From assembly GCA_938084135.1 (NCBI GenBank), contig CALKDS010000058.1:1-55871 (forward strand): a DNA stretch of 55,871 nt. Direction: 5' to 3'. Origin of the DNA: an uncultured Flavobacteriales bacterium. Lineage in GTDB: Bacteria; Bacteroidota; Bacteroidia; Flavobacteriales; Schleiferiaceae. This document shows positions 1-55,871 of the stretch, in pieces. Position numbers and translations under genes: made by a program. The notes under the pieces are model-generated. The model was not told where the DNA came from. It ran no database searches and saw only the letters and a list, made by a program, of their open reading frames with translations. Numbering within the stretch: position 1 is the first letter of the stretch; each line of letters opens with the position of its first letter.

Positions 1-155
1 CAATAAACAAAAAACTTGAGATTCATGGAGATGAAATTCAAACTGTTGTAGGCCAAGGATTTAATACAGCTTTTGGAGATTCGCAAAATCCTCAACTTTG
101 GGATTATGCAGATGGGATTAATAATTTATCCTTTTGTATGAACTTAAGGGACTAA
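1..155 (+). CDS. C-terminal fragment of an unidentified protein (window edge)
   Basis: Frame 3 is open from the window start to TAA at 153-155 (..GQGFNTAFGDSQNPQLWDYADGINNLSFCMNLRD*). Converges with the next gene. Confidence 0.45.
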   Translation, partial: INKKLEIHGDEIQTVVGQGFNTAFGDSQNPQLWDYADGINNLSFCMNLRD

Positions 156-1645
156 TTTTTCTCAAGTGCTCCAGCATCAGGATCTATTATTCTATATTTT
201 TTCTGAGCATCATAAGGAACTCTTATTGCTGGTGCTGAAAGACCAATATCAATTGCTTTTGAAGAAGAATCTAATTCATAATTGTAGGATGTTTGAAGTA
301 TAAATGATGGGTCTTCGTTAAAGACGCATTGATAAAAATAACTTGCATTTGTTAAATCATAGTTTGCGGCTGAATGATTGGGTTTAATCTTAATTAAGCA
401 ACCTTGAATTTGATAATTAAAGTCTGCATCTAGGTCAAAGTCAAACCCTAGCTCTGACTCTCTACTTCCAGAGATGATGCAGTTGCCAAAATAAGCCTCT
501 CTTAAATCCCGATATCTATATTGTCCACTGCCATCATCATAACGATTAAATAATCCAACCATAGGTGTAGAGCGAGATGCTGGAAATTCATTTATAAAAG
601 TACAATGGTCAATAAATGCTCTTCCTCCAAGGCAATAAAGCCCATAAAGTCCAGCATTGGCAACAACAACATTCTCCATCTCAATATTTCCAAAGCCACT
701 GTATATGCTTACCCTGCTGAAGTCAGTGATTCTTGAGTTTTTGATAATTAGACTTCTTTCTCCTAACTCACTCACCGAATCACATCGAATTCCTATTGTT
801 CCATTTTTGATCCAAGCGTTGTTAATACTTGCATTCCCCCCTCTTTGAATGAATAAGCCCCCAAATAAGCCTCCCCATTGTCCCGCAATATTGTTGTAAA
901 ATGGCTCTAATCGATCACCCTCCAAGATTACTGGATTTGAATAACTTCCTGTGTTTGCTTCATCAATTTTTAATTCACCACCCGATGAGATCCATAAACC
1001 AGATCCTGAATGAAAATGAACTTTTGTTTCCGATAGAATATTTAATGTCCCCCCGCTGTCGATAATTGCATAACCATAAACGACATGAGGCTTATCATTT
1101 GACCAAATAGCATTCTTTGGAAGAATAGAATAAGGGATTATGATATCTGAATAAGGAGGGCTTTGTTTAATTGTAATTGCTTTATTAGGGAAGTAAAAAT
1201 GAGCATCAAGCGCTAAAGAAATTAATTTTACATCATTTACGTATCCTTTATTACTGACGACTATGGAATCGGTCCAAATCATCTCTGTGCCACTTGCTGG
1301 AGCTGTCAGTTCAACGAATACCCAAAGACTATCGAAAGCAGGTAATATGATATTGTTTATGTCCTGGCCAGTGAGTCCATTGACATTAATCCGAAATGGA
1401 CTTTCTCTTCCTTTACCTAAAACTATTTTATCTATTAATATATTCTCATTGCTTGTATTGCGGATGGTAAAGCTTCTAGTTGAGCTGCCAACTGTACTAA
1501 ATACAGTGTCTAAGTAAATGGTATCCTGAGAAAAGGTAATATTCATGGGATCAGAAGCTGTATCGTAATCTGGCTGGCATGAATAGGCTATGAGCCCAGT
1601 TGCAATTAGAATAAAAAGGGAGTAGAGTTTTAATTGTTGTTTCAC
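152..1645 (-). CDS. Putative outer-surface lipoprotein with right-handed beta-helix-like repeats
   Basis: 497-aa ORF with GTG start, lipobox-like N-terminus (LIATGLIAYSCQPD) and repeated short beta-strand motifs typical of parallel beta-helix proteins. Confidence 0.7.
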   Translation of the reverse strand: MKQQLKLYSLFILIATGLIAYSCQPDYDTASDPMNITFSQDTIYLDTVFSTVGSSTRSFTIRNTSNENILIDKIVLGKGRESPFRINVNGLTGQDINNIILPAFDSLWVFVELTAPASGTEMIWTDSIVVSNKGYVNDVKLISLALDAHFYFPNKAITIKQSPPYSDIIIPYSILPKNAIWSNDKPHVVYGYAIIDSGGTLNILSETKVHFHSGSGLWISSGGELKIDEANTGSYSNPVILEGDRLEPFYNNIAGQWGGLFGGLFIQRGGNASINNAWIKNGTIGIRCDSVSELGERSLIIKNSRITDFSRVSIYSGFGNIEMENVVVANAGLYGLYCLGGRAFIDHCTFINEFPASRSTPMVGLFNRYDDGSGQYRYRDLREAYFGNCIISGSRESELGFDFDLDADFNYQIQGCLIKIKPNHSAANYDLTNASYFYQCVFNEDPSFILQTSYNYELDSSSKAIDIGLSAPAIRVPYDAQKKYRIIDPDAGALEKN

Positions 1646-1663
1646 TTAATCTAAGTATCTTTG
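1634..1663 (+). promoter_or_regulatory. Bacteroidota sigma-A-type promoter of rpmE2: TTG (1634-1636) - N19 - TATCTTTG (1656-1663)
   Basis: Exact -33 TTG and exact TAnnTTTG -7 element with a 19-nt spacer, upstream of rpmE2. Confidence 0.65.
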
Positions 1664-1718
1664 CAAACCGCTAATGGAAATCGGGCCAAATCTCGGTTTA
1701 ATTAAAAATTATCAAGCG

Positions 1719-1970
1719 ATGAAAGAAGGAATTCACCCAACAAATTATCGCCAATGTGCTTTCAAAGATATGAGTACTGGCGATGTAACTGTTATAAGAA
1801 GTTGCGCACCATCAAGAGAAACTTTAAAAGTTGATGGAAAAGAGTACCCACTTGTTAAAATGGAGGTGTCATCATATTCACATCCCTACTATACTGGAAA
1901 GCAAAAGTTATTAGATACTGCGGGTCGAGTTGATAAATTCCGTAATCGATACGCTAAATTTTCCAAGTAA
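1719..1970 (+). CDS. rpmE2: 50S ribosomal protein L31 type B
   Basis: MKEGIHPTNYRQCAFKDMSTGD...SYSHPYYTGKQKLLDTAGRVDKFRNRYAKF matches the type-B (Cys-poor) L31 family. The start is placed at the internal ATG (M16 of the 1674 ORF). Confidence 0.95.
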   Translation: MKEGIHPTNYRQCAFKDMSTGDVTVIRSCAPSRETLKVDGKEYPLVKMEVSSYSHPYYTGKQKLLDTAGRVDKFRNRYAKFSK

Positions 1971-1988
1971 TTGGCTTAAATTCGGTTC

Positions 1989-3143
1989 ATGGACATAGTT
2001 TTCCACGACGGACTCGAACATAATTCGCTGAAGCCACTAACTTTAACGAGACCTGTCTCTGACTTAAGAGTTGGAATTCTTACTATCTCTGAAAAATGGT
2101 CTAAAATTCTTGATGCGAAAAACATATCATTCGTAACTGCAGAGCATTTAAGAAAAAAATTTCCGGAGAAAGCAGGGGACCTTCACATACGTGGAGGCCT
2201 TTTACCATGCCCTCATTTAGTAGAAGCTATAAAACTGCTTAAAAATGGCGAATGTCTTATGTCAGGGGCGGAATGGTTAGCCCACAAGAACGGGGAAGTT
2301 ATTATTTCTTTTGAGGGTAGTTATCAAATAATAAAGCGTCCAGAGAATATTTTTTCATGGAATAAAAAGGAATTAGATTCTGATTTTGATCTTTTGACTT
2401 TAGGACGTAAAAGTGAAATTATATCAGATTCAAATAAAGTTTTTGGTAAAAGAGTTTTTTTGGAAAAAGGAGCTAGAGTGGAAGGGGCAACATTAAACTC
2501 CTCAGATGGTCCAATATATTTAGCACAAGACAGTGAGGTAATGGAGGGCTCTATGATTCGTGGAGGCTTTGCTCTTGGAGAGTCGAGTAAATTAAAATTG
2601 GGAACCAAAATATATGGCGCTACCAGTATAGGGCCTTTTTGCAAGGTAGGCGGTGAAATAAACAACTCCGTCATTTGGGGTTTTTCAAATAAAGGTCATG
2701 ATGGATTTTTAGGTAATGCAGTATTGGGTCAATGGTGTAATATTGGAGCAGGGTCCAGTAACTCAAATTTGAAGAATAACTATGATGATGTTAAACTGTA
2801 CTCATATGATTCAGGAAGGTTTGAATCAACAGGACTTCAATTTTGTGGATTGATTATGGCAGACCATAGTAAATGCGCAATAAATACATCATTTAATACG
2901 GGGACAGTCGCTGGTGTCTCGTGTAATATTTTCGGTTCCGGTTTCCCTCGTAATTATATACCGGATTTTTCATGGGGTGGCCCACAGGGATATTCTGAAT
3001 ATTCAATTGATAAAGCCATTGCAACTGCGAAAAGAGTAATGTTTCGAAGAGGTTTAGTTCTGAATAAAATAGAATCAGACATCTTGTCAGCTGTTTACGA
3101 CCAAACGTCAGAATTACGAGGTGGCATGGCTCTTGCCAAATAA
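1989..3143 (+). CDS. GlmU-like putative sugar-phosphate nucleotidyltransferase with left-handed beta-helix C-terminus
   Basis: N-terminal LTLTRPVSDLRVGILTISEKW; C-terminal hexapeptide-like repeats (IYGATSIGPFCKVGGEINNSVIWGFSNKGHDGFLGNAVLGQWCNIGAGSSNSNLKNNY). Confidence 0.85.
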   Translation: MDIVFHDGLEHNSLKPLTLTRPVSDLRVGILTISEKWSKILDAKNISFVTAEHLRKKFPEKAGDLHIRGGLLPCPHLVEAIKLLKNGECLMSGAEWLAHKNGEVIISFEGSYQIIKRPENIFSWNKKELDSDFDLLTLGRKSEIISDSNKVFGKRVFLEKGARVEGATLNSSDGPIYLAQDSEVMEGSMIRGGFALGESSKLKLGTKIYGATSIGPFCKVGGEINNSVIWGFSNKGHDGFLGNAVLGQWCNIGAGSSNSNLKNNYDDVKLYSYDSGRFESTGLQFCGLIMADHSKCAINTSFNTGTVAGVSCNIFGSGFPRNYIPDFSWGGPQGYSEYSIDKAIATAKRVMFRRGLVLNKIESDILSAVYDQTSELRGGMALAK

Positions 3144-3151
3144 AGACACCT

Positions 3152-5587
3152 ATGGAAAGAACTGCATTTTCTCTACTTTCAGAAGAGACCGACTTTATTC
3201 CGCTGATTACTAACGAAGAAGATAATAGTATTCCTGATAGTGATTTGCTTGAAGAGATATCATTACTTCCGTTAAGAAATACAGTTCAATTCCCCGGAGT
3301 TGTATCACCAATTACTGCAGGTAGAGACAAAAGTATTAAGCTTGTTCAGGGAGCGCAAAAAGGAAAAAAATTATTTGGTGTCCTAGCTCAAAAGGATCCT
3401 GATACGGAGACTCCTGGGGGGGAGCATTTGCATTCTGTCGGAACTTTAGTTCAAATGGTAAAGTCCTTTAAAATGCCAGATGGAAATATTACGGCTATTC
3501 TTCAGGGTAAAAGAAGATTTCGAATTATTGAAGTTATAAGTGAAGAGCCCTTTCTTAAAGCTAAAGTTGAGTATTTAAATGATATTAAAGCTGCTGATAG
3601 TACTGAATTTCGTGCTCTAATCCAGCATATACGTGAAATGGCAATGGAAATAATACAGGAATCTCCTAACATTCCTACTGAAGCTCAAATTGCTGTAAAA
3701 AATATAGAATCAGATACATTTTTGATACATTTTATTGCAAGTAATATGAATCTTGATGTTGAAAAAAAACAAGCTATTCTTGAGGAAGATGATATTAGCA
3801 AGCGAACTAATGCTATTTTGAAACATCTCAGCTATGAAAAGCATTTGCTTGAGGTAAAAAATGATATTGCAAATCGTGTGCGAACTGAGTTTGATCAACA
3901 ACAAAGAGAATATTTTCTTCAACAGCAAATGAAGACAATTCAGGAAGAACTTGGAGGCGTTAGTAATGAAGCAGAAATCCAGTTAATGCGAGACCGAGCG
4001 GCAAAAATGGATTGGCCAGACCTAGCGGCAAAACAATTTGATAAAGAAATCCAACGCCTCCAGAGAATGAGTCCGCAAGTTCCAGATTTTGGTATTCAAA
4101 GGAACTATCTAGAATTTATATTGGACTTACCATGGAATAAATTAACTGTTCAACCGATAAAATTAAGTAAGGCAAGAAGAGTACTAGATCGAGATCATTT
4201 CGGGTTAGATAAGGTTAAAGAGAGGCTTTTGGAACATCTAGCCGTTTTAAAGTTAAAAGATGACATGCGTAGTCCAATTTTGTGTTTACATGGACCTCCA
4301 GGGGTTGGAAAAACATCACTTGGGAAATCTATTGCTGAGGCTTTAGGACGAGATTACGTAAGAATGTCACTAGGCGGATTAAGAGACGAGTCTGAAATAA
4401 GAGGACACAGAAAAACATATATAGGTGCTATGGCAGGACGTATTCTGCAGTTAATAAAAAAAGCAGGCTCCTCAAACCCAGTTTTTGTTTTAGATGAAAT
4501 TGATAAATTGGGTTTTGGAGTTCAAGGAGATCCATCAAGTGCATTATTAGAGGTCTTAGATCCAGAACAAAACAAAACTTTTTATGATAATTTTCTTGAA
4601 ATGGGATATGATCTATCAAAAGTGCTTTTTATTGCTACTGCAAATACGATTTCAACTGTACAGCCGGCTTTAAGAGATAGAATGGAACTTATTGAGGTCA
4701 ATGGTTATACCTTGGAAGAAAAAGAGCAGATTGGGAAGAAATACTTGCTTCCAAAACAGCTTGAAGAACACGGGCTCGATAAAAACGCTATAAAAATTGG
4801 TAAGACAGAAATGATTGGTCTTATCGACAATTATACTCGTGAATCTGGAGTTAGGAACCTGAATCGAGAGCTAGCAAAATTGGCAAGGAAAGCAGCTTTG
4901 TCAAAAGCTGAAGAAAAAGAATTCCCGTCTAATATAACTAATAAGAATCTTTTGGAAATAATGGGGGCTCCGAGATTTGATAGAGATGTATATCAGGGAA
5001 ATGATATTGCAGGTGTTGTTACAGGTCTGGCTTGGACACCAGTAGGTGGGGATATTTTATTTATTGAAACTAGTATTTCCTTAGGTACTGGAAAGCTGAA
5101 TATTACAGGGAATTTAGGAGATGTAATGAAAGAATCGGCATCCATTGCAATGGCTTATCTCAAGGGAAATTCTCATAAATATAACCTTGACGATGATTTG
5201 TTCAAAAAATATGATGTTCATATCCATGTTCCAGAAGGAGCAATACCAAAAGATGGTCCATCTGCTGGAATAGCAATACTTACGGCATTGACTTCGCTAT
5301 TCACGCAGAAAAAAGTAAAGAATAGACTTGCGTTAAGTGGAGAAATCACACTAAGAGGAAAAGTTCTTCCTGTGGGTGGAGTTAGAGAGAAATTACTTGC
5401 GGCTAAGAGATCGGGTATAACTAATATTATTTTGTCTGGAGCTAATAAAAAAGATGTTCTTGAAATTCCTTCGAAGTATCTATCTGGGATGAGTTTTAGT
5501 TATGTTGACAGTATGGAAGGTGTTCTAAGTAAGGCAGTATTAAATCAGAAAGTGAAAACTGCTAAAGAATTACCAATGAAGAATTAA
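3152..5587 (+). CDS. lon: ATP-dependent protease La (Lon)
   Basis: Walker A GPPGVGKTSLGKSIA and Ser-Lys protease motif PKDGPSAGIA; full-length 811 aa. Confidence 0.98.
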   Translation: MERTAFSLLSEETDFIPLITNEEDNSIPDSDLLEEISLLPLRNTVQFPGVVSPITAGRDKSIKLVQGAQKGKKLFGVLAQKDPDTETPGGEHLHSVGTLVQMVKSFKMPDGNITAILQGKRRFRIIEVISEEPFLKAKVEYLNDIKAADSTEFRALIQHIREMAMEIIQESPNIPTEAQIAVKNIESDTFLIHFIASNMNLDVEKKQAILEEDDISKRTNAILKHLSYEKHLLEVKNDIANRVRTEFDQQQREYFLQQQMKTIQEELGGVSNEAEIQLMRDRAAKMDWPDLAAKQFDKEIQRLQRMSPQVPDFGIQRNYLEFILDLPWNKLTVQPIKLSKARRVLDRDHFGLDKVKERLLEHLAVLKLKDDMRSPILCLHGPPGVGKTSLGKSIAEALGRDYVRMSLGGLRDESEIRGHRKTYIGAMAGRILQLIKKAGSSNPVFVLDEIDKLGFGVQGDPSSALLEVLDPEQNKTFYDNFLEMGYDLSKVLFIATANTISTVQPALRDRMELIEVNGYTLEEKEQIGKKYLLPKQLEEHGLDKNAIKIGKTEMIGLIDNYTRESGVRNLNRELAKLARKAALSKAEEKEFPSNITNKNLLEIMGAPRFDRDVYQGNDIAGVVTGLAWTPVGGDILFIETSISLGTGKLNITGNLGDVMKESASIAMAYLKGNSHKYNLDDDLFKKYDVHIHVPEGAIPKDGPSAGIAILTALTSLFTQKKVKNRLALSGEITLRGKVLPVGGVREKLLAAKRSGITNIILSGANKKDVLEIPSKYLSGMSFSYVDSMEGVLSKAVLNQKVKTAKELPMKN

Positions 5588-5596
5588 CTTGGTCGG

Positions 5597-6691
5597 ATGA
5601 AATTCGCAGCTGCGTTCAAAATAAATTTTCTTCTTTATTTTCTTTTATCTGGTCAATTGTATTCCCAATTGTCCATTAGATCTGGTTTTGCAACACTTGA
5701 AAATTTTGGTTCAGCAAGATTATTGGCTCTTGGTTCCATTTCATCTGCTCATCCTGGGGATGTTTCTTTTTCAGCACTAAATCCTGCATGTCTAAATGAG
5801 TCGCAAATGGGTGAATGGTCAATAACTTCTCAAGCCTCTGTGGGGGGGCTTAGTCAAGGATCATTGACCGTTGGTTTACCCTTTCCTAAAAAAATATTTA
5901 AAATTAGACCTAGTGAGAAACGAACATTAAATGCACAAAAAGGCGGAATTAATCTTAAACCCTCAGATATTTTTATTTCACTGGGAGTAGATTATATTCA
6001 TAGCGGCCTACTTGATCAAAGAAATGCAGCAGGAGAATTATTAGGTTCGTTTACGGCGAGAGAAGTCATGCCAAGAATGGCATTGAATGCTAAATATGGT
6101 CAATTCTCACTCGGGTTAGGTATTAAACTCCCTATTATTTCATATGGCTCTTTTACTGCTCAAGCAATATCTACAGATTATGCTTTTCAATGGTCTGGTG
6201 ATTCAACAAGAAAACAAATTGTTGTTTTACTTCGAAATGTGGGATGGAATTTTGAATATTTTGCTTCTCAGAGTGAGAGACTTCCTATAAATCTTCAAAT
6301 TTCATTCAGTCAAAAATTAAAACATGCCCCTTTTCGTTATAACATAACTTATAGTAATATTCAAAGATGGGATTTGAAATATTTAGATCCTCAATTATTG
6401 GTAAAAGACCCACTTACGGGTGTCGTTTCGTACACTGATCTTCCGTGGTACAATAATTTATTTCGTCATGTGACACCAAGCGTTGAGGCTCAGTTGGGGG
6501 GGAGATTATACGTGCAACTCGGTTATGATTTCCGTCGTCAAATGGAGAATCGTTTGACAACAAGAAGAGTTAGTGCAGGAGTTAGCACTGGTATTACTTT
6601 TAAAACGGGAAAAAATAATTTTCAGTATGGCAGCTCTTTGTACAATGTTGCTGGTCGAATTAATCAATTCTCTCTAATTAGAAAGTTTTAA
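5597..6691 (+). CDS. porQ: Type IX secretion system protein PorQ
   Basis: 364-aa signal-peptide beta-barrel-like protein (FATLENFGSARLLALGS..HPGDVSFSALNPACLNESQMGEWS), located between lon and cmk as commonly seen in Bacteroidota. Confidence 0.75.
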   Translation: MKFAAAFKINFLLYFLLSGQLYSQLSIRSGFATLENFGSARLLALGSISSAHPGDVSFSALNPACLNESQMGEWSITSQASVGGLSQGSLTVGLPFPKKIFKIRPSEKRTLNAQKGGINLKPSDIFISLGVDYIHSGLLDQRNAAGELLGSFTAREVMPRMALNAKYGQFSLGLGIKLPIISYGSFTAQAISTDYAFQWSGDSTRKQIVVLLRNVGWNFEYFASQSERLPINLQISFSQKLKHAPFRYNITYSNIQRWDLKYLDPQLLVKDPLTGVVSYTDLPWYNNLFRHVTPSVEAQLGGRLYVQLGYDFRRQMENRLTTRRVSAGVSTGITFKTGKNNFQYGSSLYNVAGRINQFSLIRKF

Positions 6692-6701
6692 GTAAACAAT
6701 T

Positions 6702-7385
6702 ATGGTTATTGCAATTGACGGTTATTCATCAACAGGCAAAAGCTCACTTGCAAAGAAGTTGGCAAGTCAATACGGATTTCTATACATTGATACAGGAGCG
6801 ATGTACAGAATGGTTGCTCTTAAAGTACTTAGGGAAGGCTGGATAAACGGTAAAAAAGAAATTAGTGATGATTTGCTTGAGAAAAATTTGCCATTATTAA
6901 ATATTGATTTCAAGAGAACCTTAGATGGTAAAAACATGGCTCTCTTGGATGGTGAAGTCGTGGAAACAGAGATTAGAACAATGGCTATTAATGATATAGT
7001 TTCTAAAATATCAAGTTTATCAATAGTTCGATCTCAATTAGTCGCTCAACAACAAAAAATGGCTATTGGTAAAGATCTAGTGATGGATGGTCGAGATATT
7101 GGTACTGTTGTATTTCCAAATGCTGATTTAAAAATATTTATGCAGGCTGATGCTGATATTCGGGCCAACCGACGATTACTGGAGCTCAGATCTCATGGAA
7201 ATCATAATGTCTCCTTAGAAGAAGTAAAGGCTAATTTGATTCAAAGGGATAGCGATGATCAGGCTAGAAGTGATTCACCCCTTCAAAAGGCTTCGGATGC
7301 TGTTGTATTAGATAATTCAGAAAAGAGTGCAGAAGAAGTCTTCAAATTAGCTTCTTCATGGGTTTTAGAAAAAATAAATACCTAG
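6702..7385 (+). CDS. cmk: Cytidylate kinase
   Basis: IAIDGYSSTGKSSLAKKLA, YIDTGAMYRMVAL, DGRDIGTVVFPNADLKIFM. Confidence 0.97.
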   Translation: MVIAIDGYSSTGKSSLAKKLASQYGFLYIDTGAMYRMVALKVLREGWINGKKEISDDLLEKNLPLLNIDFKRTLDGKNMALLDGEVVETEIRTMAINDIVSKISSLSIVRSQLVAQQQKMAIGKDLVMDGRDIGTVVFPNADLKIFMQADADIRANRRLLELRSHGNHNVSLEEVKANLIQRDSDDQARSDSPLQKASDAVVLDNSEKSAEEVFKLASSWVLEKINT

Positions 7386-8041
7386 TTATTTTTGACTCTC
7401 GCAATAATAGTTTCTCCTCCTTTAGGTTTGTCCCCAATCTTTACACAAACCTCAGCCTCAAGGGGCAGGAAAACATCCATTCTAGAACCGAATTTGATGA
7501 ATCCAAATTCTTGTCCAGCCATTAATTGATCATTAGGACGGCAATATATTGCTATTCGTCTTGCTACAGCTCCAGCAATTTGACGAAACAATATAGGTCC
7601 TGTTTTGTCATTCTCCATAACAACTGTTGTTCTTTCATTTAATTGAGATGACTTCGGGTGCCAAGCAACTAGATACTTTCCTTGATGATATTTAGTGTAG
7701 ATAACATTTCCAGTTATTGGTACTCTATTGACATGGACATTTAGTGGTGACATAAATATGGAGACCATTTTTCGTTTGTCATTCAAATATTCTGTCTCTT
7801 CTACTTCTTCAATAAGCACTACTGTGCCATCGGCGGGTGCCATAATTTCTCCTTCTTTGGAATTTGTTATTCTTTTAGGATTTCTAAAGAACTGGAGAAC
7901 AAGTAGGTAGATGATTATTGCAAATACTAAATAGAACTGAATAATCCAGTCTTGTGAAGCTATATTTTGAATGAGTATGTATAAAAGACACAACAAAATT
8001 AAAGTTATAAAAAGTGGTTTACGCCCTTCTCTATGAATCAT
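7382..8041 (-). CDS. psd: Phosphatidylserine decarboxylase family protein
   Basis: GEIMAPADGTVVLIEEV, SIFMSPLNVHVNRVPITG, C-terminal FGSRMDVFLP (Psd prokaryotic short form). Confidence 0.92.
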   Translation of the reverse strand: MIHREGRKPLFITLILLCLLYILIQNIASQDWIIQFYLVFAIIIYLLVLQFFRNPKRITNSKEGEIMAPADGTVVLIEEVEETEYLNDKRKMVSIFMSPLNVHVNRVPITGNVIYTKYHQGKYLVAWHPKSSQLNERTTVVMENDKTGPILFRQIAGAVARRIAIYCRPNDQLMAGQEFGFIKFGSRMDVFLPLEAEVCVKIGDKPKGGETIIARVKNN

Positions 8042-8691
8042 GGAGTTAATATATAAGATTGAAATACAGCGACAACGATAACAGAAAAGAGAAAACTATC
8101 AAAACGATCAAGAAACCCTCCGTGTCCTGGAAGGAATATTCCTGAATCTTTGACTTTAGCAGATCTTTTAAATTTTGAACCTATCAGGTCACCTATTGGT
8201 GCTACTATTCCAATCGTTAAAGGAAGAGCCCATGAAATGCGTTGCCAAGATTTAATTGATTTAAATTCTGAAAAAGGATCTATTTCGTTTAGACCTAATA
8301 AACCGAGAAAAAAAGTAAATAAAAAACCAATAATTATACCTTCCCATGTTTTTTTTGGTGATAGCTTTTTGGCTAAAGGTGTTCTTCCGAGAAACCGTCC
8401 ACCCATATATGCCATTGAGTCACTAATCCAAATTAAAACAAAAATGATGAATATGATTGAGGTATTGTTATTGTTTGATGATTCTGAAATTGACCATACT
8501 GAGCAGCCAGCAAGAATCGCATATGATATTCCAGTTAACTTTTCTACAGTCTTCAGCTTCTTCATTCCAATGAATTCCAAGCAAATGCCAACAAATGGAA
8601 AGATTAGAATCAACGGGGACCAAGTTTCTGCATTGCAAATCCAAAAAATTGCAAGAGCATAGATGGCTCCCCAAAATACTCTTGTGATCAT
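8038..8691 (-). CDS. cdsA: Phosphatidate cytidylyltransferase
   Basis: ISDSMAYMGGRFLGRTPLAKKLSPKKTWEG and C-terminal GHGGFLDRFDS signature. Confidence 0.95.
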   Translation of the reverse strand: MITRVFWGAIYALAIFWICNAETWSPLILIFPFVGICLEFIGMKKLKTVEKLTGISYAILAGCSVWSISESSNNNNTSIIFIIFVLIWISDSMAYMGGRFLGRTPLAKKLSPKKTWEGIIIGFLFTFFLGLLGLNEIDPFSEFKSIKSWQRISWALPLTIGIVAPIGDLIGSKFKRSAKVKDSGIFLPGHGGFLDRFDSFLFSVIVVAVFQSYILTP

Positions 8692-9320
8692 TTCAATTCA
8701 GGTAATAGATGATCTTCAACAAGAAAAAAATAAATTTGTCTTCCTTTATTAGGGTCAACTTTAGCCTGCATAACGCTTTCATCCATTTTCCCTTTTAAGG
8801 TTATAATTGCCCTGGGCCTTTGGTTCCTATGATATTTATTGATAGCAGCCATGCCATCAGATAATGAATTTACAACTTGAGAAACTCTTGCAAAAACTAA
8901 ATGAATAGCAGGTAATTGAGCAAATTTAAGTCCAGATGTTTGAATATCTGAAATCATAATTCCTCCTGTTTGGGCTATTGCTGCATGACATGTGGAGGCC
9001 ATCGCGTTGGCATCTAAAGGATTGTTTTTTGCAATTGTAAGTCCAGATTTCTCGAACCAATTTACCAGCGGATTCTCGGGTAAGAAAAAATGAGACTCTC
9101 CAAACTCTAAAGCAGCGTCCTTTAAATTATTAATAATTTCTTTTTCACTCCCACAATAAACAAAATAACCACCACCATCAGTAAATCTTTTTACGAAAGA
9201 TAAGTCCACAGGATCGTCGCTTGAAGACAAAAAGCGCTTGGATGAATCATTCGATTCCTGCACGCTGTGTTCAGGTGCGCCACTTAAAATTGAAAAAAAT
9301 TTCCCAAAGAGTCCAGCCAT
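8688..9320 (-). CDS. LUD domain-containing protein (LutC/YkgG-like)
   Basis: AAIAQTGGIMISDIQTSGLKFAQLPAIHLVFARVSQVV; usual Bacteroidota neighbour of ftsH and cdsA. Confidence 0.85.
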   Translation of the reverse strand: MAGLFGKFFSILSGAPEHSVQESNDSSKRFLSSSDDPVDLSFVKRFTDGGGYFVYCGSEKEIINNLKDAALEFGESHFFLPENPLVNWFEKSGLTIAKNNPLDANAMASTCHAAIAQTGGIMISDIQTSGLKFAQLPAIHLVFARVSQVVNSLSDGMAAINKYHRNQRPRAIITLKGKMDESVMQAKVDPNKGRQIYFFLVEDHLLPELK

Positions 9321-9350
9321 TGTATAGAATTCCCCTGAAATTAATAAATC

Positions 9351-11414
9351 TTAATCGTTTTCTTGTTGCTCATCTGAAATCAATTCTATATCTCTGTTTT
9401 TGTCGGTCTTTTTCACAGTTTTTTTCTTGGAACTAGCATCAATTTCGGACTCTGCACTCAAAGATGCTTGTAATTTTTCTTCAGCTGTTAACCACTCTCT
9501 CTTTCCGAAAATAGATTCTAAATTTTCTTTAAAAATGACTTCTTTTTTCAATAAGTCTTCAGCGAGACGTGTAAGCTTATCCTTATTTTCTCTAAGTATT
9601 TTTTTTGCTCTTTCATATTGAATTTCAATTAGTTTTGAAATTTCTTGATCAATTATTTGAGCTGTATTCTCACTGTAAGGTTTGTCAAACTGATATTCAT
9701 TTTGCCCTGTGGAGTCATAGTATGTAACATTACCAATTACGCTATTTAAACCATAAACTGTTACTATTGCCTTCGCTTGTTTTGTAACCTTCTCGAGATC
9801 GCTTAATGCTCCGGTAGTTATCTGATTAAAAATAACTTCTTCGGCAGCTCTTCCGCCCATAGTGGCGCACATCTCATCAAGAAGCTGATTTGTTGAATTT
9901 AATTGTCTCTCTTCTGGCAAATACCATGCGGCTCCTAATGATCTCCCACGAGGCACAATGGTTACTTTGACAAGAGGGGAGGCGTGCTCTAATAACCAAC
10001 TCACTGTTGCATGTCCTGCTTCATGAAAAGCAATAATTTTCTTTTCTTCTAAGGTTATGATTTTGCTTTTTTTCTCCATGCCACCAATTATTCTATCTAC
10101 GGCATCAAGAAAATCTTGTTTTTCAACTTTCTTTTTATTTTTTCGCGCAGCAACTAACGCAGCTTCATTGCATACATTGGCAATATCTGCACCTGAAAAC
10201 CCCGGAGTTTGACGTGCCAAAAATTCAACATCTAAGTTCTTGGCATGCGTCAATGGTTTGAGGTGAACATCAAAGATTTCTTTTCTTTCTTTAAATTCTG
10301 GCAAATCCACATAAACCACTCGATCAAATCTTCCTGCTCGCATTAGGGCACGATCTAATATATCAGCTCTGTTAGTAGCTCCCATAACAATAACATGTTC
10401 ATTAGTTCCAAAGCCATCCATCTCTGTTAAAAGCTGATTCAGCGTGTTTTCTCGCTCATCATTTCCGCCATTCATAGCTGACTTTCCTCTAGCCCTACCA
10501 ATAGCATCAATCTCGTCTATGAAAATTATGCTGGGTGATTTTTCTTTCGCTTGCTTAAATAAGTCTCTTACACGACTAGCTCCAACTCCAACAAACATTT
10601 CTACAAAATCAGAACCGCTCAGCGAAAAAAAAGGAACTTTAGCTTCTCCTGCAACAGCTTTTGCGATAAGGGTTTTACCCGTCCCTGGGGGTCCTGAAAG
10701 CAGAACTCCTTTTGGGATTTTCCCTCCTAGATCAGTATATTTTTTTGGGTTTTTCAAAAAGTCAACAACCTCAAGAACCTCTTCTTTAGCTCCCTCCATA
10801 CCTGCTACGTTTTTGAAAGTAACACGCACCTCGGCATCAGCATCAAACATTTGAGCCTTAGATTTTCCAATGTTGAATATTTGAGAACCAGGCCCTCCTC
10901 CTGCACCACCTCCCATTCGACGCATCATGAAAAACCAAAAGAAAGCAATTAAGGCAAATGGTACTATCCAAGATAGTATTTCCGTCCAATAATTTGTTTC
11001 TGATCTATGCTGGATATTTAATTCCCCAAAGCGATTTTTTACTTCCGGATTTTCATCATAATAACGCCATATTTTTTCTTCAAAATTATCCCCTGCAGTA
11101 AATTTATAATGTGGTCCTGGGTTCGGTGAATCTCCAAAAGCAGTTTTCGCTAGATCTTTATATTGTTCATTATTTGCGAGGGTGTCATTATCGATGTAAA
11201 CATAAATTTGACCCTTGTTAATTACCTCTACTTTAGAAATATGGCCTTCGCTTAGTTTTTTTGTCAATTCATTAAAATCGGACTCAATAGTTTGACCGGA
11301 GTAATTGCTCGAAAAAAACTGCAAAGCAAGAAGTGCGACAAATATCGATAGGTAGATCCAACTCAGGCCAAATTTTGGTAAACCTCCTTTTTTCTTTTTT
11401 TCTTTTTTACTCAT
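9351..11414 (-). CDS. ftsH: ATP-dependent zinc metalloprotease FtsH
   Basis: [21 protein letters not shown] region [20 protein letters not shown], zinc motif HEAGH. Confidence 0.98.
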
Positions 11415-11437
11415 AACGTTTCAAATAACCTTAGTCT

Positions 11438-11788
11438 TTAAATGTTGTTAGTGTCAGCTCCCTCCCAAAGGCCCTCAATATCATAAAAATCTCTTGATTC
11501 TGATTGAAAAATATGAATAACAATATTTACGTAATCCATTAAAATCCATTCGCTTTGATCGGCCCCTTCCGTATGCCATGGTCGCTCATCACACTGCTGT
11601 CGAACTCGTTTTTCAATATTTCCAGCAATCGCTGAAACCTGAGTTGTGGATTGAGCTTCGGTAATTATAAAATAATCGCAAACTGCATTTTCAAGTTTAC
11701 GGAGATCCATTACTACAGTTTTTTCACCTTTTACTTCTGAAATTCCTTCGAGAGCTTCAAGAACAATTGCTGGAAATGTATTTTTCAT
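11438..11788 (-). CDS. rsfS: Ribosome silencing factor RsfS
   Basis: VMDLRKLENAVCDYFIITEAQSTTQVSAIA..WHTEGADQSEWILMDYVNIVIHIF. Confidence 0.95.
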   Translation of the reverse strand: MKNTFPAIVLEALEGISEVKGEKTVVMDLRKLENAVCDYFIITEAQSTTQVSAIAGNIEKRVRQQCDERPWHTEGADQSEWILMDYVNIVIHIFQSESRDFYDIEGLWEGADTNNI

Positions 11789-11907
11789 GAAGAGATTTAA
11801 AATACGTACTTTGACACTCGTGAATCAACGCAACAAAGGTGCCATCTTTAAGTCAAGAACACTTGAATGATCAAATAGTTGTTAAATAATTCCAAATTTA
11901 AACGAAA

Positions 11908-12624
11908 GTGGAGATTAAATACCACCATTTCAGTAATGTAGACTCCACAAATTCATTTGCTAGAAGAGAACTCAACAGTTTTTCAGATGATTGTTGGACT
12001 GCCATTTCGTCAGATACACAAACAAAAGGACGTGGTCAGAATGGTTCGGATTGGGTTGATTCCCCGTGCGATTCACTACTTATGACAATTATTAGCCCAG
12101 AAATTAAATGGGATAATTCTAAAATAATGAATGCACATATGTCTGGATCCTTGGCAATTATGAATTTTTTAGTTAACCATGGATTTAATGCAAGATTAAA
12201 ATGGCCTAATGATGTATATATCGGTTCAGGAAAAATTGCAGGAATATTATCAGAGGCAAGTTGGCAAGGAGATTTTTGTAATCGTTTTTTTTTCGGATTG
12301 GGAATGAATGTTAGAAACGCGCCAGATGGTTATTCATTTTTAGGTTCTAATTATCTTCCAGAGCAATTCAGAATACCCTTGGCAGAGGTAATCGTGAATC
12401 AAATAATTATAGAAAAGAAAGATATAAGATTCATTTATGAAAGAAGTTTATTTCATTGGAATATCGGTTGTGACTGGAAAGATTTATCCACCGGTGAGTT
12501 ATTTCAGGCAAAGACCACAGGTGTTTGCGCAGATGGCAGTTTGGAACTTACACTTCTATCCGGAGAAGTGCGAACTTTTGCCAATAAAGAAGTCATGTTT
12601 TTAAATTCAAATAAAATTTTTTAA
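11908..12624 (+). CDS. birA: Biotin-[acetyl-CoA-carboxylase] ligase (short, no HTH)
   Basis: VDSTNSFARREL, TKGRGQNGSDWVDSP, LKWPNDVYIGSGKIAGIL; GTG start. Confidence 0.92.
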   Translation: MEIKYHHFSNVDSTNSFARRELNSFSDDCWTAISSDTQTKGRGQNGSDWVDSPCDSLLMTIISPEIKWDNSKIMNAHMSGSLAIMNFLVNHGFNARLKWPNDVYIGSGKIAGILSEASWQGDFCNRFFFGLGMNVRNAPDGYSFLGSNYLPEQFRIPLAEVIVNQIIIEKKDIRFIYERSLFHWNIGCDWKDLSTGELFQAKTTGVCADGSLELTLLSGEVRTFANKEVMFLNSNKIF

Positions 12625-12627
12625 TGT

Positions 12628-13275
12628 TTAGATTAACCCTTTCCATGTTTTTGGGTTTTCTCTCCATTTCTCTAGAGTAGAAATCTCATTGGAGTCAAAA
12701 TAATTTCTCTCTTTGAGGCTTGAAATTAAATTACTATAGTCACTCAAAGTAATTAGATTACACTCTTTTTTGAGAAAAGCATTTTTCGCGATCTCTAAGC
12801 CATAAGTAAATATAGCCGACATTCCTAAGACTTCCCCTTGGCATTCCTTAATTGATTCAACAGCCTTTAATGAGCTCATTCCAGTGGAAATCAAATCCTC
12901 AACTATGACAACTTTTTGACCTTTCTTTAATATTCCTTCAACAAGGTTTTGTCTTCCGTGTTCTTTAGCTGAGGATCTCACATAAATCATGGGTAACTCC
13001 ATTTGGTGAGCTACAAGTGCGGCAATTCCAATCGCACCTGTTGCAACCCCGGCTATAACCTGAACATCAGGGAATTTCTCTTTAATCTGTAGAGATAAAT
13101 TCTCTTGCACAAAATTGCGCACTTTTGGATTTGAAAGTATTACCCTATTATCACAATAAATTGGGGATTTCATACCAGATGCCCAAATGAATGGATTTTT
13201 CGGACGTAATTCTATCGCCTTAATTTGCACTAGGGAATTGGCTAACTTTTTTGCTATTATAGAATCTATTATCAT
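12628..13275 (-). CDS. pyrE: Orotate phosphoribosyltransferase
   Basis: FIWASGMKSPIYCDNRV, VIAGVATGAIGIAALVA, VVIVEDLISTGMSSL. The start is taken at M51 of the listed 265-aa ORF (ATG 13275-13273). Confidence 0.95.
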   Translation of the reverse strand: MIIDSIIAKKLANSLVQIKAIELRPKNPFIWASGMKSPIYCDNRVILSNPKVRNFVQENLSLQIKEKFPDVQVIAGVATGAIGIAALVAHQMELPMIYVRSSAKEHGRQNLVEGILKKGQKVVIVEDLISTGMSSLKAVESIKECQGEVLGMSAIFTYGLEIAKNAFLKKECNLITLSDYSNLISSLKERNYFDSNEISTLEKWRENPKTWKGLI

Positions 13276-13693
13276 GTCGCAAAAATACAAAATACAAGAG
13301 CTTACCGCCGCAGGTGGATGGGTTGAAAATGAATTTGGAGAAGTTCTATGGATATTTCGACTAGGAATGTGGGATTTACCAAAAGGTAAATTAGAAAATA
13401 ATGAGGAAATCCATGAATGTGCCATTCGTGAAGTTCAGGAAGAATGTGGATTAAGGGAAATCACTCTAGGTCGAAAGTTAATAGAAACTATTCACGGGTA
13501 TCATATTGAGGGAGTTAGTTTTAAAAAAACTACTCACTGGTATCGCATGAATGTTAAGGGAAGGCCAGAGTTGAATCCCCAATTTGAGGAAGATATAGAA
13601 TTAGCTCTTTGGCTAACCAAAAAAGACTGGCTATCAAAGCTCCATTCCACATATCAAACAGTCTGTCAAGTTTCAGAAGCTGCTATGAAATAA
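13274..13693 (+). CDS. NUDIX hydrolase
   Basis: NUDIX box GKLENNEEIHECAIREVQEECGL; start at internal ATG (M30 of the 13187 ORF). Confidence 0.92.
   Translation: MSQKYKIQELTAAGGWVENEFGEVLWIFRLGMWDLPKGKLENNEEIHECAIREVQEECGLREITLGRKLIETIHGYHIEGVSFKKTTHWYRMNVKGRPELNPQFEEDIELALWLTKKDWLSKLHSTYQTVCQVSEAAMK
13280..13287 (-). promoter_or_regulatory. -7 box TATTTTTG ending 4 nt before the pyrE ATG
   Basis: Exact TAnnTTTG on the minus strand, inside the first codons of the divergent NUDIX gene. Confidence 0.5.
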
Positions 13694-13699
13694 ATCAAT

Positions 13700-14161
13700 T
13701 TACTTTATTCTTACTTCTTCTGGAACAAATTTGCTGTATTCCCCATTATTTTTGATCACGTCTCGAACTAGACTGGAGGAAATAAATGACAATTTTGCGC
13801 TTGTTAAAAAGAATACCGTATCTAGTTCGGGTTCGAGTTCTCTATTTGCTTGGGCTATTGCTTTTTCAAATTCAAAATCTGCAGGATTCCTAAGTCCTCT
13901 AAGCAGAAAGTTTGCGCTGCACTCTTTAGCAAATTCGATCGTGAGTCCATCGTATTTACGAACTTCTATTTTTGGATACTTATCAAAGGTATTTTCAAGC
14001 CATTGAACTCTTTTGGAAAGTGGAAATAAATAATTTTTATCAGCATTTGATCCAACAGCTAAAATAATCTTACCAAAAAGAGGCAATGCACGTTCAACAA
14101 TATTAACATGACCCAAGGTTATTGGATCAAAAGATCCCGGGAAAATTGCGGTTTTTACCAT
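13700..14161 (-). CDS. coaD: Phosphopantetheine adenylyltransferase
   Basis: IFPGSFDPITLGHVNIVERAL, LLRGLRNPADFEFEKAIAQANREL. Confidence 0.97.
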   Translation of the reverse strand: MVKTAIFPGSFDPITLGHVNIVERALPLFGKIILAVGSNADKNYLFPLSKRVQWLENTFDKYPKIEVRKYDGLTIEFAKECSANFLLRGLRNPADFEFEKAIAQANRELEPELDTVFFLTSAKLSFISSSLVRDVIKNNGEYSKFVPEEVRIK

Positions 14162-15140
14162 TTTCTAATACTTCTTCAGCGAGCAAGTTAGTAAATTCTT
14201 TCAGCGATAAATCGATATTTTTTAGTTGATTTGGAATAATACTTTCAAGAGTCATTCCGGGAACAGTATTAATTTCAATTAATACTGCAGGACTATTTTT
14301 AGGCAATATAAAGTCAAATCGGCAAAAGCCCTTTAAATTTAGCTGGCCGTAAAGGCTTTTAGATATATTTTCGATTTCTAAAGAATTATTTGAAGAAATA
14401 TTGGCAGGAGTTATCTCTTCAGTTAAGCCACTGTATTTCGCCTCATAGTCGAAGAACTCATTTTTTGAGATGATTTCGGTTATTCCAAGAACTTTAATCT
14501 TATTTTTTACTTTTAATAGACCGCATGCCAATTCAATTCCCGCAATACCCTCTTCAATTATGATGGAATCATCTTCTTTTGAGGCAATTTTTATGGATTC
14601 ATTCAGATCGTTAAGAGAGTGGATTTTGGTTATTCCAAAGCTTGAGCCTGCTCTGCTCGGTTTAACAAAAATAGGTAGGTCAAAATCACTTAATTTTGAT
14701 TTCAAGCTGTTTACATCTATTTGAGAATTTATTAGAATTGCTTTTGGGATTTTTGCTCCCATCCTCGAAACTACTCCATTACTCCAGGCTTTGTGAAATG
14801 TTAATGCTGATGGACCCGGAGCTGAGCTGCTATATGGGATCCCAGTACTTTCCCATTTAAGAGCCAATGTGCCATCTTCGCCTGGATGACCATGAACAAG
14901 ATTAAATAATAGATCAAGTTTAAGAGTCTGGCGATTTCTAGTCACAGTCATTTTTGTCTCATTGAATTCAATTTCAGTATAATGTTCATCCCAGGCTTTG
15001 TGGCCATTTCTATTAATTTCTATACCAAATACTTCATATTTGTTGCGATCTACTGCACTAAACATGTTGTTACCACTTTTCATGGAAACCTCATATTCAC
15101 TAGAGTAACCCCCCATTATAATTCCTAAACACTTACGCAT
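14127..15140 (-). CDS. ddl: D-alanine--D-alanine ligase
   Basis: GIIMGGYSSEYEVSMKSG, LVHGHPGEDGTLA, FVKPSRAGSSFGITK, EINTVPGMT. Confidence 0.96.
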   Translation of the reverse strand: MRKCLGIIMGGYSSEYEVSMKSGNNMFSAVDRNKYEVFGIEINRNGHKAWDEHYTEIEFNETKMTVTRNRQTLKLDLLFNLVHGHPGEDGTLALKWESTGIPYSSSAPGPSALTFHKAWSNGVVSRMGAKIPKAILINSQIDVNSLKSKLSDFDLPIFVKPSRAGSSFGITKIHSLNDLNESIKIASKEDDSIIIEEGIAGIELACGLLKVKNKIKVLGITEIISKNEFFDYEAKYSGLTEEITPANISSNNSLEIENISKSLYGQLNLKGFCRFDFILPKNSPAVLIEINTVPGMTLESIIPNQLKNIDLSLKEFTNLLAEEVLENGKNRNFPGIF

Positions 15141-15144
15141 TCTT

Positions 15145-15152
15145 CAAATATA
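15145..15152 (-). promoter_or_regulatory. -7 box TATATTTG ending 4 nt before the ddl ATG
   Basis: Exact TAnnTTTG in the 51-bp divergent ddl/PASTA spacer. Confidence 0.5.
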
Positions 15153-15175
15153 GCTGAAGCCGGTAACCCTATTGT

Positions 15176-15183
15176 TATTTTTG
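15176..15183 (+). promoter_or_regulatory. -7 box TATTTTTG ending 8 nt before the PASTA-gene ATG
   Basis: Exact TAnnTTTG; CTG (one mismatch to TTG) 19 nt upstream. Confidence 0.45.
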
Positions 15184-15191
15184 TAATAATT

Positions 15192-15965
15192 ATGAAGATG
15201 ATTTTATTTTTTAAAAGCCGAACATTTTGGTTCAATCTAATTTTGGCCTTTGTTTTTTTGATCTCATTGATGCTGCCTATGAATTGGGTATTGAAACAAA
15301 TAACTGGTCATGGTGAAATTCAAAATGTACCAGATGTGAGAAACATTACTCTGAAAGAAGCTCAGCAGACCCTTGAAGACATGAAGTTAATAGGAGAGGT
15401 TTTAGATTCCAGCGCATTTTTTAAAAACTTCAAACCAGGAACTGTTGTTCAACAATACCCAGAACCAGGTGCAGGAGCGAAAGTTGGTCGAAAAATAAAA
15501 TTGACAATTAATCGACATCGAGCAGAAAGTGTTTACTTGCCTATTTTGACTGAAAGAACCTTTGAAAGGGCAGCATTAGATCTTAGATCTCGAGGTCTTG
15601 TTCTTGGTAAAGTATCTTACAAGCCCGATTTGGCGGAGGGTATTGTTTTAGGCGCAAAAGCAAATGGAAAATTTATAAATGGTGGAGACCTAATTAGAAA
15701 AGGGACCGTTGTAGATCTTTTAGTTGGTCAAATATCTGGCCCTCCGACTCATTCAGTTCCAAATGTTATTTCTTTTAGTTTAGAACATGCTGTTTTTTCA
15801 ATTCAAAAAGCAGATTTACAAATCCAAGTTATGGATGGAGATCAAAATAATTTAAATGCTTCAATTATAAAACAAAACCCAATTGGGTCAGATGGTAATT
15901 TAGTTGTGCATACCGGCGGCGTTATTCAAGTATGGCTTTCGGACCTTAAAGAATTGAAAAACTAA
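15192..15965 (+). CDS. PASTA domain-containing membrane-anchored protein
   Basis: N-terminal TM segment followed by PASTA-like repeats (VPDVRNITLKEAQQTLEDMKL..VVQQYPEPGAGAKVGRKIKLTINR). Confidence 0.88.
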   Translation: MKMILFFKSRTFWFNLILAFVFLISLMLPMNWVLKQITGHGEIQNVPDVRNITLKEAQQTLEDMKLIGEVLDSSAFFKNFKPGTVVQQYPEPGAGAKVGRKIKLTINRHRAESVYLPILTERTFERAALDLRSRGLVLGKVSYKPDLAEGIVLGAKANGKFINGGDLIRKGTVVDLLVGQISGPPTHSVPNVISFSLEHAVFSIQKADLQIQVMDGDQNNLNASIIKQNPIGSDGNLVVHTGGVIQVWLSDLKELKN

Positions 15966-15971
15966 GAATAC

Positions 15972-17756
15972 ATGAGATATATTTTATTTTTTCTCTTAAT
16001 TGGTTCTTCTTGTTGGATTCAAGCGCAAACCCCAGTTGAGGAAATTAGGATGTCTATTTCAATACATAGTCAATCGAGTCCTCAGAAATCTTCAAAATCA
16101 TCGGATACATTAATTCTTCCGTTTATTGATGGGTTTAACAATGGGTTAAGGCCAGAGTGGTCATCATTAGGAGTTGTACAGGCGAATAATTGGTCAAAAG
16201 ACCCATTATCTTCTGGCGCTGCCGTCTTTGATGGAGTTTCTTTTAATGGTGAGGCATATCGACCTGGAATTATAAATAATGATTCAATTACGGATGTTTT
16301 AATTTCTCCGTATTTTAATTTCCAAGGTGCTGCAGATATAGTATTGTCATTTTTTATTCAAAATGGTGGTTGGGGAGATCCAACGGAGATTCAAGATTCA
16401 TTGAGTATTCACTTTTGGAATCCTTCGGATTCATCATGGATTCATGGTGGTTCATTGCAAGGAGGGGGAGATCAAGAAAAGTGGCATGCTGCGGCATTCT
16501 CTTTTCCATCCTATTTAAATGGACAAAATGGAGTTAGATTTAAATTATCTCGTTTCGCTTCGCCTGGAGGAATGTTTGACCATTTCCTGATCGATTATTT
16601 AGAAGTTGGAGCGAACAGAACTCTTAGTGATACCCTTTTATTTGATCCTTCATGGACTAGAATACCGAGTTCAATAACTCGAATATTTCATGAGATACCT
16701 TGGTGGCATTATAATTCGTTAATTCTGGAGACGGACAGTTTAAGGGTGTCTTACAGAAGAAATGGAATTCCACCTGTTGGAGGTTGGCAATTAAATCTCG
16801 GGAAATATGTCTGGAAAGACGATAATGGAAATATAATAGCTTCTCGTCTGAGTGTGCCAGTAGTAACGAATTTGGTCCATAATGTTAGTACTCCTTATCA
16901 ATTTTCAATATCAAAGCCAGGTATAAATATGCTGGGCCCTTCAAAATGGAATTTTAAGGGATGGTTTGATGGAGAGAATGTTGGGGAATTATCTAATGAT
17001 ACATTGAAAATAACTCAGGAATTTGGTTCTAGATATGCACAGGAGGATGGTTCTGCTGAGCGTTCTTATGGTGTGTCTCAAGGCATAGAGCCTAGACTTG
17101 CTCAAGAGTTTAATCTTATTATGGCAGACACTATTGTGGGGCTTGATTTATCGATTGCTTCAGCAGGATATGATTGGTCAAATATGACATTTAAAATTGG
17201 CATATGGGATGTAGATAGTTTAGGTCTTCCTGGAGATCAGATATATATATCAGATTCTTCTTTCTCACCAGTTCTTCCATATAGGAACTCTCCATTTCGT
17301 CATTTTATTTTAGACACAAATGGGATTTATGTTCCACAAAATTTTTTCATTGGCATTATTCAGACTACTGGTCCCGCAATCACTATTGGGTTGGATCTTC
17401 ACACTAATGGAGGAAAAGTTTATGGTGACGTAAATGGTTGGTTTCCATCTCTTCTTCCAGGAAGACTTTTAATCCGTCCATTATTAAGAAACATGCCTGA
17501 TGACCTTGGTCAATTTACCGTGCGGAGTGTGGAAATGATCAAATTATTTCCGAATCCTACTGATGAATTTTTTAATTTAATCAACGCGAAAAAATTTGAA
17601 AGATTCGACATTTATTCTGTCTTAGGAAAGAAGATCTATGAATTTTCTACTGATCAATATGGAAAGGCAACACAGTCGTCAATTTCCTGGCCAAATGGAA
17701 TATATTTTATCAAAGGCCAATATGGTTCAAATCATAGACTACTAGTCCGGAAATGA
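15972..17756 (+). CDS. T9SS type A sorting domain-containing secreted protein
   Basis: Signal peptide (ILFFLLIGSSCWIQAQ) and C-terminal sorting domain IKLFPNPTDEFFNLINAKKFERFDIYSVLGKKIYEF..WPNGIYFIKGQYGSNHRLLVRK. Confidence 0.85.
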   Translation: MRYILFFLLIGSSCWIQAQTPVEEIRMSISIHSQSSPQKSSKSSDTLILPFIDGFNNGLRPEWSSLGVVQANNWSKDPLSSGAAVFDGVSFNGEAYRPGIINNDSITDVLISPYFNFQGAADIVLSFFIQNGGWGDPTEIQDSLSIHFWNPSDSSWIHGGSLQGGGDQEKWHAAAFSFPSYLNGQNGVRFKLSRFASPGGMFDHFLIDYLEVGANRTLSDTLLFDPSWTRIPSSITRIFHEIPWWHYNSLILETDSLRVSYRRNGIPPVGGWQLNLGKYVWKDDNGNIIASRLSVPVVTNLVHNVSTPYQFSISKPGINMLGPSKWNFKGWFDGENVGELSNDTLKITQEFGSRYAQEDGSAERSYGVSQGIEPRLAQEFNLIMADTIVGLDLSIASAGYDWSNMTFKIGIWDVDSLGLPGDQIYISDSSFSPVLPYRNSPFRHFILDTNGIYVPQNFFIGIIQTTGPAITIGLDLHTNGGKVYGDVNGWFPSLLPGRLLIRPLLRNMPDDLGQFTVRSVEMIKLFPNPTDEFFNLINAKKFERFDIYSVLGKKIYEFSTDQYGKATQSSISWPNGIYFIKGQYGSNHRLLVRK

Positions 17757-18793
17757 TAGATGATAAGTCAGATCACAAACATGAAGATGAAGAGCTTTTT
17801 GAGCACTTTAATTTTGTTGCGGACGTTGGCCAGCAATTGCTAAGAGTAGATAAGTTTTTAATTAACTTAATGCGTCAAACATCTCGCAATCGAATTCAAA
17901 AAGCAGCTGAGGCAGGAGCGATTAGGGTTAACGGTATATCTGTAAAAAGTAATTATCGAGTTCGTCCGGGCGATCGAGTGGCTCTTGTCTTAGCTTACCC
18001 TCCGAGGGTTATCGAGTTATTGCCAGAAAACCTTTTTTTAGACATCGTCTATAAAGACTCTGAATTGGCAGTTGTAAATAAACCTTCAGGAATGGTGGTG
18101 CACCCTTCTTATGGTCACTATTCAGGAACATTAGTCAATGGTTTATTGCATGAATTTAAATCCTTACCCGAAGCAAGTGATAGTGAAAGGCCAGGCTTGG
18201 TTCATCGAATTGATAAAGACACTACAGGTATACTAGTTGTCGCTAGAAATGAGTTTGCTCTAGCCTTTTTAGCAAAACAATTTGCAGATCATACAACTGA
18301 ACGTGAATATCATGCTATTGCTTGGGGAAATATAAAACAAGAATCAGGCACTATTATTGGTAACGTTGGAAGAAGCTTGCGGGATAGAAAAATAATGTCT
18401 GTTTTTCCCGATGGGAAATATGGTAAAGAAGCAACAACTCATTTTAAGGTTTTAGAAAGATTTGGTTTTGCCACTTTAGTTTCGTGTCGCCTTGAAACAG
18501 GAAGAACTCATCAGATAAGGGTCCATTTCCAATCAATTGGTCATTCTTTATTTGGTGATCAAACTTATGGCGGAGACAGGATACCAAAACTTCATGGCTA
18601 TCCAAGGTTTAAGAGCTTTATGGAGAATAATTTAAGCCTTTGCCCGCGACAAGCACTCCATGCTAGATTGATAGGTTTTGTTCACCCAACTACATTACAA
18701 AAAATGAAATTTGAAATCCCTATTGCAAAGGATATTGATCAAATTTTAGATCGGTTTAGAGTTTATGCTGACTCCGGAAAGATTCTGGATTAA
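17753..18793 (+). CDS. rluD: RluA/RluD family 23S rRNA pseudouridine synthase
   Basis: S4 domain, GLVHRIDKDTTGILVVARN, LETGRTHQIRVH. Start overlaps the upstream stop (ATGA). Confidence 0.95.
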   Translation: MIDDKSDHKHEDEELFEHFNFVADVGQQLLRVDKFLINLMRQTSRNRIQKAAEAGAIRVNGISVKSNYRVRPGDRVALVLAYPPRVIELLPENLFLDIVYKDSELAVVNKPSGMVVHPSYGHYSGTLVNGLLHEFKSLPEASDSERPGLVHRIDKDTTGILVVARNEFALAFLAKQFADHTTEREYHAIAWGNIKQESGTIIGNVGRSLRDRKIMSVFPDGKYGKEATTHFKVLERFGFATLVSCRLETGRTHQIRVHFQSIGHSLFGDQTYGGDRIPKLHGYPRFKSFMENNLSLCPRQALHARLIGFVHPTTLQKMKFEIPIAKDIDQILDRFRVYADSGKILD

Positions 18794-18796
18794 TGC

Positions 18797-20563
18797 TCAA
18801 AAAAGAGACTCATAATCTTCAGAGTACATCGATAAAATGGGTTTTCTACGTAATTTCATAGTTGGTGTTAAGTGACCCGACGGGATAGTCCACGCTTCAT
18901 TACAGATATATATTTTTTTTACCTGCTCCCATTTTGCGAATTGTTCATTTTTCCCATCTATTTCTTTCTTTATTCTTGAAATAACTTCAGGATGTTTGAC
19001 CATTTCTTCATTTGAAGTAAATTTTATTTCTTTCCTCTCGCACCATGATGCAATAAAATCAAATTGCGGTTGTATCAGTAGGACGGGGAACTTTTTATTT
19101 TCTCCTGCGACCATGCATTGCTCTACGAAGGGTGACTCTTTAAAAACATTTTCCATATTCTGCGGTGCGATGTACTTACCTCCCGAAGATTTAAAGATTT
19201 CTTTTTTTCTATCTGTAATTTTGAGGTATCCTCCCGCTAGTATTTTCCCAATATCTCCAGTTCTAAACCAACCATCTTCTGTCATGACTTCAGCCGTTAA
19301 ATCAGGACGGCCATAATAGCCCATCATAATATTCGGTCCTTTTGCAAGGATTTCTCCATCTGAATCTAATTTTATCTCAACTCCATTCAAAGGAGGTCCA
19401 ACTGTCCCTAAAACATGACCTTTACCAGTTGGTAGGTTAACTGTAAGCACCGGAGAGGTCTCGGTTAAACCATAGCCTTCTTGTATGTTCACTCCTGCTC
19501 CAGCAAATATTCTTGCTAATTTTGGATTTAAAGCTGCTGCACCGGAGGCGATAGCTAATACCTTTCCACCTAGAGCTTCCTTCCACTTTGAGAAAATAAT
19601 TTTTCTTGCCATTTTTAGCTGAAACTTATAAAGGGATGACTTTCCTTCATGCTCATATTGTTCAGCAAGTCCAACCGCCCAGAAAAATAATAAACGTTTT
19701 ATTCCAGATAGATTTTTCCCTTTGTCCATTATTCGATCAAATACTTTTTCTAATAACCTAGGTACAGCCGAAAAAACCTCTGGATGGATTTCACGTAAAT
19801 TATCTCCAATAGTTTCAAGGCTTTCCGCGTAATAAGTACCTACTCCAGTTTTCATGTAAACATAAACAAGTACTCGTTCATAGCTATGGCAAAGGGGTAA
19901 AAAGCTTAAGCCTTTTGCCACAGGGTCTACGGGAAGTCTTTCCGCAGCAGCAATGGCATTTTGAGTTATGTTGTTATGACTTAGCATTACTCCTTTCGGC
20001 GTTCCGGTTGTTCCTGAAGTATATATTAAAGTTGCTAATTCTTCAGGTTTCACAGAAGCCATACGTTCAGTTAACTCTGATTGATGTTTTTCATCGCCTT
20101 TGGACAAAACAACATCCCATGAGTCACAATTATTAATTGGCTCAAAGGAAAAGATATTTTTCAAACTTGGAACTTGATCTTTTATTGCGTTTACTTTATC
20201 AAATAATCCTTTATCGCTCAAGAAGCAATATTTTACTTCTGCATCATTGAATATAAAATTATAATCTTCTGATGTTATTGTTGGATAGACAGGGACATCA
20301 ATTGCTCCAACACTTAAAATTGCCTGATCGCAAACATTCCATTCCATTCTATTATTAGTAGATATAATTGCGATTTTATCACCTGGCTCGACACCCAGAT
20401 CGATCAGTCCTCTTGCTAATTTCTCTGCTTTACTTAGGTAATCTTCAGTTGATAAAGATTCCCAAACGCCTTTTGATTTAGTATTTAGTGCATCCTTTCG
20501 AGGATGGTTTTTTAAAGCATAATAAGCAAAGTCAAATAATCTTTTAGGTTCCTGGTTAGCCAT
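18797..20563 (-). CDS. Long-chain acyl-CoA synthetase (AMP-dependent synthetase/ligase)
   Basis: YTSGTTGTPKGVMLSHNNI, GYGLTETSPVLTVN, GWFRTGDIGKI, KITDRKKEIFKSSGGKYIAP. Confidence 0.95.
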   Translation of the reverse strand: MANQEPKRLFDFAYYALKNHPRKDALNTKSKGVWESLSTEDYLSKAEKLARGLIDLGVEPGDKIAIISTNNRMEWNVCDQAILSVGAIDVPVYPTITSEDYNFIFNDAEVKYCFLSDKGLFDKVNAIKDQVPSLKNIFSFEPINNCDSWDVVLSKGDEKHQSELTERMASVKPEELATLIYTSGTTGTPKGVMLSHNNITQNAIAAAERLPVDPVAKGLSFLPLCHSYERVLVYVYMKTGVGTYYAESLETIGDNLREIHPEVFSAVPRLLEKVFDRIMDKGKNLSGIKRLLFFWAVGLAEQYEHEGKSSLYKFQLKMARKIIFSKWKEALGGKVLAIASGAAALNPKLARIFAGAGVNIQEGYGLTETSPVLTVNLPTGKGHVLGTVGPPLNGVEIKLDSDGEILAKGPNIMMGYYGRPDLTAEVMTEDGWFRTGDIGKILAGGYLKITDRKKEIFKSSGGKYIAPQNMENVFKESPFVEQCMVAGENKKFPVLLIQPQFDFIASWCERKEIKFTSNEEMVKHPEVISRIKKEIDGKNEQFAKWEQVKKIYICNEAWTIPSGHLTPTMKLRRKPILSMYSEDYESLF

Positions 20564-20582
20564 AGTTAGAGTTATAATTCGT

Positions 20583-22355
20583 TTAGTTATTCACATGGTT
20601 AACATAAACCTGTTCACCATGTATCCATGTTTCTGATACTTTTAGTTTTGGAATACTGTCTTCCGGACACCTCATAATATCAGATGTAAAGATGCTAAAA
20701 TTTGCCCACATTCCTAATTTGATTTGACCAACTTCATTTTCTTGGAAAGAAGCATATGCAGCATCCCTTGTCATTCCAATCAACGCCTGCTCTCTGCTAA
20801 GAGCTTCTTGAATTTGAAAACTCTCTTTTGAGCCTTTATCTAATGATTTTCTTGAAATTGCAGCATAGATAGTATGTAAAGGGTTCATGGATTCCACAGG
20901 GAAGTCTGTACCCAGAGGTAGAATTCCTCCACTAGACTTTCTTAAGGATGAATATGAATAGGCATATGATATCCTTTCTGGTCCGAGACGGTCTGTTGCC
21001 CAACTCATGTCACTTGTAGCATGAGAGGGTTGAACAGAAGGTATTATCCCTAGTCCAAAATTCAATCGATCATCTGGGTGAACGACCTGTGCATGTTCAA
21101 TCCTCCACCTTAGATCATTTTTTTTCAGGGGATCAATAAAAAGTTTATAAATGGTCAACATTCTTCTATTTGCTGAGTCGCCAATCGAATGAGTATTCAT
21201 TTGCCAACCATTATTATATAATCGTTCGGCGGCAGATTTCATATAATCAGTGCTTCGTACTTCAAACCCAAAGTGATTTTCTCTGTCTGTGTATGATTCC
21301 CGCATTAGAGCCCCTCTGCTACCTAGTGATCCATCTGAGTAGAATTTAAAGCTTCTTACATCCAGCAAATTTGTTTTCAGTGGCCCTGACTTGATCCAAA
21401 AATTTATTTCACTGGGACTTTCACTTACCATCACATAAAGAGGCATTTTTAGTTTTTTCTTTTTCTGAAGTTCATCAATCAACATTATGTCTTCAGATGG
21501 TAGGCCAGCTTCATGAATTCCCGTTAGACCGTATTCAAATGCTTTTTTTTGAACTACTAATAGTGCTTCTGATTTTTCTTCATTAGTGGGTTTTGCTATC
21601 GATAAAAGTGATTGGGCATTATCTATTAGCAGTCCTGTTAAATTTTCATTTTCTTTTAATATTTCTCCACCTTTAATTACACTATTAATATCAATTTTTG
21701 ATTGTCTCAGAGCGATGGAATTAGCTAAAATGGCATGACCATCGATACGGCTAAGAATAATAGGATTATCACTTAGTTTTTCTAATGATGAATTATCTGG
21801 AAATTTTTTGATTTTCCAATCATTTTGATCCCAACCTTGTCCTCGATAAACTTTTTCATCAGGATTATTTTTTATAAAATCCTCAACTATTTTAACGCAT
21901 TCCTTCCATGATTTAGTTCCTGCTAAGTTTATAGACTTTAGGGTAAGGCCTTGATATAGAAAATGGGCATGAGCATCTATGAAGCCTGGATAAACATATG
22001 CTCCGTTAAGATCAGTAATATTTGATTCTATTGGGTAATAGGGAGGTGTTTCAGTTAGAATACTATCTATTTTGCCATCTACAATAGATATGTTTCCGAA
22101 GATGTAATAAAGCGAATCATTATAAAATTGTGCAATGTTTCCATTTGTCAAAATCTTATCTACTTTTTTAATAAAGTAACCTCCTGTGGAGGTATTATTA
22201 TTTAACAAGCTATCAACCTCATCTACCAGTTTTCGTATTTGATTGATATTATCTTGTAGATTAGAGTCAAGGAATTGCATGCTTATCGATGTTGACGAGC
22301 ATCCAATAAAACTAACAATTAGTAGTGAAAAAAATATCTTTAATAATGAATTCAT
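20583..22355 (-). CDS. YtcJ-like amidohydrolase, putative lipoprotein
   Basis: Lipobox LLIVSFIGCSS; DLNGAYVYPGFIDAHAHFLYQG, RIEHAQVVHPDD, LPLGTDFPVESMNPLHTIYAAISR. Confidence 0.9.
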   Translation of the reverse strand: MNSLLKIFFSLLIVSFIGCSSTSISMQFLDSNLQDNINQIRKLVDEVDSLLNNNTSTGGYFIKKVDKILTNGNIAQFYNDSLYYIFGNISIVDGKIDSILTETPPYYPIESNITDLNGAYVYPGFIDAHAHFLYQGLTLKSINLAGTKSWKECVKIVEDFIKNNPDEKVYRGQGWDQNDWKIKKFPDNSSLEKLSDNPIILSRIDGHAILANSIALRQSKIDINSVIKGGEILKENENLTGLLIDNAQSLLSIAKPTNEEKSEALLVVQKKAFEYGLTGIHEAGLPSEDIMLIDELQKKKKLKMPLYVMVSESPSEINFWIKSGPLKTNLLDVRSFKFYSDGSLGSRGALMRESYTDRENHFGFEVRSTDYMKSAAERLYNNGWQMNTHSIGDSANRRMLTIYKLFIDPLKKNDLRWRIEHAQVVHPDDRLNFGLGIIPSVQPSHATSDMSWATDRLGPERISYAYSYSSLRKSSGGILPLGTDFPVESMNPLHTIYAAISRKSLDKGSKESFQIQEALSREQALIGMTRDAAYASFQENEVGQIKLGMWANFSIFTSDIMRCPEDSIPKLKVSETWIHGEQVYVNHVNN

Positions 22356-22381
22356 AGATCTAAGGTAGTTATGCCTGGTTG

Positions 22382-22389
22382 TACCTTTG
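22382..22389 (+). promoter_or_regulatory. -7 box TACCTTTG upstream of purL
   Basis: Exact TAnnTTTG 18 nt before ATG 22408. It overlaps the ORF-track TTG start, supporting the downstream ATG. Confidence 0.4.
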
Positions 22390-22407
22390 AGTCAAAGAAT
22401 ATCGCAC

Positions 22408-24642
22408 ATGGATTCATTATCATCTACAACTGTCGAAACTGCTCAGGAATTGGGTCTGTTGCCTGAAGAATATGATGAAATCTGTAATGTATTGGGTAGG
22501 ACTCCAAATTTTACAGAATTGAATATTTATTCTGTTATGTGGTCAGAACATTGCTCATATAAGAACTCGATAAAATGGTTAAAGAAATTACCTAAAGATG
22601 GACCCCAAATGCTTGCAAAAGCTGGTGAAGAAAATGCTGGTTTAGTTGATATTGGCGAGGGTTTGGCGTGTTGTTTTAAAATCGAATCACACAATCACCC
22701 TTCGGCATTAGAGCCTTTTCAGGGCGCTGCAACAGGAGTTGGTGGGATAAATCGTGATATATTCACAATGGGTGCTCGTCCTATTGCTCAACTAAATAGC
22801 CTTCGTTTTGGCGATCCAAATTCTGTTCGCACCAAATGGCTCGTTGATGGGGTGGTAAAAGGCATTAGTACCTATGGCAATTCTTTCGGTATTCCTACGG
22901 TTGGGGGTGAAGTTTATTTTGATAAATGTTATGAGCAGAATCCATTAGTTAATGCTTTCTCTGCGGGCATAGTTGACGTAGGTGGTCAGATTTCCGCTAA
23001 GGCTGAGGGTGTTGGTAATGCAGTTTATATTGTTGGAAGTTCAACAGGAAGAGATGGTGTTCATGGGGCAGCATTTGCTTCAAAGGATTTAACCGAAGAC
23101 AGTGCAAATGACATTCCTTCAGTTCAAGTTGGAGATCCTTTTCAGGAGAAGCTTTTGCTTGAGGCAACTATGGAATTAGCAAAAATTGATGCTGTCAAAG
23201 GAATGCAAGACATGGGAGCTGCAGGGATAACCTGCTCCACTAGCGAAATGAGTGCTGGTGGAAAAGTAGGTATGGATATTTGGCTTGATAAAGTTCCAAC
23301 TCGCCAAGAGGGAATGGAACCATGGGAAATTCTGCTTTCAGAATCACAAGAGAGAATGCTAGTTGTAGTAGATAAAGGTCGCGAAAATGATGTACAAGAG
23401 ATTTTTGATAAGTGGGACATTCATTGTAAGAAGATTGGTGTTGTAACAGCAGGGCCACTATTACGATATTTCTGGAATGAGGAAAAAATTGCGGAAATAC
23501 CAGCTGAGTCTCTTGTACTTGGAGGAGGTGCCCCAATTTATGATCGTGAAATTAAAGAACCCATTTATTTTAAAGAGTTCAAGAAATTCGACATAAAAAA
23601 AATTCCGGAACCAAAAGATCTATTAAACGTTGCAAAAAAAATAATAGCATTACCTAATATATCGTCAAAAAAATATATTTATGAGCAATATGATTCCATG
23701 GTTGGAACAAAAAATCGTTCCACTAATAAACCCAGTGATGCGTCAATAGTTAATATCAAAGGGTCTAGGAGAGCAATAGCGATGACTGTAGATTGTAATA
23801 GTCGATATGTTCATGCTGATCCTGAAGTGGGAACAATGATTGCTGTCTCAGAGAATGCTAGGAATATTATCTGCTCAGGCGGCGAGCCATCCGCAATAAC
23901 AAATTGTTTAAATTTTGGAAACCCATATAATCCAGAAGTCTATTGGCAGTTTACTGGGGCAATAAAAGGAATGTCAAAGGCTTGTGAGCGGTTTAGAACT
24001 CCAGTTACTGGAGGAAATGTCAGTTTTTATAATCAAACTCAAGTAGGGGATACAATTGAACCCGTTTTTCCAACACCTACAATTGCCATGATTGGTTTGA
24101 TCAAGGATATCGACAATGTTACAACAATTCAATACAAAACCAAAGGAGATTTGATCTACCAAATAGGTCCAACTTATGAAGACATTGCTTCGAGTCAATA
24201 TCTTGTTAATATTCACGGAGTTGACGAATCTCCGGCACCTATTTTTGATCTTGAACAAGAATTTCTCGTGCATAAAAAAGTTCAAAATCTGATAAAAAAA
24301 GAAATTATATCAAGTGCTCACGATATTTCAGAAGGTGGTCTTTTTGTTACCTTAATGGAGAGCGCTATGCTCTCGAATTTAGGATTTGATATAACAACTG
24401 ATTCTTCTGTTAGAAATGATGCCTATCTTTTTGGTGAAAGTCAAAGTCGAATTATAATTAGCGTTTCGCCTGATAATGAAGATGAATTAATCGATCTTAT
24501 GATGACGAAAGATGTTGAATTTCATCTTGTAGGTCATGTAACAAAAGGCGCAATACGCATTGATGACCAGGATTGGGGGGATGTCAATTTTTTCAGGGAT
24601 TTATATGATAATGCTCTAGGAGATATACTTGATAAATATTAA
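22408..24642 (+). CDS. purL: Phosphoribosylformylglycinamidine synthase subunit PurL (small form)
   Basis: VMWSEHCSYKNS, CFKIESHNHPSALEPFQGAATGVGG; about 744 aa. Confidence 0.96.
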   Translation: MDSLSSTTVETAQELGLLPEEYDEICNVLGRTPNFTELNIYSVMWSEHCSYKNSIKWLKKLPKDGPQMLAKAGEENAGLVDIGEGLACCFKIESHNHPSALEPFQGAATGVGGINRDIFTMGARPIAQLNSLRFGDPNSVRTKWLVDGVVKGISTYGNSFGIPTVGGEVYFDKCYEQNPLVNAFSAGIVDVGGQISAKAEGVGNAVYIVGSSTGRDGVHGAAFASKDLTEDSANDIPSVQVGDPFQEKLLLEATMELAKIDAVKGMQDMGAAGITCSTSEMSAGGKVGMDIWLDKVPTRQEGMEPWEILLSESQERMLVVVDKGRENDVQEIFDKWDIHCKKIGVVTAGPLLRYFWNEEKIAEIPAESLVLGGGAPIYDREIKEPIYFKEFKKFDIKKIPEPKDLLNVAKKIIALPNISSKKYIYEQYDSMVGTKNRSTNKPSDASIVNIKGSRRAIAMTVDCNSRYVHADPEVGTMIAVSENARNIICSGGEPSAITNCLNFGNPYNPEVYWQFTGAIKGMSKACERFRTPVTGGNVSFYNQTQVGDTIEPVFPTPTIAMIGLIKDIDNVTTIQYKTKGDLIYQIGPTYEDIASSQYLVNIHGVDESPAPIFDLEQEFLVHKKVQNLIKKEIISSAHDISEGGLFVTLMESAMLSNLGFDITTDSSVRNDAYLFGESQSRIIISVSPDNEDELIDLMMTKDVEFHLVGHVTKGAIRIDDQDWGDVNFFRDLYDNALGDILDKY

Positions 24643-24648
24643 GTATTA

Positions 24649-27090
24649 TTAGGATCTAATCTCTGCATCAACATCAGATTTTAAGAAATCAATAATTCTC
24701 GATACTGACTTTTCAATTTGAGAATCTTTAAGGGTTCTACTTAAATCTTGAAAAATTAATCTTACTCCAAATGAACTTCGGTCTTTTCCAATTTTTTCTC
24801 CTTGAAAAACATCAAAAAGTTCAAAGTCAACTAGCGTTTTTTCTTTAGATTTTTTAATTGCAAGTTTGATAGCTGCATATTTAATCTCAGACTTTACAAT
24901 TATTGCTAAATCTCTTGTCACTTTGGGGAATTTTGGAGTTTCTTTATATCGCACTTTGGAAATTTTAGCAATTTGACAAACGTTATCCCAATGGAAAATG
25001 CTTGCCAAAACTGCTTCTTTAACATCTGATTTTTTTAAAGCCCATTCATCTACCCAAGAGATTGTTGCCAATACCTTTTGACCACTTTCTAATCTTATAC
25101 CACCGGACCAGTTTCCAGCAATAGGCTCCTGCTCTATTTCATTTATTTTATCAATACCTAAGTAAGCAAGTAAGCCAATGCTAATGCCTTTTAATGTAAA
25201 GAAATCAACTTTAGTTTTTTCTTTATTCCAGTGAGATCTGGGAAACTCTCCGCTTAGCCAAATTCCTAAATGATTTTTTTCAGAATAATTATTTTCTTGA
25301 GAACTAGAATAAACTCGCCCAAATTCAAAAATAGATATATTGGATTCTTGTCTTTTTGAATTATAACTAATCGCATTCAATCCGCCCATCAATAATGTCG
25401 GACGCATGATTTCTAACTCTTGACTTAGTGGATTAAGTATTTTTACATTGTTTTCAGAGTTAATACTTGGATGATTCGAGTATAACTCTGAGCTTGTGAG
25501 CGAATTATTCATAATCTCATAAAGCCCATTAGCTACAAGGTAGTCTGTTGCTTTTCTTCTTAAAGATTCATTTGATATTACTTCATTTTCAGCCAAGCTT
25601 AAGCGCATTCTCTCGGGAAAAGGAATAGAATTGAAACCATAAATTCTTAATATCTCTTCAGCAATATCAGCCTCTCTTGTAACATCCCATCGATAGGCTG
25701 GTATGGATAATTCTAAATTTGATCTTGTCAATATGGTTGAGGAAATATCTAATGAATCAAGGATGGATATGACTTCACTTTGATTTATATCGTGACCAAT
25801 TAATTTAGTTATTCGAGTTAAATCAATTTCAATAATTCGATTATCGAATCGGGAGTCATTTAAACTCTTTTCAGAAAACCCTGTAATAGTAGCATTTGGA
25901 AATATTTCGTTGATTAATTTCCATGCTAAAACAAGAGCATCGATACCAATATTTGGATCAACACCTCTTTCATATCTGAATGATGCATCGGTATTCAGAC
26001 CATGCCTTTTTGCAGTTTTCCTTATCACGACGGGATCAAACCATGCAGATTCAATAATAATATCCGTGCTATCCTCACTAACTCCTGAATTCTGCCCCCC
26101 AAAAACTCCAGCAAGAGCCAATGGTACTTGACTATCTGCGATCACTAAATCTTCTTTGTGTAGCTTCCTAGTTACTCCGTCAAGTGTAATTAGTTCTTCG
26201 TTGCTTTTCGCTCTCCTAATTTGAATAGAATTACCTATAATTTTTCCAGTATCAAAGGCGTGAATTGGATGCCCCTTGTCATTGAGGACATAGTTAGTAA
26301 TATCCACAATGGCATTTATAGGTTTTAGTCCAATAGCTTTTAGACGGCGCATAAGCCAGTCCGGAGAAGACATATTATTTAACCCGCTTATGCTTAGTAC
26401 TCTATATCGTGGGCATGCATATTTATCTTGAATGTTAATTTCAATATTTGAATCGGACTTAGACCATTCACTGATATTATTTTCATTCCAAATATATTTG
26501 ATTTTTTTATGAGTCGCCGCTGCCCTTAGATCTCTGGCAACTCCCAAATGGCTCATAGCATCCATTCTATTTGGAGTTAACCCAATTTCAAAAATGGAAT
26601 CAGATTTTAGACCTAAATATTCTGAAAGGGGAGTGCCTGAAATTGCATCATCACCCAAAATATAAATCCCATCATGTGATTTTCCAATGCCAAGTTCGTC
26701 CTCAGCGCAAAGCATTCCTTCTGATAACTCACCTCGTATTTTTCCTTTTTTTATCTTAACCCCTTTCTCAATACTTTCTGGATATATGGTACAACCAATT
26801 GTGGCAACTGGAATTTTTTGTCCAACCGCAATATTTGATGCTCCACAAACAATATTTAGAAGCTCATCAGTTCCAATATTAACTTTAGTACATGATAGTC
26901 TATCCGCATTTGGATGTTTAGACAGTGATACAATTTCACCTACGACTACCCCTTTTAGTCCACCTTCTATTTGATCTACTTGTTCAATTTTTTCAACTTC
27001 TAATCCCGTAGATGTTAAAATATCAGATAAACCTTCATCAGAAAGCTCAGTTTCAATATAGTCGTTTAACCATTCTTTAGAAATTAACAT
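24649..27090 (-). CDS. pheT: Phenylalanine--tRNA ligase beta subunit
   Basis: MLISKEWLNDYIE, tRNA-binding domain, B3/B4, B5 and C-terminal FDX-ACB domain; 813 aa. Confidence 0.97.
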   Translation of the reverse strand: MLISKEWLNDYIETELSDEGLSDILTSTGLEVEKIEQVDQIEGGLKGVVVGEIVSLSKHPNADRLSCTKVNIGTDELLNIVCGASNIAVGQKIPVATIGCTIYPESIEKGVKIKKGKIRGELSEGMLCAEDELGIGKSHDGIYILGDDAISGTPLSEYLGLKSDSIFEIGLTPNRMDAMSHLGVARDLRAAATHKKIKYIWNENNISEWSKSDSNIEINIQDKYACPRYRVLSISGLNNMSSPDWLMRRLKAIGLKPINAIVDITNYVLNDKGHPIHAFDTGKIIGNSIQIRRAKSNEELITLDGVTRKLHKEDLVIADSQVPLALAGVFGGQNSGVSEDSTDIIIESAWFDPVVIRKTAKRHGLNTDASFRYERGVDPNIGIDALVLAWKLINEIFPNATITGFSEKSLNDSRFDNRIIEIDLTRITKLIGHDINQSEVISILDSLDISSTILTRSNLELSIPAYRWDVTREADIAEEILRIYGFNSIPFPERMRLSLAENEVISNESLRRKATDYLVANGLYEIMNNSLTSSELYSNHPSINSENNVKILNPLSQELEIMRPTLLMGGLNAISYNSKRQESNISIFEFGRVYSSSQENNYSEKNHLGIWLSGEFPRSHWNKEKTKVDFFTLKGISIGLLAYLGIDKINEIEQEPIAGNWSGGIRLESGQKVLATISWVDEWALKKSDVKEAVLASIFHWDNVCQIAKISKVRYKETPKFPKVTRDLAIIVKSEIKYAAIKLAIKKSKEKTLVDFELFDVFQGEKIGKDRSSFGVRLIFQDLSRTLKDSQIEKSVSRIIDFLKSDVDAEIRS

Positions 27091-27095
27091 AGCTG

Positions 27096-27103
27096 CAAAA
27101 ATA
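27096..27103 (-). promoter_or_regulatory. -7 box TATTTTTG ending 5 nt before the pheT ATG
   Basis: Exact TAnnTTTG immediately upstream of ATG 27090-27088. Confidence 0.5.
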
Positions 27104-27160
27104 CACAGTAATTCATCCTTTGCTAGAAGAAATTCTGTACTATTTTGATCTAAATAAGAA

Positions 27161-27787
27161 TCATGTTAAACCAAATATAAAAAAAGCGTACAAGAAAAAC
27201 CTTAAAAATCTCGTAGTTGCGAGTATCAAAAATAATCTCAATCTAAAATTCACTATTCCTGCAATTGTGCATACGGGGGCAAATGGTAAAGGAGCTATAG
27301 CCGATAAAAATATTAGAAGCCCGCCAAATTTCTTTAGTTGTAAAGATTGCTCTTCGAATTTATTGTTTATCCATTTTTGAACAATGGGGAAATAATGTAT
27401 TCGTCTACCAATAAAGTAGCTTAAAACTCCACCTAAGTAACTTACAATTGCCAAAAGAAGGGTCATGAGATATGGGTGTTGCATCTCGCCTGCCCATAAA
27501 ATAAAAAAATCGGGAGGTAAGATACCAGTCACTATTTCGGATATTCCTAATAACATTATGACAGCAGTCCAATGAAATTTTGTTGTTATCCATTCTGCAA
27601 TAGATTCAATATCAACTAAATAATTATTTAAGAGCCAAATTGCCACAGCAAAAATTATTATCACCAATCCAAGCTTTCGAAATCCTTGAATTAAGAACTT
27701 ATACCCTCCACTGATTTGATAAAATCTGTGAGTTAATGAGACAGAGCGCCAAAAAGGGCGAATTTTTTTTAGCGGTCTGATTTTCAT
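27161..27787 (-). CDS. DedA/VTT-domain (YqaA-like) membrane protein
   Basis: Multiple TM segments; LLGISEIVTGILPPDFFILWAG...FLSAIAPLPFAPVCTIAGIVNFRLRLFLI. Confidence 0.8.
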   Translation of the reverse strand: MKIRPLKKIRPFWRSVSLTHRFYQISGGYKFLIQGFRKLGLVIIIFAVAIWLLNNYLVDIESIAEWITTKFHWTAVIMLLGISEIVTGILPPDFFILWAGEMQHPYLMTLLLAIVSYLGGVLSYFIGRRIHYFPIVQKWINNKFEEQSLQLKKFGGLLIFLSAIAPLPFAPVCTIAGIVNFRLRLFLILATTRFLRFFLYAFFIFGLT

Positions 27788-27822
27788 TTTTAAATTTTAA
27801 TTTGGAATAATCGGATCACAAA

Positions 27823-29928
27823 TTATGCCACAGATCCCCATTTTATTTTGTGTCTGGAATATTCTGAAAACCTGTATCTTAATTTTTCATTATCTGCTTT
27901 TTCTAATTTAGGATCGTTTAGGACCAAAGATTCAGCAATTTTCCTAGACCATTCGATTAATTCGCCATCTTCAATAATATTGGCGATTTTGTAGTCTAGA
28001 GAACCACTTTGGCGGGTACCCATAACTTCTCCTGGCCCTCGGAGTTTCATATCAACATTGGCTATTTCGAATCCATCATTGGTTTTACATAATGTATCAA
28101 TTCGTATTTGACCATTGTCACTTAGTTTATCCCCGGTAATTAATATACAGTATGATTTTTCCCCTCCTCGACCTACTCTTCCTCTTAATTGATGTAGCTG
28201 CGAAAGTCCAAATTTTTCGGCGTTTTCTATTATCATAACACTCGCATTCGGCACGTCTACGCCTACTTCAATTACTGTTGTAGATACCATTATTTGCGTT
28301 TCGCCATTAACAAATCTTTGCATTTCCCATTGTTTGTCTTCCGATTTCATTCGTCCATGAACAATTGATATTTCAAAATCGGGTCTTGGGAAATCTCTAA
28401 TTATACTCTCATAGCCATCCATTAAATCTTTAAAGTCAAGTTTTTCACTTTCTTCGATTAATGGATAAACTATATAAATCTGTCGACCTTTTAAAATTTC
28501 ATCTTTTATAAATCCCCATACTTGTAGACGATTATGATCTGTTCTATGTAATGTTTTTATCGACTTTCTTCCTGGAGGAAGTTCATCAATTATAGAAAGG
28601 TCTAGGTCTCCATAAATACTCATTGCCAATGTTCTTGGAATTGGGGTGGCTGTCATTACTAAAATATGTGGAGATGGATTATTTTTTTTCCGGAGTTTGG
28701 CTCTTTGCCCAACTCCAAATTTATGCTGTTCATCAATGATTGCAATTCCTAAATTTTTGAAAATAACAGGATCTTCTATTAATGCATGAGTCCCTACAAG
28801 TATATCAATATCTCCTGACTCAAGATTTTTAAAAATTATCTTTCTTGCAGATTTTTTAACAGATCCAGTTAAAAGATTAATAGTTATGCCAAGTTTTTCT
28901 GCCCATGGTGTTAAACTAGAATAATGTTGCTGCGCCAAAATTTCTGTCGGGGCCATCATTGCTGCTTGATATCCATTATCAACTGCCATTAGTATGGACA
29001 TAAATGCTACAAGTGTCTTTCCTGAGCCGACATCTCCTTGGATTAGACGGTTCATATGCAGACCAGACGCTGCATTTACCCTGATATCTTTTATTACCTT
29101 TTTTTGAGCATTCGTTAACTCAAATGGAAGAATGTTTTCGTAAAAATTATGAAAATTTGGCTTCAGCTTTGAAAATATAAACCCCCCATTTTGAGCAAGG
29201 TGACTCTTGCGTTTATACGCGAATATAAGCTGGTCTAAAAACACTTCTTCAAAAGCCAACCTTTCTCGCGCGATTGATAATCTCTTGGCATTTTTAGGAT
29301 AGTGCATTTCTTTTAAAGCCGCTCCTCTAGACGGCCAATTTTTATTTTTGACAATAGATTCAGGGAGCCAATTTAATTGAGGTCCACGAAAATAATTAAG
29401 AAGGTCTGAAATAAGTTTTGCCAGTCCTTTGCTATTTAATCCTGATGCGGATAATTTTTCAGTGGAAGAATAAACGGGATACATTCCTGAAAAACCATTT
29501 TTTTTAAATGATGTGATTGATTCCAATTCGGGATGGGACATACTGAAATTTCCCTTGAAATAGGAAATTCTACCATAGGCGATGACTTCATTCCCTGCAT
29601 TAATGGATTTCTGAATCCACTTAACTCCTTTAAACCAAATTAGTTCAATACTAGCATTATCCGAATTTAATTTAGCAGTCAGTCTTTTCTTTGGACCATG
29701 ACCAAGAAGTTTAATTTCTGATAAAACACCCTGCACCTGAATTTCAGCAGGACCTGGTGAAACTTCATTTGGTTGGTAAACTACTGATCGATCTATGTAT
29801 CTAAATGGAAAGTATTCAATAAGGTCTCCAAATGTTCTGATTCCTAGCTCAGAAGACATTAGTCCGGCCTTATATGGTCCAACACCCTTCAAATATGTCA
29901 GAGATGTAAATAAGTCATTCATCGCCAT
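27823..29928 (-). CDS. recG: ATP-dependent DNA helicase RecG
   Basis: LIQGDVGSGKTLVAFMSI, DEQHKFGVGQR, TATPIPRTLAMS, QLRGRVGRGGEKSYC. Start moved from the track TTG (29934) to ATG 29928. Confidence 0.96.
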   Translation of the reverse strand: MAMNDLFTSLTYLKGVGPYKAGLMSSELGIRTFGDLIEYFPFRYIDRSVVYQPNEVSPGPAEIQVQGVLSEIKLLGHGPKKRLTAKLNSDNASIELIWFKGVKWIQKSINAGNEVIAYGRISYFKGNFSMSHPELESITSFKKNGFSGMYPVYSSTEKLSASGLNSKGLAKLISDLLNYFRGPQLNWLPESIVKNKNWPSRGAALKEMHYPKNAKRLSIARERLAFEEVFLDQLIFAYKRKSHLAQNGGFIFSKLKPNFHNFYENILPFELTNAQKKVIKDIRVNAASGLHMNRLIQGDVGSGKTLVAFMSILMAVDNGYQAAMMAPTEILAQQHYSSLTPWAEKLGITINLLTGSVKKSARKIIFKNLESGDIDILVGTHALIEDPVIFKNLGIAIIDEQHKFGVGQRAKLRKKNNPSPHILVMTATPIPRTLAMSIYGDLDLSIIDELPPGRKSIKTLHRTDHNRLQVWGFIKDEILKGRQIYIVYPLIEESEKLDFKDLMDGYESIIRDFPRPDFEISIVHGRMKSEDKQWEMQRFVNGETQIMVSTTVIEVGVDVPNASVMIIENAEKFGLSQLHQLRGRVGRGGEKSYCILITGDKLSDNGQIRIDTLCKTNDGFEIANVDMKLRGPGEVMGTRQSGSLDYKIANIIEDGELIEWSRKIAESLVLNDPKLEKADNEKLRYRFSEYSRHKIKWGSVA

Positions 29929-29931
29929 ACT

Positions 29932-29939
29932 CAAAAATA
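29932..29939 (-). promoter_or_regulatory. -7 box TATTTTTG ending 3 nt before the recG ATG
   Basis: Exact TAnnTTTG. It overlaps the TTG listed as ORF start, favouring ATG 29928. Confidence 0.5.
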
Positions 29940-29958
29940 AGGTTAACTTATGGTCTGA

Positions 29959-31281
29959 ATGGAGTCAAGAGGTATACGTTCATCAGAATTTATTTTTTTT
30001 TTAGCGGATGGAGCTATTTTAATTGGTTCGTTTTTGCTTTGGGTGAATGTTCGACTTGGTAATTTATCTGTCAATAACCCTCTTTATTATGATCAATATT
30101 TGATATTATTTATTTTAGTTTTTGTTCTTTGGATCAGTTTTTCATTAGTTTTTAATGTTCATAAACTAAAGGTTGGAGTGGAGGTAAGAAGTGTTCTGTC
30201 TAGTTTTTATAGGATGGTATTTCTGCACATATCTACGATAGCTCTAGTTGTTTTTATTTTAAAGACCTCAATCTATTATTCCCGAATATTCTTGTTTTTA
30301 TTTGTGCTTTCATATTTATTTTTTGGTACAATCTTCCGCTTCTTTTGGATTTATGGATTGAGAAATTATCTTTTAAATAAAAACGCTTCAAAAATAATTG
30401 CAACTGTGGGCACTGGAAGTCAATGGGAAAGATTAGGTATTGAACTCAATCGTCATCCTGAGTATGGGTATAAAATTGGAAAAAGATTTGATGTTTTACC
30501 CACGGTGCAAGAATTATCAAATAAATATGAAGAATTATGGGTTTCACCTGAACAAATGCGCTCAGCATCAAGACTTGCTGATGAACTAGGTATCAGGCTG
30601 AGGTTAGTACCCGATTTGGGCGTTTTAGTTGCAAACCGTACACGGTTAACATCATTTGGTAATATTCCAATTATGGATATTCGTCCTGAACCTCTGAGCT
30701 TTTTCTTTTCCTCATTTATGAAGAGATTACTTGATGTTTTCATTTCATTTTTCGGCTTGTTATTTATTTTGTCATGGCTAACTCCTATTATAGGTATTCT
30801 GATTACGATTAATTCAAGAGGGCCCATATTTTATTCTCAAACTAGAGTGGGGATAGCTGGAAATAATTTCAGAATATGGAAGTTCAGAACTATGTATAAG
30901 GGTTCAGAAGAAGATATTCAGGCTAAATCAAAGGATAATCGCATTACTTTTTTAGGAAAAATATTAAGAAAAAATCATTTTGATGAGCTTCCCCAACTGT
31001 GGAATGTGTTTATTGGCACTATGAGTATAGTGGGCCCAAGGCCCCATATGCTATCGGATCATAGCGAATACACAAAAGCTATTAATAATTATGGGATAAG
31101 GCATTGGGTTCGGCCTGGAATGACAGGCTTAGCTCAGGCCCGAGGCTTAACCGGATCTAAAGATATAGAACTAATGGAGGAAAGAATTCGTGCTGACATA
31201 TATTATATCGAGAATTGGTCTTTTATTTTGGATTTGAAAATAATTGGTGCGACTCTTTTAGGAAAACAAAAATGGATTTAG
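29959..31281 (+). CDS. Exopolysaccharide-initiating polyprenyl glycosylphosphotransferase (WcaJ/WbaP-type)
   Basis: N-terminal TM helices; MKRLLDVFISFFGLLFILSWLTPIIG..GPIFYSQTRVGIAGNNFRIWKFRTM..RKNHFDELPQLWNVFIGTMSIVGPRPHM. Confidence 0.92.
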   Translation: MESRGIRSSEFIFFLADGAILIGSFLLWVNVRLGNLSVNNPLYYDQYLILFILVFVLWISFSLVFNVHKLKVGVEVRSVLSSFYRMVFLHISTIALVVFILKTSIYYSRIFLFLFVLSYLFFGTIFRFFWIYGLRNYLLNKNASKIIATVGTGSQWERLGIELNRHPEYGYKIGKRFDVLPTVQELSNKYEELWVSPEQMRSASRLADELGIRLRLVPDLGVLVANRTRLTSFGNIPIMDIRPEPLSFFFSSFMKRLLDVFISFFGLLFILSWLTPIIGILITINSRGPIFYSQTRVGIAGNNFRIWKFRTMYKGSEEDIQAKSKDNRITFLGKILRKNHFDELPQLWNVFIGTMSIVGPRPHMLSDHSEYTKAINNYGIRHWVRPGMTGLAQARGLTGSKDIELMEERIRADIYYIENWSFILDLKIIGATLLGKQKWI

Positions 31282-31282
31282 T

Positions 31283-33454
31283 TTAAGGTTTTTTCAAAGC
31301 TAAATATTCGGCAACTTCGGTGTATTTTTCTGTGATTTCATTCCAATTATGTGTTTTTAGTTTATCCTTCCAATCTTGGTCAATGGAGTTTCTCTTGAGC
31401 CAAATCTTTTTTAAGGCAGGATTAGAGGTATTGAAATAAACACCTTTACTTCCGAGGACAGATCTATTGAATATATTATCATGGGCCACAATTTTGCAAT
31501 CAGCTGACATAGCTTGAAGAAGCCCAGGATTTGTCCCGCCAACACTATGTCCGTGAATATATATTGATGAACCCTGCCTCAGGGCTTGGGTTATGATTGG
31601 ATCATATTCACTTTCAATTTGGACAAAATTCAAATTCCCGTGAAATAAGTTTAAAATATTCTGACTGTATCGAGTACTCCAATTGCCAACTATTGCGATA
31701 GGAGTTTCATCGATTAGCTCAGTCAGAATTTCAAGAATATTATTTTCAGGGACTAGTCTACAAATTATTAGTGCATATTTATCTTTTCTTAGGCCAAATT
31801 TTATTAGAATATCATGAAGTTCTTCTTTATTTAGTTTTTTTTGAACCTCTGTGCCATATGATATTTCGCGAATGGGCTTCTCGTAGTTTCTATTGCAATA
31901 ATCTGTTATTCCAGGATTGTCAGAAATAATTATCTCTGACGATTTTACTGCTAATTGCTCTGATAATTTCAGATAATTTCGTACGATACGCGAGTATTTA
32001 CCCCGTTTCCATTCAATTCCATCTAGGTGAACTGCTACATTGGTGCGGTAAAACCATTTTTGAAATAGTAAGGAAGGAGAGGAGCTAGTTGTCCCAAGGG
32101 TTATGTGTGAATCAGGTTTCCACTGATTAATGGATCTTATGCTGATCCAGTCATATATGAATTGTGCAAATGGCCCCATTAGTGTCTCGGGATCCCAATG
32201 AAATTTTCTTAGAATTCCAGGGTATTGGTAATCAGGTTTAGGATGTTTTGATGAGGTACTAACCCAAACTCGATTTCCTGTATCTGATAGCCTTCTGGAA
32301 ACATGGTCAACCATTTCTTCAAACCCTCCATATCTATTAGGCATTCCCCGAGATCCACTCAATGCTATGAATCGGGTTTTAATGGAATAAATATTCTCTA
32401 AACTTTCAGCAGCTTTATGCCATGAGTATTTATCAAGTGATGCATTTTCTTTTGGGTTCTTATGCGCTGATAAAACCGAGTTTGCAATTTGCTCGGCAGC
32501 TGGCATACATAGAAAAACATGTTTTTCGAGTTCTTTGGAGCTTTCAGCATTTTCAGAGAGAATCACTTGGCATTTAGCCTGCAGACCTTCAATTGATGTC
32601 AATCCAAAAGTTTCAAATAATGATGGAATAATTACTCCATATGTTTTCGATAATAATTCAGGTGTTTCCTCACTTTTAATAGCTCTTTTCCAAGAGACTT
32701 TTGCCCCTTGATTTTGCGCTTCTTTTATTGCAAGTTTAAAAGCTTGAGTATATTTTTTATGGTTTGACCCTTCGTCTCCAATTATTGTTAAAGGTTCTGC
32801 AAAACCGCTCTTATGTAGTATTTTCCAAGCATTAATTGCTTCAATTTGATTTTTGATCCCTTCTATTCTTCCCAGAACCACGTAGCCATTACGTTTTTTT
32901 TGATTAGCTACTGATAAGTGCTCTAATCCCGGAGGCACAACTTTGACACTATTCCCTAAACCTGTTATTCGTTTTATTCTATGGGCTTCTGCAGATGTAG
33001 TGGTTAGAATATGATCTGCTGTCCAGGTAAACTTTAATAATGGATTTTTTAAAAAAATTAACCCTATTGCCGGCCATCGATCTTTACCTAAAAGTGCCCT
33101 AAGGAAAACTTTAATATTTTCTTGAATTTGATAAGGTAAATATTTCCATATAAAACCTCTTTTTATTTCATATTCTTTGTAGTCGACTAATATAGAGGAT
33201 ATGACCCACTTGATTTGTGGATATTTTTTTCGAATTTGATAACAATGATATTGGTCAACATATCGCCCCAAGTTTATTGAGTGAATCACATCATATTTAG
33301 ATCTGCGTATTTCTTTATTTAATTTGCTTACAGAAAGAATCAGTATAACATTATGCCCTCTTTTTTTAAGAGCCTTTATAGTCTCTAAAACTTGAACTGT
33401 ATCTCCACCAGATTGATCAAGTAAAGTTTTTCTTGCAAAGAATATGACATTCAC
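31283..33454 (-). CDS. Fused glycosyltransferase: N-terminal GT4-type module plus C-terminal DUF1972/GT4-type module
   Basis: N-half PSLFETFGLTSIEGLQAKCQVILSENAES (GT4-like); C-half starts at about residue 361 with RFIALSGSRGMPNRYGGFEEMVDHVSRRL, typical of the N-terminus of DUF1972 glycosyltransferases. One uninterrupted 723-aa frame, GTG start. Confidence 0.85.
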   Translation of the reverse strand: MNVIFFARKTLLDQSGGDTVQVLETIKALKKRGHNVILILSVSKLNKEIRRSKYDVIHSINLGRYVDQYHCYQIRKKYPQIKWVISSILVDYKEYEIKRGFIWKYLPYQIQENIKVFLRALLGKDRWPAIGLIFLKNPLLKFTWTADHILTTTSAEAHRIKRITGLGNSVKVVPPGLEHLSVANQKKRNGYVVLGRIEGIKNQIEAINAWKILHKSGFAEPLTIIGDEGSNHKKYTQAFKLAIKEAQNQGAKVSWKRAIKSEETPELLSKTYGVIIPSLFETFGLTSIEGLQAKCQVILSENAESSKELEKHVFLCMPAAEQIANSVLSAHKNPKENASLDKYSWHKAAESLENIYSIKTRFIALSGSRGMPNRYGGFEEMVDHVSRRLSDTGNRVWVSTSSKHPKPDYQYPGILRKFHWDPETLMGPFAQFIYDWISIRSINQWKPDSHITLGTTSSSPSLLFQKWFYRTNVAVHLDGIEWKRGKYSRIVRNYLKLSEQLAVKSSEIIISDNPGITDYCNRNYEKPIREISYGTEVQKKLNKEELHDILIKFGLRKDKYALIICRLVPENNILEILTELIDETPIAIVGNWSTRYSQNILNLFHGNLNFVQIESEYDPIITQALRQGSSIYIHGHSVGGTNPGLLQAMSADCKIVAHDNIFNRSVLGSKGVYFNTSNPALKKIWLKRNSIDQDWKDKLKTHNWNEITEKYTEVAEYLALKKP

Positions 33455-33518
33455 ACAATAAATGTACTGCTCTTAAATTGTACCTTGGTCCAAATAACGA
33501 GTTAAAATTAATTCTATC

Positions 33519-33752
33519 ATGGCGATTCCTAAATTTTTGGTTGGAGACAATACTGATCAGCCTGAAAACGTATACATTATTCATACTGAATATCCAAGAT
33601 TTGTAATAGACCTGGACACTGACGAAGTAGAGTGGCTAGACCAAATTGGAGGCGAGGATGAGACTGAATTGACGGATGAGATGAATCGTCTGTTAGATGA
33701 GGCAAATACATTCTATATCAGAGAAGTGGATCGTTACGAGTCCATGGATTGA
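33519..33752 (+). CDS. Small acidic protein of unknown function (77 aa)
   Basis: ORF MAIPKFLVGDNTDQPENVYIIHTEYPRFVIDLDTDEVEWLDQIGGEDETELTDEM.., directly coupled to the downstream MATE gene (TGATG). I recall similar flavobacterial hypotheticals but could not check. Confidence 0.8.
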   Translation: MAIPKFLVGDNTDQPENVYIIHTEYPRFVIDLDTDEVEWLDQIGGEDETELTDEMNRLLDEANTFYIREVDRYESMD

Positions 33753-35086
33753 TGTCTAAAATATTCCAATGGCGAGAAAATGTACCATTGGCTCTTCCGG
33801 TGATTATTGGTCAATTAGGGCATATTGTTACATCTGTCGCAGATTCAATTATGGTTGGTCAATTGGGTGTTGTTTCACTTGCGGCAGTCTCTTTAGCTGG
33901 ATCCATAACCTCTGTTCCTCTTGTTTTTGGGATTGGAGTGGCATATGGTTTAACTCCTTTGGTTGCCAGGGCATATGGTCAAAAAAGATGGGGTAAGGCA
34001 TATCGATTACTTAAGAATTCTACTTTAGTCAATCTTTTGACTTCCATAATAATGTTTCTTTTTGCTTGGCTATTGTTTCTTTTTGTTCAAAAGACCAATC
34101 AATCGATTGAAGTTATTGAAGAGAGTAGGGTTTATTTAATTTTAATTATGGTTTCATACATTCCATTTATGCTTTTTCTTTCTGGTAAGCAGTATCTGGA
34201 AGGTATGGCCGATACTAAAACTCCGATGAGAATAAGTTTGATTGGTAACTTAGTGAATGTATTACTCAACGGAGTATTAATATTTGGATTATTTTCTTTT
34301 CCCGTTTTAGGAATATTAGGTGCCGGTATTGCTACAATAATTGCAAGAATTATTATGGCAATTCATGTCTGGTATTTTGTTCTTGAAAAAAGAAATAATT
34401 ATAAAATAGTCCAGGACAACGTTATCATTTCAATCAGAGCAATTAGATCTTTATTAAAATTGGGTTTGCCATCAGGTTTACAATATGTATTTGAAGTCAG
34501 CGCATTTGCGGCAAGTGCTTGGATAATAGGTACATACGGACCTAGTCAGCTTGCTGCTCACCAAATAGCCATTAATCTTGCATCCGTATCATACATGGCA
34601 GCGACAGGATTAGGCGCAGCAGGAACAGTAAGAATGGGTCAATTACTAGGTGCAAAGAGAGGAGGGGAAGCTTTAAATGCAGGTAAGAGTTTATTTTCTC
34701 TAACAATAGCATTTATGATTTTTACGGGAATATTATTTTTTACCCTTCGAAATATTCTCCCTTCATTTTACACAACCGATATGGATGTAATTTCAGCAGC
34801 ATCTTCTTTATTAATAGTGGCGACAATTTTTCAAATAAGCGATGGACTTCAGGCTACAGCTTTGGGAGTCCTTCGGGGTATGCAAGATGTTAAGACCCCA
34901 ACAGTTATTTCCTTTGTTTCATATTATGTGATCGCTTTACCATTAGAATGGTTACTTGGAACTTATTTTAGTTGGGGAGCTATTGGGGTATGGGTGGCTT
35001 TAGCTATCGGTCTAACTTTAAGTGCATACTTATTAATAAGTAGATTTTATAATCAAATAGGAATTGTTGCCCTTAAGAATACTTAG
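33752..35086 (+). CDS. MATE family efflux transporter
   Basis: 12-TM type; LALPVIIGQLGHIVTSVADSIMVGQLGVVSLAAVSLAGS..GIGVAYGLTPLVARAYGQK. Confidence 0.95.
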   Translation: MSKIFQWRENVPLALPVIIGQLGHIVTSVADSIMVGQLGVVSLAAVSLAGSITSVPLVFGIGVAYGLTPLVARAYGQKRWGKAYRLLKNSTLVNLLTSIIMFLFAWLLFLFVQKTNQSIEVIEESRVYLILIMVSYIPFMLFLSGKQYLEGMADTKTPMRISLIGNLVNVLLNGVLIFGLFSFPVLGILGAGIATIIARIIMAIHVWYFVLEKRNNYKIVQDNVIISIRAIRSLLKLGLPSGLQYVFEVSAFAASAWIIGTYGPSQLAAHQIAINLASVSYMAATGLGAAGTVRMGQLLGAKRGGEALNAGKSLFSLTIAFMIFTGILFFTLRNILPSFYTTDMDVISAASSLLIVATIFQISDGLQATALGVLRGMQDVKTPTVISFVSYYVIALPLEWLLGTYFSWGAIGVWVALAIGLTLSAYLLISRFYNQIGIVALKNT

Positions 35087-36227
35087 AGGCCTCTTCTGCT
35101 AAAACAGGATTTGATCCTAAGATATGCAGTCTCTCAACTACATTTCTTAGCTCTCTTACATTACCGGTCCAGTTCGCTGATGTTAAATGATCTATAGCTT
35201 CTTTTGAGAATGTCTTTTTCCCGAAACCTTGGTTTGTGAGACTTTTTAAAAAATGATCAATTAGATCTGGAATATCCTGACGTCTCTTATTCAGAGATGG
35301 AACATCGATTACAATCACGCTTAAACGGTGATAAAGATCTTCTCTAAATCTACCTGAGTTTATTTCTTCTTTAATATTTTTATTAGTAGCTGCAATAATT
35401 CGAACATTGACGGCTATAGATTTCCCTGAGCCGACAGGTGTTATTTGGTTTTCTTGAAGAGCGCGTAAAACTTTTGCCTGGGCAGAAAGACTCATGTCAC
35501 CGATTTCATCTAAAAACAAGGTTCCACCATGTGCCAATTCGAATTTTCCTTTCCGGTCTTTTATTGCAGAAGTAAATGAACCTTTTATGTGTCCGAATAA
35601 TTCAGACTCGATCAATTCTGAGGGGATTGCAGCGCAATTAACCTCAACAAAAGACTGTTTTGACCGAGCACTGAGTTGATGCAATTGATTTGCAACAATT
35701 TCTTTTCCTGAACCATTTGGGCCGCTTATTAAAACACGTGCATCTGTTGGGGCCACTTTTTTGATCATATTTCTAACAATCTCTAAAGACCTAGATGTCC
35801 CAATCATGGCGAATTTGCTATCAACTTTTTTACGCAAACGTTTATTTTCCTGTAACAAGACTTTTCGATCAATAGCCTGTCTAATCGTTGTCACAAGTCT
35901 ATTTAAATCTGGTGGTTTGGCTATGTAGTCATAAGCGCCTTTTCGGATACATGCTACTGCTGTATCAATATCTCCATGACCAGAGATCATAACGGTAGGG
36001 GTGTCTCCATAATTCTCCATTATGAACTCTAATACTTCTATACCGTCTTTTTTGGGCATTTTGATATCACAAAGAACTAAATCGAAAGTATGATCATTTA
36101 ATTGGCTCAAACCAATCTCGCCGTCTTCAGCTTCAAATATCTCATGCGAGTTATCCTCATTCACAAGAATATTCTTGAGAACATTCCGAATTGCTTTTTC
36201 GTCTTCTACGATTAGTATGCGCGCCAT
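35073..36227 (-). CDS. NtrC-type response regulator (receiver plus sigma-54 AAA+ domain, no visible C-terminal HTH)
   Basis: Receiver DLVLCDIKMPKKDG; AAA+ SGPNGSGKEIVANQLHQLS, GESELFGH-type motif ESELFGHIKGSFTSA, GGTLFLDEIGDMS. Ends about 12 residues after the lid motif GNVRELRNVVERL. Confidence 0.9.
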   Translation of the reverse strand: MARILIVEDEKAIRNVLKNILVNEDNSHEIFEAEDGEIGLSQLNDHTFDLVLCDIKMPKKDGIEVLEFIMENYGDTPTVMISGHGDIDTAVACIRKGAYDYIAKPPDLNRLVTTIRQAIDRKVLLQENKRLRKKVDSKFAMIGTSRSLEIVRNMIKKVAPTDARVLISGPNGSGKEIVANQLHQLSARSKQSFVEVNCAAIPSELIESELFGHIKGSFTSAIKDRKGKFELAHGGTLFLDEIGDMSLSAQAKVLRALQENQITPVGSGKSIAVNVRIIAATNKNIKEEINSGRFREDLYHRLSVIVIDVPSLNKRRQDIPDLIDHFLKSLTNQGFGKKTFSKEAIDHLTSANWTGNVRELRNVVERLHILGSNPVLAEEASKYS

Positions 36228-36236
36228 GAATAATTC

Positions 36237-37070
36237 TTATTTGTTATGCATCCACACATCCATTTGAGGAAAGGCGATGGTGATATTATTCTCCCTGAAG
36301 GCTTCATCAATTGAGTATCTCAATTCTGATTTTGTAAATTCTATTCTAAACAAGTTTGAACTGTGAAAATTAGCATTGAATTCTAAAGAGCTGCTTCCGA
36401 AGTTAGTGAATTGAATTGACGGTGCCGGTTTTGCATGAACATCATGATGCTCTTTGAGACATTTTATTAAAACTTCTTCGACAAGTCGAGTATCCGAACC
36501 ATATGCAACTCCAACAGCAATATGAAAACGTGTCGATTTGTTTTGGTGACTCCAATTGATAACTCCTTGATTCGTTAATTTACTATTTGGTAGAATTACT
36601 GAAATATCATCTCGAGTGGAGATTTTGGTTGTTCGAAGTCCCAACTCCTTAACTATCCCTATCATTCCATCAATTTCGATAATATCTCCTGCAGAGATAC
36701 TTCTTTCAGTAAGCAATATGATTCCCGAGATAAAGTCTCTAAATGTATCTTGTAACCCTAGACCTAATCCAACAAAAAGAGCAGTTGAATATGCCAAGAT
36801 CACTGTAATCTCTATCCCCGAAAAGTCAAGAGTGAATAGTATCGTTATGATCCAAATGAAATAATTTAATAATTGCCTTAATGAATACGCGGTTCCATGA
36901 TCGACCCTTTTTCGAGATACTGCTCGAGTAAATATTCGCTTGATAGAATATGTTATTAATCTTGCAAATGAGAGAATAACAAAGACTTGAATAATGTCGA
37001 ATAGCGTTACACTGATGCTATCATATTTGAAAAGCACTAGTTCAAGAAAGTTAGAAAAGGTCATATTCAT
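36237..37070 (-). CDS. mscS: MscS family mechanosensitive ion channel
   Basis: ALFVGLGLGLQDTFRDFISGIILLTERSISAGDIIEIDGMIGIVKELGLRTTKISTRDD. Confidence 0.92.
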   Translation of the reverse strand: MNMTFSNFLELVLFKYDSISVTLFDIIQVFVILSFARLITYSIKRIFTRAVSRKRVDHGTAYSLRQLLNYFIWIITILFTLDFSGIEITVILAYSTALFVGLGLGLQDTFRDFISGIILLTERSISAGDIIEIDGMIGIVKELGLRTTKISTRDDISVILPNSKLTNQGVINWSHQNKSTRFHIAVGVAYGSDTRLVEEVLIKCLKEHHDVHAKPAPSIQFTNFGSSSLEFNANFHSSNLFRIEFTKSELRYSIDEAFRENNITIAFPQMDVWMHNK

Positions 37071-37077
37071 TTGTTTA

Positions 37078-38403
37078 TTATTTTCTGCGTAACCATTTGT
37101 AAAGGTCTTTATAGCTTGCTTTCTTTCCGTAAGTTAAGATTCCAACACGATATATTTTTGCTGAAATCCATGTTGTTCCAAGAAATCCGATAATTAATAG
37201 GAGCATACTCAAAACAATTTCCCAAGTTTGAACACCTCCAAATGGAAGTCTTACCATCATTGCCAAAGGTGAGGAAAATGGTATTAATGACAACCATATT
37301 GCTAGATTTCCATTGGGTTCTTGCATCATCGGTGTAGACAGCATTAACGTTATTAATAATGGGATTGTTAGTGGAATCATGAATTGCTGTGTGTCAGCTT
37401 CTGCATCAACAGCTGATCCTACGGCAGCAAATAATGCTCCATAAAGGAGATACCCCCCGAGAAAATAAAAAATAAAAAATCCTATGAGACTCGGAATATC
37501 CAAGCTATTCATACCCTCAATAATTTGGTTTATCACTCCTTGATTTTCTCCATTCTTCAAGCCTCCTGCACTACTTATTTGAGCTGGTGTGATTTGGGTA
37601 ATATCTGATTCCAGTAAAAGACTTCCAGCAATGTAATATATCACTGTGCTGAAAGTAATTAAAATTAAAAATTGTAGAAGTCCCACACCTGCAATGCCTA
37701 TTATTTTCCCCAAAAGAAGTTGTGTGGGTTTTACCGATGTTATAATTACTTCAATTATTCTCGAAGTTTTTTCTTCTATTACACCTCTCATTATTTGCGC
37801 GGCATATAGAAAAACAAACATATAAATGAAAAAAGAAGCTCCGAATCCGATAGCCATTTTTAGCACAAGAGAACTGGCTTCAGAACCATTTTCTGTTAAG
37901 TTTAAGTTTTTAATATTTACAACTGTAGTAGAGTTTTTTACAATGGAGGGATCAACCCCATTGATTTTTAACTTTTCCTCAGTAGCTAATTTCCCTAGCC
38001 GCCTTTCTATGTCGCGGGTTAGATCTATTCCAATATCACCTTTTGAGTATAATCTTGTGTTGCGAAGTATAAAATCTGGATCTCCATTTACAGAAGGAGG
38101 AAGAAATAATAGACCATCATAAATTTCTTTTTCCCGAACTGCGGAGATTGCGGATTTTTCATCAAATTCCTCCGGATTCAGATATTGAAAACTATGCTCT
38201 GATATTGTTTCAGTACCCACCAGGAGATAAGAATTATCTACAACAAGCAATTTTTTTGGATCTTCATCTCCACTAGACAAAAGAGCAGGAATAACTATGA
38301 GTGCACCTATTCCAATAGGCCCTAAAATTGACATTATTAGAAAAGTTTTATTTTTAACCCTTGTCGTAAATTCTCGCAATGCGATAATAATAAATGGACT
38401 CAT
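37078..38403 (-). CDS. ABC transporter permease (NatB/ABC-2 type)
   Basis: REFTTRVKNKTFLIMSILGPIGIG, GVIEEKTSRIIEVIITSVKPTQLLLGKIIGI; several TM segments. Confidence 0.88.
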   Translation of the reverse strand: MSPFIIIALREFTTRVKNKTFLIMSILGPIGIGALIVIPALLSSGDEDPKKLLVVDNSYLLVGTETISEHSFQYLNPEEFDEKSAISAVREKEIYDGLLFLPPSVNGDPDFILRNTRLYSKGDIGIDLTRDIERRLGKLATEEKLKINGVDPSIVKNSTTVVNIKNLNLTENGSEASSLVLKMAIGFGASFFIYMFVFLYAAQIMRGVIEEKTSRIIEVIITSVKPTQLLLGKIIGIAGVGLLQFLILITFSTVIYYIAGSLLLESDITQITPAQISSAGGLKNGENQGVINQIIEGMNSLDIPSLIGFFIFYFLGGYLLYGALFAAVGSAVDAEADTQQFMIPLTIPLLITLMLSTPMMQEPNGNLAIWLSLIPFSSPLAMMVRLPFGGVQTWEIVLSMLLLIIGFLGTTWISAKIYRVGILTYGKKASYKDLYKWLRRK

Positions 38404-39311
38404 TTCTTTACTGATTTAATAAAAATATCGTTCATACTCGGTATGATTTCTTCAAATCGGATTGTATCTACTTGATGTGCTAACGCACTTATAATTTCAG
38501 AGCTATTTAATTTTATGCTTTGAATTTCAGCGATACAGATTCCTTTATTAAAATCTCTTAAGTTTTGAGACATCTCTACTTGGTCCGGAAGTGAGAGGGT
38601 AATAGGTTCATTTGATCGGTATAATAATCTAAAGTTTCCATTGCGATGTGATTCCCGTATTTCATTTACCGTTCCATCCAAGATTTTCTCTCCATGGTTC
38701 AGTAATGCAATATGACTGCAAAGTTCTTCAACACTCTCCATCCTATGGGTAGAGAGAACTATTGTTGCGCCTTCTTTTCTGATTCTGAGCATTTCATCTC
38801 TAATTAGAGCTGCGTTTACAGGATCTAAGCCACTAAACGGTTCATCAAATATTAGTAGTTTAGGCTCATGAAGGACCGTGGTAATAAACTGAACTTTTTG
38901 AGCCATTCCTTTTGATAATTCCTCAACTTTTTTATCCCACCAAGTTTCGAGTTCCCATTTTTTGAACCACCAATGAAGTCTTTTCCTTGCTTCATTTCGA
39001 CTCAAGCCTTTTAATTGAGCAAGATACATGGACTGTTCTCCGACTTTCATTTTTTTATAAAGTCCGCGTTCCTCCGGAAGGTAACCAATATGGCGGCTAT
39101 CGGAAGAACGAATATTTTGGCCATAAAAGCTAACCGATCCATTATCGGGAGATATAATTTGATTTATGATTCTAAGCAGTGTGGTTTTTCCAGCTCCGTT
39201 TGGTCCGAGAAGTCCAAAAACACTTCCCTCGGGAATAGTCAGATCCAATGGATGAAGAGCAACATGATTTTCGTATTGTTTATCTATGCCAAATGATTGG
39301 ATTGCATTCAT
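38400..39311 (-). CDS. ABC transporter ATP-binding protein (NatA type)
   Basis: GLLGPNGAGKTTLLRI, LSKGMAQKVQFI signature, LLIFDEPFSGLDPVN. Confidence 0.93.
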   Translation of the reverse strand: MNAIQSFGIDKQYENHVALHPLDLTIPEGSVFGLLGPNGAGKTTLLRIINQIISPDNGSVSFYGQNIRSSDSRHIGYLPEERGLYKKMKVGEQSMYLAQLKGLSRNEARKRLHWWFKKWELETWWDKKVEELSKGMAQKVQFITTVLHEPKLLIFDEPFSGLDPVNAALIRDEMLRIRKEGATIVLSTHRMESVEELCSHIALLNHGEKILDGTVNEIRESHRNGNFRLLYRSNEPITLSLPDQVEMSQNLRDFNKGICIAEIQSIKLNSSEIISALAHQVDTIRFEEIIPSMNDIFIKSVKK

Positions 39312-42300
39312 GTTGTTTTGCTTAGTATTGGTTGATGATTTTTGATGCTCTCTAAAGTTATAAAAGCTTCATTTACAGAATTGATATTGTCCACAATTAT
39401 TGATAATCGACTTGTTTGTTTCATCCTAAACCTTTTTGGATTCTCAGTTATTTTTGATAAAAAAGCTGAAATGATTTTTTCCGAAGGTTTTTTTGATTCG
39501 CTATTTGGGAAATGCGCAATTAATTTACCTCCTTTTAAAATTATTTTTTCCAGATCCAAAGAGTTTCCTAACCATTTTAGTTTCATTGATTTTAGTAGAT
39601 CATTTGCTTGCTTTGGCATTGACCCGAATCTATCTTCGAGCCCTTTGGCGAAGTTATCTAATTCAGATTCATTATTGAGACTGTTCAAGTCACGATAAAT
39701 TCTTAGTCGCTCTTCGACAAAATTGATATACTTATCTGGAAATAATAGCTCTAGATCAGTATCGATTTGACATTCAATATTATTCTCTTTTAAGCCATCT
39801 TTTTGATTCTCATAAATTTCTTTAAAATCTTCATTCTTTAATTCATGAACTGCTTCTGAAAGAAGCCTTTGATATGTTTCAAACCCTAGGTCATTTATAA
39901 ATCCACTTTGCTCACCTCCCAATAGGTCGCCAGCCCCTCTGATTTCAAGATCTCTTAAAGCAATTTTAAATCCAGATCCTAAATCAGAAAATTGTTCAAG
40001 GGCTTGTAGCCTTTTTCTTGATTCATCAGGTAGGCCAATTACTGGAGGTGATATTAAATAGCAAAATGCTTTTTTGTTTGATCTTCCCACCCTTCCTCTC
40101 ATCTGGTGTAAATCGCTGAGGCCAAATCTATGCGCTTGATTAATGATCATAGTATTTGCTGTCGGAACATCAAGTCCACTCTCTACAATAGTGGTGCTAA
40201 CAAGAATATCATACTTTCCTTCCATAAAATCCACTAAAACATCTTCCAGATCTTTCCCCTTCATTTTACCATGACCAATTGCTATTTTAACATCCGGTAA
40301 TAGCCTTTGTAAAGCCCCAGCAATTTCTTTTATGTTTTCAACTCGATTATGAATAAAGAAAGCTTGTCCCCCGCGACTAACTTCGTAATTAAGGATATCC
40401 CGTATTTTCTCTTCCTTAAATCCAATAATTTGAGTATCTATCGGCTGTCTATTTTCAGGAGGGGTATTCATTACACTCAAATCTCTAGCAGCCATCAATG
40501 AGAATTGCATGGTTCTTGGGATCGGAGTAGCAGTAAGAGTTAAGGTATCTACATTGACTTTTAACGTTTTCAGTTTATCTTTTACATTAACTCCGAATTT
40601 TTGCTCTTCATCAATTATGAGTAGGCCCAAATCTTTAAAATAGACATCTTTACTTACGAGCTTGTGGGTTCCGATAAGTATATCAACTCTACCTTCGCTT
40701 AAATCGTTAAGTATAAGTTTTAAATCTTTGGTGCTCCTAGATCTGTTAATATACTCAACTCTCACAGGGAAACCATTGAGGCGATTACTGAATGTTTTGA
40801 AGTGTTGAAAAGCTAAAATTGTTGTAGGTACGAGAATTGCAACTTGTTTATTGTCATTAACAGCCTTAAACGCTGCCCTAATAGCGATTTCAGTTTTGCC
40901 AAATCCTACATCTCCGCATATCAGTCGGTCCATTGGAATACTAGATTCCATATCAGATTTTACATCTCCTGATGCTTTTTCTTGATCTGGAGTATCATCA
41001 TATTGGAAATACGCTTCTAGTTCATTTTGTAAATAATTATCAGGTGAAAATGAAAATCCTTTTGCTTCTTTTCTTTTTGCGTAAAGTTTGATTAAGCTGT
41101 AGGCGAGTTGCTTGACCTTAGATTTTGTTTTTTTCTTTAAGTTTTGCCAGGCGGGGGAGCCCAGTTTATTTAATGATGGAGCACTTCCTTGTTTAGAATT
41201 AAATTTAGATATTTTGTGGAGGCTATGTATACTCACATACAATAAGTCAGAATCCTTGTAGATTACTTTGATTGCTTCTTGCTCTTTTCCTTGGACATCA
41301 ATTTTTTGGAGGCCTCCAAACTTTCCTATTCCATGATCAATATGGGTTACATAATCACCAATTTGAAGTGAGTTTAATTCTTTTAGAGTTATAGCTTGTG
41401 CTTTTCCAAGCCCGTCCCTGAGCCTAAATCTTTGATGTTTCTCAAATATTTCATGATCTGTAAAGGCGATTTTCCCCCCTAACGGATCTTCGAATCCGCT
41501 GTGCAACGCATCATCTAACCAATTAATTTTTAATGGCTTTTCACTAAGGTCAGATATAATGGATTCAAGACGTTTTTTTTGTTGGGTTTGTCCGCACATT
41601 AACCATATTTCTGAACCTTTATGCTCTTGTACCTGCAGAGTTTTAAATAATAAATTAAAATTCTTCCCAAAAGAAGTTCTTGCTAATGTTCCCCAGGATT
41701 TTTCTTTTGAATTAAAGCTGCCGTATTCGGTTATTAATATGTTTTTTTCAAATTCAGTTTTTATTTCTTTTCTCGATAAATACAAACTAGAGGGTTCAAT
41801 TCTTTCAATATTTGAATTTAAATTCTGATAAATTTTTTTTGAGTGCTTAAAACACGCTTCAATTTTTTCTTCAGTAATCGATGGGTCTTGAACCCACAAT
41901 GAAGCTATGTTTTTTGAATAAGAGATTAGTGACTGTCTTATTCCTTTTTTATACTTGTCTTCAATATTTGATACTAAAGTAATGCTGACAAGATTATTTA
42001 AACTTAACTGATCATCAACAGAAAAGGAACGTAGACTTTCAACTTCATTACCAATAAATTCAATTCGGGAGGGATTTTGTTGAGAAAATGAAAAAACATC
42101 AACTATTCCTCCTCTGACAGAGAATTGTCCTGGTAATTCCACAAAGTCAACTCTTTCAAATCCTAATTCAAATAAACTTTCATTTAAAAAATCTAGATCG
42201 ATATGATCTTTTACGCGGATGTTTAAAGTTTTAGATTTTAATGATTGTCTTGTAATAACTTTTTCTGCAAGAGCTTCAGGATATGTAATTACCAAACATG

Positions 42301-42661
42301 GTTTTTCACAAATTAATAGCCTTTCTAATGCCTCCGTTCGAAGGCCAATATTTATATTATTGACCTGCTCTTGATCCGAATATGGTCTCTTATATGAGTC
42401 CGGAAAGAAATAAACATCTTCTGTGGTTAATAATTTCTGCAGGTCATTATAAAAGTATGCAGCTTCTTCCTTATCCGAACGAACAATAATTATGGACTTT
42501 TTAGATTTCTGGTAAGTGCAAGCTGCGATTACAGAAGTCAATGATCCTTTTAATCCGATTAGATGTATAGATGCACCTGGCTCACTTTCAGTCCATTTAG
42601 TATAGAATTCCCTAAATCGGGAATCTTTTAAATAGGATGGAATTAGATCTTTTACTAGCAT
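39308..42661 (-). CDS. mfd: Transcription-repair coupling factor
   Basis: VTHIDHGIGKFGGLQKIDVQGKEQEAI, RLICGDVGFGKTEIAIRAAFKA, TATPIPRTMQFSLMAARDLSVMNTPP. Start at M21 of the listed ORF. Confidence 0.97.
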   Translation of the reverse strand: MLVKDLIPSYLKDSRFREFYTKWTESEPGASIHLIGLKGSLTSVIAACTYQKSKKSIIIVRSDKEEAAYFYNDLQKLLTTEDVYFFPDSYKRPYSDQEQVNNINIGLRTEALERLLICEKPCLVITYPEALAEKVITRQSLKSKTLNIRVKDHIDLDFLNESLFELGFERVDFVELPGQFSVRGGIVDVFSFSQQNPSRIEFIGNEVESLRSFSVDDQLSLNNLVSITLVSNIEDKYKKGIRQSLISYSKNIASLWVQDPSITEEKIEACFKHSKKIYQNLNSNIERIEPSSLYLSRKEIKTEFEKNILITEYGSFNSKEKSWGTLARTSFGKNFNLLFKTLQVQEHKGSEIWLMCGQTQQKKRLESIISDLSEKPLKINWLDDALHSGFEDPLGGKIAFTDHEIFEKHQRFRLRDGLGKAQAITLKELNSLQIGDYVTHIDHGIGKFGGLQKIDVQGKEQEAIKVIYKDSDLLYVSIHSLHKISKFNSKQGSAPSLNKLGSPAWQNLKKKTKSKVKQLAYSLIKLYAKRKEAKGFSFSPDNYLQNELEAYFQYDDTPDQEKASGDVKSDMESSIPMDRLICGDVGFGKTEIAIRAAFKAVNDNKQVAILVPTTILAFQHFKTFSNRLNGFPVRVEYINRSRSTKDLKLILNDLSEGRVDILIGTHKLVSKDVYFKDLGLLIIDEEQKFGVNVKDKLKTLKVNVDTLTLTATPIPRTMQFSLMAARDLSVMNTPPENRQPIDTQIIGFKEEKIRDILNYEVSRGGQAFFIHNRVENIKEIAGALQRLLPDVKIAIGHGKMKGKDLEDVLVDFMEGKYDILVSTTIVESGLDVPTANTMIINQAHRFGLSDLHQMRGRVGRSNKKAFCYLISPPVIGLPDESRKRLQALEQFSDLGSGFKIALRDLEIRGAGDLLGGEQSGFINDLGFETYQRLLSEAVHELKNEDFKEIYENQKDGLKENNIECQIDTDLELLFPDKYINFVEERLRIYRDLNSLNNESELDNFAKGLEDRFGSMPKQANDLLKSMKLKWLGNSLDLEKIILKGGKLIAHFPNSESKKPSEKIISAFLSKITENPKRFRMKQTSRLSIIVDNINSVNEAFITLESIKNHQPILSKTT

Positions 42662-42665
42662 CAAA

Positions 42666-43676
42666 TCATCTTTCCACCAGGAATGATTCGGCCTCAAGGA
42701 CCATTTCGGTGGAGCCTGCAAAGTAAGGTACTCGTTGGTGAAGTTTAGAAGGTTTTATGTCTAAAATTCGAATTTCTCCATTTGTAGCTCTTCCTCCTGC
42801 TTGTTCTATTATTAAAGCTAAAGGATTACACTCGTATAGTAGCCTCAGCTTCCCATTAGGGCTCATAGTTCCTGTAGGATAAATATAGATTCCTCCTTTT
42901 AATATGTTACGATGTAAATCGCAGACTAGAGATCCTATATAACGGCTCGTATATGGTCGGTTAGATTTTAAATCCAATGTTTGGCAAAACTTTATATATT
43001 TTTTTACGCCTTCAGGGAAATGAACATAATTGCCTTCATTTATCGAATAAATATTTCCTTTTGAAGGAATTTTCATATTCGGGTGAGAGAGGCAATAGGT
43101 TCCTATGCTCGGGTCTAAAGTAAAGCCATTCACACCGTGTCCAGTAGTAAAAACAATCATTGTACTTGACCCATAAACCACATATCCAGCAGCTACTTGA
43201 GCATTTCCAGGTTGGAGGAAGTCTTCTAATTTTACTGGGCTTCCTGGTTCGCTAATCCTTCGGTAAATACTAAAAATAGTACCTACAGATACGTTTACAT
43301 CAATATTACTACTTCCATCTAAGGGATCAATTAAAACAACATATTTACTGGAAGAATGAATATTATCCTCAAAACTAATGAAGTCATCTAATTCTTCACT
43401 TGCTACACCACATACTTCGCCCATAGATCTTAATGTCCTTATAAATGTATCATTTGCGAAAACATCTAATTTCATTTGGTTTTCACCTTGTATGTTCTCA
43501 GATCCAGCAAGCCCAAGGATATCCGCAAGGCCTGCTTTATTTATTTCTCTATTTACAACTTTTGAGGCAAGACGTATTGATGATAAAAGCTGAGATAACT
43601 CACCGGTCGCATATGGAAATTTCTCTTGATTCTCCATTAAAAATTCTCCAAGGGTTGTGGGGCGATGATGTTTCAT
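42666..43676 (-). CDS. fbp: Class I fructose-1,6-bisphosphatase
   Basis: [50 protein letters not shown]. Start at M24 of the listed ORF. Confidence 0.96.
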
Positions 43677-43745
43677 AAATATTATAATCAAGGGTTGGGT
43701 TAAAGATAGAGTATGGGTTATTACTTTAGCGGAATGAAGGATCAA

Positions 43746-44246
43746 ATGGAGGATATTTCAATTCGTTGGGCAAGAAAATCAGATATTCCAGTAGTTTTTT
43801 CGCTAATACAAGAGCTAGCGGTGTTTGAGAAAGCACCGGATCAGGTAGAGATCACTATGGATCAATTATCAATGGATTGGGAGTTGAAAAAATTTGTTTG
43901 TTTTTTGGCGGTATCAAATTCTTCAGATGAAATATTTGGTATGGCACTATGCCATGAAAGATATTCTACTTGGAAAGGATTAACTGCGCATCTTGAAGAT
44001 TTAGTTGTAAGGTCACATTTTAGAGGTAAAGGAATTGGTAGGAGATTAATGGAAGCAACGATTCAATGGGCAAAATCAATTAATGCTCGTAGGCTGCATT
44101 GGGAAGTTTTAGACTGGAATACTCCTGCAATTAATTTTTATGAATCCATTGGTTCGGAAATATTAAAAGATTGGTATCCATGTAGGCTCTCAGACAAAGA
44201 ATTATCCAATTATTCATATAAATATCCGCAATTCATTTATTCATAA
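43746..44246 (+). CDS. GNAT family N-acetyltransferase
   Basis: [46 protein letters not shown]. Start at M12 of the listed ORF. Confidence 0.9.
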
Positions 44247-44248
44247 AG

Positions 44249-45505
44249 ATGACGAACTGGTCCGTTTTTAAATTTGGTGGTAATTCTTTAAAAGATGCAG
44301 ATTCTTTAAAAAAAGCTATTGAATTAGTCTCTGATTTTGGGAAGGATCCTTTATTAATTGTTGTTTCAGCAATGGCCAAAACAACAAATTCATTAGAAGC
44401 TTATTTAGAAGCAAAAATCAACGGAGATGAAATTTTAGCGAAGAGTATACTGGATGAAGTAATAAATTTTCATTTTCAATTATCTGACTCCATGGGCTTA
44501 TTGGATCAGACCCTAAAATTAGGGTTGGAAGGTGAATGGAACCGAATTCAAGGAGTTCCTTCAGATTTCGCATACGATAAGCGTTATGATGCTATTGTTT
44601 CTGCTGGAGAAATAGTGTCTTCAATTATATTACATGCTGCAATCCAAACAAAGCATCCCCAGTCTTTTTGGCTTGATTCTCGACGAGTTGTTTCTACTAA
44701 TAATAACCATAGGAGAGCGGAGATAGATCTTCTAGCAACAGAGCAAAACATTCAGAATGATTTGAAAAATCAGCGTGGTATCTGGATCACTCAGGGTTTT
44801 ATAGGTTATTCCATGGAAACTCAAGATTATACGACCTTAGGTCGTGAAGGGTCAGATTATTCTGCAGCAATATTCGCATACACTCTGAATGCGGAGGAAT
44901 TGACCATTTGGAAGGATGTTCCCGGTCTGATGAGTGGTGATCCAAAGGTTTTTGAAAATGTTAGGCTTTTGGAAGAGGTTCCCTATGAAGAGGCAATAGA
45001 ATTGGCATTTTTCGGAGCTTCTGTGATTCATCCAAAGACCGTACAGCCTTTGAAAAGTCGTAATATAATTTTACATATCAGGTCTTTTTTGAATAATGAA
45101 TCCAAGGCCACAAAAATTGGAAATTTCAAAAAACTTAAGCCAGTTGTTCCTTGCTTAATTAAGAAATCAAATCAGGTCATGCTATCGATACGGACTAAAG
45201 ATTTGAGCTTTTTGTCAGAAGGTCAGCTGAGCGAAATCTATAATATTTTTTCTGATATTGGGCTTATTGTAAACTTGACTCAGCATGGCGCGGCAAGTGC
45301 GATTTTCAGTGTTTCAAATGATCATATTATATTGCCCCTGGTTTTATTAAAACTGAAGGAGTATAAAGTTGAAATTGAAAATAATTTGGTTCTTTACACT
45401 GTCAGATACTCAGACGAAGTATCAAGAAATTGGTTATATGAGAAAGGAAAGCCTAAAATGGAGCAAAGAAGCTCGGATATAGACCGAGTACTTTTGAGTG
45501 AATAA
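44249..45505 (+). CDS. lysC: Aspartate kinase
   Basis: VFKFGGNSLKDADSLKKA, TTLGREGSDYSAAIFAYTLNAEELTIWKDVPGLMSGDPK, FFGASVIHPKTVQPLKSRNI. Confidence 0.94.
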   Translation: MTNWSVFKFGGNSLKDADSLKKAIELVSDFGKDPLLIVVSAMAKTTNSLEAYLEAKINGDEILAKSILDEVINFHFQLSDSMGLLDQTLKLGLEGEWNRIQGVPSDFAYDKRYDAIVSAGEIVSSIILHAAIQTKHPQSFWLDSRRVVSTNNNHRRAEIDLLATEQNIQNDLKNQRGIWITQGFIGYSMETQDYTTLGREGSDYSAAIFAYTLNAEELTIWKDVPGLMSGDPKVFENVRLLEEVPYEEAIELAFFGASVIHPKTVQPLKSRNIILHIRSFLNNESKATKIGNFKKLKPVVPCLIKKSNQVMLSIRTKDLSFLSEGQLSEIYNIFSDIGLIVNLTQHGAASAIFSVSNDHIILPLVLLKLKEYKVEIENNLVLYTVRYSDEVSRNWLYEKGKPKMEQRSSDIDRVLLSE

Positions 45506-45529
45506 TTTTAAATTTTTAAAAATCATTAA

Positions 45530-46192
45530 CTACCAAGTGTAGATGGAATAATTAATTCCAAATCGTAGTCCAAGTAAAATATCTGGGCTTGAGTCATCGG
45601 CTATGTGAAAACCTTCAAGGCGATCCCCAGGAACTTGATAATTATAAATTTCGGCATTCGTTGTCCAATGCTCATTGTGTCGAATCTTCAGTCCAATTCC
45701 ACCACCGAATGAACCCGATATATTTGTTCCTGGGTCGAAAATACATGTTGTAGGATAAATTATATTTGTCATGTATTTACTTTGACTAAATAATACGCCT
45801 CCCATCCCAAAGATATACGGAGTTGCAGAATTTCTTTTCCAATATTTTCCAAAAGGTAAAATATTATATGTAACGCGAATTCCGGAATTGAAAAACGAAC
45901 TACGGACCAAAACTCCTGTGTAATCATCTTTATTATGGTTAGCATTATCTGCGTATAATTTACCGTAATCAAGTTCTAGTCCAATTCCCCATTTTGGACC
46001 AGTATAAAAACTAAATTCCCCACCAAAGCTATTTCTGGCCTCTTGTAATATTGCATTAGCATCACTCGAGGCCAATTCCCCTATGTGACTTGCAGAACCT
46101 AAGTGAAGATTTAAATTTATGGATTGTAATGACCGCTGTCCAAAGGAAGCAATACTAGTTATTGCAAAAAGAAAAATTAGGATATGTTGCAT
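45530..46192 (-). CDS. Putative outer-membrane beta-barrel protein
   Basis: Signal peptide MQHILIFLFAITSIASFGQ; alternating beta-strand pattern, aromatic terminal residues (YSIYTW). Confidence 0.65.
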   Translation of the reverse strand: MQHILIFLFAITSIASFGQRSLQSINLNLHLGSASHIGELASSDANAILQEARNSFGGEFSFYTGPKWGIGLELDYGKLYADNANHNKDDYTGVLVRSSFFNSGIRVTYNILPFGKYWKRNSATPYIFGMGGVLFSQSKYMTNIIYPTTCIFDPGTNISGSFGGGIGLKIRHNEHWTTNAEIYNYQVPGDRLEGFHIADDSSPDILLGLRFGINYSIYTW

Positions 46193-46205
46193 TTTGCTAA
46201 AGTAT

Positions 46206-47165
46206 TTAATTATTGAGTGAATTTGTTAAAGAATATTTTTCAATTTTCTTAAAAAGAATTTCACCCATTTTGGGGAATGATTGTTCACTCCAGCCTGCAA
46301 TATGGGGTGTTATTAAGACTCTTGGATGTTTTATGAGGTCTTTATAATCATTTAAGAGAACCTCTGGTAAGTTCAAAGATTTCGGTTCAATATCTAGCAC
46401 ATCTAATCCCAAACCTAATAATTTATCGTTCTTTATGAAATGGAAAATATCTTTTGTATTTAATATTTTTCCTCGACTGGTATTCAACAAGATTTTTAGT
46501 TTTTTACATTTTTCTATGAAAGAATTGTCAATAAAATTTAAATTCTCACTGGTTAAAGGCAAGTGAATACTTATGATATCAGAATTCGCTTGCAAAGTTT
46601 TCAAGTCAACTTCATCTATATATTCTGGCGCAAAACCGCTAATATATTTATCATGAGCAAGTATTTTGACATCCATACATCTCAATTTAGAGGCAAAAGC
46701 TGAACCCATTGGACCAAATCCTATTATTCCTACTGTACTACCTTCAATTTCCCAACCAATATTCTCTTGTCTCTGCCATGATCCTGATTGAATTTCTTGG
46801 TTTGAAGAGGAAATTCGATGAGCCAAGTTTAAAAGTAATCCCAGGGTATGCTCAGCTAGGGAATTCGCATTTCCTTGAGAAGCGCTAAAGCAAGCTATCC
46901 CTTGTTTTTTTGCATATTTGATATTGATATTTTCAAGACCAGAGCCGAGGCGACCAATCCATTTTAAATTCACAGCTTTTTTTAGGATTATTTCATCAAG
47001 AGTCACTCTGCTTCGTAGTATGATTCCTTGCGCTCTTGCAATATTTAGGTCAAGATCAGATATATCATCACTGTATTTCTTATCGATTCGGAAGCCAATG
47101 CTTGATAGGTTTTCTTCTAATTTTGAATCAGTTGCATCGAGCGCAAGAACCCAGCCTTTGGACAT
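46206..47165 (-). CDS. D-2-hydroxyacid dehydrogenase (SerA/GhrB-like)
   Basis: VGIIGFGPMGSAFASKLRCM Rossmann motif; LLNTSRGKILNTKDI; ITPHIAGWSEQS. Confidence 0.92.
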   Translation of the reverse strand: MSKGWVLALDATDSKLEENLSSIGFRIDKKYSDDISDLDLNIARAQGIILRSRVTLDEIILKKAVNLKWIGRLGSGLENINIKYAKKQGIACFSASQGNANSLAEHTLGLLLNLAHRISSSNQEIQSGSWQRQENIGWEIEGSTVGIIGFGPMGSAFASKLRCMDVKILAHDKYISGFAPEYIDEVDLKTLQANSDIISIHLPLTSENLNFIDNSFIEKCKKLKILLNTSRGKILNTKDIFHFIKNDKLLGLGLDVLDIEPKSLNLPEVLLNDYKDLIKHPRVLITPHIAGWSEQSFPKMGEILFKKIEKYSLTNSLNN

Positions 47166-47167
47166 AA

Positions 47168-48511
47168 TTAAAGTAATGCGTTTGCAATAGCAAAATAAAT
47201 ACTTAGCCCAAGTACGTCATTAGTCGTAGTAATAAAGGGTCCAGTAGCAAGGGCTGGATCTATATTATAACGATTCAAAACCCATGGAATTGCTGTACCA
47301 AAAAGGCTGGCAAATAGGACTACTGCAAGCAAAGAGGAACCTACAGCTATTGCAAAAAGAAATCCTTGCCCCATCGCCCAGCTATAAATGACAATTACCA
47401 TTGCGCAGATTAGGCCATTAAATAGACCTACACCTAATTCTCTAGCTAAACGTTTCCATATATTTTTTTGAAGAGTTGAGTTGGCAATTGCTTGAACCAC
47501 AATTGCAGATGATTGAACACCTACATTACCGCCCATAGCTGCAATTAGTGGGATGAAAAATACAATTTGTGGGATCAAAGTAATTTCAGACTTATTTCCA
47601 GAAATCACAGTTGATGTTAATACTCCTCCAAGTAGGCCTATCAATAGCCAAGGCAAACGAGCTTTTGTTGTCTGAAAAAGTCCGTCTTCATTACTTACTT
47701 CATCGCTAAGACCAGACATTAATTGATAATTACTGTCTGCTTCTTCTTGAATGATATCCACTACATCATCCAAAGTTATTCTTCCTAGTAATCTTCCAAT
47801 TTCATCAATAACGGGTACTACAAAAAGATCATACTTTTTCATTACTCTCGTAACCTCTGCATCTTCAGTTGTTGAAGTTACTGAGCGGATACTCTTTTCG
47901 AAAATTTCTGAAATTTCAGTTTTTGTAGATGTTGTGAGAAGCTTTTTTAGAGAGAGAGAGCCTAGAAGTATATCATTATTATCAACCACATAAACCGCAT
48001 GGACTACATCAATTTCTTCAGCTTGGCGACGCATTTCTCTTACGCATCTTAAAACTGTCCAATTTTTGTTCACCTTGACAAGTTCTGTGGCCATTAATGC
48101 TCCTGCAGTTCCCTCAGCATGAGTCAAGAGATCAGCTAAATCTTTTGCAAAATCAAGATCATCAATATTACTTAAAACATCATGTTTTTTCTCCTCTGAT
48201 AATTCTGAAATGATATCCACAGCATCATCGGTATTCATATTATCAGAGACAAGTAGGGCAATTTCTGAGCCTGTCAATGTTTCTAGTATTTCCTCACGTA
48301 TATCTTCATCCGTATAAATTAATATTCCAGAAAGTTTTTCTTTCGGTAAAGCATCTAAAAGCTGAAGAACCTCGTCAATGCTGAAATATGTCAAAATTTC
48401 CGCAATATCAGCAGCATGAAGTTCTACTAATAAATCTTTCAGACCAGAATCTTTAGATTCTAGAACCTGCCTTAAGGACTTAATGTAGTCTTCTGTAACT
48501 TTAAATGACAT
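47168..48511 (-). CDS. mgtE: Magnesium transporter MgtE
   Basis: MgtE N domain, CBS pair and C-terminal TM domain with MGGNVGVQSSAIVVQAIA. Confidence 0.95.
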   Translation of the reverse strand: MSFKVTEDYIKSLRQVLESKDSGLKDLLVELHAADIAEILTYFSIDEVLQLLDALPKEKLSGILIYTDEDIREEILETLTGSEIALLVSDNMNTDDAVDIISELSEEKKHDVLSNIDDLDFAKDLADLLTHAEGTAGALMATELVKVNKNWTVLRCVREMRRQAEEIDVVHAVYVVDNNDILLGSLSLKKLLTTSTKTEISEIFEKSIRSVTSTTEDAEVTRVMKKYDLFVVPVIDEIGRLLGRITLDDVVDIIQEEADSNYQLMSGLSDEVSNEDGLFQTTKARLPWLLIGLLGGVLTSTVISGNKSEITLIPQIVFFIPLIAAMGGNVGVQSSAIVVQAIANSTLQKNIWKRLARELGVGLFNGLICAMVIVIYSWAMGQGFLFAIAVGSSLLAVVLFASLFGTAIPWVLNRYNIDPALATGPFITTTNDVLGLSIYFAIANALL

Positions 48512-49277
48512 TATTGAAACTCTGTGCTAAGGAAATAAATTGGTCAACACTTAATTGTTCAGCTCTTTGCCCAGAAACCTTATCTAAAACCTTGTTATCT
48601 GTAAAATTAAGCGATTTTAATGCGTTCCTGAGAGTTTTTCTTCTTTGGTTAAATGCTGTTTTTACAATTAGCTTAAGAGTATCAAATTTAATATTCGGAA
48701 CTGTGGGTTTTTTTTTAAGTCTAATAACACCACTTTGGACTCGTGGAGGCGGGTTAAAACACTCTGGATTTACGGAAAATAGATATTCTACGTCATAATA
48801 TGCTTGAGTAAGGACACTGGTTATCCCATAATTTTTATTCCCGGGTCCACTAGCTATTCTTACTCCAACTTCTTTTTGAAACATTCCAACCATCTCAGGA
48901 ATTTGATTTCTTCTTGAAAGCATCCAAAACAGTATTTGAGTGGAAATATTGTAGGGATAATTTCCAATCAAAGCAAACTTATTTTCTTTAAATATTTGAG
49001 GTTCCTTCCATTTTAAAAGGTCTTCGTTATATAACTTGTTCGAGATCTCCGGGAATTTGGATTGGAGAACAGGAATACTCTCCTTATCTAATTCTATAGC
49101 ATGAAATTCTACTGATTTCTTGACAAGAAATTGGGTAAGTACTCCCGTTCCCGGGCCCACTTCCAATATTCTGTCATAATTAGAAAAGCTCAGTGAATTA
49201 GAAATTTTTTCTGCAATTTCGATATCTACAAGAAAATGCTGACCCAGTTTCTTTTTTGCCCGAATTTCAGTTTTCAA
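48501..49277 (-). CDS. rsmA: 16S rRNA (adenine1518-N6/adenine1519-N6)-dimethyltransferase
   Basis: KKKLGQHFLVD, ILEVGPGTGVLTQFLV, ALIGNYPYNISTQILF. Confidence 0.97.
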   Translation of the reverse strand: MKTEIRAKKKLGQHFLVDIEIAEKISNSLSFSNYDRILEVGPGTGVLTQFLVKKSVEFHAIELDKESIPVLQSKFPEISNKLYNEDLLKWKEPQIFKENKFALIGNYPYNISTQILFWMLSRRNQIPEMVGMFQKEVGVRIASGPGNKNYGITSVLTQAYYDVEYLFSVNPECFNPPPRVQSGVIRLKKKPTVPNIKFDTLKLIVKTAFNQRRKTLRNALKSLNFTDNKVLDKVSGQRAEQLSVDQFISLAQSFNNVI

Positions 49278-52200
49278 GACCTGCTCTTTTTAAAAGTGCG
49301 TTGACTTTTGGTTCTCTGCCCATGAATGTTTTAAATAAATCAGATGCTTCAATGGCTCCTCCTGAAGTAAGAATTTTCTTGAAATCTTTTGCGACAAGGT
49401 TTTTATTGTCCTCATTGATGAACCGACTAAAAGCATCTGCATCAAGAACTTCAGACCATTTATAGGAGTAGTACCCAGCAGAATATCCCCCTGCGAAAAT
49501 ATGAGAGAATGCAGGAGATATACTTACTTCAGGTTCGTAATTCAATGGCTCTAAGTCAGTTAGAATATTTTTCTCAAGTTCAATATGATTTTGGATTTTC
49601 TCTTTCGGGTCATGCCAGGCTAAATCAAGAAGACCCAATCCTATCTGTCTAATTGTTGCCATTCCTTCTAAAAATTTTTGACTCTTTTTGATATTTGAAA
49701 TTATAGAGTTAGGCATGCTTTCACCTGTTTTATGATGCTTTGCCCATTTTGACAATTCTTCGGGCTGGAAGCACCAGTTCTCCATAAATTGAGATGGTAG
49801 TTCCACAAAGTCCCAGGTGACTGAAGTGCCTGTTAGGCTTGCATATTTACCTTCCCCTAGCATCCCGTGTAAACCGTGCCCAAATTCATGAAAAAGAGTT
49901 AGCACTTCGTTAAAAGTCAAGAGAGGAGGTTGCCCATTTGCTGCAGTACTGAAATTACAAACTAAACTAACGACTGGATAAACTCGTCTACCATTACGAT
50001 CAAATGATTTACGATAGCTAGTCATCCATGCCCCATTTCGCTTTCCTTTTCTGGGATGCCAATCAGTAAGTAAGTGTGAGACCCAATTTCCATTAGAATC
50101 AGTAACATTATAAACTTCAACTTCTGAGTTGTATCCCTCCTGTTTTGAATTGTTAAATTCTAAACCATAGAGCCTTTTTGCTATTGAGAATGCCCAATTT
50201 AAAACTTCATTTAATGGGAAATAAGGCTTGGTGATTTCATCATTATAATTAAGTTTTTCTTTTTTAAATTTTTCTGATATGAAGGCGATATCCCATTTTT
50301 TAATTTCTTTTAAACCCAAAATGTTTTCACCAAATTCCTTTAGTTCAAGGATTTCTCTCTTTGCTGCGGGAAGGGCATTAATTTTTAAAGATTGAAGGAA
50401 GTCATATACAGTTTTGGGGTCTTTGGCCATACGCTCTTCAAGAATAAAATGGGCGTGGCTAGAGAAACCAAGAAGTTTAGCTCTCTTTTGACGTAGCTCT
50501 GATATTTCTAATATTAGTTTTCCGTTGTCATTTGAGTCCCCTCGCGAAGCACGTTGATTATAAGCTATCCAGAGTTCTTTTCGGAGTGTTCTGTCTTTAG
50601 AATAGGTCATAAACCCTGTATATATGGGAGCATCTAAAGTTAAACAATAAGCATTTAAATTCCTTTGTTGACCAGCCGTTTTGAGCATATTTTTAATTCC
50701 TTCTGGTAGGTCGCTAATATCTTTTTCTTTTAATTTTCGAAACCAATTTTCAGTGTCCTTTAAAACATTTTCCGAAAATTCAAGGCTTGCTGAGGAAAGT
50801 CTCTCGTCAATAGATCTTAGTGATGATTGATTTTTTTTATTCAGTAAAGCTCCATTTCTTGAAAAATTCTTAAAATACTTTGACAGGAGCATTAAATCTT
50901 CACTATCTAATTCCTGCCGATTATCATTTATGATTGCGATTCGGTCAAATAATTTTTCATTGGTTAAAATATCATTACTCAGAGCTGATAATGCTGGAGA
51001 TATTGATCTAGTTGCCTCCTGAATTTTCTCATTGGTACATGCAGAATTAAAGTTGAAAAGTAATTCCGTCAATTTTTGAAGGTGCTCATCAGATTCTTCA
51101 AGGGGAACAATAGTATTCTCAAAACTTGGAATTTCTTGATCAGTTGTTATTGAATTGATTCTTTTTTTGACCATTTCAATTTCATCTAAAATGCTGAGTT
51201 CAATGTTATCCATACTTGGGATATTTAAATCAAAGCCATGAACATATGATTGCAAATATTGAAATGATGCATTTAACTTTCCGTTTTTAGTTTGTGTTGC
51301 ATTTGCTAGAATATCATCGGAATCATTATCAAATAATGAAGGGAGAATATGATCAATAAACATATCTCCAAACCCATGAGTTGCATCTAACGGGATAGCG
51401 CTGGGAAGATTATCTACTGCGAGTACTCCAATACTTTTATCACGACCAAATTCCACTTCTTCACCGTTTAAAACGGAATAAAATGGATCATCAAGAGTAC
51501 TAGATCTTAACGTTGTCGAAATTGGACCAGCGATATCGCAACTAATGTCACCGACAAATGATATTCGAAAGTCAGAATGAGAAATATCTTTTAAAGTGAA
51601 AAAACTCGGACTACCTTCTTTCCAAAAATGGCAGGGGACAAAAAGATCTGAACTATTAGCGAATGGTAAAAATCCATTTTTATAAAGTTCAGGGTTTTTA
51701 TAAAATTCAACTTGATCGTATGATTCATCCGAATATCGTTTTACATAGTCTGATGTTTTAAGAATAGTAAACCTGGGTTCCTTTGAGTTAGTATCTAAAT
51801 ATTCTAAAGAACTACACTTTTTGATTGCGGCAGCTTGAAATATTTCTTCAGCCCCTTTAGATACATTACCCGTTCCAGTAATAACTGACTGGAAGTAATT
51901 AGGTAATCTAACCTTATTTAATTCATCCTTAATTCTATCTAATGTCAATAGTTTTTTTGCAGATTCTAAAGAGTAGCGGCCTGTCATTAAACCAAATCCT
52001 CGAAGACTTTCGTAAGCACCTACAAGACCGGCATAATATCCAAATCCAATAAGTCTTTTTTTATTCTTCTTTAGCAATTCCCAGTCGATCAAACGGATGT
52101 TTTTATCTAAACAAGCCTTTAATAAATTTCTATTATACGATTGTTCCTTGTAAGTATGTGAGAAGAAAAAATAAGTTTTTCCTGAAATCAAATCTTTAAC

Positions 52201-52425
52201 GGGAACTTCTTTTACACCTAATAAAATATTGCATTGATTTAAATCAGAACTTATTATGCAACCTGATTTTTTATAATCTAAATCTGGAAAAATTCTTACG
52301 TCACTTGGTTGGACTATTATCTTGATGTCTTTGTTTGCGGAGAGTAAATTCTTACACTGTTGGGGTGTTAAAACGGCCCTCCTGTCCGGAGGCGTTTTTC
52401 CTTCTTTAATTAGTCCAATAATCAT
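49267..52425 (-). CDS. Fusion protein: N-terminal saccharopine dehydrogenase (LYS1-like) plus C-terminal M3 family oligopeptidase/dipeptidyl carboxypeptidase
   Basis: Residues 1-397: MIIGLIKEGKTPPDRRAVLTPQQC..LLGVKEVP..YFFFSHTYKEQ..IGFGYYAGLVGAYESLRGFGLMTGR. Residues ~405-1052: M3 features PSFENTIVPLEES, FNFNSACTNEKIQEATRSISPALSALSNDI, zinc motif HEFGH (49876-49890) and downstream FVELPSQFMENW. Continuous frame. Confidence 0.9.
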   Translation of the reverse strand: MIIGLIKEGKTPPDRRAVLTPQQCKNLLSANKDIKIIVQPSDVRIFPDLDYKKSGCIISSDLNQCNILLGVKEVPVKDLISGKTYFFFSHTYKEQSYNRNLLKACLDKNIRLIDWELLKKNKKRLIGFGYYAGLVGAYESLRGFGLMTGRYSLESAKKLLTLDRIKDELNKVRLPNYFQSVITGTGNVSKGAEEIFQAAAIKKCSSLEYLDTNSKEPRFTILKTSDYVKRYSDESYDQVEFYKNPELYKNGFLPFANSSDLFVPCHFWKEGSPSFFTLKDISHSDFRISFVGDISCDIAGPISTTLRSSTLDDPFYSVLNGEEVEFGRDKSIGVLAVDNLPSAIPLDATHGFGDMFIDHILPSLFDNDSDDILANATQTKNGKLNASFQYLQSYVHGFDLNIPSMDNIELSILDEIEMVKKRINSITTDQEIPSFENTIVPLEESDEHLQKLTELLFNFNSACTNEKIQEATRSISPALSALSNDILTNEKLFDRIAIINDNRQELDSEDLMLLSKYFKNFSRNGALLNKKNQSSLRSIDERLSSASLEFSENVLKDTENWFRKLKEKDISDLPEGIKNMLKTAGQQRNLNAYCLTLDAPIYTGFMTYSKDRTLRKELWIAYNQRASRGDSNDNGKLILEISELRQKRAKLLGFSSHAHFILEERMAKDPKTVYDFLQSLKINALPAAKREILELKEFGENILGLKEIKKWDIAFISEKFKKEKLNYNDEITKPYFPLNEVLNWAFSIAKRLYGLEFNNSKQEGYNSEVEVYNVTDSNGNWVSHLLTDWHPRKGKRNGAWMTSYRKSFDRNGRRVYPVVSLVCNFSTAANGQPPLLTFNEVLTLFHEFGHGLHGMLGEGKYASLTGTSVTWDFVELPSQFMENWCFQPEELSKWAKHHKTGESMPNSIISNIKKSQKFLEGMATIRQIGLGLLDLAWHDPKEKIQNHIELEKNILTDLEPLNYEPEVSISPAFSHIFAGGYSAGYYSYKWSEVLDADAFSRFINEDNKNLVAKDFKKILTSGGAIEASDLFKTFMGREPKVNALLKRAGLEN

Positions 52426-52484
52426 TTGGTGAAAATACGACCAACATATTCATCAACTGCGCAATTAAAAACGGTGCTACCGAC

Positions 52485-53822
52485 TTAATTGTTTCTCGAA
52501 TAGTCCGTTTGGTCCTTGAGTTTCTCCATACTCCATTCCCAATAGGATATCGGAATAGCATCACTATGAAGATTATTTGCTTCAATCGTAGCATTTCTTA
52601 TTTGACTCGCCCAATAATTAATGAGACTGTTTACCTGATTTTGAGAAAAGATTCCATTTTCAACTTGACTTTCAATTTGGCCATATAGAGGCCCTCCATA
52701 GGACACCCAACCTGCAACTAATTTATCACATGCCGCAGATTTTTGGTCCAATAACCCATATTTAAAGGGGTAGCAATTATTCGATGTAATTCCCCAATCA
52801 TCTTTTAGATTGGTAACAGTGTGTTCATTGGTGATTGAGTTCATAAATGCTAGATCTAAATCCCAAGGAATTAGATGTAATTTCTTATTTGTTGGTTCTT
52901 CATACCAATAAAAATTGTGAGGCGCACAGTCTGCTCCAAAACAATACCAATGAAAGGCTCCATCATCATGCCTGATCATTCTATCAATTACAGCATAAGA
53001 AATTATTTCATCCCTATCCATGTAATCGCTGATAATAGGAATTATTTGATTGCTAGATGCATTGGCGATTTGTTCGCCAAATTCTTTTATTGTTTGTACG
53101 GAAGGATTTTCATCTTCATTTGTTTTTAATGCATCGATGTATTCTGATGAGCTTTTTGCTATTCCGTTACTATTTAATGGCCATATTTCTTTGTAAATAT
53201 TTCCGCCTTTATCGTCAAAATTATATTTAGCGAATTGCCCATCTATTTGCTCAGTTAATGCAAATAAGCCCACATAAACATCATTAATAACAAGACGCGC
53301 GTGGACGGATCGGGGGGCAGGAATACCTGCAGCTCTGTAAAGCCAGTAACCCAATCTTTCATGCATTTGAGAGGGATCATGGTTCATTGAATGAAATTGC
53401 AGTTTTTTGAGTTTAAAAAACTTACGAGAAGATTCTTTATAATTTATTTTGATCTTCATCGATAGCTTTGTGCAAGTTTTAAAGCCAGGACCGTTTCCCG
53501 AAGTGCATCCCCACCAAGCGCCATTGGAGCCCTTGTATCTTATACCTACAGAATTCAATGTGTCTCCTTGAAAGATTAATTTACCCTCCGTATAGATTTC
53601 AGCGCTAGGTTCAGAATCAAGGAATGCAAGCGATGAGTCAGGTAAATCTAGCTCAAAAGTGTGAATGCTATTTTGGTCAAAAATATAATCAGAACTTTTT
53701 ACCAAATAATTTGGAGGAGCGTTGGTGTCTATTGGACTAAACGGGTCACCTGAATTATCAGGGATAATATCAGGTTGGCAAGAACAAAGAATGATAATAG
53801 TAAAAAATGTAAAATACCGCAT
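52485..53822 (-). CDS. CotH-family (spore coat protein H-like) putative secreted kinase, lipoprotein
   Basis: Lipobox FFTIIILCSCQPD; SVGIRYKGSNGAW, KLSMKIKINY, LKKLQFHSMNHDPSQMHERLGYWLYRAAGIPAPRSVHARLVINDVYVGLFALTEQID, LHLIPWDLDLAF. Confidence 0.88.
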   Translation of the reverse strand: MRYFTFFTIIILCSCQPDIIPDNSGDPFSPIDTNAPPNYLVKSSDYIFDQNSIHTFELDLPDSSLAFLDSEPSAEIYTEGKLIFQGDTLNSVGIRYKGSNGAWWGCTSGNGPGFKTCTKLSMKIKINYKESSRKFFKLKKLQFHSMNHDPSQMHERLGYWLYRAAGIPAPRSVHARLVINDVYVGLFALTEQIDGQFAKYNFDDKGGNIYKEIWPLNSNGIAKSSSEYIDALKTNEDENPSVQTIKEFGEQIANASSNQIIPIISDYMDRDEIISYAVIDRMIRHDDGAFHWYCFGADCAPHNFYWYEEPTNKKLHLIPWDLDLAFMNSITNEHTVTNLKDDWGITSNNCYPFKYGLLDQKSAACDKLVAGWVSYGGPLYGQIESQVENGIFSQNQVNSLINYWASQIRNATIEANNLHSDAIPISYWEWSMEKLKDQTDYSRNN

Positions 53823-53846
53823 TTGTGTCTCGCACATTTATTTTAA

Positions 53847-53876
53847 CAAAGTTAACTTGCATGATGTTATTGTCAA
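53847..53876 (-). promoter_or_regulatory. Bacteroidota promoter for the CotH gene: TTG (53876-53874) - N19 - TAACTTTG (53854-53847)
   Basis: Exact -33 and -7 elements with 19-nt spacing; -7 ends 24 nt before ATG 53822. Confidence 0.6.
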
Positions 53877-53899
53877 ATACAAATCTTTAAAGCGATATT

Positions 53900-55072
53900 A
53901 TGAAAAAAATAATGCTTCTGGGATCAGGAGAGTTAGGTAAGGAAGTTATTATTTCATTGCAACGCTATGGTATGTTTACAATTGCTTGTGATAATTATAT
54001 AAATGCCCCTGCAATGCAGGTCTCTGATGCTTTTGAAGTATTTGATATGTTGGATGCAAAATCACTTGACGCCGCAATTGTTAAGCATAAGCCAGATATT
54101 ATTGTTCCTGAAGTAGAAAGTATAAGAACGGATCGTTTGTACGATTATGAGGCAGAAGGCTTTCATGTAGTTCCGAGTGCAAGGGCAGCGAACTTCACTA
54201 TGAACCGTAAACTCATTCGCGATTTAGCGGCAAAAGAATTGGGTATTAAAACGGCACCATACGAATATGCGTCCTCACGAATTGCATTTGAATCAGCTAT
54301 AGAAAAAATAGGGCTTCCCTGCATTGTAAAGCCATTAATGAGCTCTTCTGGAAAGGGGCAGTCTATTTTGAAATCTATGGATGAGGTTAGTCAAGCATGG
54401 GATTATGCGATGAATGGGAGTAGGGGAGACCTTAAGGAGGTAATTGTTGAGGGTTTTATAAATTTTCACACGGAGATAACATTACTCACAGTCACTCAAA
54501 ATAACGGAACGACCTTGTTTTGCTCCCCGATTGGCCACAGGCAAGAAAGAGGTGATTATCAAGAAAGCTGGCAACCATCAATAATTTTTGAAAATGACCT
54601 TATCGATGCTCAAGAAATGGCAAAAAAAATAACAGAATCTCTGGGGGGAGCTGGTATATGGGGTATTGAATTCTTTCTAACTGAAGATGGAGTTATATTT
54701 TCAGAGCTATCTCCTAGGCCTCATGATACGGGAATGGTAACACTTGCAGGTACGCAAAATCTTAATCAATTTGAACTCCATGCAAGAGCATTTTTAGGAT
54801 ACCCTATTCCAAATATTACTAATATAAGAGCAGGTGTGTCTTCAGTAATTCTTGCATCTGACGAAGGAAATAGCGAACCTAAATATATCGGTCTAGATGA
54901 GGCGTTAAATCAGGCAAATACGGAATTAAGAATATTTGGTAAACCATCTACTCGAGAATATAGAAGAATGGGGGTAGTTTTAGTGAATGATGTTCTTGAT
55001 AGTGAAATGGAGCTATTGAGAAAAAAAGCGAATGACATTTCTGAATCGATAGATATTATTAGTATCGGATAA
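53900..55072 (+). CDS. purT: Formate-dependent phosphoribosylglycinamide formyltransferase
   Basis: [61 protein letters not shown]. Confidence 0.96.
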
Positions 55073-55075
55073 AAA

Positions 55076-55871
55076 ATGCTAAATAATATTATTTTTTCAA
55101 GTATCATTATTCTTGCCTTTGGCACTTCAATATTTGCTCAATCCACAAATAATGCGAAAAACAATGTTATCCAACTTGAACAAGCATTGGTTACCGCTCA
55201 GTCCGTGGACATTGCAAAAGAAGTTATTGGTAAATTAATTTCTAAACGATCAGCGCAGCAAATACTCTCAAAAACTATACAATGTTCAACATATGTCAAA
55301 AGTTCATATCAAGAAGGAGATGATTTATCCCTTCTTGAATTTTTAAGTTATTCAAACTATAAGAGACCAGGCGAATACCGAGATTTTATTGTTGCTATTG
55401 ATGACCATTCTTCAGACGATAAAGATTTTAGTATTAATGTTGGGTTTGCAATTGAAATCGGAGGTGATGATGTTATTCCCTCTCAAGGTGAGTTCAATAT
55501 TGGTCAGCATTTTTATCAAGGATATGGTGATGGGAACATCGATTTATTTTCAAATACTATTAGCTTACCTAAAATAATAGCCAATAAGATTCCTAGCCCA
55601 TTGGGTTTTGATGCTTTTTTGAACTATAAATTCAAAGTGAGATCTATCGCGGGTCAGCCTGGCAATTTCACTTATCACATTGAATTTGAATCAAAAAAAA
55701 GAAATTTTATCAAAGGCATATTAAAGATTCAACAAGATGGCTGGATTTTGGAGGAGAGTATTCTTGAGCCCCATAAAACCTTTTTATTAGATTTAGATGG
55801 ATTAAAGATTACCCAAAAATATATTCAGTCAATATCTGGTGCATCATTAGTTAATGAAAGATATTTTGATT
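55076..55871 (+). CDS. DUF5686-like outer-membrane protein, N-terminal part (runs off window)
   Basis: My translation from ATG 55076: MLNNIIFSSIIILAFGTSIFAQS...AKEVIGKLISKRSAQQILSKTIQCSTYVKSSYQ...LFSNTISLPKIIANKIPSPLGFDAFLNYKFKVRSIAG..FIKGILKIQQDGWILEESIL.. Open to the window end, so absent from the ORF track. Confidence 0.65.
   Translation, partial: MLNNIIFSSIIILAFGTSIFAQSTNNAKNNVIQLEQALVTAQSVDIAKEVIGKLISKRSAQQILSKTIQCSTYVKSSYQEGDDLSLLEFLSYSNYKRPGEYRDFIVAIDDHSSDDKDFSINVGFAIEIGGDDVIPSQGEFNIGQHFYQGYGDGNIDLFSNTISLPKIIANKIPSPLGFDAFLNYKFKVRSIAGQPGNFTYHIEFESKKRNFIKGILKIQQDGWILEESILEPHKTFLLDLDGLKITQKYIQSISGASLVNERYFD

Follow-up and report, generated by a model that had tools for sequence, protein, structure and literature searches.

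Why would a bacterium with a reduced genome carry a lysine-ketoglutarate reductase (LKR) and an M3 zinc peptidase as one protein? The window analyzed here, a 55,871-nucleotide stretch of DNA, comes from a draft MAG of the family Schleiferiaceae, order Flavobacteriales (1.56 Mb, 88 contigs, approximately 80% complete). On its minus strand, an ATG at position 52425 opens a frame of 1052 codons that ends at a stop codon at 49269-49267 (gene 49267-52425), with no internal stop in either the ORF list or the translation. Pfam detects two domains in the 1052-residue product, AlaDh_PNT_N at residues 5-134 and Peptidase_M3 at residues 605-1049. The initial annotation of this locus, a single uninterrupted ORF joining a LYS1/LKR-type enzyme to an M3 peptidase, therefore stands, and the N-terminal half does not belong to the M3 family. 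That annotation knew of no description of such a fusion; neither did the open-access papers that we searched contain anything relevant. Both enzymes are known, whereas their combination in one domain architecture is new and of moderate interest. We think it probable that the protein is a genuine bifunctional fusion of single origin, derived by inversion, in which the two active sites work independently.

Two enzymes in one reading frame

Which reductase forms the N-terminal half? Residues 1-396 (51238-52425, minus strand), ending with a helix at 386-396, are assigned to LKR by PF05222 at residues 5-134, by matches to the LKR domain of AASS and to Lys1, and by fold. A PDB sequence search assigned residues 7-393 to the human AASS LKR/LOR domain, the best match of this half (8dda and 8e8u; E ~1e-43, 152 bits), with yeast Lys1 a weaker match at 61 bits. 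Foldseek searches with an AF2 model gave the same order, 8e8u/8dda at a TM of ~0.79 and then yeast Lys1. The half has the layout of the AlaDh/PNT superfamily, AlaDh_PNT_N followed by a Rossmann domain, together with the catalytic lysine and histidine. The Rossmann GxGxV motif reads GTGNV at residues 184-188, both glycines and V188 being invariant. K72 (52210-52212, minus strand) aligns with the catalytic lysine of yeast GLKE and human GVK, and H90 (52156-52158, minus strand) with the histidine of yeast FAH and human FFSHT; neither varies in the sequences compared, 17 fused and 13 free.

The original label of Lys1-like saccharopine dehydrogenase was thus right as to superfamily, but a catabolic LKR fits the match scores better than biosynthetic Lys1 does. 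Yeast Lys1 shares the superfamily and the aligned catalytic lysine and histidine; it is, however, a single-domain biosynthetic enzyme, whereas the genome studied here has instead a DHDPS gene, of the DAP route. A glutamate-forming saccharopine dehydrogenase gene (PF16653) lies separately, on another contig (C7) of the same genome. The separate dehydrogenase and the presence of DHDPS support a catabolic over a biosynthetic role, and the N-terminal half is predicted from its sequence to be a cytosolic lysine:2-oxoglutarate reductase acting in the catabolic direction. The closest known parallels are the bifunctional LKR/SDH enzymes, animal AASS and plant LKR/SDH, which likewise carry an N-terminal LKR domain of this family within one ~120 kDa polypeptide (for the plant enzyme, PMC7253579). 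The matched LKR domain of AASS even ends near the same residues as that of the fusion (YLQ/YIQ). The C-terminal partner differs: saccharopine dehydrogenase in AASS and LKR/SDH, an M3 peptidase in the fusion, where the dehydrogenase is a separate gene. Pfam reports only AlaDh_PNT_N and Peptidase_M3 on the protein, with no Sacchrp_dh_NADP or Sacchrp_dh_C domain C-terminal to LKR.

The C-terminal half, residues 408-1052 (49270-51204, minus strand), is an M3 oligopeptidase of the Dcp/oligopeptidase A type according to PF01432 (residues 605-1049), NCBIfam and fold. PF01432 scores 431 bits, above its curated cut-off, and covers profile positions 1-456 of 457. Residues ~407-1051 were assigned by PDB sequence search to Dcp, oligopeptidase A and thimet-type oligopeptidases, and Foldseek retrieved 5l43, 1y79 and 4ka8 with a TM of ~0.9 on target. 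With Dcp (1y79), oligopeptidase A and K-26 DCP (5l43) the half shares both the fold and the HEFGH...E motif. H846, E847 and H850 of the zinc-binding HEFGH motif (residues 846-850; 49876-49890, minus strand) and E875, the third zinc ligand of the M3 family (49801-49803, minus strand, within FVELPSQ at 873-879), are the same in all M3 sequences compared, 17 fused and 15 free. The catalytic motifs first proposed for the two halves, K72, H90, HEFGH and E875, have accordingly all been located and are intact. NCBIfam scores for oligopeptidase A and Dcp (437.7 and 390.9 bits) fall below the equivalog cut-offs of 927 and 944, and the half is therefore filed as neither equivalog. It is the only M3 domain detected in its genome, where PF01432 occurs once. 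Some positions characteristic of the free family have changed; at the Q978 position (49492-49494, minus strand), which precedes GGYSAGYY, the residue is Q in free M3 enzymes (H in one) and A or S in every fused copy. Given such changes, the specificity of the fused peptidase may have shifted.

Are both halves still in use? A degenerate half is ruled out: no catalytic residue of either half varies among 17 fused proteins, and dN/dS in nine pairs is ~0.06-0.20 in both halves, near 0.1 in each. These values argue that both activities have probably been retained, in what would be a cytosolic bifunctional protein. The AF2 model of the whole chain, built with 57 aligned homologues, has a mean pLDDT of 90.7 and a pTM of 0.81.

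Distribution and origin of the fusion

A full-length, stop-free fusion is found in 18 genomes, 16 of genus g1 (including the source genome) and two of the related genus g12. We infer that g1 is GTDB TMED14, a placeholder genus of Schleiferiaceae (PMC7214798). The 17 further copies are 47-97% identical to that of the window, the most distant at 47-48%, and include independent MAGs from separate projects (ERR598983_bin.51, SRR5976592_bin.43, CPC97, BACL7 and 'Owenweeksia sp. TMED14'). The remaining members of g1 have fragments or nothing, several of the fragments starting or ending at contig ends. Across 88 genomes of the family, complete LKR frames exceed 1,050 aa in g1 and g12 versus ~400-520 aa in the other genera. 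LKR (~400 aa) and M3 are separate genes in the family's other sampled genera, as they are in the listed genomes of the class and phylum. No independent LKR-M3 fusion appeared elsewhere in Bacteroidota among the matches listed for 295 class and 296 phylum genomes, in which LKR frames outside the fused clade reach at most 521 aa. A check of sister genomes thus returned the fused gene and not two ORFs, and the fused g1 and g12 genomes yielded neither a full-length LKR nor a full-length M3 paralogue outside the fusion. Chance read-through is ruled out by the 17 further fused genomes. The window does come from a draft MAG of 88 contigs, but 17 other genomes, drawn from several projects, carry the same stop-free fusion at 47-97% identity, which makes an assembly, binning or sequencing artefact next to inconceivable.

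How did the two genes come together? All fused copies form one clade in the tree of each half (SH-aLRT 99 for LKR, 100 for M3), which indicates a single fusion event. Gene order in unfused genera preserves the two loci apart. M3 stands in the order M3-rsmA-mgtE in g4, g9, g10, g13, g15 and g35 (M3-rsmA also in g11), and LKR lies tail-to-tail with an rpe-rpoD-pnp-accD-fba block in g4, g9, g10, g11 and g15. In g9 (G029, G140) the LKR and M3 loci are ~22 kb apart and divergent. The order in g1 is LKR-M3-rsmA-mgtE, with LKR upstream of M3 on the same strand; another 8-16 kb upstream lies rpoD-pnp-accD-fba, oriented relative to M3 just as it is in g9. Within the window, the ancestral M3 neighbor rsmA (ksgA-like; 48501-49277, minus strand) overlaps the 3' end of the fusion by 11 bases, and mgtE (47168-48511, minus strand) follows as the next gene of the ancestral block.

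Starting from a g9-like ancestor, inversion of the segment between the M3 5' end and the LKR 3' end would give the g1 order and join the coding regions directly. Such an event would have set the LKR 3' end against a truncated M3 5' end once, in the common ancestor of g1 and g12. A local DNA inversion, itself a reconstruction, is the most likely origin of the fusion. In the LKR and M3 gene trees the fused clade is closest to g11, or to g5 plus g11, and not to g9; the pre-fusion arrangement is for that reason also reconstructed. Most genes of the g9 interval were not found upstream of the g1 fusion, and rpe lies beyond fba in g1, so loss and movement must have followed. Adjoining M3 in g9 (loci L046, L185, L186 and L187; G029:C25, G140:C1) is a fatty-acid-oxidation-like operon, whose genes did not turn up ahead of the g1 fusion. 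In the window, a CotH-kinase gene (52485-53837, minus strand) immediately precedes the fusion; it is present in the nearest relatives (L001-L005) and absent from that place in more distant fused genomes.

The initial annotation had instead proposed that a stop codon was lost between neighboring genes. A compact, reduced genome (1.56 Mb in draft) in which neighboring genes overlap would suit such a mechanism. However, LKR and M3 are adjacent in no unfused genome examined, their ancestral neighbors differ, and their orientation demands rearrangement. Moreover, free M3 enzymes (~680 aa) begin with an NPLL..TPF N-terminus (NPLL..F.TPF) that is gone from the fused forms, replaced by LKR and ~11 residues, while LKR is retained to about YV.G. 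Plain stop-codon loss between adjacent genes thus seems unlikely, gene order pointing to inversion; an origin in two steps, inversion followed by deletion or stop-codon loss, is possible.

Does the gene still yield one polypeptide? The junction (residues 397-407; 51205-51237, minus strand), which the AF2 secondary structure places after the final helix of LKR and before the first helix of M3, bears out the very short linker noted at the outset, with ~11 residues separating the domains. An internal start or proteolysis at this junction could release separate LKR and M3 proteins, in which case the fusion would matter at the DNA/RNA level only. This would agree with the junction's pLDDT of 75-79, lower than most of the chain, with its faster evolution in a codon alignment of 17 fused genes, and with column 399 of that alignment, which is ATG in six of the 17 and TTG in two. 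Against it, residues 385-435 span exactly 51 residues in 17/17 aligned fused proteins, an indel-free junction unlike a neutral spacer, and the free-M3 N-terminus is gone. Nor is a start codon conserved at any junction column shown. M405 (ATG 51211-51213, minus strand), put forward as the relic start of a once separate peptidase gene, is private to this genome: its codon is ACG in a 97%-identical sister, GCC in an 87% relative, and GCA, TCA and others elsewhere. The methionine arose by a substitution specific to this species, and homology to M3, in altered form, already starts ahead of it. The codon alignment rules out M405 as a relic start, along with any conserved internal start. We consider two separate products improbable, and the fusion product presumably has no internal start and is not cleaved.

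Possible advantage of joining LKR to an M3 peptidase

What would the cell gain from this arrangement? The LKR domain would begin lysine breakdown by converting lysine to saccharopine, and the separate saccharopine dehydrogenase would take the next step, forming glutamate. The M3 domain, the only M3 zinc oligopeptidase detected in the cell, would trim short cytosolic peptides. To our knowledge, LKR and M3 oligopeptidases are not known to interact.

One explanation is metabolic coupling, whereby the peptidase half frees lysine or lysine-rich short peptides and the lysine passes preferentially to LKR. Both halves look active and have never been seen separated in the fused clade, the pTM of 0.81 suggests that the domains sit in a defined position relative to each other, and a saccharopine route is plausible given the PF16653 gene. 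However, M3 enzymes are known mainly for releasing dipeptides or short peptides, not free lysine, and a pTM without PAE is no proof of an interface. Most relatives use LKR and M3 unfused and unlinked, and no lysine-recognition change specific to the fused forms was identified. Strict fused-specific diagnostic sites number only three (17A, 139E and 789W), too few to make the case for a new interface. Coupling is therefore a rather doubtful proposition, and we find it hard to credit that the M3 half evolved towards lysine-containing peptides and hands its product to the fused LKR. If true, substrate coupling would constitute a dedicated entry point for the catabolism of peptide-derived lysine in these marine bacteria.

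The two active sites are more probably independent, the benefit lying in shared expression and compactness rather than in substrate transfer, and purifying selection would preserve the fusion as a single gene in a reduced genome. Genome size is 1.3-1.8 Mb in the fused clade versus 1.3-4.5 Mb in the family's other genera. A second lineage-wide fusion, of two glycosyltransferases, suggests that fusions are tolerated here, in which case compactness or co-expression would account for the LKR-M3 gene better than a special metabolic link.

The LKR-M3 gene is a conserved, clade-defining fusion whose gene order can be compared before and after the event, and its origin is unusually readable. It is consequently a clean example with which to ask why unrelated metabolic genes become fused in reduced marine genomes, and whether the outcome is neutral or coupled. 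It also carries a warning for annotation. When the protein is given a single name, 'M3 peptidase' or 'saccharopine dehydrogenase', half of it goes unseen, and either the lysine pathway or the peptidase would seem to be missing.

The glycosyltransferase fusion lies at 31283-33454 of the window (minus strand) and encodes a 723-aa protein of two modules, Glycos_transf_1 at residues 184-344 and a DUF1972/GT4-like module from residue 365. It recurs in 13 other g1 genomes as frames of ~717-749 aa, and in a relative from the same order (G040) the two glycosyltransferases are adjacent separate genes. In one member of g1 (G003:C26:57274-59628) the fusion matches in two pieces with a gap between them, within one frame of 790 aa.
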